Shown: positions 1 through 64,000 of the stretch, piece by piece
Position numbering within the stretch: position 1 is the first letter of the stretch
How the letters are laid out: every line of letters starts with the position of its first letter
DNA from: Enterocloster asparagiformis
GTDB taxonomy: Bacteria; Bacillota; Clostridia; Lachnospirales; Lachnospiraceae
Direction: 5' to 3'
DNA length: 64,000 bases
Assembly (NCBI GenBank): GCA_018380885.1
Contig: JAGZSY010000010.1
Span: forward strand, 62,001 to 126,000
The notes under the pieces: model-generated
What the model was told of the DNA's origin: nothing
Database searches by the model: none
The model's input: the letters and a program-made list of their open reading frames with translations, nothing else
Position numbers and translations under genes: made by a program

Positions 1-437
1 ATAGCGGAGATTTCATCGGGATCGATGCTGGTCTCAAACGCTCTGGCCGCAGTCTCAAAGGCGTACATCATCAGCGCGTCCCCGGTCAGCACGCCGATAT
101 CCTCGCCGTACTCCGCCCAGGTGCTGGGCTTGCCCCGGCGCAGCCTGTCGTCGTCCATACAGGGCAGGTCGTCGTGGACCAGCGAGGATGTGTGAATCAT
201 CTCCACCGCCGCCATAAACGGGATCACGCAGTCCAGCACATCCCCGGTGAACAGGCGGCAAACCTCCTGCATGAGCATGGGACGCAGGCGCTTTCCGCCG
301 GCCTTCATGCTGTAATTCATGGCCTCAAGCACCGTTTTCTGGTGTCCGGTCTCCTCCGGAAGATACGGATCGATGATCTGATCGATCTCTTTTGTCCTGC
401 GCTCCAGTTCCGCTTTAAACTGTTCCATATCACTCAT
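1..437 (-). CDS. ispA: Polyprenyl (farnesyl/geranylgeranyl) diphosphate synthase, partial
   Basis: Trans-isoprenyl diphosphate synthase that condenses IPP with allylic diphosphates to make the C15/C20 precursors of quinones and undecaprenyl phosphate. The window cuts it, leaving about 145 N-terminal residues. They carry the family hallmarks GGKRLRP (IPP-binding basic motif) and HDDLPCMDDD (first aspartate-rich motif, of the DDxxxxD spacing found in bacterial type II enzymes). The start is taken as the ATG at 437, which overlaps the end of xseB by a few bases; an ATG at 428 is the alternative. It is the last visible gene of a nusB-xseA-xseB-ispA transcription unit, an order common in Firmicutes. 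Product chain length cannot be judged from this fragment. Confidence 0.9.
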   Translation of the reverse strand, partial: MSDMEQFKAELERRTKEIDQIIDPYLPEETGHQKTVLEAMNYSMKAGGKRLRPMLMQEVCRLFTGDVLDCVIPFMAAVEMIHTSSLVHDDLPCMDDDRLRRGKPSTWAEYGEDIGVLTGDALMMYAFETAARAFETSIDPDEISA

Positions 438-669
438 GTTCATCACCCTCGCTCAATATCAGAATTTGTTTTTCCACTTTGTCTATCTGGGCGTTCAGCG
501 ACTTTACCAGCTTCATCCCCTGCTCGTAGCAGGCAAAGGATTCCTCCAGCGTATTCTCGCCGTCCTCCAGTTTTTTAACCATTTCTTCCAGCGACTCAAA
601 GGTTTCCTCGATGCCCGGCTCCTTGCCGGCCGTCTCCTGCCCTTCGGCGCTTTTCACGTTTTTCGTCAT
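430..669 (-). CDS. xseB: Exodeoxyribonuclease VII small subunit
   Basis: Small subunit of exonuclease VII, the cytoplasmic nuclease that degrades single-stranded DNA to acid-soluble oligonucleotides together with XseA. The 79-residue protein has the conserved core IEETFESLEEMVKKLEDGE followed by LEESFACYEQGMKLVK, a two-helix coiled coil typical of the family. Its length is normal (70-85 residues). The ATG overlaps the xseA stop codon by 4 bases (ATGA), so translation is probably coupled, and its 3' end overlaps the ispA start. The N-terminal 20 residues are polar and not conserved in the family. Confidence 0.95.
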   Translation of the reverse strand: MTKNVKSAEGQETAGKEPGIEETFESLEEMVKKLEDGENTLEESFACYEQGMKLVKSLNAQIDKVEKQILILSEGDEHE

Positions 670-1892
670 GTCAGCTCCCCGCCTTTCATGTCATCTAAGG
701 TTTCCGTCCCCTCCACACGGGCGACGGCCCTTCCGTCCCTGACCCGCACTTCAATCCGGTCCCCGGGCTTTACCTGCGAAACGGACTCCAGGCGTTTTCC
801 CCGGCCGTCCGTGACAAAGCCGTAGCCCCGGCTGATCTGCTCCAACGGCGACAGGGACTGAAGGCGTCCCGCCAGCAGCGCCAGGCGGTGGCGTCCGGCA
901 GTGACCCGCCGCTCCATGATCCGCCCCATGCGCTCCTCCAGGTCCGCAAGACGCTGGCGTTTCTCATTGAGCCGCCGCTCCGGATGGTGCATTTTCAGGC
1001 GCAGCACATCCTGGTTTAAGCGGTATCTCACCCGCTCCAGCCTGCGCTCCATGCCCCGGTTTAAGGTCCGCCGGTACAGGTCCGCCTGGGCCTCGAACTG
1101 GCTGTAGTCAAATACCGCCAGCTCCGCCGCGGCCGAGGGCGTGGGCGCGCGCATGTCCGCCACATAGTCCGCGATGGTCACATCCGTCTCATGGCCCACC
1201 GCCGAGATCACCGGGGTGCTGCACTCGAAAATAGCTCTCGCCACCATCTCCTCGTTGAAGGCCCACAAATCCTCGATGGAACCGCCGCCTCTGCCCACAA
1301 TGAGCACGTCCAGGTTCATGCGGTCCAGGGTCTGTATGCCCTTCACGATGCTGTACTTGGCCTCAGCCCCCTGGACCACGGCCGGATACAGGATCAGCTG
1401 TACGTAGGGGTTGCGCCGGGCGGATATGTTCATGATGTCCCGGATAGCCGCCCCTGTGCTGGCCGTCACCACACCCACGCGCTTGGCGTATTTGGGAATG
1501 GGCTGCTTGTAGCAGCCGTCGAACATCCCCATCTCCTCCAGCTCGTTTCTCAGCTTTTCAAATTTGCGGAAGAGATCGCCGGTACCGTCCAGGGTGATGG
1601 ACTTGGCGTAGAGCTGGTATTTGCCGTCCCGCTCGTACACGTCCACGGTCCCCTGCGCCACCACCTGCTGGCCTTCCTCCATCTTAAATTCCAGATTTTT
1701 CCTCTGAGAGGCAAACATCACGGCTCCAATCTGGGAGCCGCCGTCCTTCAATGTGAAATATATATGGCCCGATGGGTGGTATTTGCAGTTGGAAACCTCT
1801 CCCTTGACGGAGATTCTATTTAAGGCGAAGTCCTGGGTAAACATATTTTTAATGTAGGAATTCACCTGTGATACAGTATAAATACTCCCCAT
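666..1892 (-). CDS. xseA: Exodeoxyribonuclease VII large subunit
   Basis: Catalytic subunit of exonuclease VII. The 408-residue protein begins with the N-terminal OB-fold nucleic-acid-binding domain (about residues 3-105, with the conserved KGEVSN and HIYFTLKD stretches). The catalytic domain follows: TASTGAAIRDI, VGRGGGSIEDLWAFNEE and SAVGHETDVTIADYVAD are all present. A coiled-coil region (about 260-340) precedes the C-terminal QISRGYGFVTD segment. All key motifs are intact, and the length fits the short Firmicute version. It lies 12 bases downstream of nusB and overlaps xseB. Confidence 0.97.
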   Translation of the reverse strand: MGSIYTVSQVNSYIKNMFTQDFALNRISVKGEVSNCKYHPSGHIYFTLKDGGSQIGAVMFASQRKNLEFKMEEGQQVVAQGTVDVYERDGKYQLYAKSITLDGTGDLFRKFEKLRNELEEMGMFDGCYKQPIPKYAKRVGVVTASTGAAIRDIMNISARRNPYVQLILYPAVVQGAEAKYSIVKGIQTLDRMNLDVLIVGRGGGSIEDLWAFNEEMVARAIFECSTPVISAVGHETDVTIADYVADMRAPTPSAAAELAVFDYSQFEAQADLYRRTLNRGMERRLERVRYRLNQDVLRLKMHHPERRLNEKRQRLADLEERMGRIMERRVTAGRHRLALLAGRLQSLSPLEQISRGYGFVTDGRGKRLESVSQVKPGDRIEVRVRDGRAVARVEGTETLDDMKGGELT

Positions 1893-1904
1893 GTTTCCGC
1901 CGCC

Positions 1905-2801
1905 TTATGCTTCTGCCGCTTCGGTCTTTTCCGGTTCTGCGGATGAGGCCGTGGACGTTTGGGCAGACGGCGCTTCGTCCTCGGCAGCCGCTGCGGTCTC
2001 CGCGGACGCGGCAGCCGGGGACTGATCGGTCGCAGCTTCGGAACCAGGCTTGTCCGCTTCCGGTGCGGCTGCGGTTATAGCTTGCTGTTCTGTCGGGTTG
2101 GAAGCCTCCGGGTCCGCCGCTTCCACCGGCTTCGGTGACTCCGGTTTGGCTGCCTCCACCGGCTTAGCCGCTTCCTGCTCCGCTGCCTCCACCGACTTAG
2201 CCGCCTCTTCCACCGGCTTCGCTGACTCCGATTTCGCCGCCATCTTCGCTTCAGCCGGCTTCGCTGACTCCGGTTTCGCCGCTATCTTCGCTTCAGCCGG
2301 CTTAGCCGCCGCTTCCTTAACCGCCCCCGCCGCTGCGCCCTTGCGGCCTTCCTTTCCGGCGAATTTTGCCAGTATGCCGTTGACAAAAGACGGGGATTCG
2401 TCGCCGCCGAACTTCTTCGCCAGCTCCACAGCCTCGTTGATGGCCACCTTCTCCGGGATGGCATCGTCGTGCTTCATCTCAAACAACGCCAGGCGCAGGA
2501 TCGTCAGCTCCACCTTGCCCATGCGCTTTGTCCGCCAGCCGGCGGCCACTTCATTGATGCGCTCGTCGATCTCCGGAATCTTGTCCATCATATCGGCCAC
2601 GCGCTTCTCCAGATAGCGTCTGTCCTCCTCCTTTATCTCTACCTTATGCAGGATCGTCACATCCCCCTTGGGGTCCACATCCTCCTCCTCGGGCGCGTTG
2701 AAATACTGCCCCAGCTGCTCCTTCACTTCCTCCGCCGAAGGGTAGAAGTCAGCGGAAAACAGCATCTTAAAGCAGTGCTCCCGCAGTTCTCTTCTGGTCA
2801 T
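1905..2801 (-). CDS. nusB: Transcription antitermination factor NusB with long low-complexity C-terminal tail
   Basis: NusB binds boxA RNA with S10 (NusE) and promotes antitermination on rRNA operons. Residues 1 to about 150 are a normal NusB domain: MTRRELREHCFKML at the N-terminus, INEAVELAKKFGGDESPSFVNGILAKF at the C-terminal helix. Ordinary NusB stops there (130-160 residues). This one continues for roughly 145 residues rich in Ala, Pro, Glu and Lys, built from degenerate units such as AKPAEAK, AKPESAK and AKPVEAA. The reading frame is open through the tail and ends 12 bases before xseA, so the tail appears genuinely encoded. It resembles disordered linkers; its function is unknown. A probable sigma-A promoter lies at 2878-2906. 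Confidence 0.93.
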   Translation of the reverse strand: MTRRELREHCFKMLFSADFYPSAEEVKEQLGQYFNAPEEEDVDPKGDVTILHKVEIKEEDRRYLEKRVADMMDKIPEIDERINEVAAGWRTKRMGKVELTILRLALFEMKHDDAIPEKVAINEAVELAKKFGGDESPSFVNGILAKFAGKEGRKGAAAGAVKEAAAKPAEAKIAAKPESAKPAEAKMAAKSESAKPVEEAAKSVEAAEQEAAKPVEAAKPESPKPVEAADPEASNPTEQQAITAAAPEADKPGSEAATDQSPAAASAETAAAAEDEAPSAQTSTASSAEPEKTEAAEA

Positions 2802-2877
2802 CTCGTTGGTTTCCTTTCTTCAGTCCATAGTGGATACCCGGCAAAGGCGGTCTCGCCCGGGCCGGGTGTTTGGATTT

Positions 2878-2906
2878 ATTATATCAAATTCAATGCATAA
2901 AAACAA
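2878..2906 (-). promoter_or_regulatory. Candidate sigma-A promoter of the nusB-xseA-xseB-ispA unit
   Basis: On the minus strand a -35-like TTGTTT (2901-2906) is followed by a 17-base spacer and a consensus -10 TATAAT (2878-2883), about 77 bases before the nusB start. It sits just downstream of the asp23 terminator, so nusB would be transcribed independently of asp23. Confidence 0.55.
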
Positions 2907-2907
2907 T

Positions 2908-2948
2908 TAAAAATGTATAAAACTCCCCGGCGCCCATGTCCGGGGAGT
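2908..2948 (-). terminator. Intrinsic terminator after asp23
   Basis: A perfect 9-bp stem (ACTCCCCGG at 2922-2930 with its complement at 2940-2948) and a 9-base loop. On the minus strand the stem is followed by TTTTATACATTTTT. It lies 29 bases past the asp23 stop and separates asp23 from nusB. Confidence 0.8.
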
Positions 2949-2976
2949 CTGGTTTCAAGCCGTTGCGGCCATATAT

Positions 2977-3363
2977 TTACCGGTTTTCATCCATGCTGAC
3001 TCCGGCAATCTTGATGTTCACGTCCAGCACAGTGAGCCCGGTCATATTCTCAATCGCCGTGCGCACCTTATCCTGCACCTTCTCGCTGACCTCGGGAATG
3101 TTGTATCCAAACCGGATGTACAGGGACAGGTCCACGGAAACGTGCTCCTCCGTCACCTCCACCTTCACGCCCTTGCTCAGATTCTTCATGCCCAGCTTGC
3201 CCACCAGCTCGTTGGTGATATTGCCCGCCATGGACGCAACGCCTTCCACCTCCGTGGCCGCCAGCCCGGCGATGATGGCCACCACCTCGTCCGCTATCTG
3301 GACCTCTCCGATCTTGTCTTTCTCATATACTTTATGGGTACTGCGATTCTCCGCTTCTGCCAC
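2977..3363 (-). CDS. Asp23/Gls24 family envelope stress response protein
   Basis: Member of the Asp23 (alkaline shock protein 23) family, small proteins associated with the cell envelope in Gram-positives. The 128-residue protein shows the family core: IGEVQIADEVVAIIAGLAATEVEGVASM, then a helical segment, then VSVDLSLYIRFGYNIPEVSEKVQDKV and the terminal VLDVNIKIAGV. The start is the GTG at 3363, 8 bases after a GGAGG ribosome-binding site. It is a single-gene unit with its own terminator. Placement directly upstream of nusB is usual in Clostridia. The exact role is unproven. Confidence 0.93.
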   Translation of the reverse strand: MAEAENRSTHKVYEKDKIGEVQIADEVVAIIAGLAATEVEGVASMAGNITNELVGKLGMKNLSKGVKVEVTEEHVSVDLSLYIRFGYNIPEVSEKVQDKVRTAIENMTGLTVLDVNIKIAGVSMDENR

Positions 3364-3574
3364 AACAAATACCTCCTGTCTGATATAATGCGCCCCGCCG
3401 CGCGAAAGACCGCGGCTCCGGCGAAAAGCCGCCGGAATATGGCCCTAATTGGTTTTATTATAACAAATATCCGTGATTTTGCATAGGCTTAATTCTGATT
3501 TATCGCCTCCGCCCGCGTCCTTCCTCCGCCGCCTGACCGCGCGCTGCCGGACGGCAGGGCCTTTGCCGTCCGCC

Positions 3575-4222
3575 TTAATTTTCCGGCCCGTCCGCCTCCA
3601 GGCGGCCGCAGGCCGCGCAAAGCATGTCCACCCCCACCGTCAAAACGCCTTCCTCAAGGCCGCCGCTCTCCCCGAACGCGATCCGGTCCGCAAGGACATT
3701 GATAAAATCCACGATCACCGCAATCCCGGGCCTGAGCGTCTCCGCTTTGACACTCTCCTCATTCTGAAGCAGGAGAGACTCCACCATATTTTGCACCCTG
3801 GCGGCCTGCCTGTGCACCACCGCGGCGACCTCCGGCCTGGCGTAGCATAGCTGCTTTAGCAGGCGGTCAAAGGGCGCGTCCGACTGGCGCTGCTGCGCCA
3901 GCCGCGCTACCAGACAGCTAAGCCGCTCATGCAGATCCTCCCGGCAAGCGCGGCGGTTCAGCTCTGTTTCCAGATCGGCGAACACCGCGTCGAACTGCTG
4001 ATTGTGCTGTTCCAGCAGCAGAGCCAGTATGGTTTCCTTATCCGAAAAATAAGAATACAGGCTGCCGATTGAGATTCCCGCCGTCCTGGCGATCTCATTG
4101 GTCGTCGTGTTGTAATACCCTTTTTCGCAGAACAGCAGCCTGGCCGTGTCCAGAATCCGTTGGGCCGTCTGCCTGCTCCGCGCCTGTTTGGGCGTCCTCG
4201 TCTCCCTGCCGCACGTGCGCAT
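3575..4222 (-). CDS. TetR/AcrR family transcriptional regulator
   Basis: DNA-binding repressor of the TetR class, 215 residues. The N-terminal helix-turn-helix is clear: RILDTARLLFCEKGYYNTTTNEIARTAGISIGSLYSYFSDKETIL (about residues 21-67). The C-terminal ligand domain is divergent, so no ligand can be named. A promoter and a perfect palindrome lie immediately upstream (4248-4295), which implies autoregulation. No transporter or enzyme gene is adjacent in the usual divergent layout: the next gene upstream is spoIIIAH, on the same strand and behind a terminator. Its target is probably elsewhere. Confidence 0.93.
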   Translation of the reverse strand: MRTCGRETRTPKQARSRQTAQRILDTARLLFCEKGYYNTTTNEIARTAGISIGSLYSYFSDKETILALLLEQHNQQFDAVFADLETELNRRACREDLHERLSCLVARLAQQRQSDAPFDRLLKQLCYARPEVAAVVHRQAARVQNMVESLLLQNEESVKAETLRPGIAVIVDFINVLADRIAFGESGGLEEGVLTVGVDMLCAACGRLEADGPEN

Positions 4223-4247
4223 ATCGTTCCCCGCCTTTCATCCCTCC

Positions 4248-4295
4248 ATTTTATCGGAAACCGGCGGTAATGTCAACAAAATGAGCAAACGCTCA
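4248..4295 (-). promoter_or_regulatory. tetR promoter with palindromic operator
   Basis: On the minus strand a perfect -35 TTGACA (4271-4276), a 17-base spacer and a -10 TAAAAT (4248-4253) precede the tetR start by 26 bases. Directly upstream of the -35 is a 14-bp palindrome, TGAGC-AAAC-GCTCA (4282-4295), the size and place expected for a TetR-dimer site. Promoter and palindrome are seen; binding by this TetR is inferred. Confidence 0.7.
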
Positions 4296-4356
4296 GTTTT
4301 AAAAGCCGGCATTTTCCCGGAACCGGGCCGTCTGCCTGCCCTCATGGTCTTTGATA

Positions 4357-4406
4357 TCAAAAAACTCTGGTCCACCCCTGCGCGCAGGCGTGTAGACCAG
4401 AGTTTT
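4357..4406 (-). terminator. Intrinsic terminator of the spoIIIA operon
   Basis: A 12-bp perfect stem (AAAACTCTGGTC at 4361-4372 with its complement at 4395-4406) followed on the minus strand by six T residues. It begins 18 bases beyond the spoIIIAH stop codon. Confidence 0.85.
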
Positions 4407-4423
4407 CCTATATTTCTTCCGTA

Positions 4424-5272
4424 TTATTCGGCCAGATTCAGCAGGGTGATGATAATCTGATCCGCGGCAACCTCCGCCTTGCGCTTGACGATGTCCTCAA
4501 TCTGGGCGCGCTGGGGATCCGTGATATTGGCCGCATTGATCACCACATCCACCTTGTCTTTGGTGATGCTGACCACCGGGTCGGAAAAGCCCTTGGCCAT
4601 GAGCAGGGTCTCGGCCGCGTTTTCCTTCTCCGATACTTCGGTCAGGTCGATCATGTCCTGGATGGCCTGCTGTTTTGCGGCGTCGTCGATGGTGGTGCTG
4701 TTGATCAGGCTCATCAGGGTCTCCTTGTTCTTGGCCCGAATCTGCTCACGGTTCAACTGCACGTTGGCTATGTAGTCCGACACGCTCATCCCGCTGGTGA
4801 GCACCGCCTCCCCAGGATTCTCCAAACCGGTCTGGGCATCGGCGTCCGCCGTCTGCTGTCCTCCGGCACCTTCCGGGGCCGTGGTCTGTCCGTCCGCTCC
4901 GCCCTGGGCCAGCTGTTCGCCGCCGGCCGCATCCTGGGCCGCCAGCTGTCCGTCCGCCCCGTTCTGAGCCACCTGTCCGCTGCCGTCGTCGGGATCGTCC
5001 AGGCTGGGAATCTCCATCAACTGTCCGCCGTTCTGGCTGTTTAGCACCGCCTGGTTCTCCGCCAGGATATCCTCGTCCGAGATATCCATAGCGCCGGCTT
5101 CATAGACCTGGTTGCTGTCCGCCAGTTCCTTTTTTCCCGCGTAGTTCAGATAACCGGCCGCCGCGATCATCACGGCCAGCGTGGTGATAATGATCTGATT
5201 CCGCCGGAACAGGCGCTTCATGTTGATGTCTTTCATATGCTCTTTGACTTGCTTCATCTTCTTCATATTCAA
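4424..5272 (-). CDS. spoIIIAH: Stage III sporulation protein AH
   Basis: SpoIIIAH is anchored in the mother-cell membrane and pairs with forespore SpoIIQ to form the channel joining the two cells during engulfment. The 282-residue protein has a short basic N-terminus, one membrane segment (about residues 28-46, IIITTLAVMIAAAGYLNYAG), a low-complexity spacer rich in GADGQ-type units (about 90-145), and the conserved C-terminal domain (about 160-282) with REQIRAKNKETLM and a YscJ/FliF-like fold region ending DQIIITLLNLAE. The spacer is longer than in Bacillus. It is the last gene of the operon, 8 bases downstream of spoIIIAG. Confidence 0.92.
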   Translation of the reverse strand: MNMKKMKQVKEHMKDINMKRLFRRNQIIITTLAVMIAAAGYLNYAGKKELADSNQVYEAGAMDISDEDILAENQAVLNSQNGGQLMEIPSLDDPDDGSGQVAQNGADGQLAAQDAAGGEQLAQGGADGQTTAPEGAGGQQTADADAQTGLENPGEAVLTSGMSVSDYIANVQLNREQIRAKNKETLMSLINSTTIDDAAKQQAIQDMIDLTEVSEKENAAETLLMAKGFSDPVVSITKDKVDVVINAANITDPQRAQIEDIVKRKAEVAADQIIITLLNLAE

Positions 5273-5280
5273 CGCTCCTT

Positions 5281-6105
5281 TTATTCCACCCGCTTTAATA
5301 CTTTTATTTTATGTGGGGGAAGGCCAAATAATGCTTCCATCGCCGCAGAAATTTCGGCTTTTACCGTTGGACTTCCCCCTCCCGCGGCGCTGATGACGAT
5401 TCCGGAAATCTCCGGCCGCAGCTCTTTCTCCACAAACGGGGCGCTGCCCTGGCCCGATCCGCCTCCCGAGAGCACGGTGCTCTCCTGGGTCTGGTTGCTC
5501 TTGGAACTCCTGGTTCCGCCCTGGGAGTCCTGCTCCTCGGTGTCGCTCACGCTGGTGTTCCGGTCCACCCGCAGCACCTTCTCCTCCGAGGATTTCAGCA
5601 CGATCATCACATCCACCTGTCCCACTCCGTCCACATGGCGCAGAATCTCCTTTACCCTGGCCTCCATCTGGGCCTCATAATCCGACTCTCCGGCCGCTTT
5701 TGCCGATGCGTAGGCGGCGTCCCCGGAAACATCCGCCTCACCGGCGGCCCCGCCTCCGGTCTCCGAATCGTTTCCCCCTGTGCCGGCAGAACCCGGGACC
5801 GCCCCGCTTCCGCCGGAGCCGCCGTTTCCCCCTCCCCCGCTCCCGGAGCCTTTGGCGCTGTTCTGCGCCGACAGGGAGGCCGAAGGAATCTGTCCAGAGA
5901 GGGCCGACCCGTCGTCCGCTCCCTTGATATTTGAAACCTCCGTCCCGCCCCCCTTCTGCTTTGAAAAAACGGCCAGACCGCCGTTCCCCTCCCTGCCGGA
6001 CGGAAAGGCGAGAATCATCAACACCCCCCCGATAAACAGCAGAAACAGCCATTTCTCCTTAGTCATTTTCCCATTCCACCTGGACATGTGCTGTCTCAAG
6101 TCCAT
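5281..6105 (-). CDS. spoIIIAG: Stage III sporulation protein AG
   Basis: SpoIIIAG forms the large ring in the intermembrane space of the mother cell-forespore channel. Features: one N-terminal membrane segment (WLFLLFIGGVLMILAFP), a Gly/Ser-rich linker, then the ring-building domain with VKEILRHVDGVGQVDVMIVLK and, near the end, PEISGIVISAAGGG and ALFGLPPHKIKVLK. The frame is open far upstream of any sensible start. I chose the ATG at 6105, preceded by AAAGGTGG, because it gives about 18 residues before the membrane helix, as in clostridial homologues. That makes a 47-base overlap with spoIIIAF. ATGs at 6087 and 6066 are alternatives. Length 274 residues. Confidence 0.9.
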   Translation of the reverse strand: MDLRQHMSRWNGKMTKEKWLFLLFIGGVLMILAFPSGREGNGGLAVFSKQKGGGTEVSNIKGADDGSALSGQIPSASLSAQNSAKGSGSGGGGNGGSGGSGAVPGSAGTGGNDSETGGGAAGEADVSGDAAYASAKAAGESDYEAQMEARVKEILRHVDGVGQVDVMIVLKSSEEKVLRVDRNTSVSDTEEQDSQGGTRSSKSNQTQESTVLSGGGSGQGSAPFVEKELRPEISGIVISAAGGGSPTVKAEISAAMEALFGLPPHKIKVLKRVE

Positions 6106-6880
6106 AATATCCCGCCACCTTTCGAATAAATGCATTGATCTTTGTCCGCTCCTCCAGATTCGCCGGAAACGTCCGCGCCAGTATCTGGCTCTGCTCCACC
6201 GCGACGGCCGCGGCCTCCTCGCCGGAGAGGGGAGACGGCGGGGAGACGGCGGTTTCATTCCCTTCCGCCGCGCCCGGGTCAGCCGCGCTCCCGGCGTTTT
6301 CTGCACCGGCGCCCTCATCCCCGATGCGGACCGGCTCGACTTGGATTTGCTGCTGCTCAATCTGAACGTCCACCGGGCCGCCAAAACCGCTGTCGCCGCC
6401 GTCCTCAGGCGCGGAGGGGGGCCTGGGCGCGCCGGCTGCGTTTTCCCCCTTCTGGGGCGCCAGCTTCATGTACAGGTCCGTCACATGGCCGTACAGCGGG
6501 TTGCTGCGGTCCGTCTCAATGGTCACCTTCACAGCCCGGACCGCAAAACCCGCGGTGTCGGCCATCCCTCTTATATCCATGGCCACCGCTTCCTCATAGG
6601 TGCTCATAACCCGTTCCAGACGCTGGTCCTCCATGCCCCACAGCTTTTCTTTGAAATCGTCGGCTTCCTTCTGAAATGATATAGACTCAAACAGGTACGC
6701 GATCCGCTCGTCCAGCCGCAGGCTGCCGGTCAGGGGCTTTAGCACCAGCAGAATCAGGATCATTCCGGCAAAGAACCGCAGGTATTTCTCATATTTTGAG
6801 TCCGCCAAAAGATTTCCCACCACGGTGATAAAAATCATGTAATAGGTGATATTGCGCACCCACTCATAGACCGCTGTCAT
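6059..6880 (-). CDS. spoIIIAF: Stage III sporulation protein AF
   Basis: Membrane component of the SpoIIIA complex. The N-terminus (residues 1 to about 60) carries two hydrophobic helices, ITYYMIFITVVGNLLA and YLRFFAGMILILLVLKPL, the most conserved part of the family. After a helical stalk the protein has a long Pro/Ala/Glu/Gly-rich insertion (about residues 145-220), then a C-terminal segment ending KVAGYYGLETAHVQVEWEND, which matches the SpoIIIAF C-terminus. At 273 residues it is longer than the Bacillus protein (about 206) because of the insertion. It lies 20 bases downstream of spoIIIAE. Confidence 0.9.
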   Translation of the reverse strand: MTAVYEWVRNITYYMIFITVVGNLLADSKYEKYLRFFAGMILILLVLKPLTGSLRLDERIAYLFESISFQKEADDFKEKLWGMEDQRLERVMSTYEEAVAMDIRGMADTAGFAVRAVKVTIETDRSNPLYGHVTDLYMKLAPQKGENAAGAPRPPSAPEDGGDSGFGGPVDVQIEQQQIQVEPVRIGDEGAGAENAGSAADPGAAEGNETAVSPPSPLSGEEAAAVAVEQSQILARTFPANLEERTKINAFIRKVAGYYGLETAHVQVEWEND

Positions 6881-6900
6881 GCCTTTCCCCTTTCCCGGCC

Positions 6901-8142
6901 TCAGACCGTGTAATAGTTGACGTTGGTGGCCGCGCAGGTGATCGCAATGGCGATGGTGAACAGCAGCAGGGAGGAAACCACGATCTTCAGCAGCAGCTTG
7001 TGGCCGCAGGATACCCCGCTGACGCAGGATACCACCCGCTTATCGCACACCGGCTGCATCACCGCGGCCGCCAGCTGATAGAACAGCATCAGCACCGCCA
7101 GCTTGGCCACTGGCACCAGGGTCATGATCAGAAGCACCACCACGGCGGCCGCTCCCAGACTGTTCTTGATCAGCACGCCGGAGCCCAGCACCATCTGGGC
7201 CACCGCGCCCGCGCCCTGGCCCAGTCCCGGAATGATTTCTATGACCTTGCGCACGCCGGCCTGTCCCGCGCTGTCCGCATAAGGCACCACCATCCCCTGG
7301 ATCACCTGAAGTCCCAGCACCAGGCCCATCAGGGTTTTCAGGGTCCACCCCACTCCCTGTTCCAACAGCTCCGTCAGCTTGGTGAGCATCTCCTCCTTGG
7401 CCACATGGCCTGCCAAAACCAGCAGCACGTAGATGCGCACCACCGGGAGCAGCAGGTTGCAGCACAGCCACTGGACCAGGGTCACGGCAGCCGTCATGGC
7501 CTCGTACAGCGCCACCGCTGAGACGCTGCCCCCAGAGAAGGCCACGGTTAAAAAGTAGGCCGGCATCAACAGCTTCACAAAATCCAGCACCTGCCTGAGC
7601 ACGTCCGAGGCGATCTCGATGCTGGCGAAAAAGCTGGCCGCCAGACAGGTGAACAGCAGCAAGTAGGTGACGAAAAATCCCGTGTCGGAGATATGCCCAC
7701 CTTTGAATACGGAGGAAAAATTGGTGAACACCGCCCCCACCATCCCGATGACCACCACCTGAGCCAACAGCGTCCCCGCGGAGTGCACCTCGCTGACCAG
7801 GCTGCTTTTCAGCCCCATGCCGGCCTGTCCCAAAACAGCTTTCAGGTCTCCGGCCAACAGTGATTTCATCATGGAGGTGAAGGAGAACCCGCTCCCCGGC
7901 GCCAGCCGGGTGTCCAGAAATTCCTGGATTCGGTCCAGGTCCTCCCCGATATCCAGCTGCCCCACAGTGCCGTCCACCTGCGCCTCCATCTCCATCCGCT
8001 GCTGCGCGTCCCGCTCCTGGGCCGTGGGCTCATTTTCCTCCCCGTAAGCGGTGAAAAAGCAGCCGCCCAGAAGCAGCGCCAGAGCCAGGGCCGGGATGGA
8101 CCAGATATAGTATCTCCGTCGTTTCGCACCGCGCCCGGTCAT
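6901..8142 (-). CDS. spoIIIAE: Stage III sporulation protein AE
   Basis: Polytopic membrane protein of the SpoIIIA complex. From the ATG at 8142 it is 413 residues: a hydrophobic signal/anchor (ALALALLLGGCFFTAYG), a soluble stretch, then about seven to eight membrane helices (for example LLAQVVVIGMVGAVFTNF, FVTYLLLFTCLAASFFASI, VKLLMPAYFLTVAFSGG and AVVVLLIMTLVPVAKLAVLMLFYQ). The ATG overlaps the spoIIIAD stop by 4 bases. The same frame stays open further upstream, but that part is spoIIIAD read out of frame. The length fits Bacillus SpoIIIAE (about 400). An LGGC sequence hints at a lipobox, which is not certain. Confidence 0.93.
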   Translation of the reverse strand: MTGRGAKRRRYYIWSIPALALALLLGGCFFTAYGEENEPTAQERDAQQRMEMEAQVDGTVGQLDIGEDLDRIQEFLDTRLAPGSGFSFTSMMKSLLAGDLKAVLGQAGMGLKSSLVSEVHSAGTLLAQVVVIGMVGAVFTNFSSVFKGGHISDTGFFVTYLLLFTCLAASFFASIEIASDVLRQVLDFVKLLMPAYFLTVAFSGGSVSAVALYEAMTAAVTLVQWLCCNLLLPVVRIYVLLVLAGHVAKEEMLTKLTELLEQGVGWTLKTLMGLVLGLQVIQGMVVPYADSAGQAGVRKVIEIIPGLGQGAGAVAQMVLGSGVLIKNSLGAAAVVVLLIMTLVPVAKLAVLMLFYQLAAAVMQPVCDKRVVSCVSGVSCGHKLLLKIVVSSLLLFTIAIAITCAATNVNYYTV

Positions 8143-8525
8143 GTGAGAAATACCTCCAGTGTTTCCATCAGCGCCAGCAGAATCGGCGTGCTGATCGCCA
8201 GTATGGACAGCTTGCCGAATATCTCGATCTGCGTGCCCAGTGAACCGAAGCCCGCGTCCTTGCAGATCCCGGAGGCAAACTCCGCCACATAGGTGATGCC
8301 GATCATTTTGACCAGCGTGGCCAGATAGACCTTGTTCACCTTGATATAGCCCTGTATCCGCTCCACCGTGTCCATAATGGACTCCAGCTTGGAAATTCCG
8401 TAAAAAAAGATAAAAAAGCCCGCCGCGATGATCAGATAGGTGGCGTACTCGCCCTTCATGCCTTTGAGCTGCACCGCCATCAGCACCGCGGCGATGCCGG
8501 CCGCTCCAATGGCTATAACCGTCAT
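8139..8525 (-). CDS. spoIIIAD: Stage III sporulation protein AD
   Basis: Small membrane protein of the SpoIIIA complex, 128 residues when started at the ATG at 8525 (MTVIAIGAAGIAAVLMAVQLK), which follows a strong GGAAGGAG site and gives the usual family length. Four hydrophobic helices are visible, including the conserved YLIIAAGFFIFFYGISKLES and LVKMIGITYVAEFASGICKDAG. It overlaps spoIIIAE by 4 bases. Upstream it is separated from spoIIIAC by an unusual 182-base gap. Confidence 0.93.
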   Translation of the reverse strand: MTVIAIGAAGIAAVLMAVQLKGMKGEYATYLIIAAGFFIFFYGISKLESIMDTVERIQGYIKVNKVYLATLVKMIGITYVAEFASGICKDAGFGSLGTQIEIFGKLSILAISTPILLALMETLEVFLT

Positions 8526-8707
8526 ATTTCTCCACTCCTTCCCGGCAGCAGTCCACAAGGTCTGTTCTTTCATTTATAAAACGCAGTGTATTGTTTCATC
8601 GGCATATGGCCGAAAAAGCCGCGGCGGCGGTATCGCCGCTTGAATCCAGCGCAGCCCCACGGAGCAAGAGCTGCGTATAAAACAAAAGAAGCAGACGCCT
8701 TGGGCCG
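8526..8707 (-). other. 182-base gap inside the spoIIIA operon
   Basis: SpoIIIAC and spoIIIAD are normally separated by only a few bases. Here the gap contains a small GC-rich hairpin (GCGGCG-ATAC-CGCCGC on the minus strand, near 8620-8640) and, closer to spoIIIAD, the sequence AATACACT, which resembles a sigma-E -10 element but has no convincing -35. No open frame of note. Confidence 0.4.
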
Positions 8708-8902
8708 CTAGAGCGCAAACAAGTTCTTAATGGTCTCAAACAGTTCATATATGTACGGTACCATCCAGAAAAGCACCAGCACCAGACCGGCCAGGCTGGT
8801 CAAAAACGCCTGCTCCTCCCTGCCGCTGTGCTTTAACACCTGGCAGATGACGGAAACCAGAATCCCCACTGCCGCAATTTTAAATATCAGGTTTACCCCC
8901 AT
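8708..8902 (-). CDS. spoIIIAC: Stage III sporulation protein AC
   Basis: The smallest SpoIIIA membrane protein, 64 residues with two hydrophobic helices (LIFKIAAVGILVSVICQVL and FLTSLAGLVLVLFWMVPYIY). The ATG at 8902 has GGAGG five bases upstream and yields the standard MGVNLIFKIA start. A TTG at 8914 is in frame but too close to its ribosome-binding site. SpoIIIAC and SpoIIIAD are paralogous small components of the complex. It follows spoIIIAB by 29 bases. Confidence 0.93.
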   Translation of the reverse strand: MGVNLIFKIAAVGILVSVICQVLKHSGREEQAFLTSLAGLVLVLFWMVPYIYELFETIKNLFAL

Positions 8903-8931
8903 GACTGCCTCCAATTCCTCCTAACATTTCC

Positions 8932-9462
8932 TCAGCACATGACAATGACGAGAAAAATACCGCCCATGACGCCAAGGCTGGTGTACAGACGGCATTTTTC
9001 CTGCCGGTGCGCCTGCAGATATTCGATGGACAGGTCCAGTTGCTCCAGGTACAGCAGCAGCGTGCGCTCCTGCATATCCACATCCAGATAGCCCAGGTGC
9101 TCCCCCAGAGAGGAAAGCTGTTCCAGGTCCCCTTTTGTCAGGGGCAGATTGACCGTGTCCCGGGCCATGGCGTCCGTCTCGTGGCTCCATATTTCCTGCA
9201 GGCTCTCGCCCTCCTGGGTGCAGATGCGCTTTGCGGCCCTGATGAACATATCCCCCAGTGGACCCCCGCTGCGCCTGCCCACCCGCTCCAGGGCCTCGGC
9301 CAGTGGCGCGTGGCTGTAGGTGATCTCGCCTTTGAGGAAATAGATCATCTGCCGCAGCTTTTCCAGCTGCCGAAGCCGCTCTTTCCACTGCCCGGCCAGG
9401 TACATTCCCAGGCCAGGGGCTGAGAGCAGAATCAGGGCCGCCCCCATATATTTCAGCCACAT
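8932..9462 (-). CDS. spoIIIAB: Stage III sporulation protein AB
   Basis: SpoIIIAB, 176 residues, related to type II/IV secretion platform proteins of the GspF kind. An N-terminal hydrophobic segment (YMGAALILLSAPGLGMYLA) is followed by helical regions with the family signature RLRQLEKLRQMIYFLKGEITYSHAPLAEAL, and a C-terminal membrane helix (LGVMGGIFLVIVMC). The length matches the family (about 170). The start overlaps the end of spoIIIAA by 10 bases, consistent with coupled translation. Confidence 0.95.
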   Translation of the reverse strand: MWLKYMGAALILLSAPGLGMYLAGQWKERLRQLEKLRQMIYFLKGEITYSHAPLAEALERVGRRSGGPLGDMFIRAAKRICTQEGESLQEIWSHETDAMARDTVNLPLTKGDLEQLSSLGEHLGYLDVDMQERTLLLYLEQLDLSIEYLQAHRQEKCRLYTSLGVMGGIFLVIVMC

Positions 9463-10595
9463 ATGGAATCACCCGGCCTTTCCCACGCCTGTCCCACCGC
9501 CGCGGCCCCTGGACGGGGCGGGACTTTGGCCCCGGGGTGGGGCCGCACTGACGGTTTATACCGGATTTGGGGTTCCGGCCCGTCCCATACCTGTGTCAAT
9601 TCCCGGCCGTCCCGGTCCAGTATGCGCGGACGCCGCCCGTTTTCCGGGGCCGCCTCCAGCAGAATATAGCGGTCGAACGCCCCCTCCGCCACCAGCCTGC
9701 CCAGCGCAGGTTTGCTGTAGACGTCCTCCAGGGAGGCGCCGTGGACCGTGGCCGCCAGGGCGCAGCCGCAGCTTCGTATGTAATCGATGGCCTCCACATC
9801 CCCGGCGCTGCCGATCTCGTCCACCGCCACCACCTGGGGCGCCATGCTGCGCACCAGCATCATCATGCCCTGGTCCTTGGGACAGCAGTCCAGCACATCC
9901 GTGCGGGGGCCCAGATCGTTCTGGGGTACCCCCTGGTAGCAGGCTCCCAGCTCTGACCGCTCATCCACCACCCCCACAGTCATTCCCGGCGCAAAGGCGT
10001 TCCCGGCGGAAATCTGCCGGATCACATCCCGCAGCAGCGTGGTTTTCCCGCAGCGCGGAGGCGAGATGATCAGCGTGTTGCAGAAACGCGGCTCCCGCTG
10101 TTCCGGCTCCCGCGCGTACAGATATTCCATAACTTTGTCCGCGCACCCCTTGACCTGGTGGGCCACACGCACATTGACAAAGGAGATAAATTTCATCATC
10201 CGGACGCCCTGCCGGTCCGCCACCGTCCTGCCCGCCACCCCGATCCGGTGTCCGCCCTGGACGGTGATAAAGCCCTGGCGCAGCTCCTCCTCCGCGGCGT
10301 AGAGGGAATAGCTGCTCATGTAATCCACCGCGTCCCGCAGCTCCTCCCTGGTGGCCAGGTAGGGCTGTCCATAGCCAGAGGCCGTCTCTGGGCAAAATGG
10401 ATCCCCTCCCCCTGTCGGTTCCATAAGCTCCCCGGCCTGTCCCACCATGTACTCCCGGTTCTTGCAGACCATGATCACCGGCTGCCCCGCCCGCAGGCGA
10501 ATCTCCTGTATATCCTCAAACTCCGCGGGAACCTGTCCCAACAGAGCGCGCAATTCCTTTGGAAACAATTTCAGAATCTCTTCCTTCCTGTTCAT
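9453..10595 (-). CDS. spoIIIAA: Stage III sporulation protein AA, secretion-type ATPase
   Basis: Cytoplasmic AAA ATPase of the SpoIIIA complex, needed for forespore sigma-G activity. The Walker A is SPPRCGKTTLLRD (around residues 180-190), the Walker B VVAVDEIG, and the family-typical GVVDERSELGACYQGVPQNDLGPRTDVLD stretch is present. At 380 residues it is longer than Bacillus SpoIIIAA (about 307); the excess includes a Pro/Gly-rich C-terminal tail that overlaps the start of spoIIIAB. First gene of the operon, with a candidate sigma-E promoter 23 bases upstream. Confidence 0.95.
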   Translation of the reverse strand: MNRKEEILKLFPKELRALLGQVPAEFEDIQEIRLRAGQPVIMVCKNREYMVGQAGELMEPTGGGDPFCPETASGYGQPYLATREELRDAVDYMSSYSLYAAEEELRQGFITVQGGHRIGVAGRTVADRQGVRMMKFISFVNVRVAHQVKGCADKVMEYLYAREPEQREPRFCNTLIISPPRCGKTTLLRDVIRQISAGNAFAPGMTVGVVDERSELGACYQGVPQNDLGPRTDVLDCCPKDQGMMMLVRSMAPQVVAVDEIGSAGDVEAIDYIRSCGCALAATVHGASLEDVYSKPALGRLVAEGAFDRYILLEAAPENGRRPRILDRDGRELTQVWDGPEPQIRYKPSVRPHPGAKVPPRPGAAAVGQAWERPGDSICG

Positions 10596-10617
10596 CCCGC
10601 CTCACTCCTTTTACCTC

Positions 10618-10645
10618 AGTATATGAGACAGGCTTGGTTTTATGA
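10618..10645 (-). promoter_or_regulatory. Candidate sigma-E promoter of spoIIIA
   Basis: On the minus strand TCATAAA (10639-10645), a 13-base spacer and CATATACT (10618-10625) resemble the sigma-E -35 and -10 elements; the spoIIIA operon of Bacillus is transcribed by sigma-E. The element lies 23 bases before the spoIIIAA start, with a GGAG ribosome-binding site between. Assignment is by eye. Confidence 0.5.
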
Positions 10646-10672
10646 CAATGGATTTGCCGCCCGCTCAAAAGC

Positions 10673-10714
10673 AAAAAAGACACCGCCGCCGTCTCGCAAC
10701 AGCAGGATGTCTTT
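10673..10714 (-). terminator. Intrinsic terminator after the M20 peptidase gene
   Basis: On the minus strand the stem AAAGACATC/GGTGTCTTT (one G-T pair, extended inward by further G-C and G-U pairs) is followed by six T residues. It closes the cluster that begins near 19.1 kb, nine bases after the last stop codon. Confidence 0.75.
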
Positions 10715-10722
10715 TGCTTTCC

Positions 10723-12120
10723 CTATAACCTGGTGGTCCCCAGGCGTTTAAGCGCCTCCATGTAAATCTCGCTCCCGCGGAGCAGATTGCTGATCAGCAC
10801 CGCCTCGTTGGGGGCGTGGGCGCCGCCCTTTCCCGGGCCCGCAGCCCGCTCCAGCTCCGGCTCCGGCCAGCCTCCCATTCCGAAGGATACTGCCTGGGGG
10901 AGACGGCCGGCGTAGGTCCCCCCCGCCAGCACAAAGGGGGGCGATGTCCGGCCCATTATCTCTGAATAAGCGGCAGTCAGCGCCGTCACCAGGGGATGGG
11001 ATTTACAGATTCCGGCAGGCGGAGACGATTTTAAAATCCGGACGGAAAACCCCAGCTCCCGGCAAGAGGACCGCAGGCGTTCCTCCAGTTCAGCCTCAGA
11101 GCAGGTGATGGGATAGCGTATATTGGCCCGGAACCGGAGGTCTCCGCCGGGGGATAAATCTCCTCCTGTGACCGCGCAGGTGAGAGGCCCGGAGTCCGCG
11201 TCACCGCACCTGAGCCCAAGGGCGGAGCCGTCGCAGCCGGAAGCCACAAAAGCCACCGCCTCCAGGCGTTCCCGCAGCCCAGGCGGAAGCTGCGTAAGCT
11301 CCGACAGGGTCTTGGTCAAAAGCCCCAGCGCGTTGAGGGAGCCCTCTGGAAACGCGGCGTGGCGCGAAATCCCCCGGGCCTCCAGGACGTATACGCCCTC
11401 CTCTTCCTCCAGCAGTCGGATGTTCTCCGCGCAAACATCGGGGCGCTCTGTCAGCCAGACCCGGGCCTGGCCGCAAACGGCGTTGTCGGCGCTCCCCGCT
11501 TCCAGGCGCATGACCGGCGCCCAGTCGTGAAGCCTGGCCGTGAACTCCGCCAAAAGCTGTCCCTTCTCGGCGAATGCCACCGGCCACCGGCCGTCCGCCA
11601 CGATGGAGTAGTCGGGAAGGCTTCCTCCCTCCTGAAGGTACGCAGGTAAATCTCCCATGCCGTTTTCCTCGCTGGCTCCCAGATACAGGGACAGGCCTTG
11701 GGGAAACGGTACCTGTTCCTCCTTAAGCCACCGCATGGCATATAGGGCTGCCATTGCCGGGCCCTTGTTGTCCTTCACCCCGCGGCCCACCAGATATCCC
11801 CGGTGCTCTTCCATCTTCCAGGGATCCCTGGTCCAGCCCGGCCCCGGCGGGACCACGTCCAGATGCGCCCAGATACCGATCTCGCTGCCGTCTGGCATAT
11901 CCGGTGCCTTACAGATAACCCGCAGCACGTGTCCGCTGGGCCGGACGGCGAAACCGCAGCGCCCGGCAATGTCCGCGGCGGTTTCCAGTGCTTTGGCGAC
12001 CCCCGGGCCGTACGGGCCGCTTGCGCCCCCCGCTTCCGATACGCTGGGACACGCCACCAGGGCCGCTATATCCTGTATCATTTCACTGCGGTGCAGTTCG
12101 CTCCACTGTCTGGGTGTCAT
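10723..12120 (-). CDS. M20 family metallopeptidase (PepV/Sapep-like dipeptidase)
   Basis: Probable cytoplasmic zinc dipeptidase, 465 residues. Metal and catalytic motifs are readable: IGIWAHLDVVPPG (first ligand His and following Asp), GRGVKDNKGPAMAALYAMR (bridging Asp), and GASEENGMGDLPAY (general-base Glu followed by ligand Glu). These match the PepV/Sapep branch of the M20 family. The last gene of a cluster with transport proteins and an M24 peptidase, it starts 9 bases downstream of the M24 gene behind an AGGAGG site. The substrate is unknown; the context suggests an imported peptide or an amino-acid conjugate. Confidence 0.9.
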   Translation of the reverse strand: MTPRQWSELHRSEMIQDIAALVACPSVSEAGGASGPYGPGVAKALETAADIAGRCGFAVRPSGHVLRVICKAPDMPDGSEIGIWAHLDVVPPGPGWTRDPWKMEEHRGYLVGRGVKDNKGPAMAALYAMRWLKEEQVPFPQGLSLYLGASEENGMGDLPAYLQEGGSLPDYSIVADGRWPVAFAEKGQLLAEFTARLHDWAPVMRLEAGSADNAVCGQARVWLTERPDVCAENIRLLEEEEGVYVLEARGISRHAAFPEGSLNALGLLTKTLSELTQLPPGLRERLEAVAFVASGCDGSALGLRCGDADSGPLTCAVTGGDLSPGGDLRFRANIRYPITCSEAELEERLRSSCRELGFSVRILKSSPPAGICKSHPLVTALTAAYSEIMGRTSPPFVLAGGTYAGRLPQAVSFGMGGWPEPELERAAGPGKGGAHAPNEAVLISNLLRGSEIYMEALKRLGTTRL

Positions 12121-12129
12121 ATCTTCCTC

Positions 12130-13200
12130 CTAAACGATCATTAAGTCCCGGGGAACCCCGGATATCAGCTCGCAGCCTTTCGTGGTGACGACGGCCAAAT
12201 CCTCGATGCGCACGCCGAACCGCCCCGGCAGGTAGATTCCCGGCTCCACGCTGATCACATTTCCCGCTGTCAACGGCGTTTCGCACTGCGGTGAGAAACG
12301 CGGGTCCTCGTGAACCTCCAGACCGATGCTGTGGCCCAGATTGTGTCCAAAATAGCCGCCGTAACCCGCCTCTGCAATGTGATCCCTGGCCGCCCTGTCC
12401 ACCTCTCTGCAGAGCGCGCCCGGTCGGATGCAGGCGACCGCCCGCTCCTGGGCCTCCTGCACGATCTTGTATATCTCCCGCTGCCTGCTTCCCGCCTCCC
12501 CCACCGCGAAGGTCCGCGTCATATCGGAGCTGTAGCCGTTCACCATGCACCCCATGTCCACCATCACCAGATCCCCCTTCTCAAGGCAGCGGTCCGGGGG
12601 CGCGCCGTGGGGCAGGCTGGTCTTGACACCGGAGGTAAATATCATGCCAAAGGAGCGTTTCTCGCAGCCGTGGAGAGCCGCGTACTCCCCCAGCACGATC
12701 GCCAGGTCCAGCTCCTTTGCGCCGGGATGCACGTAGTTCAGCATATTGTAAAACGCCTCGTCCGCGATGGACTGAGCCTGGCAGATCGCCTTTAACTCCT
12801 CCTCGCTCTTGACCGCGCGCAGGGCCTTCAGGCAGCTGTCCACGCCGGAATCCAGGAGCAGGCGGGCCGGCAGAAGCGTCCGCTGCCAGCGCAGCGCCCG
12901 GGAGAGGCTGAGCGTATCCGCCTCAATGCCCACCGTTTTCACGCCGTGGCGCTCCACCAGATCCCTCAGCTGCTGGTCCAAATCCTCCTCCAGCAAGATG
13001 CTGCAGCCCCTCACCGTCTGCTCCGCGGCCTCGATATAACGGCCGTCCACAATGCAGTAGGCCGCTTCCCTGGTGATAAACAGCGTACCCGCGGAGGAGG
13101 AAAAGCCCGTCAGATATCTGCGGTTGGCGCCTCCCACAATAACCGCCGCGTCACAGGACCTGGGAAGCCGTTCCATAAAACGTTCCAGCTGGGCCTTCAT
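12130..13200 (-). CDS. M24 family Xaa-Pro peptidase
   Basis: Metallo-aminopeptidase/prolidase family protein, 356 residues. An N-terminal creatinase-like domain (about 1-125) precedes the pita-bread catalytic domain. The five metal ligands are visible: two Asp in MVDMGCMVNGYSSDMTRTF, His in GHNLGHSIGLEVHED, Glu in VISVEPGIYLPG and Glu in VRIEDLAVVT. Members cleave N-terminal residues before proline or Xaa-Pro dipeptides. It follows the second permease gene by only 7 bases and so belongs to the same transcript. Exact specificity cannot be read from the sequence. Confidence 0.93.
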   Translation of the reverse strand: MKAQLERFMERLPRSCDAAVIVGGANRRYLTGFSSSAGTLFITREAAYCIVDGRYIEAAEQTVRGCSILLEEDLDQQLRDLVERHGVKTVGIEADTLSLSRALRWQRTLLPARLLLDSGVDSCLKALRAVKSEEELKAICQAQSIADEAFYNMLNYVHPGAKELDLAIVLGEYAALHGCEKRSFGMIFTSGVKTSLPHGAPPDRCLEKGDLVMVDMGCMVNGYSSDMTRTFAVGEAGSRQREIYKIVQEAQERAVACIRPGALCREVDRAARDHIAEAGYGGYFGHNLGHSIGLEVHEDPRFSPQCETPLTAGNVISVEPGIYLPGRFGVRIEDLAVVTTKGCELISGVPRDLMIV

Positions 13201-13207
13201 CGTCTCA

Positions 13208-14068
13208 TCACCCCTTTATGCCGGAAGTGGCGATTCCTTCCACAAAATATTTCTGAGCGGAAAAGAATAATACCACCAGCGGAGCCATTGCTACCAGCGC
13301 CATAGCCAGAATGCTGGCCCAGCCGATCTGAGCCCCCGCGTCGATGGTCATGCGCAGCGCCAGGCTGAGGGTGTATTTCCCAATAGAGTTGATATAGATC
13401 AAAGAGTTGAAGAAATCATTCCAGGTACTCATCAGCTGAAGAAGCCCGGCCGAGAACAACGCCGGCTTCAATATGGGCAGCAAAATTTGGCAAAATACGG
13501 TAAATGAATTGCAGCCGTCAATGTACGCCGCCTCGTCCAGTTCCTTTGGAATCCCCCGCAGGAACTGCACCAGCATAAAAATATAGAACGGATAGCAGGC
13601 CAGGAGCGCCGGCATATAAAACGGCATGTAGGTGTTCAGCCAGTCCAGCTCCCGGAAAATGATGTAGCGCGGAATGATAATCACCGTGTTGGGAAGCATC
13701 ATGGTGGAGATCATGAGCGCAAACAGCAGCTTTTTCATGGGAAATTTGAACCGCGAAAATCCGTAGGCCACCAGGGCGCAGGAGACAACGGTAAAGATCA
13801 CCACGGGGATCACCAGAATCACAGTGTTTTTGAGAAATGTTCCGTAGGTGTACTGCCCCTGCGCCCTCCACCCCTCGATAAAATACTGGAGCGTGAAGTG
13901 TTCCGGGAGAAGTCTGGCGGAGCTGAACATCTCCTTGTTGGTTTTAAACGTTCCGAATACCATCCAAATCAGGGGAAATACCATAAACAGCCCAAACAGG
14001 ATCAGAAATATGTGGGTTCCCACATTTTTGCGCAGCGCCCTGCGCCTTGCTCTCAACTCCATATCCAT
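13208..14068 (-). CDS. Carbohydrate-type ABC transporter permease (MalG/CUT1 class)
   Basis: Inner membrane component of a binding-protein-dependent importer, 286 residues with six hydrophobic helices. The EAA loop is present near residue 190 (ELDEAAYIDGCNSFTVFCQILLPILKPAL), as in MalG-like proteins. The ATG at 14068 shares one base with the stop of the preceding permease (TGATG) and has GGAGGGG seven bases upstream; the frame's open extension beyond it is not used. Works with the neighbouring permease and the lipoprotein at 16030. No ATPase gene is in the cluster, so a shared MsiK-type ATPase is likely. Confidence 0.93.
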   Translation of the reverse strand: MDMELRARRRALRKNVGTHIFLILFGLFMVFPLIWMVFGTFKTNKEMFSSARLLPEHFTLQYFIEGWRAQGQYTYGTFLKNTVILVIPVVIFTVVSCALVAYGFSRFKFPMKKLLFALMISTMMLPNTVIIIPRYIIFRELDWLNTYMPFYMPALLACYPFYIFMLVQFLRGIPKELDEAAYIDGCNSFTVFCQILLPILKPALFSAGLLQLMSTWNDFFNSLIYINSIGKYTLSLALRMTIDAGAQIGWASILAMALVAMAPLVVLFFSAQKYFVEGIATSGIKG

Positions 14069-14955
14069 CAGAAATCCCCTCCATCTTCGTAATATACCCA
14101 CGCGTCAGAGGACTTGAAAATCAGCGCGGTCAGCACGAGAATCACTGCAAACAACACCCAGCTCTGGGCGCTGGCATAGCCCATTTGAAAGTAGTTGAAG
14201 GCGTCCGTGTACAATTTCATTCCCATCACATATGTACTTTTCATAGGACCGCCGTTGGTGACCACAAAGGCCGAGGTAAAATTCTGCAGGGCGTTGATGC
14301 TCTGCATGATCAGGTTGAAAAAGATAATGGGGGAGATCATGGGCAGCGTCACCTTGAAGAAAATGCGGATTTTTCCCGCCCCGTCGATGGCCGCCGCTTC
14401 CAGAAGCTCGCCCGGTATGTTCTTCAGCGCGGCCAGAAACAGCACCATGGAGGAGCCGAACTGCCAGACCTGGAGCAGGCTGATTGTAAACAGCGCCATC
14501 TTCGGCCCCACCCAGTCCACCGGGCCCAGGCCCAGCACATGGATCATGGAGTTTACGATTCCGTTTTTCATGAACATGATCTTCCACAGGGCGGACACAG
14601 CCACGCTCCCTCCCAAAATGGAGGGGAGGTAGTAGATGGTGCGGTAAAAATTGATGCCGCGGATTTTCGCGTTCAGAACCATGGCCACCAACAGCGCAAA
14701 AGCCAGCTTCGCAGGTACGCTGATCAGCGCGTACAATCCTGTCACCGCCATGGATTTTTTAAATTCCGTGTCCGTGGTGAACAGCCTGATATAATTGTCC
14801 AGCCCCACCCAGTTGGGCGTTTTCATCATGGAGTAATCGGTAAATGAGTAAACCAGGGATGACACAAAGGGGTACAGCTGCAGCAGCAGGAACCCCAGCA
14901 GCCAGGGCATGATATAGAGCAATCCTCTGCAGTCCTTCATCGTATATTTTTTCAT
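14068..14955 (-). CDS. Carbohydrate-type ABC transporter permease (MalF/CUT1 class)
   Basis: First permease of the pair, 295 residues, six hydrophobic helices (for example LLYIMPWLLGFLLLQLYPFVSSLVYSF). The EAA motif PGELLEAAAIDGAGKIRIFFKVTLPMISP sits about residue 185. A GAGGAGGTAATCAAC ribosome-binding region precedes the ATG. Its order behind the binding protein and Ldh2 genes and ahead of the MalG-type gene fits a CUT1 importer, which normally moves oligosaccharides or related polar solutes. The solute is unknown. Confidence 0.94.
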   Translation of the reverse strand: MKKYTMKDCRGLLYIMPWLLGFLLLQLYPFVSSLVYSFTDYSMMKTPNWVGLDNYIRLFTTDTEFKKSMAVTGLYALISVPAKLAFALLVAMVLNAKIRGINFYRTIYYLPSILGGSVAVSALWKIMFMKNGIVNSMIHVLGLGPVDWVGPKMALFTISLLQVWQFGSSMVLFLAALKNIPGELLEAAAIDGAGKIRIFFKVTLPMISPIIFFNLIMQSINALQNFTSAFVVTNGGPMKSTYVMGMKLYTDAFNYFQMGYASAQSWVLFAVILVLTALIFKSSDAWVYYEDGGDF

Positions 14956-14988
14956 GTTGATTACCTCCTCAAAACCGCGGACCGCAGA

Positions 14989-15993
14989 CTACAGGGCCAG
15001 TATCTCCGCCCACACCCGCTCGTCCACCGGGATTCCGTCCTCCAGGTTCTTTGCCCGGGTCGAACCGGACGACTGCCCCGGGTAACGGACCTCAGAGCCG
15101 CCGCTTCCAGGCTCCTGGGCCAGGAGATTGTCCAGGGTATCCTTCACCGCCAGCTCCGCCGCCTCAGGATCGTTTAAGGCGCGGTAGTTGATGGCTAAAA
15201 ACACCTGGCTCAACGCCTGCTCGTCCCCCAGCGCGGAAAGCTGATGCACCGTTTTTCCGCCGCTGGCTCCGGCGGCCACCAGATCCAGCAGGATGGACAG
15301 GGACGAGCCTTTCCACATGCCCGTGGGCATGATGCGCTTGCTCTCCATGATTTTCTCCGGGTCCCTGGTGGGATTTCCCTCCAGGTCAAAGCCGCCTTCC
15401 ATGGGGAGCTGGCGGCCCTCCAGCTTAGCCAGCTCCAGCTTTCCCCAGGCGAACTGGGACATCGCCATGTCCACCGCCACATTGGGCATCCCCTCCGGGC
15501 CCGGCACCGCCATACCCACGGGATTGTTGCCGATGCAGCCCGACATGGTTCCCCAGGCCACCGTATTGTTCTTGGTGTTGGTGAACACGATGCCCGCCAT
15601 GCCGGCGTCGGCGATCATGCCGGTGTACGTGCCGCCGCGCAGCCAGTGGTTGGTGTTGCGCAGGGCCACGCAGCCCACGCCGTGCAGCTTCGCCAGCTCG
15701 ATCACCCGCCTGGTGCAGAGCACCGCGTTCCAGATTCCAAGGCCCATGTTGCCCTCGTAGACCTCGTAGCCGCCCAGGCCGGCCACCCTGGCCGCCTCCG
15801 CCTCCACGTTGACCACACCCGAGTCGATGTTGGCGATCAGCCGCTTAAACCGGTTAATTCCGTGGGTGTACACGCCCACCAGGGAATTTTCCGCCATGAT
15901 TTCTGCCACCAGCTGCGCTTTCTCACCGCTGCAGCCATGGGCCTTCAGAACAGTTTTCAATTGATTTACTACCGCTTCATAAGGAATACGCAT
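14989..15993 (-). CDS. Ldh2/YlmD-type malate/L-lactate dehydrogenase family oxidoreductase (2,3-diketo-L-gulonate reductase-like)
   Basis: NAD(P)-dependent oxidoreductase of the Ldh2 family, which includes malate, sulfolactate, ureidoglycolate and 2,3-diketo-L-gulonate (YiaK/DlgD) dehydrogenases. The 334-residue protein has the catalytic-His region VGVYTHGINRFKRL, the cofactor/substrate segment ALRNTNHWLRGGTYT and GCIGNNPVGMAVPGPEG. It most resembles the diketogulonate reductase branch by these motifs, but that is a judgement from memory. It lies between the binding-protein gene and the permease genes, so it probably acts on the imported compound. About the last 40 residues are poorly conserved. 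Confidence 0.88.
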   Translation of the reverse strand: MRIPYEAVVNQLKTVLKAHGCSGEKAQLVAEIMAENSLVGVYTHGINRFKRLIANIDSGVVNVEAEAARVAGLGGYEVYEGNMGLGIWNAVLCTRRVIELAKLHGVGCVALRNTNHWLRGGTYTGMIADAGMAGIVFTNTKNNTVAWGTMSGCIGNNPVGMAVPGPEGMPNVAVDMAMSQFAWGKLELAKLEGRQLPMEGGFDLEGNPTRDPEKIMESKRIMPTGMWKGSSLSILLDLVAAGASGGKTVHQLSALGDEQALSQVFLAINYRALNDPEAAELAVKDTLDNLLAQEPGSGGSEVRYPGQSSGSTRAKNLEDGIPVDERVWAEILAL

Positions 15994-16029
15994 TTAAATT
16001 CTCCTTTATCTCATTCACACGGACGATGT

Positions 16030-17370
16030 TTACCGGGTCATACGTCCCAATATCTCCAGTACGTTGGCATAGCCCTCTTTTGCAATATTTTCTGTGGTGT
16101 CCTTGCCGTAGGCCACGTTCTCCACCATGGTGCGCAGCGCCTGCTCCAGTTCCGAGTTGGAGCTGGGGGCGTTCTCCGGAAGTCCGGCGTGGGCCTTGTC
16201 GTACTCGTAGGCCTGGTCAAAGGCTTCGATTCCCAGCCCCAGATCACTGGTGGCCTCCAGAGCTGCGCGGCTGGCAGGATAGCTTCTGTCGTAGCCCTGC
16301 AGCCTGGCCGCCTCCGGATCGTTTAACAGGAAATCCAGGAACTTGACCGCCTCCTCAACATGCTTGCTGCTCTTGGGGACGGAGTAAATCTGCACGGGAC
16401 GCACCAGAATACCGGTGTTCTTCGTGCCCTCCACCTGGGGGTACTCGATGGACTTGATATGATCCGGGTACGCCTGGTCGGAGGACATGCTGGTCAGCCA
16501 GCAGGCGCTGGCCTTGAAGTCGCCGGAAAGCCACTTGGGGTTGGTGGACGGAGCCTGCAAAAACAGGTCCGCATCCTGGCAGGGCTCCACCACCTTGTCC
16601 TCATAGAGGCTTCGGATGTAGGCCAATACCTGGGTGAGCTGCTCCTCTGTAAAGGCGGGCGTGTAATCGTCCCGGATAATGGTGTCGTTGGCAAGCTGGC
16701 TCAAATACGGCTTGAACACGTGGGTTACCATAAACATGCTGTCGATCACCACAAAATACTGTTCCGGGTTGGCCGCGTTGACCTTCATGCCCACGTCGTG
16801 AAGCTTCTCCCAGGACCAGGGCCCTTCCAGCTCCACGCCGAATTCCTCCGCGATCCTGTCGTCCACCGTGAAGGTCATGGAGTTGACGCCCGCCGGAAGG
16901 CCGGTCAGCTTTCCCTCCATTTCCATGTAGTCTGTGAGGAACTGAGGATCAAACTGGTCTAAATCCACCAGCTCCTTGTACTGGTACAGGTCCACAAAGA
17001 AATCGCCTTCCTTATAGAACTCCGCCACCCAAGGGGTGTCCACCGTCACGATGTCCGGCGCCATGCCTCCGGCCAGCTGCGTGGCATATTTCTGCCGGTA
17101 GCCCTCCTTGCCGCCGTACTCCGCGTCAATCCGGACATTGGGATTTCTCTTCTGGTACTCCTCAATGGCGGCCAGGGTGGCCTTGTGCCGGGAATCATTT
17201 CCCCACCAGCACATGCGCAGGGTAATCTGCTCCCCGGAGGCCTCCACCGTATCAGTGCTTCCCTGGGCGCTGCCGCCCGCATCTTTTTCCACGGGCATGC
17301 AGCCGTTTAATAACAAAGCGGTCATGACGCCAACCAGCGCCGCCGATGTGATGCGTGTCCATTTCCTCAT
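16030..17370 (-). CDS. Extracellular solute-binding lipoprotein (family 1)
   Basis: Substrate-binding protein of the CUT1-type importer. From the ATG at 17370, nine bases after GGAGGG, it has a signal peptide with a lipobox (ALVGVMTALLLNGCMPVEK), so the mature protein is anchored through Cys. The body (446 residues in all) is a typical periplasmic-binding fold with GGMAPDIVTVDTPWVAEFYKEGDFFVDL. The frame is open 36 codons upstream, but there is no ribosome-binding site there. Trp- and Tyr-lined segments suggest a sugar-like ligand; the peptidases in the cluster leave open a glycoconjugate. Confidence 0.93.
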   Translation of the reverse strand: MRKWTRITSAALVGVMTALLLNGCMPVEKDAGGSAQGSTDTVEASGEQITLRMCWWGNDSRHKATLAAIEEYQKRNPNVRIDAEYGGKEGYRQKYATQLAGGMAPDIVTVDTPWVAEFYKEGDFFVDLYQYKELVDLDQFDPQFLTDYMEMEGKLTGLPAGVNSMTFTVDDRIAEEFGVELEGPWSWEKLHDVGMKVNAANPEQYFVVIDSMFMVTHVFKPYLSQLANDTIIRDDYTPAFTEEQLTQVLAYIRSLYEDKVVEPCQDADLFLQAPSTNPKWLSGDFKASACWLTSMSSDQAYPDHIKSIEYPQVEGTKNTGILVRPVQIYSVPKSSKHVEEAVKFLDFLLNDPEAARLQGYDRSYPASRAALEATSDLGLGIEAFDQAYEYDKAHAGLPENAPSSNSELEQALRTMVENVAYGKDTTENIAKEGYANVLEILGRMTR

Positions 17371-17489
17371 AATGAATAACCCTCCTGTTTGATTCCCGCA
17401 AAGGCGCCGTATTGGGCTTCGCGCCCTGTACTTTGACAGCTGCCTGCGGATATTGAATTTACCGTTTCGTTGCCGCAAACCTTATCTGC

Positions 17490-18125
17490 TTAAAATTCGG
17501 ACATAACTTTTGGAATCTTGCGGATATCGTCCTCCAGAACCTTCTTTGCCTCCGCAACCTTCCCCTCCTCCAGAAGAAGCATCATGACCTGGTGGGGATG
17601 CTGGCCTTCCAGCTGCATCTGCGTGGCCTGCTTGCGCTTCCACTGCTGGGCGTTGGCCCTCCAGAGGATATTCAGCGTTTTGGACAAGGTTTCATTCATC
17701 AGCCGATTCCCTGCAAACGCGTTGAACTGCACGTGAAAGCTTAAGTTCCTGTCCCAATACTGCCATATCTCCATGCTCAGCGTGTGCTTTAACTGAAATG
17801 CCCAGTCTTTAAAACGCGCGATGTCCTCCGGCGTCATATTGGCCACCGCCCGCTCAAAGCAGGACAGCTCTAAAAGCATTCTCAGCTCCGTGGCGTCCCG
17901 CACATCCCTGTCGCTGACCGTGACCACCTCGTAGCCGCACCGCGGAATCACCCGCAGCACGTCCTGCTGGCACAGCTCAATCAGAGCCTCCCTGACCGAC
18001 GTTTTGCTCACCTCATAGCGTTCAATCAGTTCCTTCTCGTTCAGAATCCCGGTCAATTCCCCCTTGATGATCTCTTTAAATATCCCCTCTCTGATCTGTT
18101 CCTTCAAACTGACTTTCTTCACCAT
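17490..18125 (-). CDS. GntR family regulator with FCD domain
   Basis: Transcriptional regulator of the FadR subfamily, 211 residues. Winged helix at the N-terminus (KEQIREGIFKEIIKGELTGILNEKELIERYEVSKTSVREALIELCQQDVLRVIPRCGYEV, about residues 7-67), then an all-helical FCD ligand domain (ELRMLLELSCFERAVANM onward). It lies inside the cluster it probably controls, 39 bases downstream of the UROD-like gene. The 12-bp direct repeats at 19216-19275 are the best candidate binding site. Confidence 0.93.
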   Translation of the reverse strand: MVKKVSLKEQIREGIFKEIIKGELTGILNEKELIERYEVSKTSVREALIELCQQDVLRVIPRCGYEVVTVSDRDVRDATELRMLLELSCFERAVANMTPEDIARFKDWAFQLKHTLSMEIWQYWDRNLSFHVQFNAFAGNRLMNETLSKTLNILWRANAQQWKRKQATQMQLEGQHPHQVMMLLLEEGKVAEAKKVLEDDIRKIPKVMSEF

Positions 18126-18164
18126 ATGTCTGCTCCTTTTCGTTGTTTCAAATATGTAACAGTT

Positions 18165-19139
18165 CTAATCTCTCCGGGCATAATGCTCGCAGGCCTGAAC
18201 CGCCAGCTTCAGGCGCTCCCGGGAATAATCCGTGGGCAGCGTACAGTCCGTTCCCAGCACAAACGGCCTGCCCTCCATCCGGGTCAGCAGGGATCCGATC
18301 TCCGCTCCGATCTCCACCGCAGTGCCGTCCACCAAAACTCCGGACCGGTCGTCCAGTCCTCCCAGGATCACCTTGTCCCGGAATATCCTGCAGCCCTCCT
18401 CCAGCGTGGGATTGTCCTCGTGAATGGCCCAGTTGACCATTGAAACGGGATAGCTGGCGTACCGTGCGATATCCAGCCCGTGCTTGCAGATGTGCAGGGT
18501 ATTATATTTCCTGCCCTTATCAGCCGCCGCAAACACCAACTTCTCGTAGGGCTCCACATAGCGCTCGTACTCCTCCGCCGTGAAGAGATCCTTTTCCGCT
18601 CCCAGCGCCGCGTAGTAGATGCCGTCCGCGCCGGCTTCTATACAGGCCTCCGCCAGCTCCGCAAGGCCCTCGGAAATACGCTTGAAGCCGTCCTTTAGCG
18701 CCTCCGGATTTTCTTGCAGGTAAGCGCGGAACCTCTGGCGGTTGTCCACGTACACGCCGGGATTGCCGGACATGTGGTGCGCGGATACGATCACTCCGTG
18801 GATGGTGGCCAGCACCACCGCCTGGCCGTCTACCAGCTCTGCGATCCGCTTGACCGTATCCACCTGGTCCTGCATGTATTTGCAGCGCATATTGATGGGG
18901 GCGGCCTTCGCGTAATCGCCCACCGTATCGATTTTATACGTGCACGGCAGGGTGTTCTCGTTCATCACCTTGCAGATATCCGTGCCGGATTCCCTGAAAA
19001 AATCCATGTGGGCCTTCACCGCCGCCTCGCCGAAGCGGTCCTGTTCATGGAAATGGCACCAAAACGCCACCGGCGTCCTGTCCGCCTCTCTCCCTTCCAC
19101 CACAGCGGTAACACGTTCTCTTGAATTCATTTTACTCAC
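18165..19139 (-). CDS. Uroporphyrinogen decarboxylase/corrinoid methyltransferase-fold protein
   Basis: UROD-fold protein, 324 residues. It has the HxC...C pattern of the zinc-dependent corrinoid methyltransferases (MtaA/MtbA/CmuA branch): LHICKHG near residue 210 and VLGTDCTLPTD near 290. It lacks the N-terminal RQAGR-type motif of true heme-pathway decarboxylases. That makes methyl transfer more likely than haem synthesis, although no corrinoid protein is encoded nearby. The start is the GTG at 19139, six bases after AGGAAGG; the ATG at 19130 is an alternative. First gene of the cluster, downstream of a promoter with 12-bp repeats. Confidence 0.82.
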   Translation of the reverse strand: MSKMNSRERVTAVVEGREADRTPVAFWCHFHEQDRFGEAAVKAHMDFFRESGTDICKVMNENTLPCTYKIDTVGDYAKAAPINMRCKYMQDQVDTVKRIAELVDGQAVVLATIHGVIVSAHHMSGNPGVYVDNRQRFRAYLQENPEALKDGFKRISEGLAELAEACIEAGADGIYYAALGAEKDLFTAEEYERYVEPYEKLVFAAADKGRKYNTLHICKHGLDIARYASYPVSMVNWAIHEDNPTLEEGCRIFRDKVILGGLDDRSGVLVDGTAVEIGAEIGSLLTRMEGRPFVLGTDCTLPTDYSRERLKLAVQACEHYARRD

Positions 19140-19215
19140 CAACGTCCTTCCTCTCAACCTTTTCACAGCGTGCTAATCTCCAACAGAGAGCCAGTGCCTG
19201 CTGCTTATGATATTG

Positions 19216-19275
19216 TTGTTGAACATACCGTTAAACATATCGTTGAACATATTCATGAACACATTGCTGATAATA
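19216..19275 (-). repeat. Five tandem 12-bp direct repeats (operator candidate)
   Basis: Plus-strand units at 19216, 19228, 19240, 19252 and 19264 follow the pattern TCGTTGAACATA. The first three differ at a few positions; the last two decay. The fifth unit overlaps the -10 element of the minus-strand promoter, and the others occupy the start-site and leader region. The spacing and place suggest a cooperative operator, most likely for the GntR/FCD protein at 17490. Binding is inferred. Confidence 0.6.
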
Positions 19276-19298
19276 TCACATTTTATTTAAAAATACAA
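19270..19298 (-). promoter_or_regulatory. Candidate promoter of the 19.1-10.7 kb catabolic cluster
   Basis: Minus strand TTGTAT (19293-19298), 17-base spacer, TATTAT (19270-19275). The start site would fall near 19263, giving a leader of about 125 bases that runs through the 12-bp repeats. Confidence 0.55.
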
Positions 19299-19471
19299 TA
19301 CCCTGCTGATCACAATCTTTATTTTTGTCAATTCTTCACAAGTCTCGTGATCATACTTTGTCTAAATAACCGGATTCCTCTGCATTGACAGTCAAAGCTT
19401 CTGATCTTATAATTTAAACCAACAGAGAACCAGTGTCTTGCTGCCTCCATAATCAGAAAGGATGCGCAGCA

Positions 19472-20542
19472 ATGAAACCCATTAAATTTAAAGAAAACCG
19501 TGTGCGCCGCACCTACCGCGGCGGAAAAATGATTGATCTTTGGCGCAGCGCCGCCGTCTGCGCGGACTGCGGCCGGCCGGAGGAGTGGATCGCCTCCGCT
19601 GTCCTCGCCGTCAACAAGGGAAAGGCCCCCATCGACGATGAGGGCTTAAGCCGTACGGAGGACGGAGCACTGCTCCGGGACCTGATCTCCGAAAATCCGG
19701 AAAAAATGCTGGGAACTGCCCACACGGCCCGCTTCGGAGCGGAGATGGGCCTGCTCGTGAAGGCGCTGGACGCCTGCGAACGGCTCAGCATCCAGGTTCA
19801 CCCCGATAAAGAGGCCGCGCGGCGGCTGTTCCGGTCCGATTACGGCAAAACGGAGGCATGGTACATACTGGGAGGCCGTGAGATAAACGGAAATCCTCCC
19901 TGCATCTACGCGGGCTTCCTCCCCGGCGTGACCGCAAAAAGGTGGAAGGAGCTGTTCGACCGCCAGGACGTCCAGGGGATGCTGGACTGCCTGGAAAAGA
20001 TACCGGTCCACCCCGGCCAGGTATACCTATTGCGCGGAGGCGTGCCCCACGCCATCGGCGCCGGATGTTTTATCATTGAAATACAGGAACCCACGGACTA
20101 CACCATCCGCACCGAGCGCACCACCGCGTCGGGCGAGGCCATTCCTGATTTCCTGTGCCATCAGGGGCTGGGATTTGAGCGCATGTTCGACTGCTTCCAC
20201 TATGGAGACGGGGAGCCCGCCTGCCGTCTCTCCCCACACCGTCCACTCCAGTCCGGCGGGGCCGTTGTGACGCCGCTGGTCACTTACGGGGATACCACAG
20301 CCTTTTCCATGGAAGAGTGGCAGGTGGACGGCAGGGCTATGATGGCCTGCAACGGGACGTTTTATTTGCTGATCTGTGTGAGCGGCGGCGGCAGACTCCT
20401 CCTGGACGACGGGTGGGATATGCCGCTGCGCCAGGGCGAGTATGTGTTCGTACCTGCGGACTGCGGGGCCATACAGCTGTGCGGCGAGGGCTTCAAGCTT
20501 CTCCGCTGTCTGCCTCCCTGCCGCGGCGGCGTCAACGGCTGA
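19472..20542 (+). CDS. manA: Mannose-6-phosphate isomerase, class I
   Basis: Type I phosphomannose isomerase interconverting mannose 6-phosphate and fructose 6-phosphate, a zinc enzyme of the cupin fold; 356 residues from the ATG at 19472, nine bases after AGAAAGGA. Zinc-ligand motifs are visible: LSIQVHPDKEAA (Gln and His), YGKTEAWYIL (Glu) and GGVPHAIGAGCFIIEIQEPTDYTIR (His and the active-site region). It is a single gene, divergent from the catabolic cluster to its left. A role in the neighbouring sugar uptake is possible but not shown. Confidence 0.93.
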   Translation: MKPIKFKENRVRRTYRGGKMIDLWRSAAVCADCGRPEEWIASAVLAVNKGKAPIDDEGLSRTEDGALLRDLISENPEKMLGTAHTARFGAEMGLLVKALDACERLSIQVHPDKEAARRLFRSDYGKTEAWYILGGREINGNPPCIYAGFLPGVTAKRWKELFDRQDVQGMLDCLEKIPVHPGQVYLLRGGVPHAIGAGCFIIEIQEPTDYTIRTERTTASGEAIPDFLCHQGLGFERMFDCFHYGDGEPACRLSPHRPLQSGGAVVTPLVTYGDTTAFSMEEWQVDGRAMMACNGTFYLLICVSGGGRLLLDDGWDMPLRQGEYVFVPADCGAIQLCGEGFKLLRCLPPCRGGVNG

Positions 20543-20653
20543 CGTGAAACAGCCTGCCGCGGACAGAATACAGACCCCCCGCGGGTTGCCGTGCTCCGCC
20601 ACTCTTTCGTTTTCCTATAAATATTAATAAGTATAAATAATATGTAAACTGTA

Positions 20654-20683
20654 TTGTCCTATAATACTAATATATGGTATGAT
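20654..20683 (+). promoter_or_regulatory. Candidate promoter of the PurF-like gene
   Basis: TTGTCC (20654-20659), 18-base spacer and TATGAT (20678-20683), in a strongly AT-rich stretch 57 bases before the start codon. Several overlapping TATAAT-like hexamers are present, so the exact element is uncertain. Confidence 0.4.
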
Positions 20684-20739
20684 GCCAGTGAACTGTTCTT
20701 TATGAATCCGCAAACACAAAAAAGCGAGGAAAACAATAC

Positions 20740-22155
20740 ATGGGTGGAATATTTGGAGTTGCATCGAAACAGAGCTGCACGCTGGATCTGTTTTTCGGCG
20801 TGGACTATCACTCTCATCTCGGGACCAAGAGGGGCGGCATGGCCGTGTACGGCGAGCAGGGCTTCACGCGCTCAATTCACAATATCGAGAACACGCCGTT
20901 CCGCACAAAATTTGACGGCGACCTGGACGAGCTGGAGGGCAATTTGGGCATCGGCTGCATTTCCGACAACGAGCCGCAGCCCCTGCTGATCCAGTCCCAT
21001 CTGGGCAGCTACGCCATCACCACGGTAGGAAAAATCAACAATATGGACGAACTGGTGGCGGACGCTTACAAGAACGGCCATATCCATTTTATGGAAATGA
21101 GTCACGGGCGCATCAACGCCACGGAGCTGGTGGCCGCCATCGTCAACCAGAAGCCCACCCTGGTGGAGGGCCTCCTGTACGCCCAGGAAAAGATCGAGGG
21201 ATCCATGAGCATCCTCATCCTGACCCCGGAGGGAATCTACGCCTCCCGGGACCGCTTCGGGAGAACGCCCATCATGATCGGAAAAAAGGACAACGCCTAC
21301 TGCGTGTCCTTTGAGAGCTTTGCCTATATCAATCTGGGTTATTCCGACTACAGGGAGCTGGGGCCGGGCGAGATCGACTTCATCACCCCCGAGGGCGTGG
21401 AGATGCTCAGCGCGCCCAGGAAGGACATGAAAATCTGCGCCTTCCTCTGGGTCTACTACGGCTACCCCACCTCCTCCTACGAGGGCATCAACGTGGAGCA
21501 GATGCGCTATGAGTGCGGCCGCCTGCTGGCCAAACGCGACGAGGGCGGAGACACGCACCCGGACATTGTCGCGGGCGTCCCGGACTCCGGCATCGCCCAC
21601 GCGGTGGGTTATGCCAACGAGTCGAAGATCCCCTTCGCCCGCCCCTTCATCAAGTACACCCCCACCTGGCCGCGCTCCTTCATGCCCACCAGCCAGGGGC
21701 AGCGCAACCTGATCGCCCGGATGAAGCTGATTCCCGTGGACGCGCTGATCCGCGGCAAAAGCCTGCTGCTCATCGACGATTCCATCGTGCGGGGCACCCA
21801 ATTGGGCGAGACCACGGAGTTTCTCTACCAGAGCGGCGCCAGGGAGGTGCACATCCGCCCCGCCTGCCCGCCGTTAATGTTCGGCTGCCCCTACTTAAAC
21901 TTCTCCCGCTCCTCCTCGCAGCTGGATCTGATCACCAGACGGATCATCCGCGACCGGGAGGGGGATGGCGTCTCCGACGAAACCCTGCTGGACTACGCCG
22001 ACCCGGACAGCCAAAACTACCGGGAGATGGTGGAGGAAATCCGCAAGCGCTTAAATTTCACCACCCTGCATTACCACCGCCTGGACGACCTGGTGGAGTC
22101 CATCGGCCTGCCGTCCTGCAAGCTGTGCACCTACTGCTGGAGCGGGAAGAAATAG
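20740..22155 (+). CDS. PurF-like amidophosphoribosyltransferase paralogue lacking the catalytic cysteine
   Basis: 471-residue protein with the two-domain layout of amidophosphoribosyltransferase: N-terminal glutaminase fold (about 1-230) and C-terminal phosphoribosyltransferase domain (about 250-471). The PRPP loop is intact (LLLIDDSIVRGTQ), as are RDRFGRTPIMIG and the GVPDSGIAHAVGYANESKIPF segment. The processed N-terminal Cys that attacks glutamine in PurF is replaced: the protein starts MGGIFGVAS. It should therefore be unable to use glutamine in the normal way, and may use ammonia or have another role. A CKLCTYC cluster ends the protein. Similar cysteine-less paralogues occur in Clostridia, usually annotated simply as PurF. 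Confidence 0.85.
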   Translation: MGGIFGVASKQSCTLDLFFGVDYHSHLGTKRGGMAVYGEQGFTRSIHNIENTPFRTKFDGDLDELEGNLGIGCISDNEPQPLLIQSHLGSYAITTVGKINNMDELVADAYKNGHIHFMEMSHGRINATELVAAIVNQKPTLVEGLLYAQEKIEGSMSILILTPEGIYASRDRFGRTPIMIGKKDNAYCVSFESFAYINLGYSDYRELGPGEIDFITPEGVEMLSAPRKDMKICAFLWVYYGYPTSSYEGINVEQMRYECGRLLAKRDEGGDTHPDIVAGVPDSGIAHAVGYANESKIPFARPFIKYTPTWPRSFMPTSQGQRNLIARMKLIPVDALIRGKSLLLIDDSIVRGTQLGETTEFLYQSGAREVHIRPACPPLMFGCPYLNFSRSSSQLDLITRRIIRDREGDGVSDETLLDYADPDSQNYREMVEEIRKRLNFTTLHYHRLDDLVESIGLPSCKLCTYCWSGKK

Positions 22156-22190
22156 ACGGTCCCGCGCAGGCATTTTACCGTACCCAGCCC

Positions 22191-22240
22191 AAACGGCCCC
22201 GCCGGGCAGCTTTTGCTGCGCGCCGGCGGGGCCGTTTTTT
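22191..22240 (+). terminator. Intrinsic terminator of the PurF-like gene
   Basis: A 15-bp perfect stem (22191-22205 with 22223-22237) followed by TTTTTT, 36 bases beyond the stop codon. Confidence 0.88.
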
Positions 22241-22244
22241 CGTC

Positions 22245-23018
22245 TTATTCCGTATCTGAGCCGCACATTCTGACCTTCCATTGGCACAGACACAGGCGGC
22301 GCCAAAACGCCTCCCGCCTTCCGGCATCTTCGATCACGGCCTCGCTCTCCTCTTTCAGATAGACCGTCTGCAAATACGCGCAGGCCTGCTCCTCCAGATT
22401 CCCAGCCCCAAAATCCTGCAGAACCGACTCGGCCAAGCTCACCTCAATCTCCGAAGGAAAGCCATACTGCTCCGACCAGGCCGGCAGGGTCAGCGTCGCG
22501 TAACAGTTCCTGTCCCCCTCCTCCGTCTCAATCCTGCACAGCACTGTACTCTGCTCCTCCTCCGCCCCTGCGGCGGAAGGCCGCTCTCTCACCCAGCCCT
22601 CCTGCGTCAGGCACTCCACTGGTACCCTGATCAGGGAAACCTCCTCCCCGTAATACCCGTTGCTGGTGCCCAGCCACCGCAGCGTCACATAACCCTTTTT
22701 GGTGGCAAACTTGTAAAAAGTCCAGGTGTAATGCTCCATGAGGTCCTCGTCCATTCCGGTCTCTCCCCGGGCCTCCTCGGCCAGCAAAATCGGGCTGTCC
22801 AACAGGTATTCCAGCTCGCCGCAGATATCCTCGATCCGCACCGACTCGCAGCAGCATTGTTCGTGATACATAAAGTAAGCGGTCCTGTCGGAACAGAACA
22901 GGCGCAGCTCCTCCCCGTCCTCCAGCACCTCCATGGAGGTTACCGTCTTGCCCAAAAGCTCCGAGACCGGCACCTCCTCGGCGCCCTCCACTAAAAAGTA
23001 TGACTCTCCCCGCCTCAT
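22245..23018 (-). CDS. Hypothetical protein with a DUF7448-like N-terminal domain
   Basis: 257 residues, no known enzyme motif. The first ~110 residues (LLGKTVTSMEVLEDGEELRLF, YFMYHEQCCCESVRIEDICGELEYLLDSPILLAEE) resemble a small domain of unknown function (DUF7448, by memory) found in phage and Firmicute proteins. It is marked by HEQ-CCESV-IEDI. The C-terminal half is not recognised. The ATG overlaps the stop codon of the upstream unknown gene by 4 bases and follows AAAGGAGG, so the two are translated together. It ends just beyond the PurF-like terminator, with the genes converging. Possibly accessory or prophage-derived. Confidence 0.65.
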   Translation of the reverse strand: MRRGESYFLVEGAEEVPVSELLGKTVTSMEVLEDGEELRLFCSDRTAYFMYHEQCCCESVRIEDICGELEYLLDSPILLAEEARGETGMDEDLMEHYTWTFYKFATKKGYVTLRWLGTSNGYYGEEVSLIRVPVECLTQEGWVRERPSAAGAEEEQSTVLCRIETEEGDRNCYATLTLPAWSEQYGFPSEIEVSLAESVLQDFGAGNLEEQACAYLQTVYLKEESEAVIEDAGRREAFWRRLCLCQWKVRMCGSDTE

Positions 23019-23962
23019 AGCGTCCTCCTTTCGCTCCGTCCCCGTTCCGCCTGCGGGAAATCCGGCGCCGTTTCCAGCTCCCGCATTTCCCCCGGCCCCA
23101 GGGCCGTCCCGTCCAGATCAAGCGGCGTTTCCCCCACATTGCGCAGGTAAATGTGTTCCCAGAGCGGGAAATGGAATTGGGATCGCTCCTTCTCCCAGTG
23201 GTCGATATGGCTCATCCACCTGGCTTCCACCGATGGGTACAGCTTTGCCTCCTGGATTTCCAGGCAGTTTACTCCCCGGATGCAGTAGCGCAGGTAAAAT
23301 ACCGCCTCCTTGGGGGAGGCCCAGTCCTTCCATTTAAACCTGAGGCACACCAAGGGCATTTTGCCGCTCTCCACGCGCCGCGAGCAGTATCCCCACTCCA
23401 GATACGCGTCCTTTTGTCCGTTCCCGCTGCAGCCGGAAAAATAATTGTTTCTGAACGCGTTTAGGTCGATGCAGAGCGCGTCGTTTCCCTCGGGCGCTCT
23501 CCGGTCCACGGGCCCGCTTTCACAGCGGCCGGCCGCCATCATCCCCATATCGCGAATCCGCCGCCAGTCTCCCGGCTCCAGCCCGTTCCTCCCGGCCCAT
23601 TCCTCGCACTCCCTTCTGTCCTCCGCCTCATCCTCGCACAGGCAGAGAAAATCCCGCCACATGCCTGCGAAGCATTTCAACTCAAAGGAGGGCAAACCTC
23701 GGACCAGCCGGGACCATTCTTCCTTCTCCGACCCGTACAGCGCGGGCCAGACGTTTTCCTCCATGGGCAGCAAAAAGGCGGAACCGTCCTGGGTCTCCAC
23801 CGCAAATCCCCCCGGCACTGCCGCTGCTGTCCGGACAGGGGCGGTTCTGATTCGCGCTCCGGCTTCTACCGCGCATATCCGCAGAACGGCCGCGCCCGCC
23901 TCGTCATCCCAGGACAGTTTTAATTTCCAACTCCCCAGCTTTATCCGATTCTCTCCACACAT
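23015..23962 (-). CDS. Hypothetical protein, translationally coupled to 22245-23018
   Basis: About 315 residues, unrecognised. It is rich in Trp, Cys and acidic residues, with no signal peptide or membrane helix. A central GNDALCIDLNAFRNNYFSGCSGNG segment and a C-terminal LRNVGETPLDLDGTALGPGE stretch (beta-rich, repeat-like) stand out. The start is uncertain: ATG at 23962 after AAGGGGG, or TTG at 23983. It overlaps the next gene by 4 bases, so the two products probably act together. Codon use is similar to the neighbours. Confidence 0.6.
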   Translation of the reverse strand: MCGENRIKLGSWKLKLSWDDEAGAAVLRICAVEAGARIRTAPVRTAAAVPGGFAVETQDGSAFLLPMEENVWPALYGSEKEEWSRLVRGLPSFELKCFAGMWRDFLCLCEDEAEDRRECEEWAGRNGLEPGDWRRIRDMGMMAAGRCESGPVDRRAPEGNDALCIDLNAFRNNYFSGCSGNGQKDAYLEWGYCSRRVESGKMPLVCLRFKWKDWASPKEAVFYLRYCIRGVNCLEIQEAKLYPSVEARWMSHIDHWEKERSQFHFPLWEHIYLRNVGETPLDLDGTALGPGEMRELETAPDFPQAERGRSERRTL

Positions 23963-24481
23963 CGCCGTATTTTCCCCCTTCAATTGTCTGCCTTGCAGGT
24001 CTCAGGCCGGATTTTCCGAATCCCGGAAGATTCCCCGCCCTGCCGCGCCGCTCCGGCTTCTCTTTCGTTTCAGTATAGCAAAAAAGCGTTTCCGGCGCAG
24101 ATGCGGCAGGGCGTAAATATGACGTCCGGGCCCTCCACCCCGGCCCGGCCTCCGGAGAAATGTACATTTTTCCGATAATCTGACAGGGAGGCGGGAAACA
24201 GCGGAAAACGGAATCCAATTTTATGTTCCCCATTGCCCGTTTTCATGGTACGATAGACGCAGGAAACAGCCTATGGAACGGCACACTCAGAACCGCCCCG
24301 CTCCAAGCAGCGGAATCACCTGATGCGGCCTGGCATGCTGCCTCTGCTCCCGCGGCGGCACATGTCCCGGCTGCCAGGCCGGGGCTGCGACATTCACGCT
24401 TGGTGTAAAAGCTGCAACTGCTGCCGCAGACAGGGGTTAAACGGCGGCGGGGAACGCGACCGCTTCCCCTGTCGGGGCGGT
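23963..24481. other. 519 bases with no clear gene
   Basis: Between the divergent unknown gene on the left and the small gene before the AlkX-like gene. The frame of the latter is open back to 24323 and encodes a cysteine-rich stretch (WCKSCNCCRRQ), but no good ribosome-binding site or family resemblance supports it. No promoter, repeat or RNA structure was convincing. Confidence 0.4.
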
Positions 24482-24712
24482 ATGCCGGACAAGCCGCGGA
24501 TGCGGGCCCTCGCCCGTTTCGCCGGAGAATATGGCTCGGACCGGCTGACCGACTATTTGCGGCGAAATGAGGCGGGCCACATCATTTACCACTATGAGGG
24601 CCAGCTGGTGGGCGACTACGACAATGCGGAAAGCGAGGAGGAGGTCCTGCAAATGATCCTGCAGGGCCGCCCAACGCGCAGCTCCGCCGCCATTTACGGA
24701 GAGAACAAATGA
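24482..24712 (+). CDS. Small hypothetical protein coupled to the AlkX-like gene
   Basis: 76 residues if started at the ATG at 24482 (MPDKPRMRALARFAGEYG). The frame is open to 24323, and a start further upstream would add a cysteine-rich segment. Its stop overlaps the next ATG by 4 bases (ATGA), which supports it being translated. The sequence GHIIYHYEGQLVGDYDNAESEEEVLQMIL looks like a small alpha/beta domain; I do not recognise a family. Confidence 0.45.
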   Translation: MPDKPRMRALARFAGEYGSDRLTDYLRRNEAGHIIYHYEGQLVGDYDNAESEEEVLQMILQGRPTRSSAAIYGENK

Positions 24713-25923
24713 TCACATTGACCAATCAACAGGCACGGGATTTCATACTGTTAAAGCAGGGGCTGCTGGGCGAACACAGATTTACCGGCAAGCAGGGCGC
24801 CCTGGACTTTGTGCGCCAGGCGGGCTGTATCCAGTTCGACCCTGTGGATGCCTGCGGCAAGAACGCGGAGCTCACCTTGCAGTCCCGCGTCAAGGGCTTT
24901 ACCAAGGAGACGCTTTATGAGCTTCTGTATGCGGACCGCAAGCTGGTGGACTACCCGGACAAAAACATATCCATTATCCCGGCCGAGGACTGGCCGTATT
25001 TTGAGCGCTACCGCCGGGCGGCCCGTGAGAGCGGCCTGGGCTTTCCCGGCCTGTCCGGGCTGGAAGAGCGGGCCCGGTCCTACATCCGGGAAAACGGGCC
25101 TGTGAGTTCGGACGAGCTGCCCATCCCGGGCAGCATCCGATGGCACTCCTGCATCCACTGGAGCGGAAGCTGGGACGGAGAGACAAAGGCGGCGAGGGCC
25201 GTTCTGGAACAGCTCTATTCCACCGGGGAGCTGATCATCCACCACAAGAAGGGAGCCAGAAAATACTATGATCTGGCTGAACGCCATCTTCCGCCCCAGC
25301 TGCTGTCCGCGCCGGACCCGCTGCCCGGTGACGATGAGCATCTGAAATGGCGCATCAGAAGGCGCATCGGCGCGGTGGGCCTGCTCTGGAACCGCCCCAG
25401 CGACGCGTGGCTGAACAGTTGGGGGGTAAAGACGCCCCAGCGGACCAGGGCCTTTGAGGACCTGTTGGCTGAGGAAAAAATCCAGGAGGTGGCGGTGGAT
25501 GGTCTGAAGCCTCTCCTGTACTGCCGGGCCGAGGATCTTTTGCTCATGGACCAGGCCCGAAACGGCGGCCCCTTCAAACCGCGGTGCGAGCTGATCGCCC
25601 CCCTGGACTGTATGATGTGGGACCGGAACCTGATCCGCGCCCTGTTTGGTTTTGACTATACCTGGGAAATTTACACCCCGGCGGCAAAGCGAAGGTACGG
25701 CTTTTACGTGCTGCCCATGATCTGGGGAGGCCGTTTTGCCGGCCGCGTGGAGGCGGTGGCCGAGGCGAAAACCGGAACCCTGATTGTAAAAAACATCTGG
25801 TACGAGGAGGGCGTGCGGCAGACTAAAAAACTGGAACGCGCCGTGAACAGCTGCCTGCGGCGCCTGGGAAAGTTAAACCGCTGCGGAAGGATCGTGCTCC
25901 CGGGCGGGACGGGGCCGGAGTAA
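24709..25923 (+). CDS. Winged-helix DNA glycosylase-like protein (AlkX/YcaQ, AlkZ superfamily)
   Basis: 404-residue member of the HTH_42 superfamily, whose studied members (AlkZ, E. coli YcaQ/AlkX) unhook DNA interstrand crosslinks or remove bulky alkylated bases. The N-terminal helical region carries GCIQFDPVD; the Gln-x-Asp in it matches the catalytic Q-x-D motif of the AlkX branch as I recall it. Winged-helix tandem domains follow (SSDELPIP; GAVGLLWNRPSDAWLNSWGV), and a C-terminal beta-barrel-like part contains CELIAPLDCMMWDRNLIRALFGFDYTWEIYTPAAKRRYGFYVLPM. The latter segment is highly conserved in this family. It is coupled to the small upstream gene. Confidence 0.85.
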   Translation: MITLTNQQARDFILLKQGLLGEHRFTGKQGALDFVRQAGCIQFDPVDACGKNAELTLQSRVKGFTKETLYELLYADRKLVDYPDKNISIIPAEDWPYFERYRRAARESGLGFPGLSGLEERARSYIRENGPVSSDELPIPGSIRWHSCIHWSGSWDGETKAARAVLEQLYSTGELIIHHKKGARKYYDLAERHLPPQLLSAPDPLPGDDEHLKWRIRRRIGAVGLLWNRPSDAWLNSWGVKTPQRTRAFEDLLAEEKIQEVAVDGLKPLLYCRAEDLLLMDQARNGGPFKPRCELIAPLDCMMWDRNLIRALFGFDYTWEIYTPAAKRRYGFYVLPMIWGGRFAGRVEAVAEAKTGTLIVKNIWYEEGVRQTKKLERAVNSCLRRLGKLNRCGRIVLPGGTGPE

Positions 25924-25996
25924 GGCGCCATTGATTCCGCACGCTGCTCCGCTCCGTTCCCTTCCCCAATTTAGCGCCTCCCTCAGCCCGCTGCCC

Positions 25997-26302
25997 CTAA
26001 AAATAAAAATCCGCTTCCAGCAAACGCTTTTTTGCCTCCCCGGGCAGTTCCCAGTCCAAAGCCAGCTCCTCGGCCAATCGCCGCCACAGCCAGGCCTCCT
26101 CCAGGCGTTTTCCCGCCGCTATCTTCTGTTGTGTACAGTAGACCGGCATCCCGTTTGCGCTCAACTGCAGCACAATCGTGCGATTCCCGTCTGCCGCCTC
26201 TGCGCCCGTCTCCTCTGTGATCTCCAGGCAAAGCCGCCGTCCCGCTTCCTCCTTCTGACCGCGGCACAGCCATTCCCTGAATTCGTTCTGCACTTGATCC
26301 AA
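25997..26302 (-). CDS. Small hypothetical protein
   Basis: 101 residues from a TTG start at 26302, chosen because a near-perfect GGAGGTGAT site lies four bases before it. The sequence (MDQVQNEFREWLCRGQKEEAGRRLCLEI, then VLQLSANGMPVYCTQQKI) is mixed alpha/beta, with no recognised domain. It stands alone between the AlkX-like gene (convergent) and the XRE regulator. It ends about 70 bases from the end of the AlkX-like gene. Confidence 0.55.
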   Translation of the reverse strand: MDQVQNEFREWLCRGQKEEAGRRLCLEITEETGAEAADGNRTIVLQLSANGMPVYCTQQKIAAGKRLEEAWLWRRLAEELALDWELPGEAKKRLLEADFYF

Positions 26303-26505
26303 GCTTATCACCTCCCGCCTCAACTATAGCAGAGACAGAGCGATCCGCGCAAATGCGGCAGGCGCCGAAAATGGCGGCTTTTCCGGGCAGAGGGGGCAGG
26401 TGATTCCCCACCCGACGTTCCGGCCGGCAAATGTACATCCGGCCGCCTGGACTGCCTCCGCCCAGGGCCGCACCGCGCTTCCAGCCCGGGAACGCCGGAA
26501 CAAAG

Positions 26506-27549
26506 CTACATATTGCCGTTCAGGCCGTATCTCTCAAATACCATTTTCTCCCCATCCTCCAGCGTGCGGATCTCGCTGAAGAGCTGGGCGGCTTTTCTGA
26601 TGGCGGCGTCCGTATTTCCCTCCTCCTGCAGTATCTTATACAAGAGCTGGGTGTATTGGCCCTCCCGCGTTTTCATCCTGTAGGGGAGACAGGGATCGTA
26701 GTCCTTGCATGTATACTCCAAAATCCGGGCGTAGCTATACATGTCGTCGATCAGCTCCTCAAACAAATCCGTCAGCTTTGTATTGGAAAACTCCGACGCC
26801 TCCACCTCCCACAGATAATCCGTAATCTGCCCAAGGAGCTGGGAGTCAAAATCCATCTCCTCATCGTCCCTGTCATATCGGAACGGGATCGCGAAATCCA
26901 GGCTCTTGTGTATTTCGGTCCCGGTGCCGTCCGGCTTGGGAAGCTCCAGCTCCAGGAGCGGATTCTCCATCCCGAACGCATCGTAAACCCAATCCTCAAA
27001 GAGAACGAACGCCTGGTACTCCCCGGCCTCCTCATCCTCCGCATAATAGCCCACCAATATCTCGGGCTTGTACCCTTTATAATAATAGGCGTAGGGATGA
27101 AGCTTTTTCACCAGGTGGCCCGCCATGATCTTTCCCAGCGGGCTGGCCGCGGTTAACAGGTAGGTCATGATGTTTTGCACGTCCTCGTCGTGATCGTCCA
27201 GGTAAGCGATTATATTATCCATCTTAGCCTTGATATGTCTGGGCTTGCAGACAGCGATTTTGTCCTCAAACCGCCGGAGCTCTGCGGAGATATTGACGAT
27301 CTTCTCCGGCACCTCCGACAAATCCATATCCTGATCCAGGTCCTCCGGGTCCACATGCAGCGCTTCGGCCAGCATCCGCAGGCGCTTTTCCCCCAGCTTC
27401 AGATCACCGTGACAGGCCATGCCCACAGTCTGGCGGGATACCCCGGACTCGTTGGCCAGCTCGGATATGTTCATCCCCCTGAACTCCCGGTAAAAATCCA
27501 GCGCGGTCCGGTCGTTGTCCTCCTGCGCTCTTTCATCTGATCTTCCCAT
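26506..27549 (-). CDS. XRE-family helix-turn-helix protein with a long acidic C-terminal domain
   Basis: 347 residues from the ATG at 27549, seven bases after AGGAGG. The N-terminal helix-turn-helix is clear (FRGMNISELANESGVSRQTVGMACHGDLKLGEKRLRMLAEALHV, about residues 24-68). The rest is a large acidic domain of unknown type (MAGHLVKKLHPYAYYYKGYKPEILVGYYAEDEEAGEYQAFVLFEDWV). It could be a sensor or an effector domain. An attenuator-like hairpin sits directly in front of its ribosome-binding site (27563-27597), and the upstream region to 27761 is strongly AT-rich with repeated TTTGTACATTT. Confidence 0.8.
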   Translation of the reverse strand: MGRSDERAQEDNDRTALDFYREFRGMNISELANESGVSRQTVGMACHGDLKLGEKRLRMLAEALHVDPEDLDQDMDLSEVPEKIVNISAELRRFEDKIAVCKPRHIKAKMDNIIAYLDDHDEDVQNIMTYLLTAASPLGKIMAGHLVKKLHPYAYYYKGYKPEILVGYYAEDEEAGEYQAFVLFEDWVYDAFGMENPLLELELPKPDGTGTEIHKSLDFAIPFRYDRDDEEMDFDSQLLGQITDYLWEVEASEFSNTKLTDLFEELIDDMYSYARILEYTCKDYDPCLPYRMKTREGQYTQLLYKILQEEGNTDAAIRKAAQLFSEIRTLEDGEKMVFERYGLNGNM

Positions 27550-27562
27550 ACTGAATCCTCCT

Positions 27563-27597
27563 AAAAAAATAGCGGATTCCACCACCGGGGAATCCGC
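27563..27597 (-). terminator. Terminator/attenuator hairpin in the leader of the XRE gene
   Basis: Minus strand: GCGGATTCC, 8-base loop, GGAATCCGC, then TATTTTTTT. The perfect 9-bp stem and T-run end only two bases before the AGGAGG of the XRE gene. It may simply end transcripts of the metallophosphoesterase genes upstream, or act as an attenuator of the XRE gene. Confidence 0.75.
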
Positions 27598-27761
27598 CTG
27601 ATTTGATTGCCCTAAGCCAATTTTAACACGGTTTTTCAACAGGGCCCAGTGCTATTTAACTTTTATTTGTATATTTGTACATTTTAATATACTTTTATTT
27701 TTTATAATATCTTGTAAACTATACATTTTTTATATTTTTTGTACATTTCAGCATTTTCACC

Positions 27762-28505
27762 CTACAAAATACGCTCAATATCATGGTAGAGCACCCTGTG
27801 CCTGTCATCCACCGCCTCGTCCTCATGGTAATGGCCAAAGAACCATTTCCGGTAATCGCAGCGGTTTTTAACCTCCTCCAGGTAATCCGTCAGGTGGTCC
27901 GGGGCGAACCTGCCGCAGGACAGCGCGGCCTGGATGCTGGTGGGCGCGCAGTGGGAAAGGATGTAATCGCATTTCCACTGATTCTGTTCCAGGCAGGCGC
28001 GCCCCTCCTCATACTCCTGCTGCGACGGCAGCTCCTCCTTCCACCAGGACAGATGGTTGATGCGGTACAGCGCGCCCGCTCTCTCCAGGCGTTTTACCTT
28101 GGCCCTCAGGTCCGGGTCGTCCGGCTCCAGAATCCCGTCGGTCACATCGTGGCTGCTGGCGCCGCCGAAGGAAAAAAACTTCCGCCCCTGAAGGTTGAAC
28201 ATCTGTCCCCGCAGCAGATGGATCACATTTTCACGGATCATCTGCACCCGGCCGCCGTGCCAGAGCCGCACCGGAAGCTGGGCCAGCAGATCGTAATTCT
28301 CGTGGTTTCCGTCCACAAACAGCAGCGTAAAATCCTTTTGCGCCAGCCAGTTCAGCCAATACTCCTGTTCCCTGGACCTGTCCCAATAGCCGAAATCGCC
28401 GCACACGATCACAAAATCCTGACGGTCCATCTCCTTTTGCTGCCGGAACGCGCGGCTGTCGAATTTCCGGTAATCCCCGTGGCAATCCCCTGTGACAAAT
28501 ATCAT
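27762..28505 (-). CDS. Calcineurin-like metallophosphoesterase
   Basis: 247-residue phosphoesterase with a full set of metal-binding motifs: TGDCHGD (D-x-H), VCGDFGYWDR (GD), VDGNHENYD (GNHE), ILSHCAP and FGHYHED. The start is the ATG at 28505, six bases after AGGAGG; an upstream ATG at 28523 lacks a site. It is the second of two neighbouring metallophosphoesterases that are only distantly alike. Substrate unknown; the active site would suit phosphomonoesters, diesters or dinucleotide polyphosphates. Confidence 0.9.
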   Translation of the reverse strand: MIFVTGDCHGDYRKFDSRAFRQQKEMDRQDFVIVCGDFGYWDRSREQEYWLNWLAQKDFTLLFVDGNHENYDLLAQLPVRLWHGGRVQMIRENVIHLLRGQMFNLQGRKFFSFGGASSHDVTDGILEPDDPDLRAKVKRLERAGALYRINHLSWWKEELPSQQEYEEGRACLEQNQWKCDYILSHCAPTSIQAALSCGRFAPDHLTDYLEEVKNRCDYRKWFFGHYHEDEAVDDRHRVLYHDIERIL

Positions 28506-28526
28506 TTTCTTCCTCCTGAACAAGCT

Positions 28527-29255
28527 CTAAAAATAAAATTCCTTCTCATCCTCCAGCCGCAGCACGCCCAGACAGGCCTGAGCGCCGTTGATCGCGCAGC
28601 CGCAGTCCAGACCGGTGAAATATTTGTCGCGAAAAATTCTCGCCCGCCCGCTGTCGTCACAGTTGAACCTGCAAAAGCTGGTGGTGATGGTATGGCCGAT
28701 CAGCGCCCTGCGCCCCATCTCCCAAATGGTTCTCAGGGTGAGGTCGCCCTTCCACTGCTGGTCAGAGGCCCTGCGCCACACCATATCGTAGAGCCGGTCA
28801 ATCTCATCCTCCCCCATGTCGCACACCCGAACCGGCCCGTCCAGATAATGAAGATCAGGATAGGCGTGGACCAGATAGTAGTGCCGGCCCTCCACGCAGA
28901 GGTCTGGGATCGCCGCGTAGGAATTTTCCAGCAAATCCATAATTTCATCCTGTTCCCCGGACGTTAGATTCAAAAAACGCTCCGCCGTGGGCTTTCCTCC
29001 GTTGTGCATCCAGCTGTTGACCCAATCCTCCGGCCCTGTGCGGATGCAGATGTACAGAAACAGCTCATGATTTCCCATAAAAAGGGATATATTCCCACGG
29101 CCCAGTATGTCCTGCAAAATGCGGACGCCGTCCTCCCCGCGGTCAATCACATCCCCCAGAATATAGAGCCGGTCCTCCGGTCCCATCCTTAGGCCGGCCA
29201 GCATGGCCTGATATTTGTCCCATTTCCCGTGAATATCCGCGCAGACGTAATGCAT
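28527..29255 (-). CDS. Serine/threonine phosphatase/Ap4A-hydrolase-type metallophosphoesterase
   Basis: 242 residues, PPP-type motif set: VCADIHGKWDKY (DxH), LGDVIDRGEDG (GDxxDRG), LFMGNHELF (GNHE), LVHAYPD and LIGHTIT. The GDxxDRG motif is typical of protein phosphatases and symmetrical Ap4A hydrolases. It lies 21 bases upstream of the other metallophosphoesterase, so the two are probably co-transcribed. The target is not evident; both lie upstream of the XRE regulator gene. Confidence 0.9.
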   Translation of the reverse strand: MHYVCADIHGKWDKYQAMLAGLRMGPEDRLYILGDVIDRGEDGVRILQDILGRGNISLFMGNHELFLYICIRTGPEDWVNSWMHNGGKPTAERFLNLTSGEQDEIMDLLENSYAAIPDLCVEGRHYYLVHAYPDLHYLDGPVRVCDMGEDEIDRLYDMVWRRASDQQWKGDLTLRTIWEMGRRALIGHTITTSFCRFNCDDSGRARIFRDKYFTGLDCGCAINGAQACLGVLRLEDEKEFYF

Positions 29256-29552
29256 GCCGATCCTCCTTTTGCGATGTCCTCCGGCAAAATTGCTCTGATT
29301 ATAGTTTAGCAGATTATCGGAAGTTTTCTATTTCAGAATTGAGCTTTTTTGTCTCCGGGAAGAATGCCGCCAGGATAGGGTTTGCAAAAAGACGACATTC
29401 CGGTGAAAAAACGTCGGGCAGGCGAAAAAACGACCGCTGCCGTGCCCTCCCTTACCTGTTTATCAATACTTTATGAAAATATTACTGTTTTTTTAACCTC
29501 TGTTTTCAACTGTCTGATATACTAACTGTATTTTGATGCAAAGGATGATACC

Positions 29553-30152
29553 GTGATGATAAAAATACTGGCTTACCTGGTCATACCGGCCTACACCATC
29601 GCCTTCACAGGCGGCTACAACTGGTTTACCACCAATTTCTCCGTGATCGGCAACCTCCTGGACAAAAAGCTGGCTTTCCTGATCTGGGGAATCATCGTGG
29701 GCCTGTACTTCTATCTGATCCACCGGCAGATCAAACCCATGGTCCGCCTTAACGCCCTGTTTTCCAAGCTGATTCCGGCCGCTCTGGTCCTGCTGTTTTT
29801 CGCCATCACCACGCCCTACCTGCCGGATGAGATGCCCCTGAAATCCTTCCTGCACATTGTGTTTGCCTTTGTGTCCACGGTTCTGATGCTGCTGTTTTTG
29901 GCCGCGGTGGCGTGGTCGCGCCGGCGGATATCCCCCCGCCTCTGCCGGCTCTATCTGTCCGGCCTGGCCGCCATCGTGTCCGTGTCCATGGTACTGCTGG
30001 CAATGGCCGGGATCATCAGCAGCGCGCTGGAAATTTTTATCACCCTCACCACAGTAGCCATGTCGGAGCGCCTGATGAGCCGGCTCAAGCGCGAGGGGCC
30101 GTGGAAACGGGCGGCCGTCCTGTGGTCCCGCGCCGACAAACGCGCCGCCTGA
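29553..30152 (+). CDS. Polytopic membrane protein (DUF998-like)
   Basis: 199 residues with about six hydrophobic helices (for example LAYLVIPAYTIAFTGGYNWF, LIWGIIVGLYFYLI, LIPAALVLLFFAITTPYLP and FAFVSTVLMLLFLAAVAW). The pattern of a FSVIGN segment followed by evenly spaced helices resembles DUF998, but that match is from memory. GTG at 29553 or ATG at 29556 after AAAGGATG. The roughly 300 bases upstream hold three imperfect GAAAAAACG repeats (29385-29435) of unknown meaning. Single gene, convergent with the DUF3806-like gene. Confidence 0.75.
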   Translation: MMIKILAYLVIPAYTIAFTGGYNWFTTNFSVIGNLLDKKLAFLIWGIIVGLYFYLIHRQIKPMVRLNALFSKLIPAALVLLFFAITTPYLPDEMPLKSFLHIVFAFVSTVLMLLFLAAVAWSRRRISPRLCRLYLSGLAAIVSVSMVLLAMAGIISSALEIFITLTTVAMSERLMSRLKREGPWKRAAVLWSRADKRAA

Positions 30153-30218
30153 CCCGGGCCCGCAGGGGCCGCCCGGGATTGGGGCCCGACTGATGCATAC
30201 CGTACGCGGAAGCGGCGG

Positions 30219-30713
30219 TCAGGCCAAGGGAAAATATTTCTGCTTTTCCGGTTTCCGGTCAATATCCTCCAGCATATTGTAAAGCAGCAGCACGGTGTTG
30301 TCGTTGCTGCCGTCTATGTTCAGGTTTTCGCCGGATAGAATCCGCAGCAGGTACGGCATGGGCGCATTGCTGAAATTGTCCTTGGGCGAGACCACGCTGA
30401 ACGACGCGTTCCCGGCGCTCTCCCCCAGGGCCTTCCATTTCCACTGCCTGCCAACGCACAGCGCGTGACCGAACAGCACGCCCAGGCACACAGCCGCGTC
30501 CTGCGTATCCTCAAATTCCGCCGGCAGCTCATCGCTCTGTAAAATCTTGTCCACCGCCGCGTTGATCGCCTCAGCCAGCCGCGCCCCGTCGGACAGATCG
30601 TCAATCCCAAGTATCGCCGCGGTCCTGCGCACCGTCCTGTGGATCTCCTCCATCACGTCGCTTCCGATCTCCCCCACATAGGGAAAGAAACTCTTTCTGC
30701 CGAATAAAGCCAT
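30219..30713 (-). CDS. Hypothetical protein (DUF3806-like)
   Basis: 164 residues, soluble. The central block LGVLFGHALCVGRQWKWKALGES resembles the DUF3806 pattern (small immunity-like or domestic proteins in many bacteria), by memory only. The ATG at 30713 has GAGGAGG six bases upstream. No partner gene adjoins it: it is convergent with the membrane protein on one side and divergent from marR on the other. Confidence 0.65.
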   Translation of the reverse strand: MALFGRKSFFPYVGEIGSDVMEEIHRTVRRTAAILGIDDLSDGARLAEAINAAVDKILQSDELPAEFEDTQDAAVCLGVLFGHALCVGRQWKWKALGESAGNASFSVVSPKDNFSNAPMPYLLRILSGENLNIDGSNDNTVLLLYNMLEDIDRKPEKQKYFPLA

Positions 30714-30934
30714 GGCGTTCCTCCTCTTGTTTTCGGAAATTTTGTATCTTCATTATACTGTGCGGCGCTCAAAAAGGCAATCCGCGTATATCCGCCGCTC
30801 CGCCTCCGCGCAGTCCTGAACGCAGGGTGTTTGTCCGCAAAATTCTCACCCGGTCCGGCAGAATTTATCAAAATTTTAGAATATTTTCAGAATATGATCC
30901 TTTATTTTTGAGACCATAGGTGGTATTCTATAAC

Positions 30935-30950
30935 AGTTTACACATAAACT
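30935..30950. promoter_or_regulatory. Palindromic operator candidate upstream of marR
   Basis: AGTTTA-CACA-TAAACT, a perfect 16-bp inverted repeat 47 bases before the marR start, just after a weak promoter (TTGAGA at 30908, TATAAC at 30929). MarR proteins often repress their own operon from such sites. A second AT-rich block with repeated AGAATAT lies further upstream. Confidence 0.5.
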
Positions 30951-30996
30951 ATCTGGTGGCACATCCACTCATGGAAAAATCAAGGGGAATTTTCAA

Positions 30997-31425
30997 ATGG
31001 CGTTTATCAATTTCAAGGATCAATGGTTTCAGGAGCTGCGCAAGGTTAACTGGCTTGTGAGGGAGCGCGTGGAGGAAATATGCCGCCCCTTCGGCCTCAC
31101 CCCGGAGCAGGGCAGGGTTCTCAACTACCTGTATATGGCCGGAGAGCCGGTCAATTTAACCCAACTCAGCCAGGCCCTCCATGTGACTAAGGGGAACTGC
31201 TCCATGTTCTTTCGGCGTCTGGAAAAAACTGGGCATATCGCAATGATGAAGAACGACCGGGACGCCCGCTTTATCAATATTGGCCTCACGGAGAGCGGCC
31301 GCGCCCTGGTCGAGCGCATGACCCTGCAGATGGGGGATCATTCCGAGCAGGATACCATGAGCCCTGAGGACCTGGAACAAATTTTAAACGGATTGAAATG
31401 TCTGGAAAAGTATCTGCAAAGCTGA
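30997..31425 (+). CDS. MarR family transcriptional regulator
   Basis: 142-residue winged-helix regulator. The helix-turn-helix and wing are visible: LTQLSQALHVTKGNCSMFFRRLEKTGHIAMMKNDRDARFINIGLTESGRALVERM. The ATG follows AAGGGGA by nine bases. Fifty bases downstream starts a heterodimeric ABC exporter, so the operon is probably marR-controlled drug or metabolite export, with the palindrome at 30935-30950 as the likely operator. Ligand unknown. Confidence 0.93.
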   Translation: MAFINFKDQWFQELRKVNWLVRERVEEICRPFGLTPEQGRVLNYLYMAGEPVNLTQLSQALHVTKGNCSMFFRRLEKTGHIAMMKNDRDARFINIGLTESGRALVERMTLQMGDHSEQDTMSPEDLEQILNGLKCLEKYLQS

Positions 31426-31474
31426 GAGGCTTTTCCGGATGTTTTTTATTTTCGCAAGATCAAGGAGGTAGAAC

Positions 31475-33205
31475 ATGAAAAAAATATTTGCGGAGCTGAA
31501 AGAGTTCCGCCTGCAGCTTCTGTTCGTGCTGGTCAGCGTTGCGGCCGGCGTGGGCGCGACCCTGGGGCTTCCCACCTATCTGTCGGACATCATCAACAAG
31601 GGCATCGCCGGAAAAGATATGAACTATATCCTGCGCACCGGCGTTATCATGCTGGGGATCGCCGTTCTGGGAATGGTCTGTAACATTACCACCGGCTTCT
31701 TTGCCTCCAGGATCGCGCTGGGGCTGGGAAGAAACGTGAGAAGTAAGGTTTTCGCAAAGGTGGAATATTTTTCACAGGCGGAGATCGACACCTTTTCCAC
31801 CGCTTCCCTGATCACCCGGACCAACAATGATATCACCCAGGTGCAGAACTTTATGGTCATGTTCCTGCGGGTCATTCTGACGGCCCCGATTATGTGTGTG
31901 GTGGGAACCCTGCTGGCCTACAGCAAAAATCCCAGGATGTCGGGTATCCTTGTGGTATCAATGCCGGTGATGATCCTGATCATCAGCCTGATCGGCAGGC
32001 GGGCCATGCCCCTGTCCCGCAAAATGCAGACCAGAATCGACCGGATTAACCTGATTATGCGGGAAAAGCTCTCCGGAATCCGCGTCATCCGCGCGTTCGG
32101 CACCGAGGACTACGAGGAAAAGCGCTTTGACGGAGCCAACAAGGACCTGATGAACAACGCCATAAAAATGATGCACGCCATGTCCCTGCTGGGCCCTTCC
32201 CTGATCCTGGTACTGAACCTGACGGTGGTGGGCCTTCTCTGGCGCGCCGGACAGGGCATCGGCACTGAGCCGGTTATGCCGGGCGATATCCTGGCGATCA
32301 TCCAGTACGTTATGCAGATCATGATGTCGGTGACCATGCTCTCCATGATATTCGTCATGTACCCGCGCTGCGCCGCCTCCGCGGACCGCATCTGCGAAGT
32401 GCTGGATACGGAAAATTCCATCCGCAACACCAGCTCGCCCAAGGAGCCCTCCGGTCAGAAAGGCTATCTGACCTTCCGGGACGTGAGCTTTTACTTCCCC
32501 GGGGCGAAGGAGCCCGCGGTACGCCATGTCAGCTTTGAAGCCAAGCCGGGCGAGACCACCGCGGTCATCGGGAGCACGGGCAGCGGAAAGACAGCCCTGG
32601 TGGGGCTGATTCCACGTTTCTACGACGCCCAGGAGGGCGAGGTCCTGGTGGACGGGATCAACGTGAAGGACTATGATCTGAAAACCCTGCGCCGTAAAAT
32701 CGGCTACGTCCCCCAGAAAGCGCTGCTGTTCAAGGGCTCCATTATGGACAATATCCGCTTTGGCGACGACTCGGCCAGCGACGAGCGCGTAAAGGAAGCC
32801 GCCGCCATCGCCCAGTCCACGGATTTTATCGAGGATAAGCCGTACGGATTCGACTCGGACATCGCCCAGGGCGGGAGCAATGTCTCCGGCGGACAGCGGC
32901 AGCGCCTGGCAATCGCCAGGGCCATTGTCCGCAAACCTGAAATCTACGTGTTTGACGACAGCTTTTCCGCCCTGGATTTCAAGACGGATTCCGCCCTGCG
33001 CCAGGCTCTGGCCAGTGAGACAGGGGACGCCACGGTGGTGATCGTGGCCCAGCGCGTCAGCACCATCATGAATGCGGACCGGATCATCGTGATGGACGAG
33101 GGCAATGTGATGGGGATCGGCACCCACCGGGAGCTGCTCAAAACCTGCGAGACCTATCAGGAGATCGTCCGCAGCCAGTTATCAGAAGAGGAGATGAGCG
33201 CATGA
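31475..33205 (+). CDS. ABC exporter half-transporter, degenerate-site subunit
   Basis: 576 residues: transmembrane domain with six helices (about 1-320) and a nucleotide-binding domain. Walker A is GSTGSGKTAL, the signature NVSGGQRQRL is canonical, and Walker B reads YVFDDSFSALD, so the catalytic Glu is replaced by Asp. This combination marks the subunit carrying the degenerate ATP site in heterodimeric exporters of the BmrCD/TM287-288 type. A perfect AAGGAGG precedes the ATG. Its stop overlaps the start of its partner by 4 bases. Confidence 0.94.
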   Translation: MKKIFAELKEFRLQLLFVLVSVAAGVGATLGLPTYLSDIINKGIAGKDMNYILRTGVIMLGIAVLGMVCNITTGFFASRIALGLGRNVRSKVFAKVEYFSQAEIDTFSTASLITRTNNDITQVQNFMVMFLRVILTAPIMCVVGTLLAYSKNPRMSGILVVSMPVMILIISLIGRRAMPLSRKMQTRIDRINLIMREKLSGIRVIRAFGTEDYEEKRFDGANKDLMNNAIKMMHAMSLLGPSLILVLNLTVVGLLWRAGQGIGTEPVMPGDILAIIQYVMQIMMSVTMLSMIFVMYPRCAASADRICEVLDTENSIRNTSSPKEPSGQKGYLTFRDVSFYFPGAKEPAVRHVSFEAKPGETTAVIGSTGSGKTALVGLIPRFYDAQEGEVLVDGINVKDYDLKTLRRKIGYVPQKALLFKGSIMDNIRFGDDSASDERVKEAAAIAQSTDFIEDKPYGFDSDIAQGGSNVSGGQRQRLAIARAIVRKPEIYVFDDSFSALDFKTDSALRQALASETGDATVVIVAQRVSTIMNADRIIVMDEGNVMGIGTHRELLKTCETYQEIVRSQLSEEEMSA

Positions 33206-35004
33206 AACAAGTGACAGCCAGCAAAACAGCGAAAACAATCAACACCAAAGGCACCCTGCGACGCCTGTTTTGCTTTATGAAACCATACCGTGTGCGAATC
33301 GTTTTCATGGTCGTGTGCCTGGTTCTTGGAGCTGTGTTCACAACCCAGGGACCCTATACCCTGGGCCGGGCCATGGATGCCCTGGTGGCGGTGGTCGTTG
33401 ACGGCACCGGGGCCCTGCAGGGATTTCAAACCTTTCTCACCGTGCTTTTACAGCTGGGCTGCGTCTATTTACTGGCGTTTCTGTTCAACTACACCGGACA
33501 GTTTATTGTGGCGGGCGTGGCTGAGCGCACCATGCACGATCTGCGCATGGCGGTGGACAAAAAGATCCGCCGGCTGCCGCTGGCCTATTTTGACGGCAAC
33601 ACCTTCGGCGATGTGCTGAGCCGCGTCACAAATGACGTGGACACCATCGACACCTCGCTCCAGCAGAGCATAAGCCAGGTCATCACGGCTGTCTGTACGA
33701 TGATTTTCATTTTCGTGATGATGCTGGTGGTCAGCCCGATTCTGACCCTGATCGGTGTTTGTGTGATCCCGCTCTGCGGCTTTGTGAGCATGAAAGTTGT
33801 AAAACATTCCCAGAAATATTTTCAGGGCCAGCAGACCGCCCTGGGCGATCTCACCGGATACGTGGAGGAAATGTACAACGGGCAGAACGTCATCGCCGCT
33901 TTCGGCAAAGAAGAAGATATCATCGGCAATTTCGAGGTCATTAACCAGCGGCTCTACACCAACGGCTGGCGGGCGCAATTTTCTTCCAGCATCATCATGC
34001 CGCTGACCCAGGCCCTGACAAACATCGGCTATGTAGGTGTTGCGGTTGTCAGCGGCTGGCTCTGCATAAACGGAAGGCTGAGCATCGGCATGATTCAGTC
34101 CTTTATCCAGTATCTGCGCCAGTTCTCCCAGCCCATTAACCAGATCTCCAACATCGCCAATATCATGCAGGCGACCATGGCCGCGGCCCAGAGGGTATTT
34201 GAATTTCTGGACGCCAGGGAGGAGGTACCTGAGGCCCAGGTGCTGCAATTCCCGAAAAAGCCTGAGGGAAATGTGGACTTCAACCACGTGCAGTTCGGCT
34301 ACTCGGACGACCAGCTGCTGATCCACGATCTGGACCTCCACGTGCAATCAGGAGACAAGATTGCCATCGTCGGCCCCACCGGAGCCGGCAAAACCACGCT
34401 GGTCAATCTGATCCTCCGATTTTACGATGTGAAGGGCGGGAGCATCACCATCGACGGCGTGGACGTGCGGGACATGAACCGTGAGGCCCTCCGCTCAATG
34501 ATCGGCATGGTATTGCAGGACACCTGGCTTTTCTCCGGCACAATCAAGGACAATATCCGCTACGGAAAGCTGTCCGCCACCGACGAGGAAGTGGTCCAGG
34601 CGGCAAAAGCGGCCCATGCACATGGGTTTATCATGGCTATGCCGGGCGGATACGATATGCAGCTCCACGAGGGAGCCTCCAACATCGCCCAGGGCCAGAG
34701 ACAGCTTTTGACCATCGCGAGGGCCTTCCTGTCCGACCCGGAAATCCTGATTCTCGACGAGGCCACCTCGTCCGTGGACACCAGAACCGAGGTGGCGATC
34801 CAGAAGGCCACGAACAAGCTGATGGAAGGCCGCACCAGCTTTGTCATCGCCCACCGCCTATCCACCATCAAGGACGCGCAGCTGATCGTCTATATGGAAC
34901 ACGGCGATATCAAGGAGGTGGGAAACCACCGGGAACTTCTTGCCAGGGGCGGTTACTATGCCGCGCTGTATAACAGTCAGTTCGCGGCGGAAAACGCGGG
35001 GTAG
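33202..35004 (+). CDS. ABC exporter half-transporter, catalytic-site subunit
   Basis: 600 residues, partner of the preceding protein. Six membrane helices, then a nucleotide-binding domain with Walker A GPTGAGKTTL, Walker B ILILDEATSSVD (catalytic Glu present) and a degraded signature, NIAQGQRQLL. Signature and Walker B defects are thus split between the two subunits, as expected when one of the two ATP sites is inactive. Probably exports drugs, lipids or peptides. Overlapping ATGA coupling with the upstream gene and a terminator just after the stop. Confidence 0.94.
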   Translation: MKQVTASKTAKTINTKGTLRRLFCFMKPYRVRIVFMVVCLVLGAVFTTQGPYTLGRAMDALVAVVVDGTGALQGFQTFLTVLLQLGCVYLLAFLFNYTGQFIVAGVAERTMHDLRMAVDKKIRRLPLAYFDGNTFGDVLSRVTNDVDTIDTSLQQSISQVITAVCTMIFIFVMMLVVSPILTLIGVCVIPLCGFVSMKVVKHSQKYFQGQQTALGDLTGYVEEMYNGQNVIAAFGKEEDIIGNFEVINQRLYTNGWRAQFSSSIIMPLTQALTNIGYVGVAVVSGWLCINGRLSIGMIQSFIQYLRQFSQPINQISNIANIMQATMAAAQRVFEFLDAREEVPEAQVLQFPKKPEGNVDFNHVQFGYSDDQLLIHDLDLHVQSGDKIAIVGPTGAGKTTLVNLILRFYDVKGGSITIDGVDVRDMNREALRSMIGMVLQDTWLFSGTIKDNIRYGKLSATDEEVVQAAKAAHAHGFIMAMPGGYDMQLHEGASNIAQGQRQLLTIARAFLSDPEILILDEATSSVDTRTEVAIQKATNKLMEGRTSFVIAHRLSTIKDAQLIVYMEHGDIKEVGNHRELLARGGYYAALYNSQFAAENAG

Positions 35005-35021
35005 GGACCCCTTAAACCCAG

Positions 35022-35058
35022 AAAGCGGGTGGAGGAGATATTTCCTTCACCCGCTTTT
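35022..35058 (+). terminator. Intrinsic terminator of the marR-ABC exporter operon
   Basis: Stem AAAGCGGGTG (35022-35031) with CACCCGCTTT (35048-35057), extended inward with wobble pairs, then T residues. Begins 17 bases after the stop codon. Confidence 0.8.
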
Positions 35059-38000
35059 ATATACCTGTGCTTTTTCGGTCTCCGCCTTATTTCACCATAC
35101 GGCAAAATGCACTAACCGGCACGTTTTTATTCCCGCCGCCGCAGCCTGCGCTTCATATAGGACCGGCCATGGCTTCACGCTCTATTTTCTCCCTGTGGGA
35201 AATGAACCGGCTGTTCACTGTACCCATACGCCTTCATCATTCACCGTATACCCGTCCGGCGTGACCCGGTTCACGTAGAGCAGCCCCTGTTCTCGGCCCT
35301 GCCTCGGCTCGAAGTAGTACCACGCGCCGTCGATCATATTCCAGCCTGTGTACATATAGCCCTGATCGCCGTCGTGGTAGGGATGCAGGTAATACCGCTT
35401 CCCGTCCTTGTCCGTGTACCAGCCGCTTTCCATGTATCCCTCCCGGTTGAAGTGGTACCATTTCCAGCTGTCCTTCCAGGGCAGGAAATACCAGCCGTCC
35501 GACGGCCATGTGCGGTTCACATACTCGTACCACCAGCCCACGTCGTTTTGAATCCAGCGACCTGTTCTGATCTCGCCGGAGCCGGAGCCGCCGCCATGGC
35601 CGGACGCTGAACCCGCCGTGTCATAGGCCAGACCGTAGGTGGAGAATTTGCTCACATGGAGAATCATATTGTCGCCGGACACCTCGAAATACTCCTCCCC
35701 GTCCGGAAGCTTCTGGACCACGCCCTCGTGTATTCGCAGAACCTGGATATTCACCTTGTCGGAAAGCCCCTCAACCGGTATAACGATCTTGATCAACTGT
35801 GGCAGGCTTGTGAGCCGTGTGCTGCTTCCCGATGTCTGACCTGCCTCTGTCACAGTTTTCAACACCTTCAGGTCCAGTATCATCAGCTCGCTTCCGCTTC
35901 CCGCGCCGGACTCGATCTTCTCCACATCCTCCTTGACCGACTGATCCTCCCGCTCCTTTTGCTTCGCGGTCAGCTTGATTTCCACGCTTCCCCCGGCCGC
36001 CAGTTTGTCTAAATCCTCCTGCGTGATGCCGCTCTCGTCCTCCGTGACCAGGTTCTCCGCCCTGTATAAATCATCCAGATGGTCCGCGGCCACCGGCGGC
36101 GTGCCCGCCTGCACCTCCACAATGGTGCTCTTGTCGCCGTCCGGCATATCGATATCGCTGTTCACCATCTCGTCACCGATCTCAACGATTCTGGTGATCA
36201 CCTGCAGCTTTCCTCCTGGCGGCGTCCGTCTTGCCACCAGGCTGTAGATACCGCAGGGCAGAAATTCAAATTTGTACGCCCCGTCCTCCGCCGTCACCAC
36301 CGGCTTGCCAACAAGGGTTCCGTCCGTGCCTCCCTGGCGCACCTCCACGGTGACCATTGCGATGGGGTGGCCGTTTTCCCTCACAATACCGCTGATACCG
36401 CCTGAAACTTTTACGGTAATCCGGCAGTCGGCGGTCTTGCCTGCGTCCTCCGTCTTAACCGTCACCACCGCGTTCCCTGTTCCCAGCGCAGTCACCACTC
36501 CCTGAGCGCTGACCGACGCCACCGCCGGGTCGCTGCTGCTCCAGGTGACATTCTGATAGGTGGCGTCGGATGGTTCCAACACAGCTGTCAAATCTGCCGA
36601 TCCGCCCACGCCAAGGGTCACCTCGGACGGCTTGATTTTCACGCCCGTGACCGGCTTCACCACGTACTTTTCAACAATGTACGGTCCCGCCTCCGCGCTG
36701 GGCAGCATGGTGCCCTCCCCCTTAACGCGGACGTAATAGGCGCCGGGCGCCAGGTCTGAAGCCTCCCGGACGGCCGCGTCCGTCCAACTGGGCTCCGAAT
36801 CCAGGCGGTACTCCATTTCAGACGTCACATGCTCCAGCTTTCCGTCATTGGAATCCACATAGGTCTCAGATGCTGTCCCGATACCGGATGGGGCCTCTGC
36901 CCGCGTGAGGCCGATGATCTGCGCCTCCGAATCCAGGAAGGTCGTGTGATTGCCGTTTTGGATCACCTGGATTCCCCAGGAGATATCCACTTGGTCCTCC
37001 GCCAGGACCACTTCCGTTCCATCCTCCACCTCAGTCCATGTATCGCCCCCGTCCAGGGAATACCGCATATTGGATTTCAAATTGGAGAGGGTCATGTCCG
37101 AGGCCTCAAATACTGCCTGGGGCGTGTCCATTGGCACCGGCGGGACCGTGCCCACAGCCACCTGGGCTGCCTCTCCCTCCAGATAGTTTTCCGTCTCCTT
37201 CTCCCGTATCCAGTAAGCGCCCGCCTCCAGGTTTTCAACAGCAGTACCCGTAAGGGCTACATCGCTCCACAGCGACCCGTCTGTGGAAATCTCGTAAGCA
37301 ATCCCCTCTGTCAGGCCGGTGATTTTTCCGTCGCCCGCCTCCGGATAAGTCTCGTCCACTCCCTCCGCCTGCGGAGCCGCCGGCCCTTTTGCCTTGCTGA
37401 TATCCGCCCGCGGGCCGGAGGGCGTCTCTTTCAGCTCATAATAATCCTGATCCGCGCCGTTTATCGTGATGTTGGAGACTGTAACAGTCTTATCCTTCCC
37501 AGCGTTGGCGTCTGAAAACGCGCCGTCCGCTGTGAAGCCTACCGTATCCCCGTTTATCCTGCCTTCTGCAATCTGAATTTTCACCACAGCTTCCACGCTG
37601 CCGTCGTACACCTTGTCCTCAGCGGCGGCGGTCACCGTGAGCTGCCGTTTACCCACCGCTTTGGTCGCTTCCGAGGAAATACTCCCACCATAGTTTTCCG
37701 CCGTCACCGCAGCCTGGATCGCCTTGCCCACATCTGCCTTAACCGCCGTATAGGTATTCCCGGCCGCGCCAACAATCTTTATTCCGTCGCGGTACCATTC
37801 ATAGGACAGGGCGCCCGGTTCCACCACCGTAAGCTCCGCGGACGCTTCCAGCACGTCCCCGTAGCGCGGCGCGGCGTTGTTTACAATGACCGTGCCCACC
37901 AAATCCGGCTTCTGGGTGGTAAAGGAGACTGATGTCCGCCCGCTTTTATTTCCCGCCTTGTCCACCACCGCCAGGTACAGGACGTAATTTGTGCGCGGCG

Positions 38001-40899
38001 TCAGTCCCTCCACCTGGAAGGTGATCTCACGATTCGCTGTCTCAACGGCGGTAGTATTGCTGCCGACGATGTCCGTCACCGAGGGGGCGGTCTCAGTGGA
38101 TTTTTTTATCATATAATGATAGGTTCCCGTGTCATTTGAGGTAAACGCAGCTTTAGCGCTTTCCTTCCCGATTTCACTTACCCCCGCCCCGCTGATGGTT
38201 GGGGCGGTTTTGTCCAGCTTCACCGTGACCGCGGCGGTCTCGGCGTAATTGCCCGCCGCATCCTGGGCCTTGAATGTATAGGAATGCGCTCCCTCCTGTG
38301 TTACGGTGTATTTGTAGGGGGAGGCGCCGAAGCTGTTGATCTCCGAGTATGCTCCCTGATCCATTTTGACAAACAGCTTTGTGACGCCCACATTATCTGA
38401 GAATGTCAGCGTGAGCACCACATTCTGGTTCTGCCAGCCGTCCGGCGGGGCGGACACCGAAATCTGGGGCGGGATGTTTTCGACCCACTTGGCGTAGAGC
38501 GTCGTATCGCCGTCCAGGGTGCTGTTCTCAAAATCCCACTCCTGTTTCAACGCCGCATCCTTGTACCAGCCCGCAAAGTTGTAACCAGACCGGGTGGGGT
38601 CGGCAGGCTTCGTCACCTTGCCGTCCACGTCACCGGTGAAATCCCCCACCGGGCTCCCCCCATTGGAGTTGAACTTGACCGTGACGCTGCTGGCCCTGAA
38701 TTTCACGGATACTGTGGTATTGGCTCTGATATCCTTGATCGTATATGCGGTCGGATTCTCCGCGAGATCAATCTTAATCCCGTTTACCATGACCTCGCTG
38801 ACTTCGCATTTTGCCGCCGGAGTGTAGGCGATTGTCAAATCCTCGCCCTGCTGGGCGTAGAATTTTTCGGGATCAAAGGTATCCTTCTCGCCCAAAAGGG
38901 CTGTTTTTTTGTAATAATCCTTATAGACAACGTCACTGTCCGTCTTATTCCCGTATTTCCCGCTGTAGGAAACAGTTCCGTCTCCGATTACTGTGGGGGT
39001 GACGACGCGCGGTTTGAATACAAGAATTCTATTTGTTTTGGCATCCTCAGCCGTCAGAGTAGTATTTGACAAAGCCGTATAATCATACTTGTTATAGATA
39101 TAAAGCTTGCTGGCTCCCCACCTTGAATTATAGGTTTTTGTGTTAATTCCCACTTTACAGGATGACAGCATGGACATACAATTGACGCCGCTTTTAAACT
39201 CAAAATTGCTGATATCCATCGCCGCCAGATTTGAACAGCCGTTAAACATATTATTCATGTCTGTCACATTCTGAATATTAAACTTATTTGTATTAAACGT
39301 CAGGTCCGTAAGGCTGGTACAGGCATTAAACATATATCCCATATTCGTCACGTTCGAGGTTGCAAAGCTACTTAGATCCAGCTCTGTCAGAGATTTGCAT
39401 CCATAAAACATTTGACTCATGTCTGTTACATTCTGCGTATCAAACGTTGTAATATCTAGGGTCGTTAAACTGGCACATTGACGAAACATACTAGACATAC
39501 CCGTTACATTTACGGTACGAAGCGGAGTGAGATCCAGCTCTTTTAAATTACTGCAGAAGGAAAACATAGAGCTCATTTTCTGAACGCCGGGGGCATTGAT
39601 CTGATCAAAGTTCAATGTAGTCAAATTTGTACAACTGTAGAACATAGCTGCCATGTCGGTTACACTGGGAATATCCATACCGCTCAAATTGACGCTGGTC
39701 AGGTTCCCACACCCTTCGAACATACTCTTCATGGTTGTAAGCTTGGGGGCTTGGAGACCGCTTAAATTCATGCTCTCCAAATCGGAACAGGAGCTGAACA
39801 TTTTACTCATATCTGTCACATTGCGTACATTGAGATTTCGTATATCCAGGCTGATCAGACCGCTGCCTTTGAACATTTCGGTCATATTCGTTACGTTTTG
39901 GGTATTGAGACGGCTTATATCAAGAGCGGTCAGGGCAGAACATCCCTTGAACATCCACTTCATATTGACTGCCTTATCCGTATTCATATGGCTGATATCT
40001 AATTCTGTCATCTTGCAGCTGTCAAAAAAACCCAGAAAACTCTCGGTCGCGCTGGTATCAAGACCGCTAATATCCATTTCCGTACAACTTGTAAGCCCGT
40101 AGAATAAATTGGCCGCGTTTTTAGGCGTCTTGACCCCTTGCCTGACAATAACCTTCTTAATATTTTCTTTATACGCATTCCAGCCCTGGCTTACCGCGCT
40201 TGCAAGCTCTTCAAGCTCACCGCTGCTTCCGTTGGACGGCGAGATCGTCATTGTCCCATTCGCATCGATCACCCAGCTGCATGTCCCGCTGGTACCGCTT
40301 GCCATATCCGCCAACGGGCGCATCTCCTCCAACCGCTCCGCCAAATTCCACAGACCCATCAGCTTGTCCACGGACTCTGCATCGATCTGCTCCCGCTCCT
40401 CATCGGCGAGCGCGTCATAGGCCTCCTTTGCCTTTCGGATATCCTTCAACACCTGTTCCATATCTGAAAACCATTTTGCATATTCCGGGTCGCTGTCGCC
40501 GGGGACATCCTCGTAAATGCTGTCCACTGTAGGCAGGGCGTCTATGCGGCGCAGCAAGGCCGCCACTGCGTCTGTCTCCCGGTCCGGCACGGGTACGAGG
40601 CCGTTTTCATCCATCACATACGCGCCAAGGCATTCCGAGAGGTCGGCGTTCTCCTTAAAACACACCGGGCAGTTTTCATCTATGGAATCCTCCGTACAGA
40701 GGACCTGGCAGGTACATTCCGCATCGTCTCCGTCAAGCCCGGTATCCGCGCCGCTATGCGCACCGTTTGATCCGGAGCTGACCGGATATTTACCGGATTC
40801 AGAACTGCCAGATTCATTTTCTGCGGTGCCAGTGGTTCCAGATTCATTTTCTCCGGACCCGGGGAGAATTGTTTCGGTATTTCCGCTCTCTCCGCGGCC

Positions 40900-41091
40900 A
40901 GGTTCTCCGTTTCCTACGTCTCCGGGGCGATCGCTTCCTGTGCTTCCAGGACGTTCACTTTCTGTGCTTCCGGGCTGTTCGCTCCCTGCGTCCCCGGGGT
41001 GTTCACTTCCTGCGTCTCCAAGGTGTTCGCTTCCTGTGCTTCCAGGATGTTCGCTTCCTGCGCCTCCGGGTTCTCCACTTCCTGCGTCTCC
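40900..41091 (-). repeat. Eight 24-bp tandem repeats coding for 8-residue units
   Basis: Units such as GDAGSEHP, GSTGSEHL, GDAGSEQP and GSTGSDRP, eight in a row within the surface-protein gene. Degenerate at DNA level. A flexible, Gly/Ser/Glu-rich spacer between signal peptide and folded domains is the likely function; copy number may vary between strains. Confidence 0.8.
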
Positions 41092-41279
41092 GGCCTGTTC
41101 GGTTCCGCCGCCCACGGAGCCTCCGCCTTCTCCGCTCCCTGCGCCTTCATTTTCTTGTGTTCCGGTATTCCTGTCTCCCGTGCTATCGCTTTCGCCATTG
41201 CCGGTTCCTTCGTTTTTATCAACTCCAGACTGTTGATTCTCAGAATCGCCATATTCGCTGTTCTCTTCTGAGCCCGAAA

Positions 41280-41456
41280 TTATACCCCCCCCCCCACTGC
41301 TCCCGCTTCCGTACTCCCGGCCTCCACACCATTTTTCTGAACTGCTCCGCTCTGGTTCGCCAATACCGTCACGGGAGAGATCCCCAGATTCAGTATCATG
41401 ACCGCGGTTAACAACACTGCCAGCCCTTTACTCTTTATCTCATTCCATCGCAGCAT
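41280..41456 (-). CDS. Signal-peptide fragment of the giant surface protein as read with 11 G
   Basis: As sequenced, translation from the ATG at 41456 (after GGGGGTG) gives a typical Gram-positive signal peptide (MLRWNEIKSKG, hydrophobic LAVLLTAVMILNLGI, cleavage after TVLA), some 20 further residues, then Gly codons from the homopolymer and a stop. It would be a short secreted peptide with no function of its own. A TTG at 41471 and a GTG at 41465 are also in frame. Confidence 0.8.
   Translation of the reverse strand: MLRWNEIKSKGLAVLLTAVMILNLGISPVTVLANQSGAVQKNGVEAGSTEAGAVGGGV
41285..41295 (-). repeat. Homopolymeric G tract (11 G on the coding strand)
   Basis: Eleven consecutive C on the plus strand. 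With 11 the frame runs into TAA two codons after the tract; with 12 (or 9) it continues into the long downstream frame. Such tracts slip during replication and are classic contingency switches. A sequencing error of one base is the main alternative. Confidence 0.85.
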
Positions 41457-41547
41457 CTTCTGCACCCCCAAATATTTATTTTCTGAATCAGTCCTGAATT
41501 TCTCTTAATATTTCGATTTTAGCATACCAGATTTCAATTTCAATTCA

Positions 41548-41588
41548 TTACACTTAGTTGACATTGTCTTACACTTATTTGACATTTG
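41548..41588. repeat. Two tandem 19-base repeats with 21-base period
   Basis: TTACACTTAGTTGACATTG and TTACACTTATTTGACATTTG, two bases apart. Short tandem repeats like these occur at the ends of IS21-family elements, and I recall similar end sequences, but no transposase gene is present. It may be a relic end or a regulatory site upstream of the surface protein. Confidence 0.5.
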
Positions 41589-41617
41589 TGACCCGGCTCC
41601 CGACGACAAACTGATCC

Positions 41618-41662
41618 AAAAAAGCAAGAGCCCCCAGGGGATTTTTCCTCTCTGGGGGCTCG
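41618..41662 (-). terminator. Hairpin with minus-strand T-run
   Basis: Stem GAGCCCCCAG / CTGGGGGCTC with an internal AT-rich loop. On the minus strand it is followed by TTGCTTTTTT, so it would end leftward transcription. It may catch read-through from the 42-43 kb genes or from the antisense RNA. Its two sides are also reminiscent of the shared terminator at 41990. Confidence 0.6.
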
Positions 41663-41812
41663 GTTTGCGCCTTGTGGGACGGTATGAATTTTTCTGTTAA
41701 ATGCCAGTTTTATAAAAAGGGGCGCTATACATGTACTATCCTGCCATACTTACGGTTATCCGCAACTACATTCAATTTTAGAAAAGCAACGTACATCTTA
41801 TAACTTTACAGA

Positions 41813-41818
41813 TATAAT
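41813..41818 (+). promoter_or_regulatory. -10 element of the small toxin gene
   Basis: Consensus TATAAT 43 bases before the GTG start. No good -35 at the usual distance (CGTACA at 41790), so the promoter may be weak. Confidence 0.35.
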
Positions 41819-41854
41819 TATTATGCTGTTGACTCTTTCCAGCAGGGAGAAGGT

Positions 41855-41885
41855 GCGACCAGTGCAATACATAACCGCTTTTCTT
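41855..41885 (+). repeat. Direct repeat A (covers the toxin start codon)
   Basis: 31 bases, GCGACCAGTG then CAATACATAACCGCTTTTCTT. The copy at 42028-42055 differs by a 3-base gap and a few substitutions. It contains the GTG start and the first seven to eight codons of the small toxin; the antisense RNA carries the complement of the other copy. Confidence 0.75.
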
Positions 41886-41948
41886 ATCTCTGTTGTGGCA
41901 GGTATAGTTTGCTACTATATTTGCAAATGGTTGGACAGAGATAAATAG
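41862..41948 (+). CDS. Small hydrophobic peptide, candidate type I toxin
   Basis: 28 residues, MQYITAFLISVVAGIVCYYICKWLDRDK: a single membrane-spanning helix (residues 4-21) with a charged C-terminus, the typical shape of type I toxins such as Fst/TxpA. Peptides with the YYICKWLD ending are common, usually unannotated, in Clostridia. The GTG start has AAGGTG upstream. Downstream lie a shared hairpin terminator and a convergent antisense RNA gene with a matching direct repeat, the layout of the Fst/par locus. Toxicity is inferred, not shown. Confidence 0.7.
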   Translation: MQYITAFLISVVAGIVCYYICKWLDRDK

Positions 41949-41989
41949 CCAACAGTCTGCCTAAGTTATTCCTCTTCAAAAGGAAAAAG

Positions 41990-42021
41990 AAACCCCAAGG
42001 AGGTGCAACTCCTTGGGGTTT
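41990..42021. terminator. Bidirectional terminator shared by toxin mRNA and antisense RNA
   Basis: Perfect 13-bp stem AAACCCCAAGGAG / CTCCTTGGGGTTT with a 6-base loop. T-rich tracts flank it, the strong one on the minus strand and a weaker one on the plus strand. Confidence 0.85.
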
Positions 42022-42027
42022 CACTTT

Positions 42028-42055
42028 GCGTCCAGTGGACACAACCGCTTTTCTT
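42028..42055 (+). repeat. Direct repeat B (within the antisense gene)
   Basis: 28 bases, GCGTCCAGTGGACACAACC then GCTTTTCTT. Second copy of repeat A, lying at the 5' end of the antisense RNA when read on the minus strand. Confidence 0.75.
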
Positions 42056-42065
42056 TGCTGAGATA

Positions 42066-42094
42066 ATTTTATACCATTAACCATCTTATGTCAA
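42066..42094 (-). promoter_or_regulatory. Strong promoter of the antisense RNA
   Basis: Minus strand: consensus TTGACA (42089-42094), 17-base spacer, TAAAAT (42066-42071). It lies immediately downstream of the GGGtGRT gene and points away from it. Confidence 0.75.
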
Positions 42095-42159
42095 TAATGA
42101 AATTATCTTAATCGCATTTTGTTCCAAACATAAAAAATTTAAAGTTTTTAAGGAATATC

Positions 42160-43170
42160 TTAGAACTTCCCTTCTTTAGCCGCTTCCTCAATGCCCACAG
42201 CCACAGCCACGGTCGCGCCAACCATCGGGTTATTTCCCATTCCGATCAGACCCATCATCTCAACGTGAGCCGGAACGGAGGAGGAGCCTGCGAACTGAGC
42301 GTCGGAGTGCATACGGCCCATGGTGTCGGTCATGCCGTAGGAAGCCGGGCCTGCCGCCATGTTGTCGGGATGCAGGGTACGGCCGGTGCCGCCGCCGGAA
42401 GCTACGGAGAAGTACTTCTTGCCCTTCTCAACGCATTCCTTCTTGTAGGTGCCTGCAACCGGATGCTGGAAACGGGTGGGGTTGGTGGAGTTGCCGGTGA
42501 TGGATACATCCACGCCTTCCTTCCACATGATCGCAACGCCCTCGGTCACATCGTTGGCGCCGTAGCAGTTAACCTTTGCTCTGAGGCCCTCGGAGTAGGA
42601 CTTTCTCCACAGCTCCTTCACTTCGCCGGTGTAGTAGTCCATCTCGGTCTCAACATATGTAAAGCCGTTGATTCTGGAAATAACCTGTGCGGCATCTTTT
42701 CCTAAGCCGTTTAAGATAACGCGCAGGGGTTTCTGGCGAACCTTGTTGGCCTTCTCCGCGATACCGATCGCGCCCTCAGCGGCTGCGAAGGACTCGTGTC
42801 CAGCCAGGAAGCAGAAGCAGTCGGTTCCCTCTTCCAGCAGCATCTTGCCCAGGTTTCCGTGTCCCAGACCAACCTTACGCTGATCGGCTACGGAACCGGG
42901 GATACAGAACGCCTGAAGGCCCTCGCCGATTGCAGCAGCGGCGTCAGCAGCTTTTCTGCAGCCCTTCTTGATTGCGATGGCCGCGCCTACGGTGTAAGCC
43001 CAGCAAGCATTCTCAAAGCAGATCGGCTGGATCTTCTTAACCTGATCGTAAACGTCCAAGCCGGCATCCTTGGTGATCTTCTCAGCCTCCTCAATGGAAG
43101 CAATGCCATAGCTATTCAAAACGGAATTGATTTTGTCAATTCTTCTCTCATAAGATTCAAATAATGCCAT
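42160..43170 (-). CDS. GGGtGRT protein
   Basis: 336-residue member of the GGGtGRT family, named after the motif seen here as VASGGGTGRTLHPDN. Other conserved stretches are CFENACWAYTVGAAIAIKKG, GLGHGNLGKMLLEEGTDCFCFLAGHESFAAAEGA and GLIGMGNNPMVGATVAVAVG. The function is unknown; homologues are frequent in gut Clostridia and lie next to an iron-sulfur scaffold-like gene, as here (26 bases upstream). Several conserved Cys (ICFENACW, TDCFCF) would suit metal or cluster binding. Cytoplasmic; no membrane helix. Confidence 0.92.
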   Translation of the reverse strand: MALFESYERRIDKINSVLNSYGIASIEEAEKITKDAGLDVYDQVKKIQPICFENACWAYTVGAAIAIKKGCRKAADAAAAIGEGLQAFCIPGSVADQRKVGLGHGNLGKMLLEEGTDCFCFLAGHESFAAAEGAIGIAEKANKVRQKPLRVILNGLGKDAAQVISRINGFTYVETEMDYYTGEVKELWRKSYSEGLRAKVNCYGANDVTEGVAIMWKEGVDVSITGNSTNPTRFQHPVAGTYKKECVEKGKKYFSVASGGGTGRTLHPDNMAAGPASYGMTDTMGRMHSDAQFAGSSSVPAHVEMMGLIGMGNNPMVGATVAVAVGIEEAAKEGKF

Positions 43171-43196
43171 TTTCTTATCCTCCTAATTGGTCTTCA

Positions 43197-43889
43197 TCAT
43201 TCTTTACGCGGGTCGATAATCTTAACAGCGTCGGCAACGCGGCCGTACTGGCCTTTTGCTTTCTCCCATGCGGTGTTGGGATCGTCACCCTTCTTGATGA
43301 AATCAGTCATCTTGCCAAGGCTTACGAACTGATAACCAATGATCTCGTCGTCTGCATCCAGCGCGATGCCGGTCACATAGCCTTCGGCCATCTCCAAATA
43401 GCGAGGACCTTTCTTTAAGGTTCCGTACATGGTACCAACCTGAGAACGAAGTCCCTTGCCCAAATCCTCCAGACCGGCTCCGATGGGAAGTCCGTCCTCG
43501 GAGAATGCGCTCTGGGTTCTGCCGTAAGCGATCTGCAGGAACAGCTCTCTCATAGCGGTGTTGATCGCGTCACAGACAAGGTCTGTATTTAAAGCCTCCA
43601 GCACAGTGCGGCCGGGAAGAATCTCTGCTGCCATGGCTGCGGAGTGGGTCATTCCGGAACATCCGATGGTCTCCACCAGCGCCTCCTGGATAATTCCTTC
43701 CTTAACATTCAGCGTCAGCTTACAGGCACCCTGCTGAGGAGCACACCAGCCTACACCGTGGGTCAGGCCGGAAATGTCTTTGATTTCTTTTGATTTTACC
43801 CATTTAGCTTCTTCCGGGATTGGAGCAGCGCCATGATGAACGCCCTGTGCAACTGTGCACATCTCTTCTACTTCCTGTGAATAAATCAT
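43197..43889 (-). CDS. Iron-sulfur cluster assembly scaffold-like (NifU N-domain) protein
   Basis: 230 residues, related to the IscU/NifU scaffold domain. Conserved Cys lie in VGWCAPQQGACKLTL and IGCSGMTHSAAMAAEIL, the latter the typical GCSxSxASx-like block; the middle part NTDLVCDAINTAMRELFLQIAYGR also fits. It is longer than plain IscU because of a C-terminal extension (GPRYLEMAEGYVTGIALDADDEIIGYQFVSLGKMTDFI). Transcribed with the GGGtGRT gene. Whether it assembles clusters for that protein is an inference from constant pairing. Confidence 0.85.
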   Translation of the reverse strand: MIYSQEVEEMCTVAQGVHHGAAPIPEEAKWVKSKEIKDISGLTHGVGWCAPQQGACKLTLNVKEGIIQEALVETIGCSGMTHSAAMAAEILPGRTVLEALNTDLVCDAINTAMRELFLQIAYGRTQSAFSEDGLPIGAGLEDLGKGLRSQVGTMYGTLKKGPRYLEMAEGYVTGIALDADDEIIGYQFVSLGKMTDFIKKGDDPNTAWEKAKGQYGRVADAVKIIDPRKE

Positions 43890-44019
43890 GTGTTAAAACT
43901 CCTTTCAAAAATGAATTTAATCAAGTACAGTGCCCTTTGTTAATTTTATCACATCATACTTATCTCCATTCTCTCACAAAATCCGCCTTTTTACAAGATA
44001 TATTTTCTCAATTCGCCAG

Positions 44020-44050
44020 AAAAAAACAGGGCGGAAAACCACTTCCGCCC
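44020..44050 (-). terminator. Intrinsic terminator of the MATE gene
   Basis: Minus strand: GGGCGGAA, loop, TTCCGCCC, then TGTTTTTTT. Nine bases past the stop codon. Confidence 0.85.
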
Positions 44051-44058
44051 CGTCATTT

Positions 44059-45405
44059 CTAACGAACATTCCACCTGCGCATAATCCGCTGATAGTATAT
44101 ATAGAACACGATCCCCTTGAGGATGCTGGAGATTGTCAGCGCCCACCACACTCCGTCCAACCCCAGGTCCGTGTTGCCCAGGATCATGGCCATGGGAATC
44201 CGCAGCGCAGTGAGAATGATGGTGATCACGGAGGCCTCCATGGTCCTACCCAGACCGGACATCGCTCCCACGGTCATCAGCTCGATGCACATGAACATCT
44301 CGCAGACGCCCAGAATCCGCAGGTAGCTGGCCCCGGCCGGGATCACCTCCGGCTCGTGGATAAAGATGCTGAAAATGGGCGTTGCGCCGAAGATCAGCAG
44401 CAGGGAGGTAAATATTCCCCACACGAACATCAGACCCGCGGCCGTGGTGTAGCCCTTTTTCACCCGCTTTAAATTCCCCGCGCCGTAGTTTTGTCCGGTA
44501 AACGCGTTGATCGCCGTGCCAAAGCCCTCAGCCGTCATCCAGGAAATGGCCTCGATCTGACCGCCCACCCGCTGAACCGCCACCGCCGCGTCGCCCCAGC
44601 TGGTCACAAACCGGGTGAGGAACATGGAGATGCTGCAATAGATCATATCCTGAATGGCAGTGGGAAAGCCGATGCGCACAATATTCCGGAAGTGTTTACG
44701 GGACGTGGGCTTCCAAATCTGAAGCTGCCTCGAGAGGATGGAGTCCCTGCGGGCGGAGATCAGAAGCACCGCCAACACTACCGCCTGCGCCGTCACCGTG
44801 GCGATGGCCGCGCCGGCCACACCCAGCCGCGGAAACGGCCCTAAGCCCAGGATCAGCATGGGGTCCAGCACCATGTTCAGCGCCAGGCCCACGCCGTTGG
44901 CCAGAAACGGGGTCCGGCTGTTGCCCACGGCTGTGTACAGGCCGGTCATGGTCTGCCCCAGATGGGAGAATAGCAGCATACCGCAGGCGATCCGCAGATA
45001 AATCACCGCATTCGCCACAATGGAAGCCGTGTTCAGATGGAAGAATCCCACCAGCTGCCAGGCGAACACATTGGCGAGCACGGCGAAGGCCAGCGCCATG
45101 ACAATGGCCAGCTGGGCCGCTCCCTTGCCGTACTCCACCGCCTCGTCCATCTTCCCCTCGCCGTAGGACTGGGCCACCCGGACCTGGCCGCCCATCTTCG
45201 CCATGGCCACCGCACCGTTTAACAGCCAGGTATACATGCCCGCCGCTCCCACGGCCGCCACGGCATCGCTGCCCACCATGCCGATCCAGGCCATGTCCGT
45301 CAGGCTGTAGGCAGTCTGCACCATGGAAGTCGCCATAATGGGCACCGCCAACTCGGTCAGTGAGGTCAAAATATTTCCATGAAGCAAATCGATATTCCGT
45401 TTCAT
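44059..45405 (-). CDS. MATE family efflux transporter
   Basis: 448-residue polytopic protein with about twelve hydrophobic helices in two homologous halves, as in NorM/DinF-type multidrug exporters. The N-terminal half begins GNILTSLTELAVPIMATSMVQTAYSLTDMAWIG, a typical MATE start; the corresponding repeat in the second half begins RKHFRNIVRIGFPTAIQDMIYCSISMFLTRFV. It uses Na+ or H+ gradients to expel organic cations; the substrate is unknown. ATG at 45405 chosen over the GTG at 45414 because the latter is too close to its ribosome-binding site. Single-gene unit. Confidence 0.93.
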   Translation of the reverse strand: MKRNIDLLHGNILTSLTELAVPIMATSMVQTAYSLTDMAWIGMVGSDAVAAVGAAGMYTWLLNGAVAMAKMGGQVRVAQSYGEGKMDEAVEYGKGAAQLAIVMALAFAVLANVFAWQLVGFFHLNTASIVANAVIYLRIACGMLLFSHLGQTMTGLYTAVGNSRTPFLANGVGLALNMVLDPMLILGLGPFPRLGVAGAAIATVTAQAVVLAVLLISARRDSILSRQLQIWKPTSRKHFRNIVRIGFPTAIQDMIYCSISMFLTRFVTSWGDAAVAVQRVGGQIEAISWMTAEGFGTAINAFTGQNYGAGNLKRVKKGYTTAAGLMFVWGIFTSLLLIFGATPIFSIFIHEPEVIPAGASYLRILGVCEMFMCIELMTVGAMSGLGRTMEASVITIILTALRIPMAMILGNTDLGLDGVWWALTISSILKGIVFYIYYQRIMRRWNVR

Positions 45406-45621
45406 CCAAATCACGTCCCACTTTTCAAATTTATCTCATAAGTAAATAGCGCCCTCGTTAAAGGCCGCTATTGTTAGTGTAACATAGAATATTCAAAAAG
45501 TGAACCCCGCTCTTGGGTAACTATTTTCCCAACCGCGCAGTGATTTTTAACGACGGCCTTATGCCCTGCCCAAGACCGGTCACTGCCCGCTGCCCTGAAC
45601 GGTGTTTGCCGGGGCGTTCCA

Positions 45622-46587
45622 TCACGCCCGCAGCAGTTCCCGATTCACGCAATGAAACGGCTCGTTGCCCTTCAGCACATTGACCACTTCCTCCGCCACC
45701 TTGCGCTGCAGTGCGGTGATCGCAGTCTCGCTGTACCACGCGCAGTGGGGGGTGGCGATCACGTTGTCCATGTGAAGCAGCGGATTTTCCGGTTTCACCG
45801 GCTCCTCCTCGTAGACGTCCACCCCTGCCCCGGCGATCTGCCCGGCCAAAAGCGCCTCCACCAGGGCCTTCTCGTCGATCACGCCGCCCCGGGCCGTGTT
45901 CACCACAAAGGCGGTTTTCTTCATCTTCCTAAAGCCCTCCTCGCCGATCAGATGGCGCGTGCTCTCATTTAGCGGGACATGGACAGAGATGAAATCGCTC
46001 TCCCTCAGAATCGTGTCCAAATCCGTCGGCGTCACGCCCAGCGCAGCAGCCTTTTCCTGATCGATGAAGGGATCGTAGGCCAGAATCCGCAGCCCGATGC
46101 CCCCCATTTTCTTCGCCACCAGCTGGGGAATCCGGCCAAAGCCCACCAGCCCCAGGGTGCAGTCGCACAGCCGGTACAGCGGCATGGTGCTGGAATAGCC
46201 CCAGTCCCCCTCCCGGAATGCTTTTTCAAGAATCTTCATTTTCTTGCCCAGGGCGAGCATCATGGTCACCGCGTGGTCCGACACCTCCTCCACGCCGTAG
46301 TCCGGCACATTGCAGACGTAAATTCCCCGCTCCGTCGCCGCCTCCGTGTCGATATTGTTCACACCGATGCCGTACTTGATGATCATTTTACAGTGGTCCA
46401 GCTGTTCGATCACCCTGCGGGACACATCCGAATACTGGGTCACAATGGCGTCCGCATCCTTCACCAGCGGGATCAGCCCCTCCGGGTCCTTCACCTGGTA
46501 GTCCTTCAGCTCAAAGCCGGCCTCCCCGATGATCCTGCGCTCCGCATCGATGTTGTCATACTGGTAATCCGTAATCACAACTTTCAC
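45622..46587 (-). CDS. D-isomer-specific 2-hydroxyacid dehydrogenase
   Basis: NAD-dependent dehydrogenase, 321 residues, reducing 2-oxoacids to D-2-hydroxyacids or the reverse. Motifs: Rossmann LGLVGFGRIPQLVAKKM, catalytic Arg in VNTARGGVIDE, Glu in VYEEEP and His in ATPHCAWYSE. The N-terminal VITDYQYDNIDAE and the CAWYSE ending recall the CtBP-like and gluconate/glycerate-type branch. The start is the GTG at 46587, eight bases after GGAGGAG; the frame's open extension upstream is a 37-bp tandem repeat. Last gene of the large catabolic cluster. The substrate is likely a 2-keto sugar acid or a breakdown product such as tartronate semialdehyde. Confidence 0.9.
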   Translation of the reverse strand: MKVVITDYQYDNIDAERRIIGEAGFELKDYQVKDPEGLIPLVKDADAIVTQYSDVSRRVIEQLDHCKMIIKYGIGVNNIDTEAATERGIYVCNVPDYGVEEVSDHAVTMMLALGKKMKILEKAFREGDWGYSSTMPLYRLCDCTLGLVGFGRIPQLVAKKMGGIGLRILAYDPFIDQEKAAALGVTPTDLDTILRESDFISVHVPLNESTRHLIGEEGFRKMKKTAFVVNTARGGVIDEKALVEALLAGQIAGAGVDVYEEEPVKPENPLLHMDNVIATPHCAWYSETAITALQRKVAEEVVNVLKGNEPFHCVNRELLRA

Positions 46588-46608
46588 GTCAAAAGCTCCT
46601 CCTCTTCT

Positions 46609-46739
46609 CCGCCTCCCTGCCGGAACGGCAGGCAATTTTTCTTCGCCGCCTCCCGCCGGAGCGGCAGACAGCGATCTCTCCCCCGCCTCCCCCGAAGCGG
46701 CAGACATCCATCTCTCCCCGCCGCCCCGGCAAACAGGCG
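46609..46739. repeat. Three 37-bp tandem repeats plus a partial copy between kinase and dehydrogenase genes
   Basis: Units start at 46609, 46646 and 46683, each beginning CCGCCTCCC and containing GCGGCAGACA or its variant; a partial fourth follows. Each carries a short inverted repeat (GCCGGAACGGC-type), so the RNA would fold into several small hairpins. The segment fills the gap between the two genes. Not seen elsewhere in the window. Confidence 0.65.
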
Positions 46740-46746
46740 TTCCTTC

Positions 46747-47754
46747 TTATAAAATACCGTTCTTCTCCGCCACCAGATACGCGCCCAGGGCTGAGAGCGG
46801 GATTCCCTCCTCGGGCACATAGGTTGTGACCTTAGCGAAATACCCTTCGTGCTCCAAAATGTCCACAATGGCCTGGCGCAGCGGGTTCTTTCCGCCCACC
46901 ACCACGGTGGTATCCGGGCTGACCTTCAAAGCGTCCGAGTTCAGCACCGCCGTGACGTCGCCCTGAAGCGCTGCCCCCAGCACAAAGTTGGCAATTTTCT
47001 GCGGCGCATCCTCGTAAAACAGCTGAAGGATTCTGGCTGTAAAGCAGGTGCGCCCCAGGCCGGTGCGCTTGGCATTATCATAGCCCTTCAGCAGCCACTC
47101 CCGGTCGTAGGTCTCCTCCTCCACAAACTTCCTGCCCACGGACTTGGCGATAATGGTGTCGTTGGTGATGGAAGCCAGCAGCTCCCCGGAAATGGAGGTC
47201 AGGCAGCCGGTCATCCTTCCGCCGGCATCCACGGACACAAACTTGTTGTGGGAGCCGGGGAGCACCAGCAAAAGCGGCTGCCCGCTCTGGCAGTGCTCCA
47301 TGATGGCGATGCTCTCCACCTCCTCGCCCCGCATGATGTCCATGGCCTCGATATTGTCAAAGGAGAAGGGGCCGTCGGCATTTTTGATCCCCGGAATAAA
47401 GTAAATGGGAATCGGGCATATCTCCGGCAGTTCGATGGGCACCGTGGCCGCGGCCAGCTCATCCAGGCCGGCCGGGGCGGTCAGGTGAGGCACCACCACA
47501 ATCCCCACGTCCGACGTGATCATGCCGCTGGCAATAATCCGGCGGATGTGGCCGTAGCTTAAGCCGTTTTTCTCCACCAGAGCGTCCAGACATTCCTTTA
47601 CCGCCTGTTTCAGCTTCCGGTTGTTGCCGTCTATGGCTGTGTTGCGCACGCCCACCGGCCGTTTTTCCTCCGCGACGCGCTTCCGGTTTTCATCCCACAA
47701 AATACAGCGGGTGTTGGTGGTGCCTCCGTCCACCGTAATGATATATTGTTTCAT
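46747..47754 (-). CDS. 2-dehydro-3-deoxygalactonokinase family sugar-acid kinase
   Basis: 335 residues of the DgoK family (ASKHA fold), which phosphorylates 2-keto-3-deoxy-galactonate at the 6-position. The phosphate-1 motif is VDGGTTNTRCILWD; VVGGKNPLRQAIVDIL is a later conserved block, and LLVLPGSHNKFVSVDAGGRMTG is the family signature. In the cluster it would feed the KDPG-type aldolase at 55879, so a 2-keto-3-deoxy sugar acid is a plausible intermediate. The exact sugar acid is not certain. GGAGGG precedes the ATG. Confidence 0.88.
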   Translation of the reverse strand: MKQYIITVDGGTTNTRCILWDENRKRVAEEKRPVGVRNTAIDGNNRKLKQAVKECLDALVEKNGLSYGHIRRIIASGMITSDVGIVVVPHLTAPAGLDELAAATVPIELPEICPIPIYFIPGIKNADGPFSFDNIEAMDIMRGEEVESIAIMEHCQSGQPLLLVLPGSHNKFVSVDAGGRMTGCLTSISGELLASITNDTIIAKSVGRKFVEEETYDREWLLKGYDNAKRTGLGRTCFTARILQLFYEDAPQKIANFVLGAALQGDVTAVLNSDALKVSPDTTVVVGGKNPLRQAIVDILEHEGYFAKVTTYVPEEGIPLSALGAYLVAEKNGIL

Positions 47755-47784
47755 TGCCCTCCGACCTTTCGTCTCAAAATTTCA

Positions 47785-48828
47785 TCAGTCCTTTGTGTAC
47801 AGGTAGGTGTCCACCACATAGTTGGGTTCCAGGGTCTCGCCGTTGAGCAGGGCCACGGCCTTCATCACGCCCTCGTAGCCCTGGCCGATGCCGTTTTTAT
47901 CGCAGGTGATTGCCAGCGTTCCGGCGTCCACCGCCGCCTTGGCATCCTCGTTGGCGTCCAGACCGGTGATCAGAATCTGGCCGGATTTTCCCGCCTGGGA
48001 GACGGCCTCCAGCGCGCCCATGGCCATCTCGTCGTTGGCCGCGAAAATCGCCGCCACATTGGGATTGGCCTCCAGCAGGTTCAGGGTCACGTTGTACGCC
48101 TCGGTGCGGTTCCAGCTGGCGGTCTGGGAAGCCACCACATTGATATCAGGATACTTGGCAAAGGTGTCGTTGGCTCCCGCCACAATGTCCACGGAGCTCT
48201 GGGCGCCCGCCTTTCCCTCCAGGATGATCACATCGCCCTTCTGGTCCAGCTTTTCCGCCAGCTTCTCCGCCACGGAGACGGCTGCGGTGTAGTTTTCAAC
48301 CGCGATAAAGGTCTCGATCTTACATCCGCTGGAGGTGTCGATCTTGGTGTTCACATCGATCAGGGGGATGCCGGCGCTGTTGGCCGCCTCCACCGCCGGG
48401 ACGATTCCCACGGAATCCGCCGGAATCACCACCAGCGCATCCGTGCCCTTGGCGATAGACTGCTCGATCAGGGAAATCTGCTCCTCATTGCTGTCCGCGG
48501 TGGCCGGAGCCAGGACGGTCAGATCGATTCCCGCCTCATCCGCCGCCTTCTGGGCGCCCTCCTGCACGGCAATCCACATGGGGTTGGTCAGGTTCTTCAC
48601 CACCAGGGTGATCTTATACTTCTCATTGGCCTTGACCGCAGCGCCAGTCTCCCCGGACTGGGCCTGCCCGCCGCCGTCCGCCGTGGTGGACGCCGCCGTG
48701 GTCGCCGCCTCAGCGGTCGCAGCCGCCGTCTCCGCCTTGGTGTCCCCGCCGCCTGCTCCTGAGGAACATCCGCCCAGCACCATCGCCGCTGCCACCCATA
48801 ACGCCGCCCATTTTCTCATTTTCCTCAT
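47785..48828 (-). CDS. Sugar-type ABC transporter substrate-binding lipoprotein (RbsB/CUT2-like)
   Basis: 347 residues. Signal peptide with lipobox (AALWVAAAMVLGGCSS), then a Thr/Ala/Glu-rich linker and a two-lobed type I periplasmic-binding domain (KITLVVKNLTNPMWIAVQEGAQKAADEAGIDLTVL onward). It is the pentose/cyclitol type (RbsB, IbpA-like). Works with the two permeases and ATPase next to it. Ligand not identified; residues in the cleft would need modelling. Confidence 0.93.
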   Translation of the reverse strand: MRKMRKWAALWVAAAMVLGGCSSGAGGGDTKAETAAATAEAATTAASTTADGGGQAQSGETGAAVKANEKYKITLVVKNLTNPMWIAVQEGAQKAADEAGIDLTVLAPATADSNEEQISLIEQSIAKGTDALVVIPADSVGIVPAVEAANSAGIPLIDVNTKIDTSSGCKIETFIAVENYTAAVSVAEKLAEKLDQKGDVIILEGKAGAQSSVDIVAGANDTFAKYPDINVVASQTASWNRTEAYNVTLNLLEANPNVAAIFAANDEMAMGALEAVSQAGKSGQILITGLDANEDAKAAVDAGTLAITCDKNGIGQGYEGVMKAVALLNGETLEPNYVVDTYLYTKD

Positions 48829-48904
48829 AATTCCTCTTCTCCTTTTCTTTGATTTTGCTCGCAGCGGCGCTTGCGCCGAACCGCCGCGATTTGTTTTATG
48901 CGCC

Positions 48905-49858
48905 TTACAGCTCCTGGTTCCCCGTCACCTTCTCGCCCAGCTTGTTAATCAGCAGGGACAGCACGATGACCGCGCCAAAAACTGCTTCCTGCCATAACGA
49001 CGACACTTTGTTCAGGTTCATGCCGTTCGTTAAGAACATCATAATCAAAACGCCCACAATGGTTTTCTCTATTCCTCCCTTTCCCCCGGAGAACGGAGTG
49101 CCTCCGATCAGGGTGGCTGCGATCATTTTCAGGGTAAAATCATTTCCGATGGTGGATTCCGCCGCATTCAGCCGGGAAATGTAGAGCAGGCCCGTGATCG
49201 CGGCCAGCAGGCCGTTGACCGTGTAGATCCAGATCAGCACCCGGTCCGTATCGATGCCGGACAGAGTGGTTGCGTTGCGGTTAAAGCCCATGGCGTACAC
49301 ATTCCGGCCGAACACCGTGCGCTTTAAGACGAACAGCAGCACGAAAAAAATAGTCATGGAAATGATCAGCAGGTTGGACACCCCGGCGATGCTCCCCGTA
49401 GCCAGGCTGCGGAAGCTGTCGCTGAAGCCGTAGTACAGCAGGCCGCCCATGAATAAGTAGGCCAGTCCCCGCACCACCAGGTTCATGCTGTAGGTGGCGA
49501 TAAAGGGGATCAGGTGCACCTTGGTGATCAGCAGGCCGTTCATCATTCCCAGCACCAGGCCGATGAAAAGGGCCGCTAAAACTCCGGTCAGATCCTGCCC
49601 CTTCTGGAGGAAATAAGCCCCCACGCAGGAGGACAGCGCCAGAATGGAGCCGATGGACAGGTCGATGCCCTTGGTGATAATGGCCATGGTCATACCCATG
49701 GAGATGATCAGCAAAAAGGGCAGCTGCTGCATGACAACCGTGGTAAAATTGTCCAGCGTGCAGAAATTATCCGTGGTCAGCGAAAAGCCCAGGATGATCA
49801 CAAGCAGCATCAGCACATGGGAGTATTTAAAAATCGTAGTCAACACTTTTTGTCTCAT
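48905..49858 (-). CDS. Sugar-type ABC transporter permease (RbsC-like)
   Basis: 317-residue permease with eight or more hydrophobic helices, CUT2 family. Conserved: ITKGIDLSIGSILALSS near residue 75 and ATLIGGTPFSGGKGGIEKT near 245, the latter typical of RbsC. It overlaps the other permease by 4 bases (ATGA). Two different RbsC-like permeases in one cluster point to a heterodimeric channel, as in some inositol or autoinducer-2 importers. Confidence 0.94.
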   Translation of the reverse strand: MRQKVLTTIFKYSHVLMLLVIILGFSLTTDNFCTLDNFTTVVMQQLPFLLIISMGMTMAIITKGIDLSIGSILALSSCVGAYFLQKGQDLTGVLAALFIGLVLGMMNGLLITKVHLIPFIATYSMNLVVRGLAYLFMGGLLYYGFSDSFRSLATGSIAGVSNLLIISMTIFFVLLFVLKRTVFGRNVYAMGFNRNATTLSGIDTDRVLIWIYTVNGLLAAITGLLYISRLNAAESTIGNDFTLKMIAATLIGGTPFSGGKGGIEKTIVGVLIMMFLTNGMNLNKVSSLWQEAVFGAVIVLSLLINKLGEKVTGNQEL

Positions 49859-50823
49859 GATTTATAAACCCTCCTTGCCGCCTGTGTTTTCTTTCGGTAC
49901 TCGTTGATTCCATCCGCAACGATCACCAGCATGACCACCGCCCCGATGATAAAGGTCTGCCAGTAGGGCGACAGTCCGATCATGGTCAGGCCGTTGCGCA
50001 GCGTGCGCATGAGCACAGCGCCGATGATACAGCCGCTGACCTTACCCTTGCCGCCGTCAAAGGGCGTTCCCCCGATCAGCACGGCAGCGATGGCGTCCCA
50101 CTCGTAGCCCTGGCCGCCGATGGGGCTGGCGGAATTGGACTTGGCCGCCAGCAGGATTCCGCTGACCGCGGCCAGCAGATCCGTGATAATGAAAATGAAC
50201 AGCAGGTTCTTCCGCACATGAATGCCCGCCAGCCTGGCGCTCTGCTCGGAGCCGCCGATGGAGTATATGTCGTACCCGAATTTTGTCTTGGAGGCCAGCC
50301 AGACCATGAGCACGCACAGCAGCGCGGCGATGATGATCATGGTGTAAATCCCGCAGATTTTTCCGGTGGCGATAAAGCGGAACGCGCTGGAAAAGCCGGG
50401 GATCGTGTTCCCGTCGGAGGCCACCAGGGCAAGCCCCTGGGCGATGCCCATGAACGCGTATGTAACCACCCAGTCGCTGAAATTCTGATAGGCGATCATG
50501 TAGCCGCAGATCAGGCCCAGCGCCAGGCCGGCCAAAAGGCCCAGCAGAATGGACAAGCCGATATTCATGCCCCGCTGGAGCTGTATACCCGTGATCACGC
50601 CGCACAGAGACATGACCGCGCCCACAGAGATGTTGATTTTTCCCGACATAATCGCCAGGTTCATGCCCAGAGACACGATAATCAGCAGGCTGCAGTCCTT
50701 TAACAGGTTCTGCATGTTGTACATGCTGGCAAAGCCCTCCGCAAATATGGCGAAGAAAGCAAACACCGCAGCCAGTCCGAATAAAATCCCCGGGACTTTA
50801 TTCCAAATTCCCTTAGCCCTCAT
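49855..50823 (-). CDS. Sugar-type ABC transporter permease (RbsC-like), second subunit
   Basis: 322 residues, same family: LAIMSGKINISVGAVMSLCG and IAAVLIGGTPFDGGKGKVSG are the paired conserved motifs. It follows the ATPase gene by three bases with GGAGGAAG upstream, and overlaps the next permease by four. Confidence 0.94.
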   Translation of the reverse strand: MRAKGIWNKVPGILFGLAAVFAFFAIFAEGFASMYNMQNLLKDCSLLIIVSLGMNLAIMSGKINISVGAVMSLCGVITGIQLQRGMNIGLSILLGLLAGLALGLICGYMIAYQNFSDWVVTYAFMGIAQGLALVASDGNTIPGFSSAFRFIATGKICGIYTMIIIAALLCVLMVWLASKTKFGYDIYSIGGSEQSARLAGIHVRKNLLFIFIITDLLAAVSGILLAAKSNSASPIGGQGYEWDAIAAVLIGGTPFDGGKGKVSGCIIGAVLMRTLRNGLTMIGLSPYWQTFIIGAVVMLVIVADGINEYRKKTQAARRVYKS

Positions 50824-50826
50824 AGC

Positions 50827-52329
50827 TTATGCTTCCTCCTTTCCCACCGCGTAGGACACGATATTCTCAGCCGTTATCTCCTCCCGGCTCAGCTCGCCCA
50901 CGATCTCGCCGTCCTTCATCACGTACACCCGGTCCGAGATGCCGATCAGCTCCATCTGGTCCGAGGAGACCACCAGGATTGCGTAGCCCTCCCCCGCCAG
51001 GCGCCCGATCAGGGCGTAAATCTCCGCCTTGGCGCCCACGTCAATGCCGCGGGTGGGCTCGTCGAAAATCAGAATCTTGTTTTCCGTGCAGAGCCATTTG
51101 GCGATTACCACCTTCTGCTGGTTTCCACCGCTGAGGGCGGATACGCGCCTGGTCACATCCGGGGTGGCGATCTTCAGCTCTTTGCGGTAGCGCTCGGCGA
51201 TCTCCTGCTCCGCCTTTTTGTCCACCAGGCCCCGCCGGAAATACCGCCTCATGCTGGCCTGGAGAATGTTGTTCTTGATCGGGTGCTGCTGGATCAGCCC
51301 CTCGCTTTTGCGGTCCTCGGGCAGAAAGCCGATGCCAGCCTCCACGGAGGTCCGGGGAGAGTGCCTTTTCATCTCCCGCCCGTGGACAAACACCTTGCCG
51401 CTCTCGATGCGGTCGCAGCCGAAAATGGCCTTCACCAGCTCGGTGCGCCCTGCGCCCACCAGTCCGCCGATGCCCACGATCTCGCCGCAGCGGACCTGGA
51501 TGTTCACGTTGCGGAAGCGCAGGCCCGTGAGCTCCCTGGTCTCCAGCGCGATCTCTCCCGGCTGCCGGTCCGAGTGTTCATACATCTGGTTGATCTGCCG
51601 TCCCACCATCATGGTCACCAGCTGATCCATAGTGGTGTCCTTCACCTCCACGGTGCCCACGTATTTTCCATCCCGCATGACCGTCACCCGGTCCCCGATG
51701 CGGAAAATCTCCTCCATGCGGTGGGAGATGTAAATCACGCTGATCCCCTGGGCGCACAAGCTTTCCACAATGGCAAACAGCGCGTCGATCTCCCGCTTGG
51801 TCAGGCTGGAGGTCGGCTCATCCATAATGAGAACCTTCGTCTCAACGGACAGCGCCTTCACCACCTCCACCATCTGCTGCTGGGCGATGCTCAAATCCTT
51901 AACCATGGCATCCGGCGACAGGTCCACGCCAAGGCGGCTCAAAAGAGCCCTGCTGTCCTCGCGCATCTTCTTCTCGTCTATGCGCTTGGTGTAAGGGTTC
52001 TTAAGCGGCTCCCGGCCTAGATAAATATTCTGGGCAATGCTGCGCTCCGCCAGCATGTTCAGCTCCTGGTGAATGATGCTGATTCCCAGTTTCTGGGCAT
52101 CCTGGATGCTGCGGATTTCCACCGGCTTTCCCTCGTAGACGATCTCTCCCTCATCCTTTGCGTAGACGCCTGAGAGCACCTTCATCAACGTGGATTTTCC
52201 GGCCCCGTTCTCCCCCAGGAGCACGTGGACCTCGCCCCGCCGCAGCTCCAGCTGCGCCTCGTCCAGGGCCTTCACGCCGGGAAACGATTTGGATATTCCC
52301 CTCATCTGCAATACGATCTCTTGATCCAA
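50827..52329 (-). CDS. Sugar-type ABC transporter ATP-binding protein (RbsA/MglA-like)
   Basis: 500-residue protein with two fused nucleotide-binding domains. First half: Walker A GENGAGKSTL, signature LSIAQQQMVE, Walker B VLIMDEPTSS. Second half: GLVGAGRTELVK in place of a normal Walker A (degenerate, as usual in this family), signature LSGGNQQKVVIAKWL, Walker B ILIFDEPTRGIDVG. The start is a TTG at 52329, six bases after GGGAGGTGG; no other start is compatible with the conserved N-terminus. Energises the importer for the catabolic cluster. Confidence 0.95.
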   Translation of the reverse strand: MDQEIVLQMRGISKSFPGVKALDEAQLELRRGEVHVLLGENGAGKSTLMKVLSGVYAKDEGEIVYEGKPVEIRSIQDAQKLGISIIHQELNMLAERSIAQNIYLGREPLKNPYTKRIDEKKMREDSRALLSRLGVDLSPDAMVKDLSIAQQQMVEVVKALSVETKVLIMDEPTSSLTKREIDALFAIVESLCAQGISVIYISHRMEEIFRIGDRVTVMRDGKYVGTVEVKDTTMDQLVTMMVGRQINQMYEHSDRQPGEIALETRELTGLRFRNVNIQVRCGEIVGIGGLVGAGRTELVKAIFGCDRIESGKVFVHGREMKRHSPRTSVEAGIGFLPEDRKSEGLIQQHPIKNNILQASMRRYFRRGLVDKKAEQEIAERYRKELKIATPDVTRRVSALSGGNQQKVVIAKWLCTENKILIFDEPTRGIDVGAKAEIYALIGRLAGEGYAILVVSSDQMELIGISDRVYVMKDGEIVGELSREEITAENIVSYAVGKEEA

Positions 52330-52347
52330 ACTGTTCCACCTCCCTGT

Positions 52348-53415
52348 CTAAGGCTTGATAACGACCTTGATGGCGTTGCCGATTCGCTCCTTGTAGGTTC
52401 TGACTCCTTCGTTGATATCGTCCAGGGAAAACTCGTGGGTCAGCAGCGGCCTGGTCTTGATCTGCCCGGATTCCATCAAAGGCACCAGCCGGTCCAGGAC
52501 GTCCTCGCCCTCAGCCTTTCCCCCTGCGATCTGCATATTCCACTGCACCACCTTATTCAAATTCACCGTGACAGGCTCCGAGTAGATGCCCACCAGGGCC
52601 ACCCGTCCGCTCTTCTTGCAAAGCTCCAGCGCCTGGGCTCCGCCGGCCGCGCTGCCCGAGGTCTCGATCACCATGTCCGCCATCACGCCGCCGGTCAGCC
52701 GGCTCACCGCTTCCACCGCGTCCTCGCTGCGGCTGTTGATCAGCACATCCGCGCCCACCTCGCGCCCGATTTCAAGCCGTGTGTCGCGGGTTCCCACCAG
52801 GATCACCTTCCCGGCGCCCAGCACCTTGGCCAGCTGCACGGCCATCAGGCCGATAGGCCCGGGGCCGATCACCGCCACCGTCTCGCCCGGCCCGATTCCG
52901 CCGGCCCGCTGGATGCCGTACAGCGCAGTGCCAGCCGTGGTCAGCATGGTGGCGTCCTCATAGGAAAGCTTATCCGAGAACTTGTGGCAGCAGTTGATAT
53001 GACAGACCGCGTACTCCGCGTATCCCCCGTTGACCGTGAAGCCGTAGTGGCGGTGTCCCTCCTCCAGCTTGCCGTAGTTTAAACAGGTGGTGTAATACCC
53101 CCTCAGGCAGTTGACGCAGTGGCCGCAGCCCTTGTGGGGCTCGATGGCCACCCGGTCCCCTTCCTTGAATTTCGTAACCCCTTCGCCCACCGCAGCGATC
53201 TCTCCGGCGTACTCATGGCCCAGGATGTACTCCCCCATAGGCGGACAGTTCTCCCAGCCGTGCGCGATGATCTTGGGGTCCGTGCCGCAGATAGCGCAGG
53301 CCTTCACCTTGATGAGCACCTCGTCCCTCCCGGGGCTGGGCACCGGCTTTTCCACCACCCGCAGGTCGTTGTAGTCAAACAGAACCGCAGCTTTCATTTT
53401 TACCGGAATGTTCAT
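52348..53415 (-). CDS. Zinc-dependent medium-chain dehydrogenase
   Basis: 355 residues, MDR family. Catalytic-zinc residues in CAICGTDPKII and GHEYAG; structural-zinc cysteines in GCGHCVNCLRGYYTTC; cofactor motif VAVIGPGPIGLMAVQLA. Similar to sorbitol/threonine-type and scyllo-inosose-type dehydrogenases. It lies right next to the second zinc dehydrogenase and the hydrolase, so it likely oxidises a polyol or cyclitol in the same route. NAD(H) versus NADP(H) preference: the ILVGTRDTRLEIG region shows no acidic residue at the usual site, so this is open. Confidence 0.9.
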   Translation of the reverse strand: MNIPVKMKAAVLFDYNDLRVVEKPVPSPGRDEVLIKVKACAICGTDPKIIAHGWENCPPMGEYILGHEYAGEIAAVGEGVTKFKEGDRVAIEPHKGCGHCVNCLRGYYTTCLNYGKLEEGHRHYGFTVNGGYAEYAVCHINCCHKFSDKLSYEDATMLTTAGTALYGIQRAGGIGPGETVAVIGPGPIGLMAVQLAKVLGAGKVILVGTRDTRLEIGREVGADVLINSRSEDAVEAVSRLTGGVMADMVIETSGSAAGGAQALELCKKSGRVALVGIYSEPVTVNLNKVVQWNMQIAGGKAEGEDVLDRLVPLMESGQIKTRPLLTHEFSLDDINEGVRTYKERIGNAIKVVIKP

Positions 53416-53442
53416 GTTTTTCCTCCTCCTTTTTACCTCCCG

Positions 53443-54471
53443 TCACAGCGCGATGCTGATCTTCATTGCCCGGGAGGCCTCTGTGGCCATGGCGAAGGCC
53501 TGATCCGCCTCCGAGGCCGGGAACACGTGGCTAATCAGTTTTTTCACCACATCCCGGTTCTCATGGATAAATGCAATGACGTCCTCAAATTCCTCCGTCC
53601 CCCCGATGCTGCCGGTCACGGTCAGGGATTTGGTGACGATCAGCTTCTGGGGAATCTCCGCCTTTCCGATCATCCCAACGCAGCCCAGATATCCGCCCGG
53701 CTTCAGCAGGTTTAAGGCGTTGGCAAACACAGGCGCCACCCCTGTTGTCTCAATGATCACATCGTAGCGGGTTTTGTTGTACATATTGGGATAGTCGTTT
53801 TCAAGCTTCCATTCAAGCTCCTCCGGCGCAGGGATGCGGGCCCCGAATTCTTCCGCCATCTTCGTCCTGTATTCGATCAAATCGGACAGCTCCACCTGCT
53901 CACAGCCATAGTAAAGGCGCAGCAGCAGCAGCGCGGCCTGGCCGATGGCGCCGCCGCCGTAGATCAGGACCCTTTTGCCCTGGAAAACGCCGCCCTGCTT
54001 CCGAATCTTTTCCAACAGATGCTTTGCCACCGCAATTGGCTCCGTCAGGGCCAGCACCTCCAGGTCCGCCGACGGGTCTGCCCGGTAAATGTACTGTTGG
54101 TCCCGCACAATGTACTCGGCGGAAGCTCCGTCTATGGTAATGCCGAACTTTTCAATGGTACGGCAGAGATTTCTGTCTTGGCTGCAATGATCGCAATGCC
54201 CGCAGTACCGGGAGCAGTCACCTGTCACCTTATCCCCGGGCTTCACCTTCGTCACCCTTTCCCCTGTTTTTTCCACAATCCCGGACCACTCATGCCCGAA
54301 CAGTATGGGATAGTTCTGCGGTCCGTTGTAGGTGCCCTTATACAGGTGGATATCCGACCCGCAGATTCCCACGTTGGTCACTCTGATCAGCACCTCTTCC
54401 GGTCCCGGCTGCGAGACCTCCCGCTGTTGCGCCTCCAGCCTGCCCGGCTCCTTTAACACATATGCTTTCAC
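53443..54471 (-). CDS. Zinc-dependent medium-chain dehydrogenase, scyllo-inosose 3-dehydrogenase candidate
   Basis: 342 residues from a GTG start at 54471, nine bases after AAAGGAG; the frame is open further upstream without support. Motifs: NVGICGSDIHLYKG and FGHEWSG (catalytic zinc), SRYCGHCDHCSQDRNLC (structural zinc), VLIYGGGAIGQAALLLL (cofactor). Placed next to a creatininase-family gene it mirrors the iolM-iolN pair of the Thermotoga maritima inositol pathway, where a dehydrogenase oxidises scyllo-inosose before ring opening. The identification rests on this context, not on specific residues. Confidence 0.85.
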   Translation of the reverse strand: MKAYVLKEPGRLEAQQREVSQPGPEEVLIRVTNVGICGSDIHLYKGTYNGPQNYPILFGHEWSGIVEKTGERVTKVKPGDKVTGDCSRYCGHCDHCSQDRNLCRTIEKFGITIDGASAEYIVRDQQYIYRADPSADLEVLALTEPIAVAKHLLEKIRKQGGVFQGKRVLIYGGGAIGQAALLLLRLYYGCEQVELSDLIEYRTKMAEEFGARIPAPEELEWKLENDYPNMYNKTRYDVIIETTGVAPVFANALNLLKPGGYLGCVGMIGKAEIPQKLIVTKSLTVTGSIGGTEEFEDVIAFIHENRDVVKKLISHVFPASEADQAFAMATEASRAMKISIAL

Positions 54472-54755
54472 TGAAAAAATCTCCTTTCCCCTCGGTCCCT
54501 TGGACCGTTCCCTGCCGACTGCGGCCCGCAAATCCGGTGGGGCCGCAGGGAAAAAACGCTTTGCACGCGGCGGCATCCCCTGTCCGGTTCCGCCCCGGGA
54601 AGCGTTAAAAACCGCTCCGCGCCGGATGTGCGTTTCACTTTGTGGGAGATTTGGCCCCGGTCAGGGAGGCGCAGCGGGCTGCGCCCACCAAACCGGGACC
54701 AAACATACCGTAAAGCCTGCCACCCATCCGGCGGAAATGAATTTCCAAATATTTC
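54472..54755. other. 284-base gap between hydrolase and dehydrogenase genes
   Basis: Contains a strong small hairpin (GGCGCAG-CGGG-CTGCGCC, near 54669-54686) flanked by GGTC...GACC arms (about 54655-54700), without T-run. Could be an RNA-processing or stability element inside the operon; no open frame of note. Confidence 0.4.
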
Positions 54756-55736
54756 CTAGTAAGCGGCGATGGTATAGATGTGCTTTCCGCCCTTTAACGG
54801 CCCCTTCTTCAGATCCTCCAGCGTCTCCTCGGTAAACCGCTGGGTCACCTGATCGCAGTCCGGAAGAACACCTGCCGGCCATTTCTCGTGGATATCGTTT
54901 ACCAGCTTCTCCAGGTAGTCCAGCAGGGCTTCCGTGGCCGGGATCGCCTTCTCGGCGGTGGCCAGCTTGGCCTTGCCCACAACGCCCTCGGGATTTCCCA
55001 CCACCTCGATGGTGCCGGCGCCTGCGTGGCAGTACCATTTCACGGCCCTGCCGTAAATATTGCCCGCGTTGTCGATGTGGCCCGGAGGCAGGAAGGTGTG
55101 CAGATCCGTGTCCGGCGCATCCTCCATGTGGATCATCTCCGGGAACAGGGCCAGGGAGAAGGAGGTCTCCTGCTCGTCCGCGTGGTTGAAGGGTGTCTCA
55201 AATTTGCACTTGGGATCGCCCACCTTCAGATACTCGGGGATCGCATAGTACCAGTTCACGTTCATCATCACGGCCGGAACCTGGTACTTTCTGGCGAACT
55301 GATGGATGGCGGTGGGGATCACGTACTCCTGGCCGTGTCCGTTTAACAGGATGATCTTGCGGTAGCCTGCGTTCCAGAATCCTGCCAGAACCTGGGCGAT
55401 GTAGTCGCAGAAGGTGTTCTCGTTGATCGGAATAGTTCCGGGCATACCCATGTGGTGATAGGGATGGGAGCCGAACCAGATGGGCTGGGACACAGTGCAG
55501 CCGGTCTTTTTCGCCACCTGCTCCGCCATGCGGGTCACCAGGAAGGTGTCCTCGCCGTAGCAGGCGTGGGCCCCGTGGCACTCGGTGGAACCGATGGGGA
55601 GAATGAGAATGTCGTTCTCCTTTAAGCGCTCCTCGCTCTGCTTCATTGTCATGTTCTGAAAGTAAACGGGTTCATCGGAATCCATGTAACCTGCTACCTT
55701 CACTTCCTGTGGATACGGAATCTGCCACTTGCTCAT
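54756..55736 (-). CDS. Creatininase-family hydrolase, 3-dehydro-scyllo-inosose hydrolase candidate
   Basis: 326 residues. Metal ligands of the creatininase fold are in place: Glu, His and Asp in ILPIGSTECHGAHACYGEDTF, His in LLNGHGQEYV and Glu in HADEQETSFSLALFPEM. In Thermotoga maritima the homologue IolN opens the ring of 3-dehydro-scyllo-inosose to 5-dehydro-L-gluconate, and proteins like this one in Clostridia carry that name. The neighbouring zinc dehydrogenases fit. Its substrate here is an inference; creatinine hydrolysis is unlikely in this context. Confidence 0.8.
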   Translation of the reverse strand: MSKWQIPYPQEVKVAGYMDSDEPVYFQNMTMKQSEERLKENDILILPIGSTECHGAHACYGEDTFLVTRMAEQVAKKTGCTVSQPIWFGSHPYHHMGMPGTIPINENTFCDYIAQVLAGFWNAGYRKIILLNGHGQEYVIPTAIHQFARKYQVPAVMMNVNWYYAIPEYLKVGDPKCKFETPFNHADEQETSFSLALFPEMIHMEDAPDTDLHTFLPPGHIDNAGNIYGRAVKWYCHAGAGTIEVVGNPEGVVGKAKLATAEKAIPATEALLDYLEKLVNDIHEKWPAGVLPDCDQVTQRFTEETLEDLKKGPLKGGKHIYTIAAY

Positions 55737-55878
55737 AAAACTACCTCCTCAAAATTTGTTTGTATCGTGATTATCTTAAAGCATCTCTGAGCACCCTTTC
55801 CGCGGCGCGCAGCCCGCTGGCCGTATCTCAGCCCGGCCCGGGGCGCATGGCCCGCTTTTTGCAATGCCCAAATACGCT

Positions 55879-56553
55879 CTAGTTGACAAGCTCTGCCTGT
55901 TCATTTCCGGCTCCGGCCGCAAAACGCCTTGCGGCTGCCGTGATGTCCTCAAACCGTTTCTCCCGGACCGCCGCCAGGTCCACCAGGTTGCCTCCGGCTC
56001 CCAGGGACACGCAGCCCGCCCTGAGGAAATCCCCCGCGTTTTCAGGGGTAATTCCTCCCACCGCGCAGAAGGGGATGTGGGGCAGCGGCCCCCGCAGCGC
56101 CCTGATGTAGGCCGGGCCTAAAAGCCCCGCGGGAAACAGCTTGACGATATCCGCTCCCCACCGCGCAGCCTGCACGGCCTCGGAGGGAGTAAACGCGCCG
56201 GGGATTGAAACTTTGCCCAGCTCCCTGGTGCGGCGGACCACCGCCTGGTCCAGGTTGGGGGATATGATGTAATCCGCCCCCGCCTCCACGGCCCGCTCTG
56301 TCTCGGTCTCGTCTAAAACCGTGCCTGCTCCCAGGCAGACCGTTTCGCCCAGCCGTTCCCTCAGCCTGGCGATGGATCGGTACGTGTCCTCCCGCCCCTC
56401 ATCTGTGCGGTGGTCCACCGTGATCTCCATGCAGGAGATTCCCCCTGCCAGGAGCGCCTGCGCCACCGCCTCGATCTCCTCCGTTCCCACGCCGCGGACA
56501 ATGGCGATGACCTTCTCGCGGCCCAGGCGCTCTAAAACATGTTGTCTGTCCAT
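55879..56553 (-). CDS. KDPG/KHG aldolase family protein
   Basis: 224-residue class I aldolase (2-keto-3-deoxy-6-phosphogluconate/4-hydroxy-2-oxoglutarate type). Catalytic pieces: Glu in MEITVDH, Schiff-base Lys in DIVKLFPAGLLG and SIPGAFTPSEA (phosphate/substrate binding). It would cleave the product of the DgoK-like kinase to pyruvate and glyceraldehyde 3-phosphate. The start ATG is two bases past the SDR stop codon. Confidence 0.92.
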   Translation of the reverse strand: MDRQHVLERLGREKVIAIVRGVGTEEIEAVAQALLAGGISCMEITVDHRTDEGREDTYRSIARLRERLGETVCLGAGTVLDETETERAVEAGADYIISPNLDQAVVRRTRELGKVSIPGAFTPSEAVQAARWGADIVKLFPAGLLGPAYIRALRGPLPHIPFCAVGGITPENAGDFLRAGCVSLGAGGNLVDLAAVREKRFEDITAAARRFAAGAGNEQAELVN

Positions 56554-56555
56554 CT

Positions 56556-57311
56556 CTACCTCCCCAGATATCCGCCGTCGATGGGGATTACCGCGCCGGA
56601 CACATAGTCTGAAGCCCGGGAGGCCAGGTACACGACGGTGCCGGTTAAATCCTCAGGCCGCCCCCAGCGGTGGGCCGGTATCCGCAGCGTGATCTCACGG
56701 TAGCGCTCCTCATCCGCCATCAGCGACGTGTTGAGGGCAGTGTCCATATAACCTGGCGCGATGGCGTTTACGTTGATCCCCCGGCCGGCCCACTCGTTGG
56801 AAAACGCCTTGGTCAGCTGGGCCACCGCGCCCTTTGACGCGGCGTAGGGCGAGCAGTTCAGCCCGCCGAAAAAGCTGAGCATGGAAGCCGCGTTGATGAT
56901 CTTCCCGTATCCCTTTTTTAACATCTCCCGGGCCGCCAGCTGGCTCATCTCAAACAGGGACGTCACGTTGAGCTCTATCAGCCGGTCCCAGTCGCAGAGC
57001 GGGATATCCTCCGCCCTGCCCCGCACCTGCATACCGGCGTTGTTCACCAGAATATCCACCCCGCCCAAAAGCCCCAGGCATTCCTCAAATCCTCTTCTCA
57101 AATCTTCCCGGTTCATCAGATCGGCCCGGACTCCCACAAGCTCCATCCCGTCCCGGGACATGCCGGCCGCAATCTCCCCGATATCCGGCCGTATATCGAT
57201 GAGCGCCACCTTAGCGCCCGCCTCGGCCAGCCCTGCGGCGATGCTGTTTCCCAGGCCAGCGCCGGCTCCGGTGACGATCGCGTTCTTTCCAGTCAGCTTA
57301 AACGCCTCCAT
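56556..57311 (-). CDS. Short-chain dehydrogenase/reductase (gluconate 5-dehydrogenase/glucose dehydrogenase-like)
   Basis: 251 residues from the ATG at 57311, following GAGGAGGAG. Cofactor motif TGAGAGLGNSIA, NNAG, catalytic Ser in INAASML and YAASK (Tyr, Lys) are present. The VNAIAPGYMDTALN segment is typical of sugar-acid oxidoreductases such as gluconate 5-dehydrogenase. First gene of the cluster; a promoter with a palindromic operator is directly upstream. Substrate: probably a keto-sugar acid of the pathway. Confidence 0.92.
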   Translation of the reverse strand: MEAFKLTGKNAIVTGAGAGLGNSIAAGLAEAGAKVALIDIRPDIGEIAAGMSRDGMELVGVRADLMNREDLRRGFEECLGLLGGVDILVNNAGMQVRGRAEDIPLCDWDRLIELNVTSLFEMSQLAAREMLKKGYGKIINAASMLSFFGGLNCSPYAASKGAVAQLTKAFSNEWAGRGINVNAIAPGYMDTALNTSLMADEERYREITLRIPAHRWGRPEDLTGTVVYLASRASDYVSGAVIPIDGGYLGR

Positions 57312-57349
57312 CCTGCTCCTCCTCTTCTGCCCTCTCATAAATTGCGTTC

Positions 57350-57381
57350 TGTATTCCGATTGTATTCCATTGGTATACCAA
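57350..57381. promoter_or_regulatory. Operator candidate for the GntR/FCD regulator
   Basis: A perfect 12-bp palindrome TTGGTATACCAA (57370-57381) preceded by two related half-repeats TGTATTCC at 57350 and 57361, 11 bases apart. The palindrome matches the TGGTATACCA-type sites used by FadR/FCD regulators. It sits at the start site of the leftward promoter, so binding should repress. Confidence 0.65.
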
Positions 57382-57389
57382 CTGTTTGT

Positions 57390-57418
57390 AATATAGCACA
57401 TATGCATATAATTATCAA
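57390..57418 (-). promoter_or_regulatory. Promoter of the SDR-led catabolic cluster
   Basis: Minus strand TTGATA (57413-57418), 17-base spacer, TATATT (57390-57395). The start site near 57383 lies within or next to the operator palindrome. Confidence 0.65.
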
Positions 57419-57743
57419 GTATTTTTTTCATATTTTTATATTTTTGATATCTTATTGTTTTTGTATTGACTTTTTTTTGACGAATAATATATACTGTACC
57501 TATAAATTGCCAATTTTGTACTCTGTTTGACCAACATTTTTATGATCTATACTTTTCCAAATTTTCCATCTATAATAGAAACATAACGTTGCGGTTGGCA
57601 GCGGCCGTACCGCCGGGCGTCTTTTATGCGCACGGCGCGGCAAACGCCGCCAAAAAACAGGACTGCGGCGCCGTGGGGCGTTTTTGGCCGTTCCTGTAAA
57701 CCGCGGCAACATAAACCATATAAGGTAAGAAAGTGAGTTGTTT

Positions 57744-58445
57744 ATGAGTGCACCGACGACTGCGCATGCAGAAAAATCCAAGAAGCAGATCGCTTATGAG
57801 ATGCTGAAAGAAAAAATTATCACCAATCAATTAACGCCCGGCACAATGCTGGTGGAGCGGCAGCTGTGCGAGATGCTAAATTCCAGCCGGACCCCCATCC
57901 GCGAGGCGATCCAGCAATTGTCCGCGGACGGGCTGGTGACCTCAATCCCGGCGGTTGGAAGCTATGTGTCCGAGGTCCGCTACGAATATGTGATCCAGCT
58001 CTACGACGTCCGCGAATACCTGGAGGGCCTGGCCGCAAGGCTCTGCGCCATCAACATCACGGACAGCCAGATCCAGACATTGAACCGTTACTGGCTGAAC
58101 ATGAACGATGATATCCGCACCAAGGAGTACGACAAGCTGTTCCAGGAGGACTCCAACTTTCACCAGGGGATCGTCACCTATTCCAGGAACGAGATTCTCC
58201 AGAACCTGTACGCCCCTCTGGCCAGCCAGATTTTCCGCATCACCTTCCTGACCGAGGACCGGGCGGACGGGATCATCCGCTCCCACGACAGCCATTTAAA
58301 GATCCTCCAGGCCATCACCCATCACCAGGCCGAGGAAGCCGAGATCCAGATGCGCGAGCACCTGCGCACCAGCAAGATGCACCACCTGAAAAAAATGGCC
58401 CCCCATCTGTTCGACACAACCCAGAACGGGGCAGGCCAATCATAA
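57744..58445 (+). CDS. GntR family regulator with FCD domain (divergent regulator)
   Basis: 233 residues from the ATG at 57744. Winged helix at the N-terminus (MLVERQLCEMLNSSRTPIREAIQQLSADGLVTSIPAVGSYV) and a helical FCD domain with DVREYLEGLAARLCAINI and the metal-binding-type His residues in DSNFHQGIVTYS and SHDSHLKIL. Divergent from the catabolic cluster, which it very likely represses from the palindrome at 57370. Members of this branch respond to sugar acids and similar intermediates. Confidence 0.93.
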   Translation: MSAPTTAHAEKSKKQIAYEMLKEKIITNQLTPGTMLVERQLCEMLNSSRTPIREAIQQLSADGLVTSIPAVGSYVSEVRYEYVIQLYDVREYLEGLAARLCAINITDSQIQTLNRYWLNMNDDIRTKEYDKLFQEDSNFHQGIVTYSRNEILQNLYAPLASQIFRITFLTEDRADGIIRSHDSHLKILQAITHHQAEEAEIQMREHLRTSKMHHLKKMAPHLFDTTQNGAGQS

Positions 58446-58448
58446 CAC

Positions 58449-58475
58449 CAGGGGCGGCCTTCCCGGCCGCCCCTT
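58449..58475 (+). terminator. Hairpin after the gntR gene
   Basis: Stem GGGGCGGCC with GGCCGCCCC and a 4-6 base loop, followed by TTCGTT. The T-run is poor, so termination may be partial; it lies a few bases past the stop. Confidence 0.55.
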
Positions 58476-58485
58476 CGTTCCGCCA

Positions 58486-58523
58486 AAAAAGCAGGGCCGC
58501 CCGTCTCCAGGCAGCCCTGCTTC
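58486..58523 (-). terminator. Intrinsic terminator of the nfnAB operon
   Basis: Minus strand: GCAGGGCTGCC, 8-base loop, GGCGGCCCTGC, then TTTTTT. It lies about 50 bases after the nfnB stop codon. Confidence 0.85.
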
Positions 58524-58575
58524 TATATTTCACACGCCGCGCGCTCTGCGCTTCATGTCCACTGATTTGTTGGAT

Positions 58576-59961
58576 TTATTTACCGCTCAAAAACTCGTCG
58601 ATTCCGCGGGCTCCTGCTCTTCCGGCCTCCATGGCCAGGATCACGGTGGCGGCTCCTGTCACGGCATCGCCGCCTGCGTACACGCCTTCCTTGGTGGTCT
58701 TGCCGTTTGCCTCATCCGCAACGATGCATTTCCACTTGTTGGTCTCCAGGCCCTCGGTGGTTGCGGAGATCAGCGGGTTGGGGGAGGTTCCCAGAGACAT
58801 GATCACGGTGTCCACCTCAATGGTGTAGTCAGAGCCGGCGATCTCCACCGGTCTGCGGCGTCCGGAGGCATCCGGCTCGCCCAACTCCATCTTGCGCACC
58901 ACCATGCCCTTGACCCAGTCGTTCTCGTCGGTGAGAATCTCCACAGGGTTTGTCAACAGGTCGAAGATGATGCCCTCCTCCTTGGCGTGGTGAACTTCCT
59001 CCACACGGGCGGGAAGCTCGGCTTCGCTTCTTCTGTACACGATATGTACCTCGGCGCCCAGGCGCAGAGCGGTTCTGGCCGCGTCCATGGCCACGTTTCC
59101 GCCGCCCACCACGGCCACCTTCTTGCCGATGAAGATCGGGGTGTCGTAGTCGTCGCGGAAGGCCTTCATCAGGTTGCTTCTGGTCAGATACTCGTTGGCT
59201 GAGAACACGCCGTTGGCGTTCTCCCCGGGGATGCCCATGAACTTGGGCAGACCGGCGCCGGAACCGATGAACACGGCCTTAAAGCCCTCCTCGTCCATCA
59301 GCTCGTCGATTGTCACGGACTTGCCGATGATCACGTTGGTCTCGATCTTAACCCCCAGCTTTTTCACGTTCTCGATCTCCGGGCGCACCACGCCCAGCTT
59401 GGGCAGACGGAACTCCGGGATGCCGTAGGTCAGCACGCCGCCCGGCTCGTGTAACGCCTCGAAGATGGTCACCTCGTAGCCCATTTTCGCCAGATCGCCG
59501 GCGCAGGTCAGGCCCGCGGGGCCGGAACCGATCACAGCCACCTTCTTGCCGTTGGTAGTCTCAGGCTTGGCGGGCACAAAGCCGTTCTCCCTGGACCAGT
59601 CGGCCACAAAGCGCTCCAGCTTGCCGATGGAAACCGGCTCGCCCTTGATGCCGCGGATGCACTTGCCCTCGCACTGGCTCTCCTGGGGGCACACACGGCC
59701 GCAGACAGCCGGAAGGGCGCTGGACTTGGCGATGGTGGCGGCCGCATCCGCAAACTGTCCCTCCTTCACCTCGTGGATGAACTTGGGGATGTCGATGGCC
59801 ACGGGACAGCCCTTCACGCACTGGGCGTTTTTGCAGTTGATGCAGCGGGCGGCCTCCGCCTGGGCCTCCTCCTGATTGTATCCAAGGCAGACCTCCTCAA
59901 AATTGGTGGCTCTCACCTTGGGATCCTGTTCTCTAACCGGTACTTTCTTTAAAACGTCCAT
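58576..59961 (-). CDS. nfnB: NADPH-binding subunit of NfnAB (glutamate-synthase small-subunit-like)
   Basis: 461 residues. N-terminal four-cysteine-rich [4Fe-4S] domain (ARCINCKNAQCVKGCP and CGRVCPQESQCEGKC), then FAD-binding GSGPAGLTCAGDLA and NADPH-binding VVGGGNVAMDAARTA. The sequence is annotated as glutamate synthase beta chain in many genomes. Because the partner gene nfnA is directly upstream with no large glutamate synthase subunit nearby, this is the NADH-dependent ferredoxin:NADP+ oxidoreductase (electron-bifurcating transhydrogenase) of anaerobes. The start shares the last bases of nfnA. Confidence 0.92.
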   Translation of the reverse strand: MDVLKKVPVREQDPKVRATNFEEVCLGYNQEEAQAEAARCINCKNAQCVKGCPVAIDIPKFIHEVKEGQFADAAATIAKSSALPAVCGRVCPQESQCEGKCIRGIKGEPVSIGKLERFVADWSRENGFVPAKPETTNGKKVAVIGSGPAGLTCAGDLAKMGYEVTIFEALHEPGGVLTYGIPEFRLPKLGVVRPEIENVKKLGVKIETNVIIGKSVTIDELMDEEGFKAVFIGSGAGLPKFMGIPGENANGVFSANEYLTRSNLMKAFRDDYDTPIFIGKKVAVVGGGNVAMDAARTALRLGAEVHIVYRRSEAELPARVEEVHHAKEEGIIFDLLTNPVEILTDENDWVKGMVVRKMELGEPDASGRRRPVEIAGSDYTIEVDTVIMSLGTSPNPLISATTEGLETNKWKCIVADEANGKTTKEGVYAGGDAVTGAATVILAMEAGRAGARGIDEFLSGK

Positions 59962-60851
59962 TATTCCTCACCTCCGCAATGTCCGCATCCGCCGTGATGG
60001 GTGTCGCCCTCCCGCAGTCTCAGCAGGGCGCGCCCCTCCTCCGTCTTGTACATCTGCTGGCGCTTCATCGCCTGGTCGAAATCCACCAGATGCCCGTCGA
60101 ACTCCGGCCCGTCCACGCAGGCGAACTTCACCTTGCCGCCCACGGACACGCGGCAGGCGCCGCACATTCCGGTGCCGTCCACCATGATGGGGTTCAGGCT
60201 GACAATGGTGGGAAGTCCCAGCTCCTTGGTCAGCTTGCAGACGAATTTCATCATAATCATCGGCCCAATGGCAACGCAGACGTCGTATTTCTTGCCCTGA
60301 TTCACCACCAGGTCCTTGATCACCTCGGTGACCATGCCCTTGCGCTCATAGGAACCGTCGTCCGTGGTCACATACAGATTGCCGGCGACCGCCCGCAGCT
60401 CGTCCTCCAGAATCAGCAGATTCTTAGTCTTGGAGCCCTCGATCACATCCACATCCACGCCGTGCTCCTTCAGCCATTTTACCTGGGGATACACGGGAGC
60501 AGAGCCCACGCCGCCCGCCACAAAGAGATAGCGGCGTTTTTTCACTTCCTCCAGATCATCCTTCACGAACTCGGAAGGCTGGCCCAGGGGGCCGACGAAA
60601 TCCTGGAAATAATCCCCAGCCTTCATCCCGGCCATGCGCTCGGTGGACGCGCCCACGGTCTGGAACACGATAGTCACCAGGCCCTTCTCGCGGTCATAGT
60701 CACAGATGGTCAGGGGAATTCTCTCTCCGATCTCATCCATCTTTACGATTACAAACTCTCCCGGCTGACATGCCTTCGCCACGCGGGGCGCTTCCACGTC
60801 CATCAGGTAGATCTTGTCTGCCAGGCATTCCGCCTTAACAATCTTGTACAT
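59961..60851 (-). CDS. nfnA: FAD/NAD-binding subunit of NfnAB (SudB/PyrK-like)
   Basis: 296 residues of the ferredoxin-NADP reductase-like family: N-terminal FAD barrel with GERIPLTICDYD, NAD domain with RYLFVAGGVGSAPVYPQVKW, then a [2Fe-2S] site in GMCGACRVSVGGKVKFACVDGPEFDGH. A Cys/His-rich tail (HHGGCGHCGGEE) ends the protein. With NfnB it transfers electrons from NADH and reduced ferredoxin to NADP+. First gene of the two-gene operon. Confidence 0.93.
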   Translation of the reverse strand: MYKIVKAECLADKIYLMDVEAPRVAKACQPGEFVIVKMDEIGERIPLTICDYDREKGLVTIVFQTVGASTERMAGMKAGDYFQDFVGPLGQPSEFVKDDLEEVKKRRYLFVAGGVGSAPVYPQVKWLKEHGVDVDVIEGSKTKNLLILEDELRAVAGNLYVTTDDGSYERKGMVTEVIKDLVVNQGKKYDVCVAIGPMIMMKFVCKLTKELGLPTIVSLNPIMVDGTGMCGACRVSVGGKVKFACVDGPEFDGHLVDFDQAMKRQQMYKTEEGRALLRLREGDTHHGGCGHCGGEE

Positions 60852-60892
60852 GGTTTTCCTCCTAATTTATCATCAGACGCGATGCGCGCCTG

Positions 60893-61807
60893 TTACTCAC
60901 CAACGATAATGGAATAGCTCTTGTTCCAGCTCTCCCAGGCGGGAAGCGATATTTCACCCTCCCGGTCCTTCAGCTCCCCTGTGTAGCCGTCCGCGTCGCA
61001 ACGCCCGTACCAGGGCTCCAGACACACAAACGGATGGGTCTTTTCAATGGTCCACACGCCCAGATAGGGGAAATCGTCGCATTGCACGGTCACATAGGGC
61101 TTGCCGTCCAGCAGAAGGCTCACGCTTCCCACCTCTGCCTTGTCGAATATGTAGGTCAGCGCCGTGTCGAAAAATCCCTTTGTGAGCGGCACCCTGCCGT
61201 CGGTCAGCGCCAGGGTTCCTCCTAACTCCTCCTGTGTGAATCCGTCGTCGCCCGGCGCCTGGTAGTGCAGCCCCTCCTGGCAGGTCCCGGCTCTGGCGCC
61301 GGTCTTGTTGAACTCAAAGGTGTAGTCGTAAATGGTACGCCCCTCCGGTACCCTAAACGCAGGATGGCCCCCGATCATGAACAGCATGTCGTCGGAGCCG
61401 GTGTTTTTCACCTTCCACATCACCTGAATCTGGCGCCCCTCCAGTCGGTGGCCCACCTCCAGCTCGAAGTGGAAGGGGTATCTGGCAAATGTCTCCGGCG
61501 TGTCCGTCAACCGGTACCAGCACTCTTCCATGTCGCAGAGCAGCGGCTCAAAATCCATGTCCCGGGCAAAGCCGTGGGATGTCATCGGATATTCCTTCTC
61601 TTCATGGCGGTATTTTCCGTCAAAGCATTTTCCCACAAAGGGAAACAAAATCGGCGCATGCCGGTTCCACACGTCAGGGTCCGCGTTCCAGAGAATATCA
61701 CGTCCCGCCTTCTTGTCATAAATCCGTGTCAGCTCCGCGCCGTGGCGGTCCACCGTCACCAGCAGGTCGTCATTTTCCAGGGTAAATACCTGTCCGTCGT
61801 GTTTCAT
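60893..61807 (-). CDS. Aldose 1-epimerase family protein (LacX-like)
   Basis: 304 residues of the galactose-mutarotase fold. Catalytic-type residues are visible in HGFARDMDFEP and GGHPAFRVPEGRTIYDYTFEFNKTG; the C-terminal YLGVWTIEKTHPFVCLEPWYGRCD matches the LacX/YeaD branch. Probably interconverts sugar anomers, although this branch has few studied members. Single gene, transcribed in the same direction as nfnAB, with a 41-base gap between them. Confidence 0.88.
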   Translation of the reverse strand: MKHDGQVFTLENDDLLVTVDRHGAELTRIYDKKAGRDILWNADPDVWNRHAPILFPFVGKCFDGKYRHEEKEYPMTSHGFARDMDFEPLLCDMEECWYRLTDTPETFARYPFHFELEVGHRLEGRQIQVMWKVKNTGSDDMLFMIGGHPAFRVPEGRTIYDYTFEFNKTGARAGTCQEGLHYQAPGDDGFTQEELGGTLALTDGRVPLTKGFFDTALTYIFDKAEVGSVSLLLDGKPYVTVQCDDFPYLGVWTIEKTHPFVCLEPWYGRCDADGYTGELKDREGEISLPAWESWNKSYSIIVGE

Positions 61808-61990
61808 TCACAAATCCCCCATTCTGCTTTCGCATTGATCTGATCTCGTTACCGCTCACAGAGAGTCTCCGGCGGATAACGGCTGTGAATAGTAATCTTA
61901 TATTACCATTTTCATTTCAGAGTTACAATAGTTTTTCTGAAGAAACCAAAAAATATTTTAGATTTTTGTCTTATTTTACAATTTTTTTGT

Positions 61991-62482
61991 TCATCTTGTC
62001 CGCTCATACTGCCGGAAATAATAGCAGAGATCAAAGTAGGTCTGCTCATCGCTCTCCTGTACCAGCCGCCAGTCCGGGTCTCTGTCCAGGTTGGGGAACA
62101 GCGTGTCCGCGTCGTAGGCGTAATCCACATACGTCACGTGAGCGGTGCCGCAGTACGGCAGGAACTGCTCGTAGATGCTCTGGCCGCCGATGACAAACAC
62201 ATCCTCCTGGTTCTTTCCCCGCAGCAGCTCCAGGGCTTCCTCCACGCTGTGGCAGACCACAGCCCCCTTTACCCGGTAATTCCGATCCCGGGTCAGCACG
62301 ATATTTTCCCGGTTTCCCAGGGGCTGTCCACCCGGAAGGCTCTCTAAGGTTTTGCGGCCCATAACCACCGTCTTGCCGGTGGTCTCCTTCATAAACAGCT
62401 GCCTGTCCGCGGGAATGTTCACCAGCAGGCGGCCGTCCTTTCCGATCGCCCAATTCCTGTCCACCGCCACGATCAGGTTCAT
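61991..62482 (-). CDS. folA: Dihydrofolate reductase
   Basis: 163 residues from the ATG at 62482. It reduces dihydrofolate to tetrahydrofolate with NADPH. Motifs: MNLIVAVDRNWAIGKDGRLLVNIPADRQLFMKETTGKTVVMGRKTLESLPGGQPLGNRENIVLTRD at the N-terminus, and DVFVIGGQSIYEQFLPYC toward the end. The usual acidic catalytic residue near position 30 appears as the Asp in NIPADRQLF. The start overlaps the stop of the ThyX-like gene by 4 bases. Confidence 0.95.
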   Translation of the reverse strand: MNLIVAVDRNWAIGKDGRLLVNIPADRQLFMKETTGKTVVMGRKTLESLPGGQPLGNRENIVLTRDRNYRVKGAVVCHSVEEALELLRGKNQEDVFVIGGQSIYEQFLPYCGTAHVTYVDYAYDADTLFPNLDRDPDWRLVQESDEQTYFDLCYYFRQYERTR

Positions 62483-63111
62483 ACCGATTCCCCCTCTGCC
62501 GCGATCAGCTCCCTCCCGTAGGGAAGGGTGAGAATCCAGTCGCAGAAGGCGTGCCACTCGGCCAGCTTGTGGTTCCTTCTGGCGAAATAAATATTGATCA
62601 GCGTCTCGTAATTGAAGGTGCAGGTGCGCATCTGATTGTAGCTGGACGGGAGCAGCTGGATCAGATCGTACCAGTCCGCCTTGTTCTTTCCCCCGTTCAC
62701 GTAGCGCAGGCGAATCTCCTCCAGCCTGGCGATCACGGTCCCGAAAAATGCAAGGGCGTCCTCCGTCATGTGATCGTGGCTGAAATCGTCCAGCTCAAAG
62801 GGCTTGCTGTGTATTTTATGCATGGTGCTGGTGGAGTTGGCCACCGTGGCCACCTTGTAGGTGTCGTACTCCTTCCACCAGTACAGCGGGGCCGTGACGT
62901 CCACGGAGACGAACACCTGGCGCAGAAACTTGCGGTGATCGCTGCCGGCCTCCCGCAGGCGGCGGGCCAGGTCCAGGTCGTTGGGCCCCAGCACGTACTG
63001 TCCGTCCTCGCCGTAGTAGCTGTCCATTCTCCCCCAGCTGTTCATGGGATTGCGCGCGCCCCGGATTGCGTTCTCCAGGTTCATCACGCTGGTTCTCTCT
63101 AATCGAATCAT
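62479..63111 (-). CDS. ThyX-like (flavin-dependent thymidylate synthase-type) protein
   Basis: 210 residues. Conserved blocks HRKFLRQVFVSVDVTAPLYWWKEYDTYKVATVANSTSTMHKI and LPSSYNQMRTCTFNYETL are shared with a Clostridial/phage family often annotated as FAD-dependent thymidylate synthase. The classical RHRxxSxNExSxRY motif of ThyX is not present as such. Coupling to folA is what one expects of a thymidylate synthase, because dTMP formation and folate recycling are linked. I regard ThyX homology as likely and catalytic activity as uncertain. Confidence 0.55.
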   Translation of the reverse strand: MIRLERTSVMNLENAIRGARNPMNSWGRMDSYYGEDGQYVLGPNDLDLARRLREAGSDHRKFLRQVFVSVDVTAPLYWWKEYDTYKVATVANSTSTMHKIHSKPFELDDFSHDHMTEDALAFFGTVIARLEEIRLRYVNGGKNKADWYDLIQLLPSSYNQMRTCTFNYETLINIYFARRNHKLAEWHAFCDWILTLPYGRELIAAEGESV

Positions 63112-63366
63112 GTGTACTCCTTCACTCTGGCAAAATATCAGGTACCGGATTTCATTATACAGTCGGGCTTGTAAAAATGCAATCCGTTCATGCGCAATTT
63201 CTGCCGGGCCGGCCTTATCTCACAAAAGCCGCTCCAACATTGTCTGCGGGCGGATTACATCGCCCAATTCCGCTAAATATAAGAAGGAAGCCCACGGCAC
63301 CCCGGTGCCATGCGCTCCCACTAAAAACTGATTGCAGGTCTTACCGCCGCCCTGTGTCCCTTTTTG

Positions 63367-64000
63367 TCACCGGTACAGCCGCGTCAGCATCTTCTGCGCC
63401 TGTCCCGCCACGCCGAGGGTATTTCCCTGGGCTGCGATCTCCTCCAGCAATTCGGCGGCGCGGTCGTATTTCTCCTCCTTGAACTCGATCTGAGCCAGCC
63501 GGAACATCATCTGCAGCCGCTGGGCCTTGTTGTGGCTCATGCGGATTTTTTCCTCCAGCAGCCCGGTCAGCTCCTCCCGGTACTTCCGCTTTTTCTCAGG
63601 GTCCCGGGTATAGTCGTAGAAATCCTCCAGCTCGGTCATCCGCTGCATGTCGTGCATCCATTTAAAATTCTGTCTGGCGTCCCGGTAGCCGGCGGCGGCG
63701 AATTTCCCCAGCGCGCCGTACTCCTTGTCGATCTCCATGCTGTCCTTTTTCATAAAGTGATAGTCGCACAGCAGCACGGTCCTGCGGTAGTCCCAGGCCC
63801 TGGAGTGCAGCTCCAGCTCCTTCATGGCCTGGCGCGCCTCGTCCTCACGGCCCTCCAGCATCATGCAGTTGAGCACCGCGGCCACGGTCTCCACATTGCG
63901 GTTCACAAACAGGCCCAGAAGGGGGCCGCGGTCCGCCTCCCGCATCACGCCCAGCGCCAGGCTGGGATCGCACTGGTCGCAGACCAGGCTGACGATCAGC
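63367..64000 (-). CDS. Hypothetical helical-repeat (TPR-like) protein, partial
   Basis: Ends at 63367; the frame is open past the right window edge (upstream of the possible GTG at 63948 it reads on as LVCDQCDPSLALGV), so the true start is outside. The visible part (over 200 residues) is all helical, with repeated 30-odd residue units such as LLGLFVNRNVETVAAVLNCMMLEGREDEARQAMKELELHSR and RLAQIEFKEEKYDRAAELLEEIAAQGNT. These resemble TPR-type units. No enzyme motif. Function unknown. Confidence 0.6.
   Translation of the reverse strand, partial: LIVSLVCDQCDPSLALGVMREADRGPLLGLFVNRNVETVAAVLNCMMLEGREDEARQAMKELELHSRAWDYRRTVLLCDYHFMKKDSMEIDKEYGALGKFAAAGYRDARQNFKWMHDMQRMTELEDFYDYTRDPEKKRKYREELTGLLEEKIRMSHNKAQRLQMMFRLAQIEFKEEKYDRAAELLEEIAAQGNTLGVAGQAQKMLTRLYR

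What the first reader, a model, noticed from the sequence alone, without database searches (positions are those of the whole stretch)
41280..41300. An 11-G tract splits the signal peptide from a ~2000-residue surface protein: candidate phase-variable adhesin
Seen: with 11 G the frame from the signal peptide stops two codons after the tract; adding one G (12) or removing two (9) joins it to the 1966-residue surface-protein frame without another stop, giving about 2080 residues. The join falls just after the signal peptide, where a contingency switch would be most effective. Known: long G tracts control ON/OFF expression of surface structures in several bacteria. The protein has adhesin features (BspA-type repeats, Ig-like domains, cell-wall-binding repeats). 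Poly-G switching is little described in this group.
Basis: partly seen in the sequence, partly recalled or inferred. Interest (0 to 1): 0.85.

Follow-up and report, generated by a model that had tools for sequence, protein, structure and literature searches.

The report
Poly-G on/off switch for gut adhesin
A run of eleven Gs sits between the export signal and the body of a very large surface protein in a gut bacterium, probably as a random on/off switch, and similar G runs turn up in the related species examined.

Summary
An 11-base G run (minus strand, 41285-41295) parts a 58-codon ORF with a signal peptide from an uninterrupted 2,022-codon frame for a BspA-like, Ig-like surface protein with a cell-wall-binding-type C-terminus. 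The window belongs near Enterocloster (Lachnospiraceae). A second public record of the signal-peptide ORF enters the third frame after the G run, so its length differs between records. A 60% identical relative has signal peptide and body in one frame. Beyond the finding: 17 of 17 genomes of the genus carry runs of 11 or more G, against 77 of 395 other genomes of the family sample; in 16 of them runs of 11 or more (127) outnumber runs of exactly 9 (25) or 8 (37), which a decaying chance process would not give. A sister surface protein has signal peptide plus G11 in frame in one species and G12 out of frame in another, its body under purifying selection. Most likely this is slippage phase variation, a known mechanism in a group where my searches found no report of it. 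Switching in culture, and an in-frame copy of this very gene, were not seen.

The parts
41516..41543 (-). promoter-like site (TTGAAA, 16 nt, TAAAAT)
   Evidence: consensus scan only; 2 such sites found in the region against 2.2 expected in shuffles, so weak
41465..41469 (-). GGGGG just upstream of the ATG, possible ribosome-binding site
   Evidence: read by eye
41280..41456 (-). 58-aa ORF with the signal peptide; in the recorded phase it ends just after the tract
   Evidence: a homologous signal peptide begins the in-frame relative P0003 (E 2e-6)
41358..41456 (-). Sec-type signal peptide (residues 1-33; cleavage after ...TVLA judged by eye, no predictor run)
41285..41295 (-). 11-G tract
35215..41283 (-). 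body frame after the tract, 2,022 codons without a stop, then the stop codon
40911..41106 (-). tandem repeats of 24/48/72 nt coding for the Gly/Ser/Glu-rich linker
39154..39804 (-). best-scoring BspA-type (LRR_5) and DUF285 repeat stretches
38488..38682 (-). Flg_new (Listeria-Bacteroides repeat) domain
37423..37650 (-). YDG domain
36427..36654 (-). Big_2 Ig-like domain
35380..35463 (-). choline-binding-type (cell-wall-binding) repeat
   Evidence: 27.0 bits at a cut-off of 27, no single stretch passing E 0.001; C-terminus 46% identical over 113 aa to that of L204, which scores over the cut-off

Best explanation
A simple-sequence contingency locus. Slippage at the G tract during replication changes its length and so puts the signal peptide in or out of frame with the body. 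In the recorded phase translation ends just after the signal peptide, so no secreted protein should be made; in the other OFF phase (seen in P0239) it ends after 73 residues; in the ON phase the protein would be exported and held to the wall by its C-terminal repeats. Shown: tract, frames, intact body, a length difference between two public records, in-frame relatives, the same architecture in both states in sister species, a genus-wide excess of long G tracts. Inferred: slippage as the cause, reversibility within one population, surface exposure, adhesion.
For: Tract at the signal-peptide/body junction. P0239 has the same signal peptide but a tail in the third frame. P0003 (60% identical) and the G067 homologue have signal peptide and body in one frame. 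98% identity to P0002 over 1,816 residues without gaps. Genus: G11+ runs in 17 of 17 genomes; 127 runs of 11 or more against 25 of exactly 9 and 37 of exactly 8 in 16 genomes. Sister gene: G11 in frame in L204, G12 out of frame in L205, bodies 96% identical, dN/dS 0.098. Four of four orthologous tract sets differ in length within the set. Measured precedent of the same layout in Bifidobacterium breve (PMC9187656).
Against: No read-level mixture could be examined. No in-frame copy of this gene was listed among the best 120 hits or; both conspecific-like records that can be judged look OFF. P0239 is a protein from one metagenome-type contig, so its tract is inferred. Orthologous tracts were compared only where both have 10 or more G. 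Tract lengths in draft genomes can be misread.
Confidence: 0.8

Rival explanations
1. Sequencing or assembly error in tract length: the gene is in frame in this strain and not variable.
For: Annotated G-tract lengths are error-prone; measured lengths differed from the reference in B. breve (passages of PMC9187656). One genus genome, G019, is full of poly-G artefacts.
Against: An independent record, P0239, is also out of frame and in another phase. The genus-wide excess of long tracts and their length differences between species do not depend on this record.
Confidence: 0.07
2. A recent pseudogene: the frame is lost for good.
For: Both records that can be judged are out of frame, and P0002 is called from an internal start.
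Against: 2,022 codons without a stop; P0002 is 98% identical without gaps; in the sister gene the out-of-frame body is under purifying selection (dN/dS 0.098 against an in-frame copy).
Confidence: 0.06
3. Programmed ribosomal frameshifting or transcript slippage at the tract makes some full-length protein from any DNA length.
For: Homopolymers can cause transcript slippage (a passage on Buchnera in PMC2831843).
Against: No RNA structure stands out around the tract (z -0.94); P0239 shows that length differs between records. Not excluded as an addition.
Confidence: 0.04
4. Two separate genes: a short secreted peptide and a body with its own start.
For: The body frame has internal GTG starts, one of them used by the gene call of P0002.
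Against: P0003 and the G067 homologue have signal peptide and body in one frame, and the body alone begins with a Gly/Ser-rich linker, not a signal peptide.
Confidence: 0.03

Closest known systems
G-tract switches of sortase-dependent pilus genes in Bifidobacterium breve UCC2003 (PMC9187656: abstract, outline, passages and section 21 seen)
   Same: Sec signal and surface-protein body lie in two ORFs parted by a G tract of about 11; tract lengths vary in culture.
   Different: Other phylum; pilin with LPXTG in a sortase cluster there, a single BspA/Ig-like protein with a choline-binding-type C-terminus here; here the tracts also lie in many unrelated genes of the genus.
Poly-G contingency loci of Campylobacter jejuni (passages of PMC6437147 and search listings of other papers only)
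   Same: G tracts inside genes switch them on and off by length change; several to many tracts per genome.
   Different: Here Gram-positive gut Clostridia; switching not measured.
BspA-family leucine-rich repeat surface proteins
   Same: LRR_5 and DUF285 repeats over cut-off; several hits bear this name.
   Different: Most listed hits share only part of the protein; only P0002, P0003 and P0004 match the C-terminal half over its whole length.

Membership tests
Translational simple-sequence contingency locus (phase-variable gene) | long mononucleotide tract near the 5' end of the coding sequence | tested here: met
   G11 after codon 53
Translational simple-sequence contingency locus (phase-variable gene) | length change alters the reading frame of an otherwise intact gene | tested here: met
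   body open for 2,022 codons; P0239 in another phase
Translational simple-sequence contingency locus (phase-variable gene) | tract length varies between related strains | tested here: met
   one other record, inferred from its protein; length differences in four of four orthologous tract sets of the genus
Translational simple-sequence contingency locus (phase-variable gene) | high-frequency reversible switching within a clone | not testable with these tools
   no reads or cultures
Bifidobacterium-type G-tract pilus locus | signal peptide and body in two ORFs parted by a G tract | tested here: met
Bifidobacterium-type G-tract pilus locus | LPXTG sorting signal and a dedicated sortase beside it | tested here: not met
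   the C-terminus ends in wall-binding-type repeats without LPXTG (by eye); no sortase among the 10 neighbouring ORFs scanned (other ORFs not scanned)
BspA-type LRR protein | LRR_5 / DUF285 repeats over Pfam cut-off | tested here: met
   52.5 bits (cut-off 27.7) and 176.3 bits (cut-off 25)
Choline-binding-type wall-anchored protein | Choline_bind repeats over cut-off | tested here: inconclusive
   27.0 bits at cut-off 27

The most novel reading that the evidence does not exclude
The genus Enterocloster, gut Lachnospiraceae, has a genus-wide poly-G phasome: 1 to 19 G tracts of 11 or more per genome (median 7.5 in 16 genomes) that switch wall-bound surface enzymes and adhesins, solute-binding lipoproteins, a sigma-54 regulator, a C5 DNA methyltransferase and glycan-pathway enzymes. 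The window adhesin is one member, and the group would practise population-level bet-hedging much as Campylobacter does.
Probability: 0.75. Interest if true: 0.72.

Novelty: new member of a known kind. Interest (0 to 1): 0.62.

Why it matters
If right, single cells of a gut genus differ at random in what they show to host, phages and food glycans, and genome annotation wrongly splits or drops such genes. It gives a list of loci whose switching can be counted in existing deep sequencing, and it extends the G-tract switch known from bifidobacterial pili to Lachnospiraceae and to many gene classes.

Tried and rejected
Scans of genome contigs and viral contigs with the adhesin body found no relative. 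A second genome scan, with the GGGtGRT neighbour, kept 80 loci; none shows the adhesin within the held flanks (some flanks are short). Seven nearest genomes (6 of 7 with matches, nearly all to the C-terminal repeats, one row elsewhere) and 17 genus genomes (1 of 17 at E 1e-40, C-terminal 392 residues) gave no full-length copy. A promoter-spacer role was tested: -35-like hexamers before tracts are about as frequent as at random places. RNA structure around the tract: not notable. Loss of MutS as the cause: not supported, 17 of 17 genomes match and 16 of 17 pass the cut-off, though in G016 and G019 the gene lies in two pieces and in G020 only a contig-end part is held. The 18-nt direct repeat near the promoter is nowhere else in the window and in none of 263 loci. 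No structure was predicted.

Limits of the survey: 116 tracts of 10 or more G came from 11 of 17 genus genomes, and not every tract of those was fetched. labels tracts by simple ORF rules and its control shows noise (24 of 388 short G runs also count as splits). One contig-end run (L186, G21) is counted and dropped. G019 was left out of the length comparison; with it the totals are 58 (exactly 8), 44 (exactly 9) and 283 (11 or more). The Fisher tests treat genomes and tracts as independent, which related genomes are not. The output was cut; one search repeats that analysis.

Full report
What is there. On the minus strand an ATG at 41456 opens a 58-aa ORF beginning MLRWNEIKSKGLAVLLTAVMILNLGISPVTVLA, a Sec-type signal peptide by eye, followed by a short linker and 11 G (41295 down to 41285); the frame stops at 41282-41280. 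A different frame is open from upstream of the tract (41427) to the stop at 35217; from 41283 it gives 2,022 codons. Pfam finds BspA-type repeats (LRR_5, DUF285), Flg_new, YDG and Big_2 over their cut-offs, a carboxypeptidase-regulatory-like stretch under its cut-off, and a C-terminal choline-binding repeat exactly at its cut-off. A terminator-like hairpin on the same strand (42022-41989) lies between the upstream gene and this one, and a promoter-like match at 41543-41516, though promoter-like matches are no more frequent than in shuffles.

Is the tract more than chance? The next longest G/C runs in the window are C7 and G6. Markov models of order 1, 2 and 3 expect 0.30, 0.017 and 0.027 G/C runs of 11 or more in 64 kb. 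In 91 loci from related genomes (1.39 Mb, mostly chosen around one conserved gene) there is one run of 9 and none longer.

Which organism. No genome is held for the window. The neighbouring GGGtGRT protein is 98% identical to that of Candidatus Enterocloster excrementipullorum (L001), whose genome (G001) I used as centre. Over 1.8 kb around that gene the window is 95% identical to G009 (one contig of 6.35 Mb), 87-88% to 12 other genomes of the group, 84% over half the stretch to G019, 97% over only 133 bases to G020, and without match in G021 and G022.

Length variation in this gene. A search with the 58-aa ORF found one protein, P0239 (73 aa, one sequence, contig of 9,157 bases); full-length copies could not appear there because of the tool's length limits. 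It has the same signal peptide, one extra residue before the glycines, and a tail that matches the window's third frame. The stretch between the shared flanks therefore differs in length by a number of bases not divisible by three. Only the protein is known, so its tract is inferred. P0002 (98% identical over 1,816 residues, 16 member sequences) begins at body residue 151, as a gene caller would do when the signal peptide is out of frame; that is indirect. No in-frame conspecific copy is among the best 120 hits listed or. P0003 (60% identical) has the homologous signal peptide and the body in one frame. One of 397 family genomes, G067, has a more distant homologue (E below 1e-100), with its signal peptide in the same open frame of 2,651 codons and no G/C run of 7 or more in 12.5 kb. 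Together these say that the two window ORFs are one gene, and that relatives do without the tract.

The genus. Runs of 11 or more G occur in 17 of 17 genomes of the group and in 79 of 397 family genomes, or 77 of 395 without the two group members in that sample (Fisher p 4e-12). Some other family genomes also show many matches. In 16 genomes, with G019 set aside for poly-G artefacts many of which lie at contig ends, there are 127 runs of 11 or more against 25 of exactly 9 and 37 of exactly 8. A chance distribution falls with length; this one does not. I fetched 116 tracts of 10 or more from 11 genomes. By simple ORF rules 22 of 116 split a gene, against 24 of 388 control runs of 5-6 G in the same loci (p 1.4e-4); 44 of 116 lie in no clear gene, against 38 of 388; 32 lie inside a frame on the G strand and 18 on the other strand. 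The tracts are thus under-represented inside intact frames (32 of 116 against 270 of 388 controls) and over-represented in splits and in intergenic places; I found no role for the intergenic ones.

Same architecture in sister species. L204 (G010) has signal peptide, G11 and a 1,842-aa protein in frame with abhydrolase, GH3 and choline-binding domains. L205 (G011) has the same signal peptide, G12, a stop after 38 residues, and the 1,800-aa body intact in another frame. The bodies are 96% identical, dN 0.015, dS 0.152, ratio 0.098. An out-of-frame body so constrained is hard to explain as a long-dead gene. L211 (LRR, choline-binding; tract at residue 37) and L158 (solute-binding lipoprotein; residue 22) are in frame with a tract just after the signal peptide; L161 (solute-binding lipoprotein; residue 36) and L257 (Ig-like, choline-binding; residue 197) are split. 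A PrpR-type sigma-54 regulator carries G13 in frame in L230 and G12 and G11 out of frame in L195 and L222, with dN/dS 0.04-0.08 after the tract. A C5 DNA methyltransferase (L187, G10) is split so that its pieces cover profile positions 3-132 and 252-319. Four of four orthologous tract sets differ in length inside the set; only tracts of 10 or more were compared.

Mechanism. The best account is slippage at the tract during replication, the frame of the signal peptide relative to the body deciding secretion. The closest measured precedent is Bifidobacterium breve, where the Sec signal and the pilin body lie in two ORFs parted by a G tract and lengths vary in a culture (PMC9187656: abstract, outline, passages, section 21). 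MutS is found in 17 of 17 genomes of the group (16 over cut-off), so a general lack of mismatch repair is not the explanation.

Novelty. Searches pairing Enterocloster, clostridioforme, Clostridium bolteae or Lachnospiraceae with phase variation, homopolymer, poly-G or slippage terms showed no report of such tracts (listings, with 20 of 318 shown; passages of PMC6437147), nor did the broader (13 of 13 shown; 12 of 33; 15 of 43). The library lacks most subscription journals. A 99-genome survey found poly-G tracts of more than 2 bases generally under-represented (passages of PMC2831843). The mechanism is known; the group and its breadth look new.

What is not shown: switching in culture, an in-frame copy of this very gene, surface exposure, adhesion.

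Noticed in passing
window 41548-41586: Two 18-nt direct repeats (94% identical, 21 nt apart) just upstream of the promoter-like site; absent from the rest of the window and from 263 loci. Possibly a regulator site or a mobile-element end.
   Followed up: partly
L155-L203, L207-L263: The base after the G tract is T in 72 of 115 tracts (24% after control G5-6 runs), TAT in 16 of 115 against 22 of 505; the window tract is followed by TATAAT. An early stop in OFF frames is one guess.
   Followed up: partly
L155-L263: 44 of 116 long G tracts lie in no clear gene against 38 of 388 control runs; a transcriptional role was looked for and not found.
   Followed up: partly
L187: Two G tracts (G10, G16) within about 2.1 kb, one splitting a C5 DNA methyltransferase; could be a switch of many genes at once.
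   Followed up: partly
L199: A 26-G run inside what looks like a membrane protein gene, out of frame.
   Followed up: no
L213, L215, L226: Orthologous tracts (G12, G11, G11) about 230 codons into one gene in three genomes, near its end, so they would change a C-terminus rather than switch the gene off.
   Followed up: no
G019: Draft genome with 156 runs of 11 or more G, many within about 130 bases of contig ends: likely sequencing artefacts; it should be left out of tract surveys.
   Followed up: partly
G168, G216, G388 and others: Other Lachnospiraceae genomes with many G11 matches; whether they are real tracts or artefacts was not checked.
   Followed up: no
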